Virus record (IMG/VR): IMGVR_UViG_3300001533_003231
Span: 13,482-34,538 of that record
Reading direction: 5' to 3' (one strand)
Origin: a virus
DNA: 21,057 nt
A model generated the notes under the pieces. It ran no database searches and was not told the DNA's origin. It worked only from the letters and a program-made list of their open reading frames with translations. Below, piece after piece: positions 1 to 21,057 of the stretch. Within the stretch, counting starts at the first letter, position 1; every line of letters begins with the position of its first letter. Both the position numbers and the translations under genes were made by a program.

Positions 1-106
1 TTATGCTTGGTATATCATCTACAACACTGATTATGCTTGGTATATCATCTACAACACTGATTATGCTTGGTATATCATCTTCAACACTGATTATACTTGG
101 TATATC
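1..106 (-). repeat. Tandem 30-bp repeat encoding DDIPSIISVV
   Basis: Positions 1-30 and 31-60 are identical. 61-90 differs by one base, and 91-106 is a diverging partial copy. The unit is exactly ten codons, so the reading frame of the minus-strand gene is kept. The window ends inside the array, so the true copy number is unknown. Confidence 0.95.
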
Positions 107-1294
107 GCATCCAATTAATTCTATAACACTTGGAAATTCATCAATAAGTACACTTATTGTACTAGGAATAATTTCATCAATGAGTACACTTATTGTATTT
201 GGGATAAATTCATCGATAAGTATACTTATTGTATTTGGAATTTCTGGACCAATGAATGTAATGATGCTCGGAATATCATCAATTACAGTAATGACATTTG
301 GAATGTCTATATTTGGAACATCAAACCCAATAACGCTAGGAACAATTACTATTATCGACGGAATGTCTATTGGTGGTATATTAATGCTTGGAATTTGAAT
401 ATCAGGAATGTCTAATGCCGGAAAAACTATTTGTGGGAACTCAAGAGTTGGTATTGGAACATCACAATCAGGAATAAATATGTCGGGAAAATCAGGTGTT
501 GTAGGAATAGGTATCTCAAAAATATCTTCTTCCTCTACTTCTGGTTCTACTGACTCTGCTCTAATATTCGGCGTTAATGTTACTGTGCAATCATCACTTA
601 TAACTGTAATTATAGGGTCAATCATGGTATTGGGAGGATACGTATGCGTTCCAGTTAAATTAGAAGTGGTGTAAGTTCCATCGCCGAAGTTTAATCTGAA
701 ACTATTATAAGTTCCAGTTATGGTTATATTATAAGAAGCATCTGTTCCCACACAACCATTGTCCGAATCAAGTATTTCAAAATCAAAATCAATTTCCACA
801 CAATAAACATCATCTACACAAGTTTCTTCTTCTATCAACCTATCAATGCGATCTTCTACGTCTAAAATAAATGTTTCTGTAGCAATAATAGCATCAGCAA
901 TTTGATTGTGATGCTCAGCGACCACATAACCCCTAACCCAAATGCCTCGTTTTGAATCTTCTGGATCTCCTGGTATTGGCGGTGGAGATGCTTCACAAAA
1001 TTTTGTTTGAGAACCCCCTAAATTTCTAGCACATCCTTTAAGTTTGTAAACTTTACCATTGGAATTTTTTTCCACATCATCATAGTAAAATAATTCCCCA
1101 TCTATATTGGCAAACCCATTGTCTGCCCAAATTTCAGGTTCCCCAGCCGCCACAGGATAAATTTGAACCTCTTCGGCCCATGCAGGATTGTCCACAGATA
1201 GTCTAGATTCGCTGGTATTATGTACCAGGAACAATGTTCTATCAGAGTCTAATGCCTTTGGGTATACAGGCTGTGGAGGAAAACCAACTGCCAT
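1..1294 (-). CDS. PKD-domain tail fiber/adhesin with Ile-Pro-Ser tandem-repeat shaft (3' end cut by window)
   Basis: I translated the minus strand from the ATG at 1294 to the window edge and found 431 codons with no stop, so the C-terminus is missing. A purine-rich ribosome site (GGGAG) precedes the start. Residues about 20-130 form a domain shared with the next two genes upstream, including FYYDD (69-73) and the motif AEHHN (126-130). A PKD-like segment follows, with LNFGDG at 201-206. From about residue 258 the protein is an irregular series of IPxI motifs. These become regular 12-residue units (IPNTISVLIDE type) and then 10-residue units (DDIPSIISVV) up to the edge. I infer a virion fiber or adhesin in which the N-terminus attaches to the tail and the repeats form an elongated shaft. 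No catalytic motif is seen. Plus-strand reading frames here are mirror images of the repeats. Confidence 0.85.
   Translation of the reverse strand, partial: MAVGFPPQPVYPKALDSDRTLFLVHNTSESRLSVDNPAWAEEVQIYPVAAGEPEIWADNGFANIDGELFYYDDVEKNSNGKVYKLKGCARNLGGSQTKFCEASPPPIPGDPEDSKRGIWVRGYVVAEHHNQIADAIIATETFILDVEDRIDRLIEEETCVDDVYCVEIDFDFEILDSDNGCVGTDASYNITITGTYNSFRLNFGDGTYTTSNLTGTHTYPPNTMIDPIITVISDDCTVTLTPNIRAESVEPEVEEEDIFEIPIPTTPDFPDIFIPDCDVPIPTLEFPQIVFPALDIPDIQIPSINIPPIDIPSIIVIVPSVIGFDVPNIDIPNVITVIDDIPSIITFIGPEIPNTISILIDEFIPNTISVLIDEIIPSTISVLIDEFPSVIELIGCDIPSIISVEDDIPSIISVVDDIPSIISVVDDIPSI
134..241 (-). repeat. Three imperfect 36-bp tandem repeats (12-codon units)
   Basis: Units at 134-169, 170-205 and 206-241 differ at a few bases each. 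They encode variants of IPNTISVLIDE in the minus-strand fiber gene. They are a second, longer repeat class next to the 30-bp units, and both keep the PS/PN-x-I-S core. Confidence 0.9.
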
Positions 1295-1314
1295 TTATCT
1301 CCCTTTTTCAATAT

Positions 1315-3588
1315 TTAGTAAATGCCCATTAAGAATTGAGTCCCCGATGGTCTTGTTCCTGCACTATTAAAAGTATTATCAGTATTGGTAAATTTTATAA
1401 AAGCATTTACACTATAATCAAAACTTAAATAAACTGTATTGCTAGAATTTGAAGCGGCTAACAATGTATTTGATCTACTGTCATAACCCGATACCGAAGC
1501 ATCCTGTAATGATCGAAACGAAACCCTAGTTGTAGTAGTGGCCGTTTCCCAAACCCCAGAAGTTTCATTATATGCCGTAATTTCTCCCGAATTGTTAAAA
1601 AAGAATATGCCATTACTCATGGGAACCAATTGACCTTCAACCTTTGACGAACCTCCTAAATTCGCCAATTTGGTTATCGTGACAAAAGGATCGCCAATTA
1701 TGCCTTGTGTGCTGTAAAATTCTAATATTCTAAAGAAATCATTTACACCAGAATTGCGAAGAATATAACCAGTATTGTCTTTCCAAGCAGTACGATATGC
1801 CGCAAAATAACCATTGGTAGGCACCCCTCCGCTGAAAGCGGAGGGGTGCTCTAGCAAATCATCTCCTCCGTTTTCAAAATCAGATGCCGTTAATGCTACA
1901 TTACTAGATGTCATACTTGACAAAGAATATGTTGTTTTACTTGCATTGGACGGATTTGAATTGGCGACAGCAGCAGAAGCTGGTTGTCCAAACAAAAAAT
2001 AAACGTTTGTATCCGAGCACAAACTACACCAATTCCAGGGCCTGGTGACCCCTGTTGCTGAAACATAAGAATCTGTAAATCCATTAAATTGTCTTGCGGC
2101 AATAGTTTGGCTCGCTAAACCAGGCACTGTTCCCGTGCTACTCCCTGATGACCAAAAAAGCATAGCCGTACCCTGTTCGCCAGACTGTACTGTTCCTTGG
2201 GGTGTAAAAGCAGTATTTCTAGAAAATTCACTTTTAGCTCTGGATTCTGTATCTGCATGATAAGTGGCACCACTATAACCATCCAAAAATCTATTATCCC
2301 TACTTACTGTCAATGTTTCAGATGCTGTTTTAAATGTTTCACTAGATAATCCGTATTCACTTGCTCTTACTGTGCCGCCACTTTTACCATCTTGTGATCT
2401 AAAATTCCAATGCCATAAATTTTGTTCTTCTACAATATCAATAGAATTTTCATAGGTTGTAATACGAAAAGAACCATACTGAGTGTCTACACGCAATTGA
2501 ATATCATATAATCCGCCAACGGAATAAGCCGCTACGGTTTCAGAAAGATCTCCATGGCTCAAATCATCGTTTAAGTTCCATGTATATTCTGTAATGGCGT
2601 CAATTGGTGTTCCTGTAGAATCTAATAATTCACCGCCGTATGATCTAGATGGTGTTGCTGGATTTTCTCCTTCAGCAACTTCAATTTGAATAAATGTATT
2701 TGCTGCCGAACGTATTTTGGGTGGGGTAGTATAAGGACCACCCGCAGGAATTCCAGGAGTTAAGATTTGTCCGGTTCTTGGAACAATATCAATTACAGCT
2801 TCATTAGGAGCAGGAACTCGGGCATTTATCAAATCATAAAAAGTTATTGAATCCGAACCATTTACATTACTTACGGTTAATGTAACATCAAAATAACCAG
2901 CACAATTGTAACATTTGCTAATTGTGCCACCATCAACGTCTATAATATCGGGGGATATTGTGGTTGATAATGTAGAAACTGAAGACACACAATTATCTCC
3001 AAAATTCCAAGTATATATAACATCTCCGTCTCCTAACCGAAAACTTTCATCAGTAAATGTTACACACAATGGCACTAATCCCACTCTTCGATCTACACTA
3101 AACCATGCCCTTGGAGTTAAAACAAGTTTAGTTAAAAAATTTATTCTTCCTTCTAATGTATCTCCGTATGGAACGACATCTGTAGTCCCTTCAATTCCTA
3201 TAAATGTTTGAACAGCAATCAAAGCATCTTTCAATGCGTTGTGGTGTTCAGCCATCACATTTTGTGTAACATTTGTAATGGTGTGTGGCTTATCAATGTC
3301 GGTAAATCCTTCTAAAAGTTCCAATCCAGTAAATGAGTTTTCTGTTTTTCCAGAATAATAAAACCCTAATGCTCTATCATCTATATCACTTTGTTGTTCT
3401 GTAAGGGTAATGTAACCTGTAGAAGGAAATAAATCCATCATTTCTTGATCTGACAAATCTACAACGCTAATTGAAATATCGCCAGCGGTGTAGTCTTCTG
3501 CCAAACGAACACGCAAAGCATCATGAACCTCGAAAAGATTGGCATTTGTGTCTAAAGTTGTAGGAAAAGTAATGCTTGGTATTGTCAT
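1315..3588 (-). CDS. PKD-domain tail fiber/adhesin, 757 aa
   Basis: The start overlaps the stop of the upstream gene as ATGA (3585-3588). The N-terminal ~150 residues match the layout of both neighbouring fiber genes: LFEVHDAL at 18-25, an FPSTG turn at 54-58, YYSG at 77-80 and VMAEHHNALKDAL at 111-123. A PKD-like domain spans about 158-258, with WNFGDN at 195-200 and a Cys pair CYNC at 226-229. A second one lies at about 260-385, with YTWNLND and a GLYDIQLRV strand. The C-terminal half is Ser/Thr/Asn-rich with repeated aromatic beta strands and resembles a receptor-binding or propeller-like region, but I cannot assign a family. It carries an internal GC-rich hairpin at 1821-1849. I infer a virion surface adhesin. 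Confidence 0.85.
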   Translation of the reverse strand: MTIPSITFPTTLDTNANLFEVHDALRVRLAEDYTAGDISISVVDLSDQEMMDLFPSTGYITLTEQQSDIDDRALGFYYSGKTENSFTGLELLEGFTDIDKPHTITNVTQNVMAEHHNALKDALIAVQTFIGIEGTTDVVPYGDTLEGRINFLTKLVLTPRAWFSVDRRVGLVPLCVTFTDESFRLGDGDVIYTWNFGDNCVSSVSTLSTTISPDIIDVDGGTISKCYNCAGYFDVTLTVSNVNGSDSITFYDLINARVPAPNEAVIDIVPRTGQILTPGIPAGGPYTTPPKIRSAANTFIQIEVAEGENPATPSRSYGGELLDSTGTPIDAITEYTWNLNDDLSHGDLSETVAAYSVGGLYDIQLRVDTQYGSFRITTYENSIDIVEEQNLWHWNFRSQDGKSGGTVRASEYGLSSETFKTASETLTVSRDNRFLDGYSGATYHADTESRAKSEFSRNTAFTPQGTVQSGEQGTAMLFWSSGSSTGTVPGLASQTIAARQFNGFTDSYVSATGVTRPWNWCSLCSDTNVYFLFGQPASAAVANSNPSNASKTTYSLSSMTSSNVALTASDFENGGDDLLEHPSAFSGGVPTNGYFAAYRTAWKDNTGYILRNSGVNDFFRILEFYSTQGIIGDPFVTITKLANLGGSSKVEGQLVPMSNGIFFFNNSGEITAYNETSGVWETATTTTRVSFRSLQDASVSGYDSRSNTLLAASNSSNTVYLSFDYSVNAFIKFTNTDNTFNSAGTRPSGTQFLMGIY
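1821..1849. repeat. Perfect 13-bp GC-rich inverted repeat inside a coding region
   Basis: Arms at 1821-1833 and 1837-1849 pair perfectly around a 3-base loop (GAA on the plus strand). The stem is far richer in G+C than its surroundings. It is read in frame as HPSAFSGGVP within the 757-aa protein. No T-run follows on either strand, so it does not look like an intrinsic terminator. Confidence 0.9.
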
Positions 3589-4625
3589 AATATCACCAGG
3601 GTTTCTTGCAAAAATGATCTTTTTAAATTTTCATCTGAAAAAATGACAATCAATGACGGTTCATATTCCCCAGGAGAAGCATATTGATGAGTTGTGGTAT
3701 GATTATTGGGATCGGTTACTGCTTCGTATTCGCCATCTCCAAACACCCAATATCTTTGTAATATATCTCCATCTGTTTGATCTATAAAATTAAAAGTAGC
3801 AGCAGTGGCCCCCAACGATGTTGCAGTAGAAATTGAATACGCAGGAGATGTTGTATCGTTTTGAACTACATAAAAAAAAGGTTGAATTTTTTCTTCGCTA
3901 ACAGTTATGTAGTTAGATTTAGTGACTACTCCTTGTCCTCCAGAAGAAGTAATAACATTTAGTTTAACTGTAAAAAGTCCTTCTGTTTGATATGTGTGAC
4001 TTGGACTTCGTTCTATAGAGGTTGTGCCATCACCAAAATCCCATAAATAGCGAACAACATGCCCGCAACTAAAATTTTGAAATGATACTTTTAATGGTGG
4101 GACACCTTTTAATGGAAATGCTCTAAATTGTGCTTTAGGAGATAAATACTTAACCTCCAAATCATGAATTTTTTTCGACAAAGTACCTGACACGGTGCTG
4201 TCAGTTGTCCCCACTTTAGATTCTATATTGAGTAGAGCATCTTTTTCAGCATTATGATGTTCGGCCATTACAGCATTACTAACTGTTACACCTGCTGACC
4301 ACCGATATTGGGTAGACCCAGAAAAACCACGAATTAAATTCTTAAATACGGTTCCGGTACGATTATCATAATAAATCAATTCATAATTACCAGCAGAACC
4401 CGAACCTGGGCCTATTCTAAGCATTCCTTTTGAGGGAAAACTACTAGCGTCTTCTACCACAATATGATTTCCTAAAAAAGGCAAACCTTGTTTAAGAATG
4501 GACTCGGCATTATTGGCAACTTCATAAAGACTGTCCTTATCATCTAAGGTATCCGGAAAAAGAGATAAATCTCCTGGCAAATATCCTTGATCTAAACTTG
4601 AAACTCTGGCAACACTAATTGTCAT
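3585..4625 (-). CDS. PKD-domain tail fiber/adhesin, 346 aa
   Basis: This is the third and shortest member of the tandem fiber family. The shared N-terminal domain covers about residues 30-135, with DSLYEV (31-36), FPSKGMLRIG (63-72), YELIYYD (81-87), an RGFSGSTQ turn (99-106) and VMAEHHNAEKDALL (119-132). Two PKD domains follow. The first is at about 162-244 with WDFGDG (195-200) and an SHTY strand. The second is at about 248-346 with YWVFGDGEY and a final beta strand, so the protein ends with its last PKD domain. PKD domains are Ig-like beta sandwiches typical of surface binding. The start overlaps the previous gene by 11 bases and the stop overlaps the next as ATGA, so translation is probably coupled. 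I infer a short tail fiber or decoration adhesin. No enzyme motif is visible. Confidence 0.85.
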   Translation of the reverse strand: MTISVARVSSLDQGYLPGDLSLFPDTLDDKDSLYEVANNAESILKQGLPFLGNHIVVEDASSFPSKGMLRIGPGSGSAGNYELIYYDNRTGTVFKNLIRGFSGSTQYRWSAGVTVSNAVMAEHHNAEKDALLNIESKVGTTDSTVSGTLSKKIHDLEVKYLSPKAQFRAFPLKGVPPLKVSFQNFSCGHVVRYLWDFGDGTTSIERSPSHTYQTEGLFTVKLNVITSSGGQGVVTKSNYITVSEEKIQPFFYVVQNDTTSPAYSISTATSLGATAATFNFIDQTDGDILQRYWVFGDGEYEAVTDPNNHTTTHQYASPGEYEPSLIVIFSDENLKRSFLQETLVIL

Positions 4626-5403
4626 TATTTTTTATTCTCTTCTTTTGTGATTCGGCTCTATTTTCGATTTGTTTTAAGATATTTACAAATTCATTGCGAA
4701 TTGGTGTTTTTTTATCTAGAGCTAAAATACATTTAGCCAATTCTAGATCTATTGGTTTTTGAAGAAGCAATCGAAGTTTTAATTCTTCAGTATAACGCTC
4801 ATTCCAATATTCAATGTTAGTTTCAAAATCATCAAATGGTTTTAATGGTTCAGCTTTTTCAAGGTCACGGTATGCTTGAAGGAAAAAAAGGGCTTCTTCT
4901 TCTGTCTCGCTCAGTTGTTTGCCCATTTTTTTTAATTCGTTTTCTAAAGACCTTAATCTTCGCCTAGCTTTCTTAACATTAATTTCAAAAATTCGCTTTC
5001 CTAAATCGTCTTTATATTCAGCATTTTCTTGTCTTTTAATATCTATGTTCGCCAACTCGATATCATCTTGTATATCTTCAATGGCTAATCGAAGGTTTTC
5101 GATATTTTCTTTACGAGTTTGTAATTCAACGACACATTTTCGCAATCTGGCTTGAATTGTTGGTTCTTTCCCTAAAATAAAGTATTTTAATTGAAAAAAA
5201 GTGTGTCTTCGTTGAGCTTCTGGTTTTGATGTAATTTGGTTAATATGAGCAAGCAAATCAGATGTATTATTATCTGATAATGGATTGTAAAGAGTTAACA
5301 AATCAGATGCGTTATCTAAATTAATTGCAATTTCTGGTATTTCTACTGCATAATTGCTCGATGTTGTGCGGGACGAACCGCATGCAGAAATCTCTCTTGA
5401 CAT
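4615..5403 (-). CDS. Coiled-coil protein of unknown function, 262 aa
   Basis: I chose the ATG at 5403 because a perfect GGAGG lies just upstream (5410-5414). A longer in-frame version would run into the start of the divergent gene at 5447. The protein begins MSREISACGSS and has an acidic, mixed N-terminal ~85 residues. A long charged helical segment follows (about 85-190), rich in Glu, Lys, Arg and Leu with heptad-like spacing, which predicts a coiled coil. A second helical part extends to a lysine-rich C-terminus. No signal peptide, membrane segment or catalytic motif is apparent. It is first in the fiber-gene group and overlaps the 346-aa fiber gene by 11 bases. A role as fiber chaperone or tail accessory is possible but unproven; I do not recognise the family. 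Confidence 0.75.
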   Translation of the reverse strand: MSREISACGSSRTTSSNYAVEIPEIAINLDNASDLLTLYNPLSDNNTSDLLAHINQITSKPEAQRRHTFFQLKYFILGKEPTIQARLRKCVVELQTRKENIENLRLAIEDIQDDIELANIDIKRQENAEYKDDLGKRIFEINVKKARRRLRSLENELKKMGKQLSETEEEALFFLQAYRDLEKAEPLKPFDDFETNIEYWNERYTEELKLRLLLQKPIDLELAKCILALDKKTPIRNEFVNILKQIENRAESQKKRIKNNDN

Positions 5404-5446
5404 AAGAAGCCTCCTAATGGAAAATATACAATAATAGAGGAATAAA
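5404..5446. promoter_or_regulatory. 43-bp divergent intergenic region, probable promoter(s)
   Basis: This is the only divergent gap in the window, between starts at 5403 (minus) and 5447 (plus). It holds both ribosome sites and an AT-rich core at about 5421-5436. On the plus strand TACAAT (5427-5432) resembles a -10 box, and on the minus strand ATTAT/TATTAT-like sequence covers the same place. A TTGACA at 5397-5402 is about 24 bases from TACAAT, too far for a good sigma-70 pair. The location makes a promoter likely; the exact boxes are uncertain. Confidence 0.3.
5410..5414 (-). promoter_or_regulatory. Shine-Dalgarno GGAGG fixing the start at 5403
   Basis: Minus-strand GGAGG lies six bases before the ATG at 5403-5401. 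It favours this start over a longer in-frame extension that has no such site and overlaps the divergent gene. Confidence 0.7.
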
Positions 5447-6037
5447 ATGGGTAAACTTGACAAAGCTGTGGGATATTTATCTGGCGCTATGGAATTTGTT
5501 CAGGACAACGGAATTATATGGCGTCGTGAATTCATAACCTCTGCCCGTCTTGCTGGTCTTAAAATTGACTTTATCGATCCCACCAATAAGCCAGGAGGGG
5601 AAGAATTACATGTAGGGGAGCAAAGGGACTATCAAATACAACTTCAAAAATCTGGAAATTTTGAAAAACTTAAAAATTATGTTCATCAATACCGCCGCAT
5701 TGACCTTAGGTTTGTAGACCTATCAGACTTTTTAATTTCCGTAGTTGATCCAAAAATCCCCCAATGGGGAACATCTAACGAAATTTATGTCGCTGAAAAA
5801 CAACACAAACCAATATTTGTTATTTGTGAAGGAGGACTTTATAATTTGCCACGATGGCTTTTTGATGTTGTTGATTTAAATTGTGTTTTCAAAACAGCAA
5901 ATGAAGTCATCGAAAAATTAGTCTTATTAGATTCTGGTAAAATTGAGTTGGATAATGAATGGGTATTAATAAGGAAATTCATTGAAGAAAATCGTTTGAT
6001 TCGTAAACAAATAGAAGGACAAATCACAACATTTTAG
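5447..6037 (+). CDS. Nucleoside 2-deoxyribosyltransferase-like protein, 196 aa
   Basis: This is the only plus-strand gene in the window. An AGAGG ribosome site precedes the ATG. The N-terminus carries the family hallmark YLSGAME (10-16), followed by WRREF and a second strand ending in FIDPTN (42-47). Further on are D91/D94 in the segment after strand three, the GTSNEI motif (108-113) where the family has a G-T/A-x-x-E-I active-site helix, and the KPIFVI strand (121-126). These match the Rossmann-like nucleoside deoxyribosyltransferase/DUF4406 fold, which cleaves or exchanges the base on deoxynucleosides. In phages such proteins are thought to act in nucleotide salvage or base modification. 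Substrate and activity cannot be read here, and a related nucleosidase is possible. The 3' end overlaps the convergent gene by 14 bases. Confidence 0.7.
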   Translation: MGKLDKAVGYLSGAMEFVQDNGIIWRREFITSARLAGLKIDFIDPTNKPGGEELHVGEQRDYQIQLQKSGNFEKLKNYVHQYRRIDLRFVDLSDFLISVVDPKIPQWGTSNEIYVAEKQHKPIFVICEGGLYNLPRWLFDVVDLNCVFKTANEVIEKLVLLDSGKIELDNEWVLIRKFIEENRLIRKQIEGQITTF

Positions 6038-6590
6038 CACCTAAAATAGCCTTAAACCGGCAACCTTTGTCCAAAGCTTCGTATGCCCAAAATTGTTTAG
6101 ATATACTTAGCGGATTTTCTGTAAAATCACCAACGGTTTTAAAAGTCTTTTGATGAATCAAAATTCCATTCAAAGTAGCTTCGTGAAATTCATTATAGAT
6201 TTTAACAGGAATTCTATCTCTGTTGTAATCCACCACTATAGGAAATAAAATATCTAATTCATCCTCCACCCAACAAAAGTATTTTTGATCAATTTTAGGT
6301 CTAACAGTAGTTCCTTCAATTACTAATATATTCCATTCTTTATGCCCTCGTCGAATTCCCGCATTCAGCAAGGATGTCATTGTTTTCTTGCCTCTTGTTG
6401 TCGGACAAATTTCTTTTAATTCTTTGAGTTCGGGCGAATTAGTATCCTCGTCGACCACACAGGAAATCGAGATGTCTTCACTGTAACGATTTTTTATGGA
6501 ACGCACAGTTTGTTGAACTCTTCCTATATTGTGCTCAGGTGAAAGGATTACAAACCCAAAATTCAAATTTTTCTTTTTGAATCGAGTCAT
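6024..6590 (-). CDS. Glycosyltransferase family 2-like (GT-A fold) protein, 188 aa
   Basis: The ATG at 6590 shares its A with the TAA of the upstream fiber gene (TAATG). The N-terminus NFGFVILSPEHN, followed by a QQTVRSIK helix (26-33) and an ISCVVDED strand (42-49), is typical of GT-A nucleotide-sugar folds. SLLNAGIRRG (73-82) and EWNILVIEGTTV (85-96) match the conserved central strand of small phage GT2-like proteins. The usual DxD metal motif is not evident; EG occupies roughly that place, so activity is uncertain. A late WAYEAL segment (168-173) fits the family's C-terminal helix. At 188 aa it is short for a full GT2 enzyme. It may glycosylate a virion protein or host surface molecule, or be a degenerate fold. 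Confidence 0.6.
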   Translation of the reverse strand: MTRFKKKNLNFGFVILSPEHNIGRVQQTVRSIKNRYSEDISISCVVDEDTNSPELKELKEICPTTRGKKTMTSLLNAGIRRGHKEWNILVIEGTTVRPKIDQKYFCWVEDELDILFPIVVDYNRDRIPVKIYNEFHEATLNGILIHQKTFKTVGDFTENPLSISKQFWAYEALDKGCRFKAILGAKML

Positions 6591-7405
6591 TATGTATAAT
6601 CACTATCCCAATCAATGCGTATTACATCTGATGCAGTAAGTGCTCTATTTAGCGTAAATGTTCCTGCTGATGGACTAGAAGATGCAATACTTGTAAGTGT
6701 CCATGTCCCGTCTGGGCCTGTAGATCCGTTGTAAACATAAACAGATTCGTGTTCGCTCAAACGAATTCCATTAACATACACACGAAGGGTATCCGATACA
6801 AATGCTGTACTGACAGATGTTGTCTTGTAATTAGTATAGTCTGGGCTCGATGGATTGTTGTGAGCAGGTTCACGATCATAATAATGAGCATGAGCCGCAT
6901 CAGAAGGAAAAACAGTGTGAGCTTTTATAATATCGGGAGATTCCAATGAAAAAGTAATTGTATCTGAATGACGAAATCTTGCTACGCCACTTGTTAATAA
7001 CTCAGTGGTAGAAATTGATTCTACTTGAATATCCAAATCATTAGCACCTGATTCAATTAAACTTAATTTGTCACGTTCGCTTAATGTCATCCTAACATAA
7101 GAAATTGTCGCTCCTCCATCACCGTCATCACGACTGCCATCCTCATGATAAGCAATACTGTGTAAAGAATTATTAACGGCAGATGTTTTCAAAGCTCCTG
7201 TATCGTCTAAGGCAACTCCTAATCGTGCTGACAAACTCGATGTCGAACCTATAGAATTGCGCAAAATATCTGCATTTATATCAACCTGATAATTTACTAA
7301 ATCAATCCTAGTTAAAATATTATTAAGAGGAATGTTGTCATAATGAAAATGATAGGGCCATGCCCCCGAATACATTACCTCTCCAATTTTTGTAATTTCA
7401 GGCAT
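6590..7405 (-). CDS. Phage tail fiber-like structural protein, 271 aa
   Basis: The start at 7405 lies 18 bases past the SET gene stop, and the ATG is followed by PEITKIGEVMYSG. The N-terminal part contains a helical stretch (about residues 28-75: ILTRIDLVNYQVDINADILR, then SLSARLGVAL) and SLHSIAYHED, a pattern I associate with phage fiber N-termini. After a Gly/Asp-rich linker comes a beta-rich region with HSDTITFSLE and histidine clusters (AHAHYYDREPAHN). The C-terminal ~60 residues form a compact module with VYVNGIRLSE, DGTWTLTSI and FTLNRALTASDVIRIDW, like the C-terminal domains of many phage fibers and appendages. No enzyme motif is seen. It most likely encodes a virion appendage, with moderate certainty. 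Confidence 0.65.
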   Translation of the reverse strand: MPEITKIGEVMYSGAWPYHFHYDNIPLNNILTRIDLVNYQVDINADILRNSIGSTSSLSARLGVALDDTGALKTSAVNNSLHSIAYHEDGSRDDGDGGATISYVRMTLSERDKLSLIESGANDLDIQVESISTTELLTSGVARFRHSDTITFSLESPDIIKAHTVFPSDAAHAHYYDREPAHNNPSSPDYTNYKTTSVSTAFVSDTLRVYVNGIRLSEHESVYVYNGSTGPDGTWTLTSIASSSPSAGTFTLNRALTASDVIRIDWDSDYT

Positions 7406-7423
7406 ATCACTCCTCGGTATTGG

Positions 7424-7960
7424 TCACTCTTGTCTCAATTGACCTAAATTATATAGATCATAAGACAAAAAGGTTTCCCAATCATCTTCAAATCTGTCAA
7501 TCTCATTTGCTTTTTTTTCGGCCCAATCCATAATGCCCGTCCATTCCTGACCATAATTTCCTAAAATCTCTTCGTCAGGTACAATGTCCCTAATGAAACG
7601 ATAAATAACTTTCCCAGCAGCAGCGTTTTTCTTAGGACCGTTGTGATAAAAAATCTCTGCATTTTGTTGCTCAGGAGTGGTCGCATGATTTACCATTCCA
7701 CCATATCCTACAGGCAATACCTTTGCGGAAAAATCGGTGTGATATTTCCCTTTAATAATTTTGCCATTTGCAGCAAATTTATATCTGTCTCCGTAATGCG
7801 TACATTTGTCAGATAAAGAATCTTTTTTTACCATTACGCCAATAATTTCTAAATGATCACCTTTTTCTAAAAAAACTTTAGAAAAAACTCCCAAACCAGC
7901 ATTTGGCATGGTAGATTCCGCAAGATAAAACCTTTCGTCAGTTTCTTCTACTAAAATCAT
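7424..7960 (-). CDS. SET-domain protein-lysine methyltransferase-like protein, 178 aa
   Basis: I chose the ATG at 7960, which overlaps the upstream stop as TGATG; a TTG six bases earlier is less likely. The whole protein is one SET domain. It shows the N-terminal GxG motif in AGLGVFS (21-27), a strand and turn LEKGDHLEIIG (31-41), the NHA motif (91-93) with NAEI (100-103) in place of the canonical NHS-x-PN, and EEILGNYG (130-137) in place of EELTFDYG. Tyr136 is in the catalytic position. SET enzymes transfer methyl from S-adenosylmethionine to lysine. A ~40-residue C-terminal tail follows, with no post-SET cysteines. It sits inside the tail operon between two virion-like genes, so a structural protein or a host factor could be the substrate. 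That is inference; the fold call is firm. Confidence 0.85.
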   Translation of the reverse strand: MILVEETDERFYLAESTMPNAGLGVFSKVFLEKGDHLEIIGVMVKKDSLSDKCTHYGDRYKFAANGKIIKGKYHTDFSAKVLPVGYGGMVNHATTPEQQNAEIFYHNGPKKNAAAGKVIYRFIRDIVPDEEILGNYGQEWTGIMDWAEKKANEIDRFEDDWETFLSYDLYNLGQLRQE

Positions 7961-8238
7961 CAGCAATCAATATATCCGTCTTCTATAGCTTTGTTTATTT
8001 CTTTAAATGTTAATTCTTTCTCAAGAACCTCAGATAAACATTGTATGAAATTATAAGAAATGTCACCATATATCGACTTTTTCAAAAAAGGATCGTTGCC
8101 ACAAAAAGATCTTGCCCGCTTCAATTCCGATGGATTTATTCCCCAATCAAACAAAGCATTGTCAAAATATAAAGCCCGATACTTCTGTTCTGTTTCAGGA
8201 TCATAAACCTCTCGAATTTGTACTTTGTATCTCGCCAT
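7960..8238 (-). CDS. Small hypothetical protein, 92 aa
   Basis: The gene is read from an ATG at 8238, three bases after the upstream TAA, and its stop overlaps the SET gene start. I do not recognise the family. It is a soluble, charged protein with two N-terminal strands (ARYKVQIREVY), an acidic middle with FDWGINPSELKRAR, two cysteines and a C-terminal helix pair (LTFKEINKAIEDG). No signal peptide or membrane segment is seen. Tight coupling to the SET gene makes a linked function possible, for example as partner or substrate, but nothing in the sequence proves this. Confidence 0.7.
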   Translation of the reverse strand: MARYKVQIREVYDPETEQKYRALYFDNALFDWGINPSELKRARSFCGNDPFLKKSIYGDISYNFIQCLSEVLEKELTFKEINKAIEDGYIDC

Positions 8239-8241
8239 AAA

Positions 8242-8709
8242 TTAAATAAATGCAACTCGCCAGGTAAAAGTAACTTGCATTTGCGAAGTCTTTGAAAAGC
8301 CTCCAAATGTGGACATGCTGTACAGATTGCCCGAATTCATTTTTAATCCTAATTCATTAATGGTATAACCATTTGCGTCACTTCTGGATAAAACTGAAGT
8401 AAAAACAACTTGTGTAAGATCATTTGGATCAATGTTGGCAATTACGCCCTTTTCAATTACAGAAGTGAATAATCCAGTCCTTTCTTCCGTCACATACTTA
8501 GGAACACCTCCCGCTGTACCGCCCTCTCCAAAAACCATACGACTAATAAAATAATCGTAATTGTCGCCGTAAGAATTGGCCAAACTGGCAGCTAAAGATT
8601 TCCTACCCTCCGCAAGAACTGAATTTTGTAAAATTAAATGTTCGATTTTCCCATCGTCCCATTCTTTGGTAATTTCAATATCACCCTTACATTTGATTTT
8701 TTCAATCAT
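8242..8709 (-). CDS. Phage virion/baseplate accessory protein, 155 aa
   Basis: A good AAGGAG lies a few bases before the ATG, which overlaps the upstream stop as ATGA (8706-8709). The N-terminus begins with a strand pair (KCKGDIEITKEW) followed by a helix with LAEGRKSLAASLA. A conserved-looking middle has YFISRMVFGEGGTAGG. The C-terminal third is beta-rich: NELGLKMNSG, LYSMSTFGGFSKTSQM, VTFTWRVAFI. A closing strand of the type QVTFTWRV is common in phage tail-fiber attachment and collar-type proteins, and this one directly follows the wedge gene. I infer a baseplate-fiber connector or short fiber, without a firm family name. Confidence 0.6.
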   Translation of the reverse strand: MIEKIKCKGDIEITKEWDDGKIEHLILQNSVLAEGRKSLAASLANSYGDNYDYFISRMVFGEGGTAGGVPKYVTEERTGLFTSVIEKGVIANIDPNDLTQVVFTSVLSRSDANGYTINELGLKMNSGNLYSMSTFGGFSKTSQMQVTFTWRVAFI

Positions 8710-11639
8710 AATTCTCCTTGTTCAACCTTTCCATCATCGTATTCAATCTTATAAGATATCGCTTCTTGCTGATTGACTAAATCTAGTGTCTCCTCTGAAC
8801 CACTAGCAGCATTCAAAATTCGTGCCGCCATAGATGCCGAAAACATCGACATCGATGTTCCATATTCAACCTCATATTCAATAATAGGTAATCCACCCCT
8901 ATCTACATACTCAAAAGTATGACCAGGAACTTCTGGCTCTTCTCGTGCAGGAATTACGACCCCTTCTTTTTCATATTGGTAAATGTCGAAAGTTACCGCC
9001 GTTCCTGCTAATGTCCAGTCGTTTGATGGCCCATCTAATGTAATTATAGAACCATCAATGTCACTAATAGCAAAATATTCTGACCCTATAAGTATTAAAT
9101 AATTTTCTTTCAAATCATTGTCGACAATTCCCTGAATTAAAGGATTGGGCGGATTTGTACCATTTACAATCGGCAAAGTTGTCTCATAATTAGTCGGAGC
9201 AGTATCTAATTGAAGCCCTCTATATCCCAATTGACCAATGCCATTCTCTGCTAATCTACGATAAACAACAACAGATACACCAGCAACATCCCCACCTGTA
9301 TAATTGTCAATGTAGAACATGTAATTGTCACCTTCTACAAAACCAATGACCTCATATTGAGTGCTGTTATACATTAAATAATCACCAATCTTTACATAAT
9401 TGCGAATATTCTCCAATGTAGTTGCGGCACTTCCTGGTCTAAAATCTACAATCGCTCTACGACGAACAGTGAGAGCACCACCAGTGCCCGTGGCACGGGT
9501 GGTGCCACTACCATCTTGTATTAACCATGTCATCCCAGTAGTATTAGATGTCGGCAAACTCCCATCATCTGCCAAAACTAAACTTCCATTTGGCAACATG
9601 TGTTCAATTACAAAGGTTCCGCCACCTGACGAGGTAATAATTAATTCCCAAGGTGTTCCTGTATAAATCCCTTCATCAACATCCCATTGTGTTTGTACGC
9701 CTAATTGCGGGAAATTTATGGAACTGTCGCTGAAAGTAAAATAATCATCTTGTTCAATGTTTACGGGATTTCCTTCAATAATTTTGTTAGATATGCGAAA
9801 AACAAACTGGGATTGATTGCTTGCTTCAGTTCCTGCTGGTGACACTATGTCTGCCATAAATTCGTTTACATTATTAACAGAATAATTACCTGCCAAAATG
9901 TGAGGGGATAAAATTTCCAGTAAATTTGAATTATCCAACGCCAAGCCACTTACATTGTCTGTATTGATTCTTAAATTAGAAAAATTAACCCTATTTCCCT
10001 GTGTAGTATCCCCTACAGCAGAACTTCCTGAGGAGAAAATTGCTGTTGCTATATTAGAACCAGTTCCAGATTGTGCTGATGCTCTGGTGGTTACATTTGC
10101 CAGCATATTTCTTTTCATTAAAGATAACGCATCATCATGTGGCACCGATCTACTAAAAATTCTTTGTCCTTCTCCTGCCAAAACAATTTCTTCCCCAAAA
10201 TAATGTATAAGAATAATAATTTCTTCTGTTGGAGGTGGAATAAAATCTTTTATTATCCCGCTAAAATTCATAGAGTGTAAAACAGCATGAAATGGCAAAT
10301 ATTCATCCAAAATGTCTGTTGCTTCTAAAATTCTGTCATTTGTCAAATCTTCTATTCCGATATCGATAACATATTTGCTTCCTTGGCAATCACGACACGG
10401 ATCTAAAAACTCTTTATCTATATTACAAGGATTAATGGATTCCCTAGTGCTTCCGTCGTACTCTTCCATATTATAAGCATTTTCACTGTATGAAAATTCT
10501 GTCCTTACCCAACCGAATACGAGCGGATCATGGAGCGGGTGCCTAACGGGAATTATTAAATCAAATAAAGGGTCGTCTTCTTCTATAACTCTAACATTCC
10601 AATTTTTTGGAGGATAACACTGATCCCTTTCATCTCTTTGGTCTTCAAGTTCCAAAGTCCTTACATAATTTTCGAGAGTTTGAGATGTTGCATCTGGTAT
10701 TAATGCTACTTTATAAATAATTCTAATTGCGTCATCCTCTGACAAAATTATTGGATCTACCGACAAATCTCCTCCTAACCAAGTGGCCGTTGTAGAAGAA
10801 ATATCAACATAATCAGCAGTTAGTTCTGTCCAGATAGTATCTGACGATCCTCTATAATAAACTTCTGTGTTTGCGGGATCAGAAATTGCTGTTTTAGACA
10901 ATGTAAAAATAGTTTGTCCGTCCTCTTCGACGTTGAAATATTCTTGCCAAGTATAATGAGAAATAACTTGCCACAAACGAGTAAAACTTTCCAAAAACAT
11001 ATTGGATTGACTAAGGGCGTCTTCCAAACCCGATTTTGTGCCTTTTTTCTTGTAAAGAGGAATAGATTCTTTGATTTGTCGTCTCCAAAGAGTAGGGTCG
11101 GAAGTTCTTAATTTTAAGTTAAAATAATTTCCCAAAAGACCCAAATGTGCCTCGGGCAACACATTAGCATCTATAAGTCCAAGAATTTGATTTGCTTGAT
11201 TTTCTAAATCAGTCAATATTTTAGCTGCTGCTAAATTAAAGCCCTGAATAATGTATGGAGTATAATCCCCATCTCCTAATTGTGAAAGGAAAACATTGGG
11301 CGTGTATCTTTCTAATAAAGTTGAATATTTTTCAGGGTCTGTTTGTTGTGTAGGAAGAGTGGTTGTTAAATTGGTATCGCATCTTAATCTAAAAAATTGG
11401 TTAGAAGTCAATGAATCACCAGCGGCATTGGGCATCCATGTCCAACAAATAAGATAATCACCTTCTTTTTCACCAATTGGAGACCATATCAAATTGAAAG
11501 TTCCAGCAATTTCGTTATCGTCATCATCTATTGCTGGCGTCAAAACATTACTTAAAATAACTTCATTTCTTTCTGATGCTGGAACACTTGCAGGATTTAA
11601 CCATGCAGGATGGTCTTCTTCTAATCCGCTTGTACTTAT
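8706..11639 (-). CDS. Baseplate wedge protein, gp7/tail protein I-like, main part (5' end lost to a frameshift)
   Basis: The first usual start in frame is a TTG at 11543, but clear coding continues upstream through DHPAWLNPASVP to the overlap with the previous gene. No ATG, GTG or TTG exists there, so this is the body of a larger protein. Near the N-terminus is a P2 gpI-like tail-protein-I region: RYTPNVFLSQLGDGDYTPY, LTDLENQANQILG, LGNYFNLKLR and the diagnostic YKKKGTKSGLEDALSQ. A Cys cluster (NPCN ... DPCRDCQG, about 10383-10435) may bind metal. The rest is long and beta-rich, ending in YKIEYDDGKVEQGEL. Joined to the 107-aa fragment it would be about 1,080 residues, close to T4 gp7. In T4-like baseplates gp7 joins the wedge to gp6 and gp25. 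It carries an internal hairpin at 9475-9505. Confidence 0.8.
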   Translation of the reverse strand: MSTSGLEEDHPAWLNPASVPASERNEVILSNVLTPAIDDDDNEIAGTFNLIWSPIGEKEGDYLICWTWMPNAAGDSLTSNQFFRLRCDTNLTTTLPTQQTDPEKYSTLLERYTPNVFLSQLGDGDYTPYIIQGFNLAAAKILTDLENQANQILGLIDANVLPEAHLGLLGNYFNLKLRTSDPTLWRRQIKESIPLYKKKGTKSGLEDALSQSNMFLESFTRLWQVISHYTWQEYFNVEEDGQTIFTLSKTAISDPANTEVYYRGSSDTIWTELTADYVDISSTTATWLGGDLSVDPIILSEDDAIRIIYKVALIPDATSQTLENYVRTLELEDQRDERDQCYPPKNWNVRVIEEDDPLFDLIIPVRHPLHDPLVFGWVRTEFSYSENAYNMEEYDGSTRESINPCNIDKEFLDPCRDCQGSKYVIDIGIEDLTNDRILEATDILDEYLPFHAVLHSMNFSGIIKDFIPPPTEEIIILIHYFGEEIVLAGEGQRIFSRSVPHDDALSLMKRNMLANVTTRASAQSGTGSNIATAIFSSGSSAVGDTTQGNRVNFSNLRINTDNVSGLALDNSNLLEILSPHILAGNYSVNNVNEFMADIVSPAGTEASNQSQFVFRISNKIIEGNPVNIEQDDYFTFSDSSINFPQLGVQTQWDVDEGIYTGTPWELIITSSGGGTFVIEHMLPNGSLVLADDGSLPTSNTTGMTWLIQDGSGTTRATGTGGALTVRRRAIVDFRPGSAATTLENIRNYVKIGDYLMYNSTQYEVIGFVEGDNYMFYIDNYTGGDVAGVSVVVYRRLAENGIGQLGYRGLQLDTAPTNYETTLPIVNGTNPPNPLIQGIVDNDLKENYLILIGSEYFAISDIDGSIITLDGPSNDWTLAGTAVTFDIYQYEKEGVVIPAREEPEVPGHTFEYVDRGGLPIIEYEVEYGTSMSMFSASMAARILNAASGSEETLDLVNQQEAISYKIEYDDGKVEQGEL
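9475..9505. repeat. GC-rich imperfect inverted repeat inside the wedge gene
   Basis: Outer arms 9475-9482 and 9498-9505 (GCACCACC/GGTGGTGC) pair perfectly. After one A-G mismatch (9483/9497), inner arms 9484-9488 and 9492-9496 (GTGCC/GGCAC) pair around loop CGT. On the coding strand it reads TTRATGTGGA, a Thr/Gly-rich turn. No T-run follows, so it is not a terminator. Confidence 0.8.
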
Positions 11640-11959
11640 GTTTTGTAATAGAAAGTGTTAGTTTGTTTGGATAAGTTTATCTCATTGGTAATTCTTTGAA
11701 CTGCTTTTAAATTGGTTTCTGTTGGAGAGGCACAAGCCAATTCTTTGGCAGTTTCAAGTTGAGAAAGCAAATCTGATGAAATAATATCCTGTTCGTACTC
11801 GGTGAAATTTTTTCCAGAAAATTCTTGTTCTAAAAAATAAATCGTGACCGTTGAAATTTTGTAAGGAGATGCAACACACCCGTCAGAATCGGTTGTAACC
11901 AATTCGAATTGTATAGTGTCTGTAATTGTTGGTGATTGATTTATTGTTTTTACGGTCAT
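11636..11959 (-). CDS. N-terminal fragment of the gp7-like wedge protein, 107 aa
   Basis: The ATG at 11959 lies two bases after the J-like gene's TAA (TAAAAATG). The protein opens with a strand pair, then the motif DSDGCVASPYKISTVTIYFLEQEF, a common opening of large phage structural proteins, then a helical region with LLSQLETAKELACASPTETN. It ends TNTFYYKT and stops at 11636. Adding a single A to the four-A run at about 11640-11643 reads straight on as TFYYKNISTSGLEEDHPAW in the downstream frame. This is therefore most likely the start of the next gene's product, separated by a one-base frameshift or sequencing error rather than a stand-alone gene. Confidence 0.7.
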   Translation of the reverse strand: MTVKTINQSPTITDTIQFELVTTDSDGCVASPYKISTVTIYFLEQEFSGKNFTEYEQDIISSDLLSQLETAKELACASPTETNLKAVQRITNEINLSKQTNTFYYKT

Positions 11960-11961
11960 TT

Positions 11962-13539
11962 TTACTCATACATAAATGATATTTCGATAGAATCTGGACG
12001 AATGATTTCGTAATATTGAGCAGTAATCTCCGTACCAGAATTAGAACTATCGCTTGTTACATAAGACACATTAAAACTATCTACCCTAGATATATTAGAT
12101 AACGCTTTGGTTAGACTAGAACTGGTCAAATCCTGTCCATATTCCCAATTTATTAGGTCAAAATAAGAATTCGTAACATTTTCTATTTGAGTTTTAATTT
12201 CTAATTCATATTTTCTGTACAATCTGTTTAATACAGCTTCTATTGTGATGTCAACTTCAATAACAGTTCCGTCTTTTATACAAACATAGTCTGTTATCAT
12301 CTTTTTTTCGTCAAACTCTTCGTAAAGTGCTGATTTTAATTCATCAGATGCTTCTATAAGTCCGTTTGATTCGTTTCGTGCCAAAATATAAACATCTACA
12401 ATATTGGCTGCACAACCCTTGTTTCGTAAAACCGCAACAGATTTTCCAACTTGACCATGATAAGGCGTTACAAAAAGATCAGATATAGTCTTATAATCAA
12501 GACCCGTCACAGCCCTGTTTTGTGTCCTGGCCCAAATAGGCAATTTCCGCCTGATGTCTTCAATGGTGTCACCGTCATATCCATATTGTCCCGCTGTATA
12601 ATTCCGCAAACCAACAGGTACTGTATATCCCAATCCTCGTATTACGGCTTGTCTTTGAGTTTCCACAAAACTTGTAACGATATTACCTTTTGTTCCACCC
12701 CCAACTCGATATGTCACTTCTATGTCAGCACCATTTGATGGAGATAAACCGCGAGTATTATTTCCAAACATTACATAAGCACTATAAACAGAATCATATT
12801 CTACTCTGAATTCCCTACGAGGGTGAGAATCAGTAAAGTAATTAACCTTTTCCCATAATACACCATCTACTCTTACCGATACAGAATCATAAATTACTGG
12901 CGAATCTACTAATGCCAATGTTTGTAAAGGCACACCAGTCCCAAGAAACGAATTTGTTGTTGTTTTTCCTTCTAATCCAATTATATTATCAATTACTAAT
13001 TGACCAGCAGGAATAACAATATCATCGTCTAAAAGAGGGTCTCCATTGGCATCTGTTGAAAAAAGTTCTATCGTTATTGGACCGTCATCAGTAGTTACAT
13101 CTACCTCTAAAGGTGTGGCAAGAGTAACGTCTTGAGTAAGAGCGCTGGTTAGTGTTGCTGTCCATTTGCTTCGTGATGGAAGAGGTGCTGTAGGTTCAAA
13201 TCCCACCAATTTGGCCAATCTAAAAGCATTGTCGGCCTCAGTTACGGTATCAAGAAAAAACTCATTGGCAATTTGGTCCATCTTAAAAGACAGAGTATCT
13301 CCTAAAAATGCTAAGTTTTCTATTAACATAATAGCAATAGAAGATTCTACCAAATCATTAAATGTATTGGGTAAAACTGTGCCATCTTCACCGAATCTTT
13401 CATTAAGAAATTCTACCATCCTAGATTTTAATGACCAAAATTCTTGGTTGGTATAATTTAAATTAATGATAGAATTGTTTTTAATAGTTTCCGCTTGTGA
13501 TAACGGTGTCACAGTGGCGGGACAATTTTTTTTAGTCAT
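11962..13539 (-). CDS. Baseplate wedge protein, J-like (T4 gp6 family), 525 aa
   Basis: GGAGGAT lies three bases before the ATG at 13539, and the start abuts the gp25 stop. Residues about 27-115 carry the gp6/Baseplate_J N-terminal pattern: FWSLKSRMVEFLNERFG, FNDLVESSIAIMLIENLAFLGDTLSFKMDQIANEFFLDT and AFRLAKLVGFEP. The middle has VRVDGVLWEKV, followed by MFGNNTRGLSP and ITYRVGGGTKGNIV-type beta segments. The later part includes VTGLDYKTISDLFV and, near the end, LTSSSLTKALSNISRVDSFNV, as in J proteins. gp6/J forms the iris ring of the baseplate wedge that holds hub and wedges together and changes shape on contraction. Its placement between gp25 and the gp7-like gene matches T4-like and P2-like order. 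Confidence 0.92.
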   Translation of the reverse strand: MTKKNCPATVTPLSQAETIKNNSIINLNYTNQEFWSLKSRMVEFLNERFGEDGTVLPNTFNDLVESSIAIMLIENLAFLGDTLSFKMDQIANEFFLDTVTEADNAFRLAKLVGFEPTAPLPSRSKWTATLTSALTQDVTLATPLEVDVTTDDGPITIELFSTDANGDPLLDDDIVIPAGQLVIDNIIGLEGKTTTNSFLGTGVPLQTLALVDSPVIYDSVSVRVDGVLWEKVNYFTDSHPRREFRVEYDSVYSAYVMFGNNTRGLSPSNGADIEVTYRVGGGTKGNIVTSFVETQRQAVIRGLGYTVPVGLRNYTAGQYGYDGDTIEDIRRKLPIWARTQNRAVTGLDYKTISDLFVTPYHGQVGKSVAVLRNKGCAANIVDVYILARNESNGLIEASDELKSALYEEFDEKKMITDYVCIKDGTVIEVDITIEAVLNRLYRKYELEIKTQIENVTNSYFDLINWEYGQDLTSSSLTKALSNISRVDSFNVSYVTSDSSNSGTEITAQYYEIIRPDSIEISFMYE

Positions 13540-13971
13540 TTATCCTCCGAGCGGTATCTCTAACTTTAATTCATTTATTTTTGATATATTTTTAAAATCA
13601 GAGAATTCTATTCTTATCATAAGAATGTGTGGTAAATCTTCTTGTGTATCTTCTAAATCCAAACTGGATTCAATGCTGTTGGGATCATTTGTTATATTTA
13701 TTTCTAAATTTTGAATTACCACTCTTGGCTCCCACATTTTAATAGAATTTATTATCATCTCACGAACCCTTTCAGAAGTTTCAAAATCATTTGGTTCAAA
13801 GATAATTTCATCTAATGGAGTGCCAAAAAGAGGCAACATAACTCGCTCACCAGGGTTTGTTAATAGCAAAGACAATAAATCTGCTTTAATTACATCGGAA
13901 TCTTTTGCTGTATGAAGAAACCCTCTTGGATGCTTTTTTATAGGATAAGGATTTCCTAAAAAAGTAATCAT
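13540..13971 (-). CDS. Baseplate wedge protein gp25 (W/gp25 family), 143 aa
   Basis: I chose the ATG at 13971. A GGAGGG (13978-13983) lies six bases upstream, and the ATG overlaps the spike gene stop as ATGA. An eight-residue longer version has no such support. Family motifs are clear: LLLTNPGERVMLPLFGTPLDEIIFEP (36-60) and the gp25 signature EPR (81-83) within MWEPRVVIQNLEI. The protein is of normal gp25 length. gp25 binds gp6 and the sheath-proximal baseplate and nucleates sheath assembly in contractile tails and injection systems. No lysozyme active site is present; the old lysozyme label of this family is not functional. Confidence 0.95.
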   Translation of the reverse strand: MITFLGNPYPIKKHPRGFLHTAKDSDVIKADLLSLLLTNPGERVMLPLFGTPLDEIIFEPNDFETSERVREMIINSIKMWEPRVVIQNLEINITNDPNSIESSLDLEDTQEDLPHILMIRIEFSDFKNISKINELKLEIPLGG

Positions 13972-16118
13972 GAACAACCCTCCAACGGTGAACAAGGCAT
14001 AGTAAATGGAAGCAAGTGAAAAAGACTACAACAACTGGCTGTGTTGGAAGCCGACGCGAACACACGATCACTTGCAACAATGCGGTTACCTTGCAAAACT
14101 AAAACAGGAAATGCTCCAGGGCCACACTTGTCCTCAGATCTTGGGCTGCGGCCACGAGTTTCAGTATCATAGTCTTTTCCAGCCAATAAATAAATAACTT
14201 GATCCGCTAAAAACAAATGAGCTTCTGCAATATTATAATAAAATTTACACGATTTGTGCAGTGTGTGTTTGCTAACCATTGTGAATTTGTTTCGCGGTCC
14301 CAAACAGCCACCATCACAAAATGAATCTGTTGCTCCTGCCGCTATTGCCTCATTTGCGTCTTGAGCATTTCCTGCACCGACTACTGTATAATGATCTTTT
14401 TCTGTGTAACAAACATAATCCCCACCAGCACGTATAAAAATTTGTCCACAATTGGGGTTTTCTTGCATCCTAATAATGTGTGGACCACAGCATGCTGTAT
14501 ATTGTGGAGAATATAATTGGATGTATTGTTGGTCTGTTTCTTTTTCTTGTTTATGATAATCAGCCATCATTATTTCAAGACCGTAACCAGTTCGTGTTCT
14601 AATGAAAGCATTTTTAGCAGTTGAACTGGGTATTCCACCTTCTTTGCGTGGTTGACATTGCTCATTATCAACATCTGACATATCAAATGTATGATTTGCC
14701 GTACTTTGCATGTGAATTCCGCGATTTTCCCCTGCTTGACCATTGCCATTGCATGTTAATGTGTGGTCATTTAAATAAATTTCATTCCCACTTGCCGTGA
14801 GAATTTGAATACCATTCCAATCACGATCAGGATGTTTTCCTCTAACATTTGTTTTTTCTTCATAATCTTCCATCCTAATTCTGTGGCCAGTAGCAGATAT
14901 CCAATCTGTGTATCCTTCAAATTTATCGGTGCAACCAAAATCAAAACTTCTAGTGCCCCTTTCCCACTCTGGTTTATTTTGTGGTTGTTCCACACTGTCA
15001 TCTGCCCTGAATGTGTGTCCACTGCGACTAATTAATTGAAATCCACTTTGGGGCAAATCAATTTTGTTGTTTTGCGGGGTTCCCACACCTTTGTAAGGCA
15101 AACATTCGCTTTGGTGTTTGTGATATGGATTGGCACATTGGTTTTGACTTCCATCGGGGGGGCAAGAAGCTTTTTCTAATGGTATGCCATTTTCATCATT
15201 ACATGTGCTTACATCTCCACTACCACCACATGCACAGTCGGGATGTAGCCACTGACCAGATGGGTGCAAATGATCATCCTTAAAAAGCAATAAATTCCCT
15301 TGACCAGATTTTAGTTCAATACGACACCATCTGTGATTACACTTATAATTCCCATCAACCATTTTGAGCATGTGTTTTTGTGGTGTTTTGAAGCCATAAA
15401 TGTTGGGATAAGTAATCTTTTTCTTAGCGTCTGTGTCTTCGTCATATTCTTGGAAAGAATCTATATCATATCCGTTATAATTTTCTGTATTCCAAGGAGG
15501 AAAAACTTGCGAACCATCATTTTTTCCAATGTAATAACCCTTGCGATGTCCTTCATGAATTTTGTGATATTCATCAATTGGTGGTCCTTTTATGGCACCC
15601 TTTTCTGTCTTTTTTTCCCAATAATGTTCCCCGTCTGGTCCTCTATCACGATCCCAAGTGGTTCCCAAATAGAAACCCATTTTTTTATTGCCACCTTCAA
15701 AAGCTAAACAAAGCTTCGAGCCAGCAGGAGGAACCCAAGTACAGCCAGAATCGTCAAAACCACCCATGTTTGAGATAGGATATGCCCAAGGTAGTTGTTT
15801 TGCTGTCACGGTTTCAGGATCATGAAACAATGGGCTAAACCATCGAACTCGGCCTTGCTTCCATGGATCAATGGTGTCATAACAAATAGCTGTGTGTATT
15901 CCAAAATAAGTGTCTGATTGTGCCGGAATGTTCCAACTTGTTTTAATTTCAGATTGGACCATGGTTTTGTTAATATAGCCCAATTCGGAAAATCGCTCTT
16001 CTATTTGGGAGATGCGACTGTTGACTGATTCTATTGCGTCCCAAAAATTACTGGAACTTTTCTGAGGACTTGCTCGAAATTGAGCGATTTGTTGACGCAT
16101 TTCTGATAAAGATACCAT
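13968..16118 (-). CDS. Baseplate central spike, gp5/VgrG-like, cysteine-rich, 716 aa
   Basis: AGGTG precedes the ATG at 16118. After an N-terminal coiled helix (SRISQIEERFSEL), an OB-fold domain at about 71-155 has the gp5/base_V motifs: GRVRWFSPL (89-97), LPWAYPISNMGGFDDSGCTWVPPAGSKL (109-136) and LAFEGGN, then MGFYLGTTW. From about 355 the protein is a repeating beta-strand spike with units such as SRSGHTFRADD, SATGHRIRMEDY, TASGNEIYLND and STANHTFDMSD, as in gp5 beta-helices. I counted 26 cysteines. A cluster with histidines at about 255-345 suggests metal sites or crosslinks, and the C-terminus has CCSLFHLLP and EGCS near the expected tip. The T4-type lysozyme domain is absent. The spike sits on the hub and pierces the host envelope. 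Confidence 0.85.
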   Translation of the reverse strand: MVSLSEMRQQIAQFRASPQKSSSNFWDAIESVNSRISQIEERFSELGYINKTMVQSEIKTSWNIPAQSDTYFGIHTAICYDTIDPWKQGRVRWFSPLFHDPETVTAKQLPWAYPISNMGGFDDSGCTWVPPAGSKLCLAFEGGNKKMGFYLGTTWDRDRGPDGEHYWEKKTEKGAIKGPPIDEYHKIHEGHRKGYYIGKNDGSQVFPPWNTENYNGYDIDSFQEYDEDTDAKKKITYPNIYGFKTPQKHMLKMVDGNYKCNHRWCRIELKSGQGNLLLFKDDHLHPSGQWLHPDCACGGSGDVSTCNDENGIPLEKASCPPDGSQNQCANPYHKHQSECLPYKGVGTPQNNKIDLPQSGFQLISRSGHTFRADDSVEQPQNKPEWERGTRSFDFGCTDKFEGYTDWISATGHRIRMEDYEEKTNVRGKHPDRDWNGIQILTASGNEIYLNDHTLTCNGNGQAGENRGIHMQSTANHTFDMSDVDNEQCQPRKEGGIPSSTAKNAFIRTRTGYGLEIMMADYHKQEKETDQQYIQLYSPQYTACCGPHIIRMQENPNCGQIFIRAGGDYVCYTEKDHYTVVGAGNAQDANEAIAAGATDSFCDGGCLGPRNKFTMVSKHTLHKSCKFYYNIAEAHLFLADQVIYLLAGKDYDTETRGRSPRSEDKCGPGAFPVLVLQGNRIVASDRVFASASNTASCCSLFHLLPFTMPCSPLEGCS
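13978..13983 (-). promoter_or_regulatory. Shine-Dalgarno GGAGGG fixing the gp25 start
   Basis: Minus-strand GGAGGG lies six bases from the ATG at 13971, inside the end of the spike gene. Together with the ATGA overlap it selects the shorter gp25 start and implies coupled translation. Confidence 0.75.
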
Positions 16119-16125
16119 ATTTCAC

Positions 16126-17661
16126 CTAACATGTATTTTTTGGTTTATATCCTTGAGAGCCAGCACCACCTAATGGATCATCTTTTTCCACATCAATTCC
16201 AGGTGCTGCCAAAAATAAACTTAAAGTAGTTTCATAAGACCCGCCTTGAATAGCATGGTTTATACCTTTGACCATCCATGCTTTATTACTTAAAACTTGA
16301 TTACATCCTGATTTTGGTGTTGCTAAATAACCAGATTCCCAATCCCCACAACCAGCATTACCAGATATAACACCACCTATGTGAAATGGATTGACCGCAA
16401 CTATAGAGCAAACTCTGGGAATTTCCTTTAAATCAATATACTTTGCAAAATCTGGATTTCCTACTATTCTTAATTCTGCTTCTATAGGTTGCAAACTTCC
16501 CCATATTCTATTGGCTTTTCCATGCTTTTGATGAGAATCACTTAAGTCTTTTTGGGCATCTTTTCCAGCAACTGATATAGAATCATTATCGGGAATTATT
16601 TGAGTACGAGCACCTGTCTTTCTGCCTTGCCCAATTTCGCATGTTGGCTTTTTTGTTTCTTCTCTGTGTGTATCACCAGAAATAGTCGTACCTGTATCGC
16701 CACCAGCTGCCAATCCACCGAAAGCTTGTACCCACTTAAAATTAGGTTGAAATTCGATTACATTGCTACATTTTCCAGCATTGACCAAAAAAGTTCCAAG
16801 AGAGCCCAAACCAGCTGAACAAACCAAAGATTTACATTCTTTTTTTATCCAATCTGCCCAAACTATTATTTTGGCGAGACTTGTGTTATCAGTAGTTACA
16901 TGTATACCTCTTCCTTCTTCATCTTGATAAGGCTCTACCCAAGAAGTAATGGTTGCTAAACGATTTGAAGTATCTCCTCCCCAAATATGCTCTGGACCAC
17001 CTTTGCCGTATTTTTTCCATTTTATGCCTGTCTTATTGTGACCATCTGGTTGCTTTGTCATGAATTCAACCTCTATTTTTGGCGGTCGATTACAAAGCTT
17101 ACGGATTGCATCTTCTAATTTCATTGGTTGGTCCGAGTCACCCTCTCTCGTGTCTTCTTTAACATCATATAAGATGTTCATTGCATCGCAACATTCTACT
17201 CTATACTTTATTTTACCTCCTGTATAATTTACTTCCAAATCTGCCACAAAACAATAAATCCAAGGATTTTTGTCTAAACCCAATGTCCCAGGACCACCGT
17301 AACAATCAGTATACGACCAACCAAATTTGAATTTTACTGAATACTTTGGCTCTGTAGCCTCTACAGCACATTTAACCAAACCATCCAACAACCTACTCAT
17401 AATACCTCCTTGTATGTCCAAAATTTCAAAATTAGCCTTATATCCATCTGTAAAGCCATATTCAAAACTCATTATGCATGCGTCATGATCCACCTCTTGA
17501 CAAGACTTATTACCTACGGTTACAGTAAAATCTCCTCCTGTAAATACAGCAATTACTACTGGAACTGCTACTTCAGCATTCAAAACTCCTGGTCCTTCTC
17601 CAGGGGCATTTACTGGCGGACAATTATAATCCCACATACATCCTGCTAAACAATTAGACAC
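16126..17661 (-). CDS. Baseplate hub protein, gpD/gp27-like, 511 aa
   Basis: The start is GTG at 17661, with GAGGT a few bases upstream and a nine-base gap from the LysM gene. It directly precedes the spike gene, the usual hub-spike order. The C-terminal region carries the late-control-D pattern GINHAIQGGSYETTLSLF (about 466-483), the part of gpD that ends the hub ring. The N-terminal third is beta-rich with FEYGFTDGYKANFEILDIQGG and VKFKFGWSY. A middle region has a DGHNKTGIKWKK strand and a WVEPYQDEE helix. I counted 19 cysteines, most in short pairs or loops, matching the Cys-rich spike. Hub proteins form the trimeric or hexameric-like ring connecting the tail tube to the spike. Family membership is inferred from context plus the C-terminal motif. 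Confidence 0.8.
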   Translation of the reverse strand: MSNCLAGCMWDYNCPPVNAPGEGPGVLNAEVAVPVVIAVFTGGDFTVTVGNKSCQEVDHDACIMSFEYGFTDGYKANFEILDIQGGIMSRLLDGLVKCAVEATEPKYSVKFKFGWSYTDCYGGPGTLGLDKNPWIYCFVADLEVNYTGGKIKYRVECCDAMNILYDVKEDTREGDSDQPMKLEDAIRKLCNRPPKIEVEFMTKQPDGHNKTGIKWKKYGKGGPEHIWGGDTSNRLATITSWVEPYQDEEGRGIHVTTDNTSLAKIIVWADWIKKECKSLVCSAGLGSLGTFLVNAGKCSNVIEFQPNFKWVQAFGGLAAGGDTGTTISGDTHREETKKPTCEIGQGRKTGARTQIIPDNDSISVAGKDAQKDLSDSHQKHGKANRIWGSLQPIEAELRIVGNPDFAKYIDLKEIPRVCSIVAVNPFHIGGVISGNAGCGDWESGYLATPKSGCNQVLSNKAWMVKGINHAIQGGSYETTLSLFLAAPGIDVEKDDPLGGAGSQGYKPKNTC

Positions 17662-17670
17662 TATGTTACC

Positions 17671-18003
17671 TCAATAAATAGAATTTGGAATTCGTATAGT
17701 TTTACCAGCTTTGAAATCATAAATATCTTTAATTTTATTTACCTCAAGTATTTTCCACCAAAAATCAACGGTTCCATAAGCTTGTTGTGAAACCAAATCA
17801 GGACGATATTCTGTCCCAGGAGTTATAGTGGCAAATTTGTCATTAGGTGACTCTTCAAACTCTGGACGCTTATATGTTGTAAGAGTTATATAGGTAATTT
17901 CTCCTGCAGTATAATAAATTACTTGATTATCAGCATATCTGCTTACACGAGGTACAAAATCTTCTGGAGACCTATCGGAAACTAATGCTATTTTATTTGC
18001 CAT
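17671..18003 (-). CDS. LysM-type baseplate protein, gp53-like, 110 aa
   Basis: I chose the ATG at 18003, one base after the upstream gene's TAA (TAACATG); a longer start would overlap that gene by about 80 bases. After an N-terminal beta region (VIYYTAGEITYITLTTY), the core is YRPDLVSQQAYG (66-77), FWWKILEVN (81-89) and IKDIYDFKAGKTIRIPN (91-107). This is the gp53/LysM arrangement, with a W-W-x-I-L-x-x-N helix and an xxxxGxxIRIP strand. T4 gp53 staples baseplate wedges together, and in extracellular injection systems the LysM domain is fused to the tube-initiator protein. Here it is a separate gene immediately after the tube-like gene. Regulation is probably by translational coupling. Confidence 0.85.
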   Translation of the reverse strand: MANKIALVSDRSPEDFVPRVSRYADNQVIYYTAGEITYITLTTYKRPEFEESPNDKFATITPGTEYRPDLVSQQAYGTVDFWWKILEVNKIKDIYDFKAGKTIRIPNSIY

Positions 18004-18004
18004 G

Positions 18005-18547
18005 TTATTTACCAAAAAATAAAATTTGAGATTGTCCTGGAAGTTCTGTGCTTTTATAAACAACATCCCAACTTGTTTCCACATCTAACTTAAACGGACA
18101 ATAATTTGATTCATCCCATGAAACATCAGTAGGAAATTTTACAGAACAACTTTTTAATATTACACAAACTTCGCCGCTAGACAATAATTCTCCACACCTA
18201 ATACGACAAACTGGCGGCGGTTGAAATGCCACCCCACCAGCAGCACGAGGATAGAGAGCACTTTGTAATGCTCTTAGTTTAATTAAATTAAAACTAACAT
18301 CACTTGGTTTTGATACTACTAAATGAATTGTCATACTAATTGAGCGATTATCCGATGATTGATAAGTTTTCATCGGAGACGCACGACCAATAACTGCTTC
18401 ATCATTATAGGTAGCACTTTTTTGGTCTGATATATCTGGCAAAACATCCAAATACAACTTTGATTCTGGAAGGGCTGATCCTGGAATATAAATATAACAA
18501 TCTCTTAATTCTATTAAAGGACCACCTGGTATTGTGGCTTTAGGCAT
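18005..18547 (-). CDS. CIS tube-initiator/gp54-like baseplate protein, 180 aa
   Basis: AAGGAG lies upstream of the ATG at 18547. The protein matches the N-terminal part of the CIS-tube/Afp7-like family. It has a polar N-terminus, then NRSISMTIHLVVSK (67-80), LRALQSALYP (91-100), the PPPVCRIRCGELL core (110-122) where the family has P-P-x-V-x-F-x-W-G, and VCVILKSCSVKFPTDVSWDESNYCPFKLDVETSWDVVY (127-164), the family's closing strand set. In T4 terms it corresponds to gp48/gp54, which caps the hub and starts tail-tube polymerisation. It contains no LysM domain; that is encoded by the next gene. Gene order after the tape measure and before the hub supports the call. Confidence 0.75.
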   Translation of the reverse strand: MPKATIPGGPLIELRDCYIYIPGSALPESKLYLDVLPDISDQKSATYNDEAVIGRASPMKTYQSSDNRSISMTIHLVVSKPSDVSFNLIKLRALQSALYPRAAGGVAFQPPPVCRIRCGELLSSGEVCVILKSCSVKFPTDVSWDESNYCPFKLDVETSWDVVYKSTELPGQSQILFFGK

Positions 18548-18570
18548 GTTCTATTTTCTCCTTTCTATTA

Positions 18571-21057
18571 TTAAGCCAGACCAGAATTTATAAACTGCCG
18601 ATTAGCAGTGTCCCAAGGCTTTCCATATTTCCATTGTCCATATTGTGGCGAATGTTTTGGTCGTTGATGTGTTGTAGTACCAGCAATCATTCCAGAAGTT
18701 TCTCCTACTAATCCTCCACCCCTTGGTGTCATTAAACCAACTAATTCTTTAATATCTTCTTTCATTTCAGTGAGTAAATCTACTTGTTTATTGGTTGCTT
18801 CGGCAATAGCGCTCAATTCAGGACTTGTGCCTTTTCGTTCTTTTCCAGCTTCGGTACTTGTTCTTTCCCTTAAAATTGAATCATGTATGTCTTGAAGAGC
18901 CTTTGGTGTCGCTGATCCTGTAGCAGTACCGCCAGCAGCAGTTGCTGATGCCGCAACGCTTCCGCCCATTCCACCCATTCCGCTCATTCCACCCATTCCG
19001 CCCATTCCGCCCATTCCGCCCATTCCGCCAAGAGGCTTTATAGTAACTAATTCTGGACCTGCTTCACCAACTAAGAAAGAACCACCACTAGCAAATCCTT
19101 TAGGTATAGTAACTCCTCTTTTTCTCAAAGCATTTTTAAATTTTTCATAATTACCAGGAATCTCAGAATGAAATGCGGCTTCATCATATAATTTACTTAA
19201 TGTAGAGTCTGCGTGTACATTAATATTTTTACTTTCTCTTGCTATTTTCTTAAGTTCTCTTAATTTTAAACCTATTGAAAGTTTACTTGGGTCTGATTTT
19301 TTCTTAGATTCAATAGATGCCGATGTGTTGGCAACATTAGATTCATTTATTCCCCAATTTTTTTGTATTTTTGCGTTTAATTCCGCTTGTCCTTGCGCGT
19401 ATGCCGCTATAGATTGAGACGCCATTTCAGGGTTTTGTTGATTAAATTGCGCCCATATTCCTCCTGGTTTTGTAGACCCTCCTCTATATTGATATTGTCC
19501 AACTTTTTCAATATTCCAATTAGAACTAGTTGTGTCTCTAACTGTAGGCACAGAAAGTTTGCCACCACCTGTGCCACCACCTGTGCCACCACCTATGCCA
19601 CCACCTGTGCCACCACCTGTGCCACCACCTGTGCCACTTGCAGCAATTGCTGCATGTAATGTTTCTATTCCTCCTGCACCGCCAATACCACCTGCACCGC
19701 CAATACCACCTGCTCCTCCTGCCCCGCCTGGTCCGTCCGCTCCACCTGCTGCGGTAATAGCAGACAGTTTTTTTGACCCACCAGGAAGTTTACTAAGTGT
19801 TTGTCCTGCTTTTTCAGCATGTTTATCAACGTCAGAATTTATCCAATCCCAAATTGACCCAATAACGGTTTTAGTTACTTCCGATCCTTCTCTTACACTT
19901 TGATCAACTTGCTTACTAGATTTTTGAGCATTTTTTTCCGTTTGCTTACTTAATTTCGTTACACCATCTTCATATAAATTATCCACAACTTTTTTGTGTT
20001 TAGTTTCGCTTACAGCGGTAGTTTTAGCAACTTCTCTTTCTGCTTTGCTTGCTTCTTCTCCTAAGAACAAATTTTTGGCCATATTAACAAAACCACCGGA
20101 AATCTTTTTCCCAAAAGAAGCCACAGATTTTAAAACAGGACCAGATCGATCAAACAACATTTTACCCATCAGTCCAACTGGACCTAATCCTTTTTCTGTT
20201 TTGCCTTTTTCTTTTTCCATTCCTCGTTTCGCCACTGCTTCGGCAACTTTTGTATCTGCAGTTGTTGGATTGCTGCTGGTTGAATATACAATTCCCCTTT
20301 CGGTCACTGTTGCTCCTCCGTCAATTGAAACAGTACCTCCCAATGTGGCACTGTTTTTTGTTAAGTTAGTTGGGGTAGCTGTATTAAGGGTTGCTAAAAC
20401 AGGGGTGCTAAAGGTTTTTTCTTCTCCGTAGTTTACACCTGCATTACTTATGGCATAAGCTCTGATGTAATAGGTGGTACTTGCTGAAAAACCTGAAACT
20501 GATTTACTAAATGACCCTTTGCCGCTTCCTATTTGTACTTTTGTATCAGAAGTTGTTGGATTCGTTGAAGTTGAATAGACAATTCCCTTTTCAGTAACGG
20601 TTGCTCCACCATCATCGGTAATATTACCCCCCAGCGTTGCGCTGGTGCAGGTTACATTTGTTGGGGTACTAGTTGTTACGGTTGCCGGTAACGGACATGC
20701 CGGTGTGGTAAAAGAAATCTGGTTTCCATAAGATGTTCCGGCACTGTTAATGGCATAGGCCCTCACATAAAATGTAGTTGTTTCCTCTAAACCGGTAACA
20801 GACTGATTAAATGAACCTTCACCATTGCCCATAGTAACTTTCGTATCTGATGTGGTTGGATTGGCAGCTTTTGCATAAACAATTCCGCGCTGGGTAATAT
20901 TTGCACCTCCGGTGTTTGAAATATTGCCGCCCAGAGTAGCGCTGTTGCAGGATAAATCAGTTTGTATCGCTGTGGTTAATGAGGCAGTAAAAACCGGTGT
21001 AGCCTGCGCTGTAACAGTGTTGCTAATGTTATCGCCCGCACAGGCGTACAAACGGTA
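18571..21057 (-). CDS. Tape-measure-like protein fused to Fn3-like repeats (5' end beyond window; possible chimera)
   Basis: The frame is open to the window edge; a TTG at 21051 is not needed as a start. The C-terminal ~555 residues look like a tape measure. There is a basic helical region (KMLFDRSGPVLKSVASFGKKI and following), glycine-rich linkers, the hallmark GFASGGSFLVGEAGPELV motif, and a C-terminal coil with LQDIHDSILRERTSTE. Tape measures set tail length and pass into the tube. The first ~268 residues are instead three ~97-residue repeats with CNSATLGGNIS, RGIVYS and YIRAYAISNAG motifs, typical of Bacteroidetes surface proteins and not of tape measures. The switch is abrupt, at V269 (about 20245), and the repeats are visibly richer in G+C. 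A misassembly or a recent fusion could explain this. Confidence 0.75.
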   Translation of the reverse strand, partial: YRLYACAGDNISNTVTAQATPVFTASLTTAIQTDLSCNSATLGGNISNTGGANITQRGIVYAKAANPTTSDTKVTMGNGEGSFNQSVTGLEETTTFYVRAYAINSAGTSYGNQISFTTPACPLPATVTTSTPTNVTCTSATLGGNITDDGGATVTEKGIVYSTSTNPTTSDTKVQIGSGKGSFSKSVSGFSASTTYYIRAYAISNAGVNYGEEKTFSTPVLATLNTATPTNLTKNSATLGGTVSIDGGATVTERGIVYSTSSNPTTADTKVAEAVAKRGMEKEKGKTEKGLGPVGLMGKMLFDRSGPVLKSVASFGKKISGGFVNMAKNLFLGEEASKAEREVAKTTAVSETKHKKVVDNLYEDGVTKLSKQTEKNAQKSSKQVDQSVREGSEVTKTVIGSIWDWINSDVDKHAEKAGQTLSKLPGGSKKLSAITAAGGADGPGGAGGAGGIGGAGGIGGAGGIETLHAAIAASGTGGGTGGGTGGGIGGGTGGGTGGGKLSVPTVRDTTSSNWNIEKVGQYQYRGGSTKPGGIWAQFNQQNPEMASQSIAAYAQGQAELNAKIQKNWGINESNVANTSASIESKKKSDPSKLSIGLKLRELKKIARESKNINVHADSTLSKLYDEAAFHSEIPGNYEKFKNALRKRGVTIPKGFASGGSFLVGEAGPELVTIKPLGGMGGMGGMGGMGGMSGMGGMGGSVAASATAAGGTATGSATPKALQDIHDSILRERTSTEAGKERKGTSPELSAIAEATNKQVDLLTEMKEDIKELVGLMTPRGGGLVGETSGMIAGTTTHQRPKHSPQYGQWKYGKPWDTANRQFINSGLA
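18961..19029 (-). repeat. 9-bp tandem repeat encoding Gly-Gly-Met
   Basis: About eight copies of a 9-base unit (plus strand CCCATTCCG with variants) encode GGMGGMGGM in the tape-measure-like protein, directly after the VGEAGPELV motif. One unit reads SGM. It is a flexible low-complexity linker. Confidence 0.9.
19561..19636 (-). repeat. 12-bp tandem repeat encoding Thr-Gly-Gly-Gly
   Basis: About six copies of a 12-base unit (plus strand GCCACCACCTGT, one with TAT) encode TGGG repeats in the tape-measure-like protein. They lie between a helical part and the SVPTVRDTTSSNW segment. Confidence 0.9.
19667..19746 (-). repeat. 18-bp Gly/Ala/Ile repeat encoding GGAGGI
   Basis: Two perfect 18-base copies (19673-19690 and 19691-19708) with degenerate flanks encode GGAGGIGGAGGI in the tape-measure-like protein. 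It is the third glycine-rich tract in this gene. Confidence 0.85.
20245..21057 (-). other. Fn3-like repeat segment of Bacteroidetes type; possible assembly chimera
   Basis: Three tandem ~97-residue repeats share ATLGGN(I/V)S, GGATVTE(K/R)GIVYS, NPTT(S/A)DTKV and (Y/F)Y(I/V)RAYA motifs. The third stops mid-repeat right after ADTKV, where tape-measure sequence begins. G+C is higher here (about 42-52% in the lines I counted, against roughly a third in nearby phage genes). Confidence 0.75.

Follow-up and report, generated by a model that had tools for sequence, protein, structure and literature searches.

Introduction

Whether a SET-domain gene embedded in the tail operon of a phage encodes a working protein-lysine methyltransferase, and with what partner and on what protein such an enzyme would act, is the question raised by the DNA analysed here. 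This DNA, called the window below, is a stretch of 21,057 nucleotides forming part of a 34,538-base IMG/VR virus record (IMGVR_UViG_3300001533_003231). Its SET gene encodes a candidate lysine methyltransferase of 178 residues (7424..7960, minus strand), and the gene just upstream encodes a 92-residue protein, the "FDW" protein, here called SMALL (7960..8238, minus strand). SET genes in phages are already known as annotations (e.g., PMC9025141); the pairing with SMALL appears to be new. In the open-licence PMC papers searched, we met no phage-encoded lysine methyltransferase that had been studied by experiment as acting on virion or host proteins.

Results

SET lies in a baseplate operon

The initial annotation had placed SET between virion genes of a baseplate operon. 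Pfam searches agree, with gp25, Phage_base_V, Tail_P2_I and Phage_tail_fib all above cut-off. In the following, coordinates refer to the minus strand unless stated. The operon runs from a baseplate spike/hub protein with an OB domain (gp5/VgrG-like, 13968..16118; Phage_base_V, 3.5e-7) through a gp25-like baseplate wedge protein (13540..13995; GPW_gp25, 2.5e-15), a baseplate J-like protein (gpJ, 11962..13539; Baseplate_J at a sub-threshold 0.0011, plus synteny), and a protein resembling P2 tail protein I (gpI, 8706..11543; Tail_P2_I, 2.8e-4, just above cut-off), to TFIB155 (8242..8709), a baseplate protein like the tail-collar-fibre N terminus (PF12571, 3e-6) that also matches PHROG baseplate wedge and tail families. 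SMALL and SET follow. Directly downstream of SET is FIB271 (6590..7405), a conserved fibre-like structural protein whose function is assigned from its position only, and which keeps its place in almost every copy of the operon, whether SET is present or not. Then come a conserved protein of 188 residues (6024..6590), syntenic in related operons, a nucleoside 2-deoxyribosyltransferase-like gene on the opposite strand (5447..6037, plus strand), a coiled-coil protein (4615-5463) and a PKD protein. Because the neighbours include gp25, the gp5/VgrG-like OB protein, tail protein I and the collar-fibre protein, we take the baseplate setting to be real.

Two of these genes deserve separate mention. 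The 188-residue protein had no Pfam or PHROG match, and its orthologue gave nothing significant; by eye only, its N terminus looks glycosyltransferase-like. The deoxyribosyltransferase-like gene scored 0.0044 with Pfam in the window and 3e-6 to 5e-6 in an orthologue, all below curated cut-offs, and its place on the opposite strand within the tail operon is kept in most related phages.

The SET active site is conserved

The SET gene starts at an ATG at 7960. The Pfam SET family (PF00856) matched the window protein at E=1.8e-6 (28.8 bits against a curated cut-off of 22.4) and matched all 16 aligned family members, the best at 2.2e-11. A profile built from the phage family in turn matched solved SET proteins, namely 4rz0 (E=3e-10), 5h6z (6e-6) and EZH2 (9e-5), as well as the chlorella-virus vSET (5e-4). 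NCBIfam matched neither SET nor SMALL. PHROG likewise gave no match to either window protein, i.e., no homology to a known virion protein.

Viral-contig scans, searches of phage records and one genome scan yielded 54 distinct phage SET relatives, about 36-67% identical, of which 53 are full-length. Nearly all are in metagenomic phage contigs, several longer than 300 kb, and one is in the 595-kb phage LR756511. Most records are metagenomic fragments, and a gene missing from a contig may still be present in the phage. The nearest cellular relatives found are three bacterial SET genes in Chloroflexi and Planctomycetes MAGs, stand-alone and without SMALL. As a side observation, one phage that already carries SMALL and SET (G006) has, at 28.8 kb, a second, different SET protein (L035:1438-1986); its gene adjoins an AAA-type gene, lacks a SMALL and matches the profile weakly (E=8e-7).

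The initial annotation described a SET domain with all core motifs. The window protein indeed contains GLGVF, NHA...QN and EEILGNYG, and these held up on closer alignment. Both glycines of the motif I GxG (residues 22-24) are present in all 54 distinct relatives. Among the 53 full-length copies, N91, H92 and N100 of motif III and E131 and Y136 of motif IV are invariant, and G137 is found in 52. The textbook set of motifs also includes YxG (motif II) and gives motif III as RFINHxCxPN (PMC3585878); motif IV is written ELxFDY(G). In the phage family the R, F, C and P flanking motif III vary, and YxG was not found as a conserved element of the alignment, so that "all core motifs" was a slight overstatement. 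We do not take the missing YxG to exclude a SET enzyme, because it lies outside the pseudoknot of motifs III and IV that binds AdoMet and forms the active site, and the pseudoknot is complete. The AlphaFold model of SET is of low confidence (pLDDT 57.6), and the fold assignment therefore rests on sequence profiles. For close pairs where it was measurable, dN/dS was 0.03-0.20. With this low ratio and complete active-site residues in every full-length relative, the lysine methyltransferase identity claimed at the outset is a well-supported prediction.

SMALL accompanies SET

In the window, the SMALL stop codon overlaps the SET start codon by one base (TGATG). The translational link to a small gene noted in the initial annotation thus holds, and it extends further than was claimed: a SMALL homologue lies upstream of SET in 52 of the 54 distinct cases, overlapping SET in 45, separated by 0-3 nt in five and by one gene in two. 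SET without SMALL was seen in three phage records, two of which (L084 and L085) share one SET sequence; the third is L088. SMALL also appears to be under purifying selection, with dN/dS of 0.07-0.14 for measurable pairs. A SMALL homologue occurs in a 527-kb phage record (G012, L253:5251-5541, minus strand), where neither a SET nor a lysine transaminase was found.

SMALL has no known fold. Its predicted structure, a beta hairpin with three helices (pLDDT 90), gave no significant match in the PDB or among viral models. Nor could it be placed in DUF7337 or phrog_5473; a single relative gave weak hits, scoring 18 bits with DUF7337, where the cut-off is 30, and 22 bits with phrog_5473. A single-sequence scan of viral contigs for SMALL returned known loci only.

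A natural fusion of SMALL and SET

In a 436-kb phage record (G010, L254:5615-6783), one gene joins SMALL to a SET domain, which matches Pfam SET at 1.1e-7 and lacks the NH and the terminal tyrosine. An intact SET gene follows directly, with an ATGA overlap. At the level of sequence, this fusion is our best evidence for physical cooperation of SMALL and SET; it suggests that SMALL is a stoichiometric subunit, and the two G010 proteins are possibly an enzyme/pseudoenzyme pair. The degenerate domain might also be read as a sign that SET is a mere passenger, decayed or a structural pseudoenzyme with no enzymatic role. Given the invariant active-site residues of full-length copies, the low dN/dS and the intact gene right after the degenerate one, we regard that reading as highly improbable.

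The explanation we favour, with somewhat more confidence than doubt, is that SMALL and SET form a two-subunit phage lysine methyltransferase in which SMALL is the dedicated partner and the target is most likely a late phage protein. SET would use S-adenosylmethionine as donor to methylate lysine side chains. SMALL, presumably made from the same message, would bind SET and position it on the target protein or bring it there. The most likely target would be a phage protein of late infection, for which tail or virion assembly is the strongest candidate. We observe that the active-site residues are kept, that both genes are under purifying selection, that their start and stop codons are coupled, that the two genes nearly always co-occur and, as described below, are gained, lost and relocated together, that they are fused in one phage, and that a second SMALL lineage lies beside another lysine enzyme; from these we infer catalytic activity, a physical complex, a targeting role and a late or virion substrate. 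Several points count against the two-subunit explanation: genes may be paired for joint expression although their products do not bind each other, three records have SET without SMALL, one has SMALL with neither enzyme, and no lysine column of the tail proteins points to a substrate.

SMALL and SET move as one cassette

Searches with FIB271 and TFIB155 found 79 loci with the same gene order and neither SMALL nor SET. In 47 of the 79, the flanking domains are 13-74 nt apart, versus 427-2456 nt where the two genes are present; in both counts, loci of one contig that overlap are counted separately, and the numbers free of such duplicates are 76 operons and 54 SETs. Following removal of near-copies, 38 of the 76 distinct syntenic operons have the cassette and 38 do not. 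On a tree of the baseplate J-like protein (a quick search, with SH-aLRT support only), presence of the cassette changes at least 12 times, six of these changes being forced by starred branches.

The initial annotation had asked whether SET always neighbours tail genes, and it does not. At least seven other phage records (L002, L003, L008, L010, L017, L064 and L084) have SET away from the tail operon. LR756511 has, at 550-570 kb, an operon collinear with the window except that it lacks SMALL, SET and FIB271; SMALL and SET have relocated together to 401 kb, beside a helicase gene. FIB271 was searched for in LR756511 and not found. SMALL and SET behave as one cassette that is gained, lost and relocated jointly.

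Candidate substrates

TFIB155 and FIB271 flank the large majority of the SET copies found, within the conserved late operon. This would fit methylation by SET of a structural protein of the same operon (TFIB155, FIB271, gpI or a baseplate protein), tuning assembly or adsorption, a proposal that overlaps our preferred explanation on the substrate only. The relocated copies and the half of operons without SET speak against it, and so does LR756511, which keeps SET and has no FIB271; FIB271 as the sole substrate was rejected on that ground. Comparison of lysine columns was of no help to the proposal either. Five are enriched in SET-containing operons, four of them in the coiled-coil protein. In independent-pair tests, three enriched columns were not significant (median p 0.25-1), and among seven tail-operon proteins no lysine column tracks the presence of SET convincingly. 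K140 of TFIB155 is uninformative because it is invariant with and without SET. On balance we think methylation of an operon protein in this specific sense unlikely, if worth keeping in mind. A virion substrate, which the initial annotation favoured from gene location, stays plausible on that basis. It is weaker than was claimed because of the relocated copies, the operons without the cassette, the dispensable fibre-like neighbour and the lack of a tail-protein lysine that tracks SET.

An optional cassette with repeated gain and loss on the operon tree resembles accessory host-interaction genes, and SET might accordingly act on a host protein (e.g., ribosomal, nucleoid or defence) during infection, the tail operon supplying only late expression. 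The stand-alone SET genes of Chloroflexi and Planctomycetes MAGs are in keeping with this idea, as are bacterial SET proteins known to modify another organism's proteins (PMC3980110). A late structural operon would, however, be an unusual location for a gene that serves to take over the host early, and the searches gave no sign of a host target. The one match in an anti-phage defence library is short and weak (18 bits). We consider a host target improbable, to about the same degree as the operon-protein proposal.

A second SMALL lineage precedes lysine 6-transaminase-like genes

A second SMALL of LR756511, at 503.9 kb, stands one base ahead of a gene resembling L-lysine 6-transaminase (LAT). 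This pair lies at L257:3417-4947 (LR756511 503.9-505.4 kb), and another such pair at L252:5004-6671. The LAT-like protein scored 511 bits with TIGR03251, just under the equivalog cut-off of 520.8. A LAT orthologue in G011 scored 507 bits and matched M. tuberculosis LAT (PDB 2cin) at E=9e-109. Among 31 LAT loci of phages, 17 have an upstream SMALL, in most cases no more than a few bases away. Seven genomes (W01, G005, G001, G006, G022, G023 and G024) have both enzymes and two SMALLs, one per enzyme. The SMALL on the LAT side lies about 320 nt from LAT in G006, the one on the SET side is interrupted in G001 by a frameshift or an assembly error, and in G023 SET was located exactly where the second SMALL predicted it. 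Three genomes have LAT and no SMALL, and SET is likewise missing from the sequence covered.

The SMALL relatives beside lysine transaminase genes point to an unrecognised phage lysine-modification module, and the association of SMALL with two enzymes of the lysine epsilon-amine suggests that it either brings such enzymes to one common place or is itself the lysine carrier. In its boldest form, SMALL would be a new domain that presents or carries lysines for epsilon-amine enzymes, SET making methyl-lysine and LAT perhaps turning lysine within proteins into allysine, whose reactive aldehyde can form protein cross-links; large phages with both pairs would then have a new lysine-modification system, post-translational and of a kind not previously described. 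We hold this form to be speculative and, on present evidence, unlikely.

That SMALL pairs one to one with both of these epsilon-amine enzymes could mean that SMALL itself is the substrate. SET would methylate a SMALL lysine, probably in the basic N-terminal strand, and the methylated SMALL would act in tail assembly or elsewhere; LAT would act likewise on its own SMALL. Of 49 SMALLs, 43 do have a lysine among residues 2-6, whereas for the other genes of these loci the share is 39%. Several SMALLs lack it (e.g., L114, L142 and L118), no lysine is invariant across the family, and the N-terminal lysine as a fixed target was rejected for that reason. In addition, free lysine is the normal substrate of lysine transaminases, and the fusion to a dead SET domain suggests a subunit rather than a substrate. 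SMALL as substrate is thus, in our estimate, a slightly poorer prospect than a structural or a host target.

Discussion

Our preferred explanation, a methyltransferase of two subunits, can now be put to direct trial, since enzyme, partner and substrate are all testable with 54 intact-site proteins, the partner, the fusion, and matched groups of phages that carry or lack the cassette. The second lineage raises the further question of what links a single family of small proteins to two distinct enzymes of the lysine epsilon-amine. Neither the SMALL family, nor its pairing with SET or with lysine transaminase, nor the fusion was found in the libraries and open-licence PMC papers searched.

Known SET-domain methyltransferases, including P. 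falciparum PFL0690c (4rz0), SET domain-containing protein 7 (5h6z) and PBCV-1 vSET (1n3j), have the GxG, NH...N and E..xYG elements in common with the phage proteins. The window SET is, like vSET, compact and stand-alone. In contrast to PF00856 proteins, phage SET sits in an operon with an obligate-looking small partner, has no conserved YxG and no histone context, and carries an extra conserved C-terminal tail, (F/L)LxxDLYNL. ORF62 of Stenotrophomonas phage Ps15 (PMC9025141) is also a SET domain in a phage genome, known here by annotation. By analogy, a putative SMALL-SET enzyme would resemble MLL/Set1 and EZH2/PRC2, in which a catalytic SET subunit works with non-catalytic partners, although in the searches made SMALL resembled no known SET partner in sequence or fold. 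The phage LAT genes match L-lysine 6-transaminase (TIGR03251; 2cin) over the full length at 507-511 bits; they differ in scoring just below the equivalog cut-off and in lying directly downstream of a SMALL paralogue.
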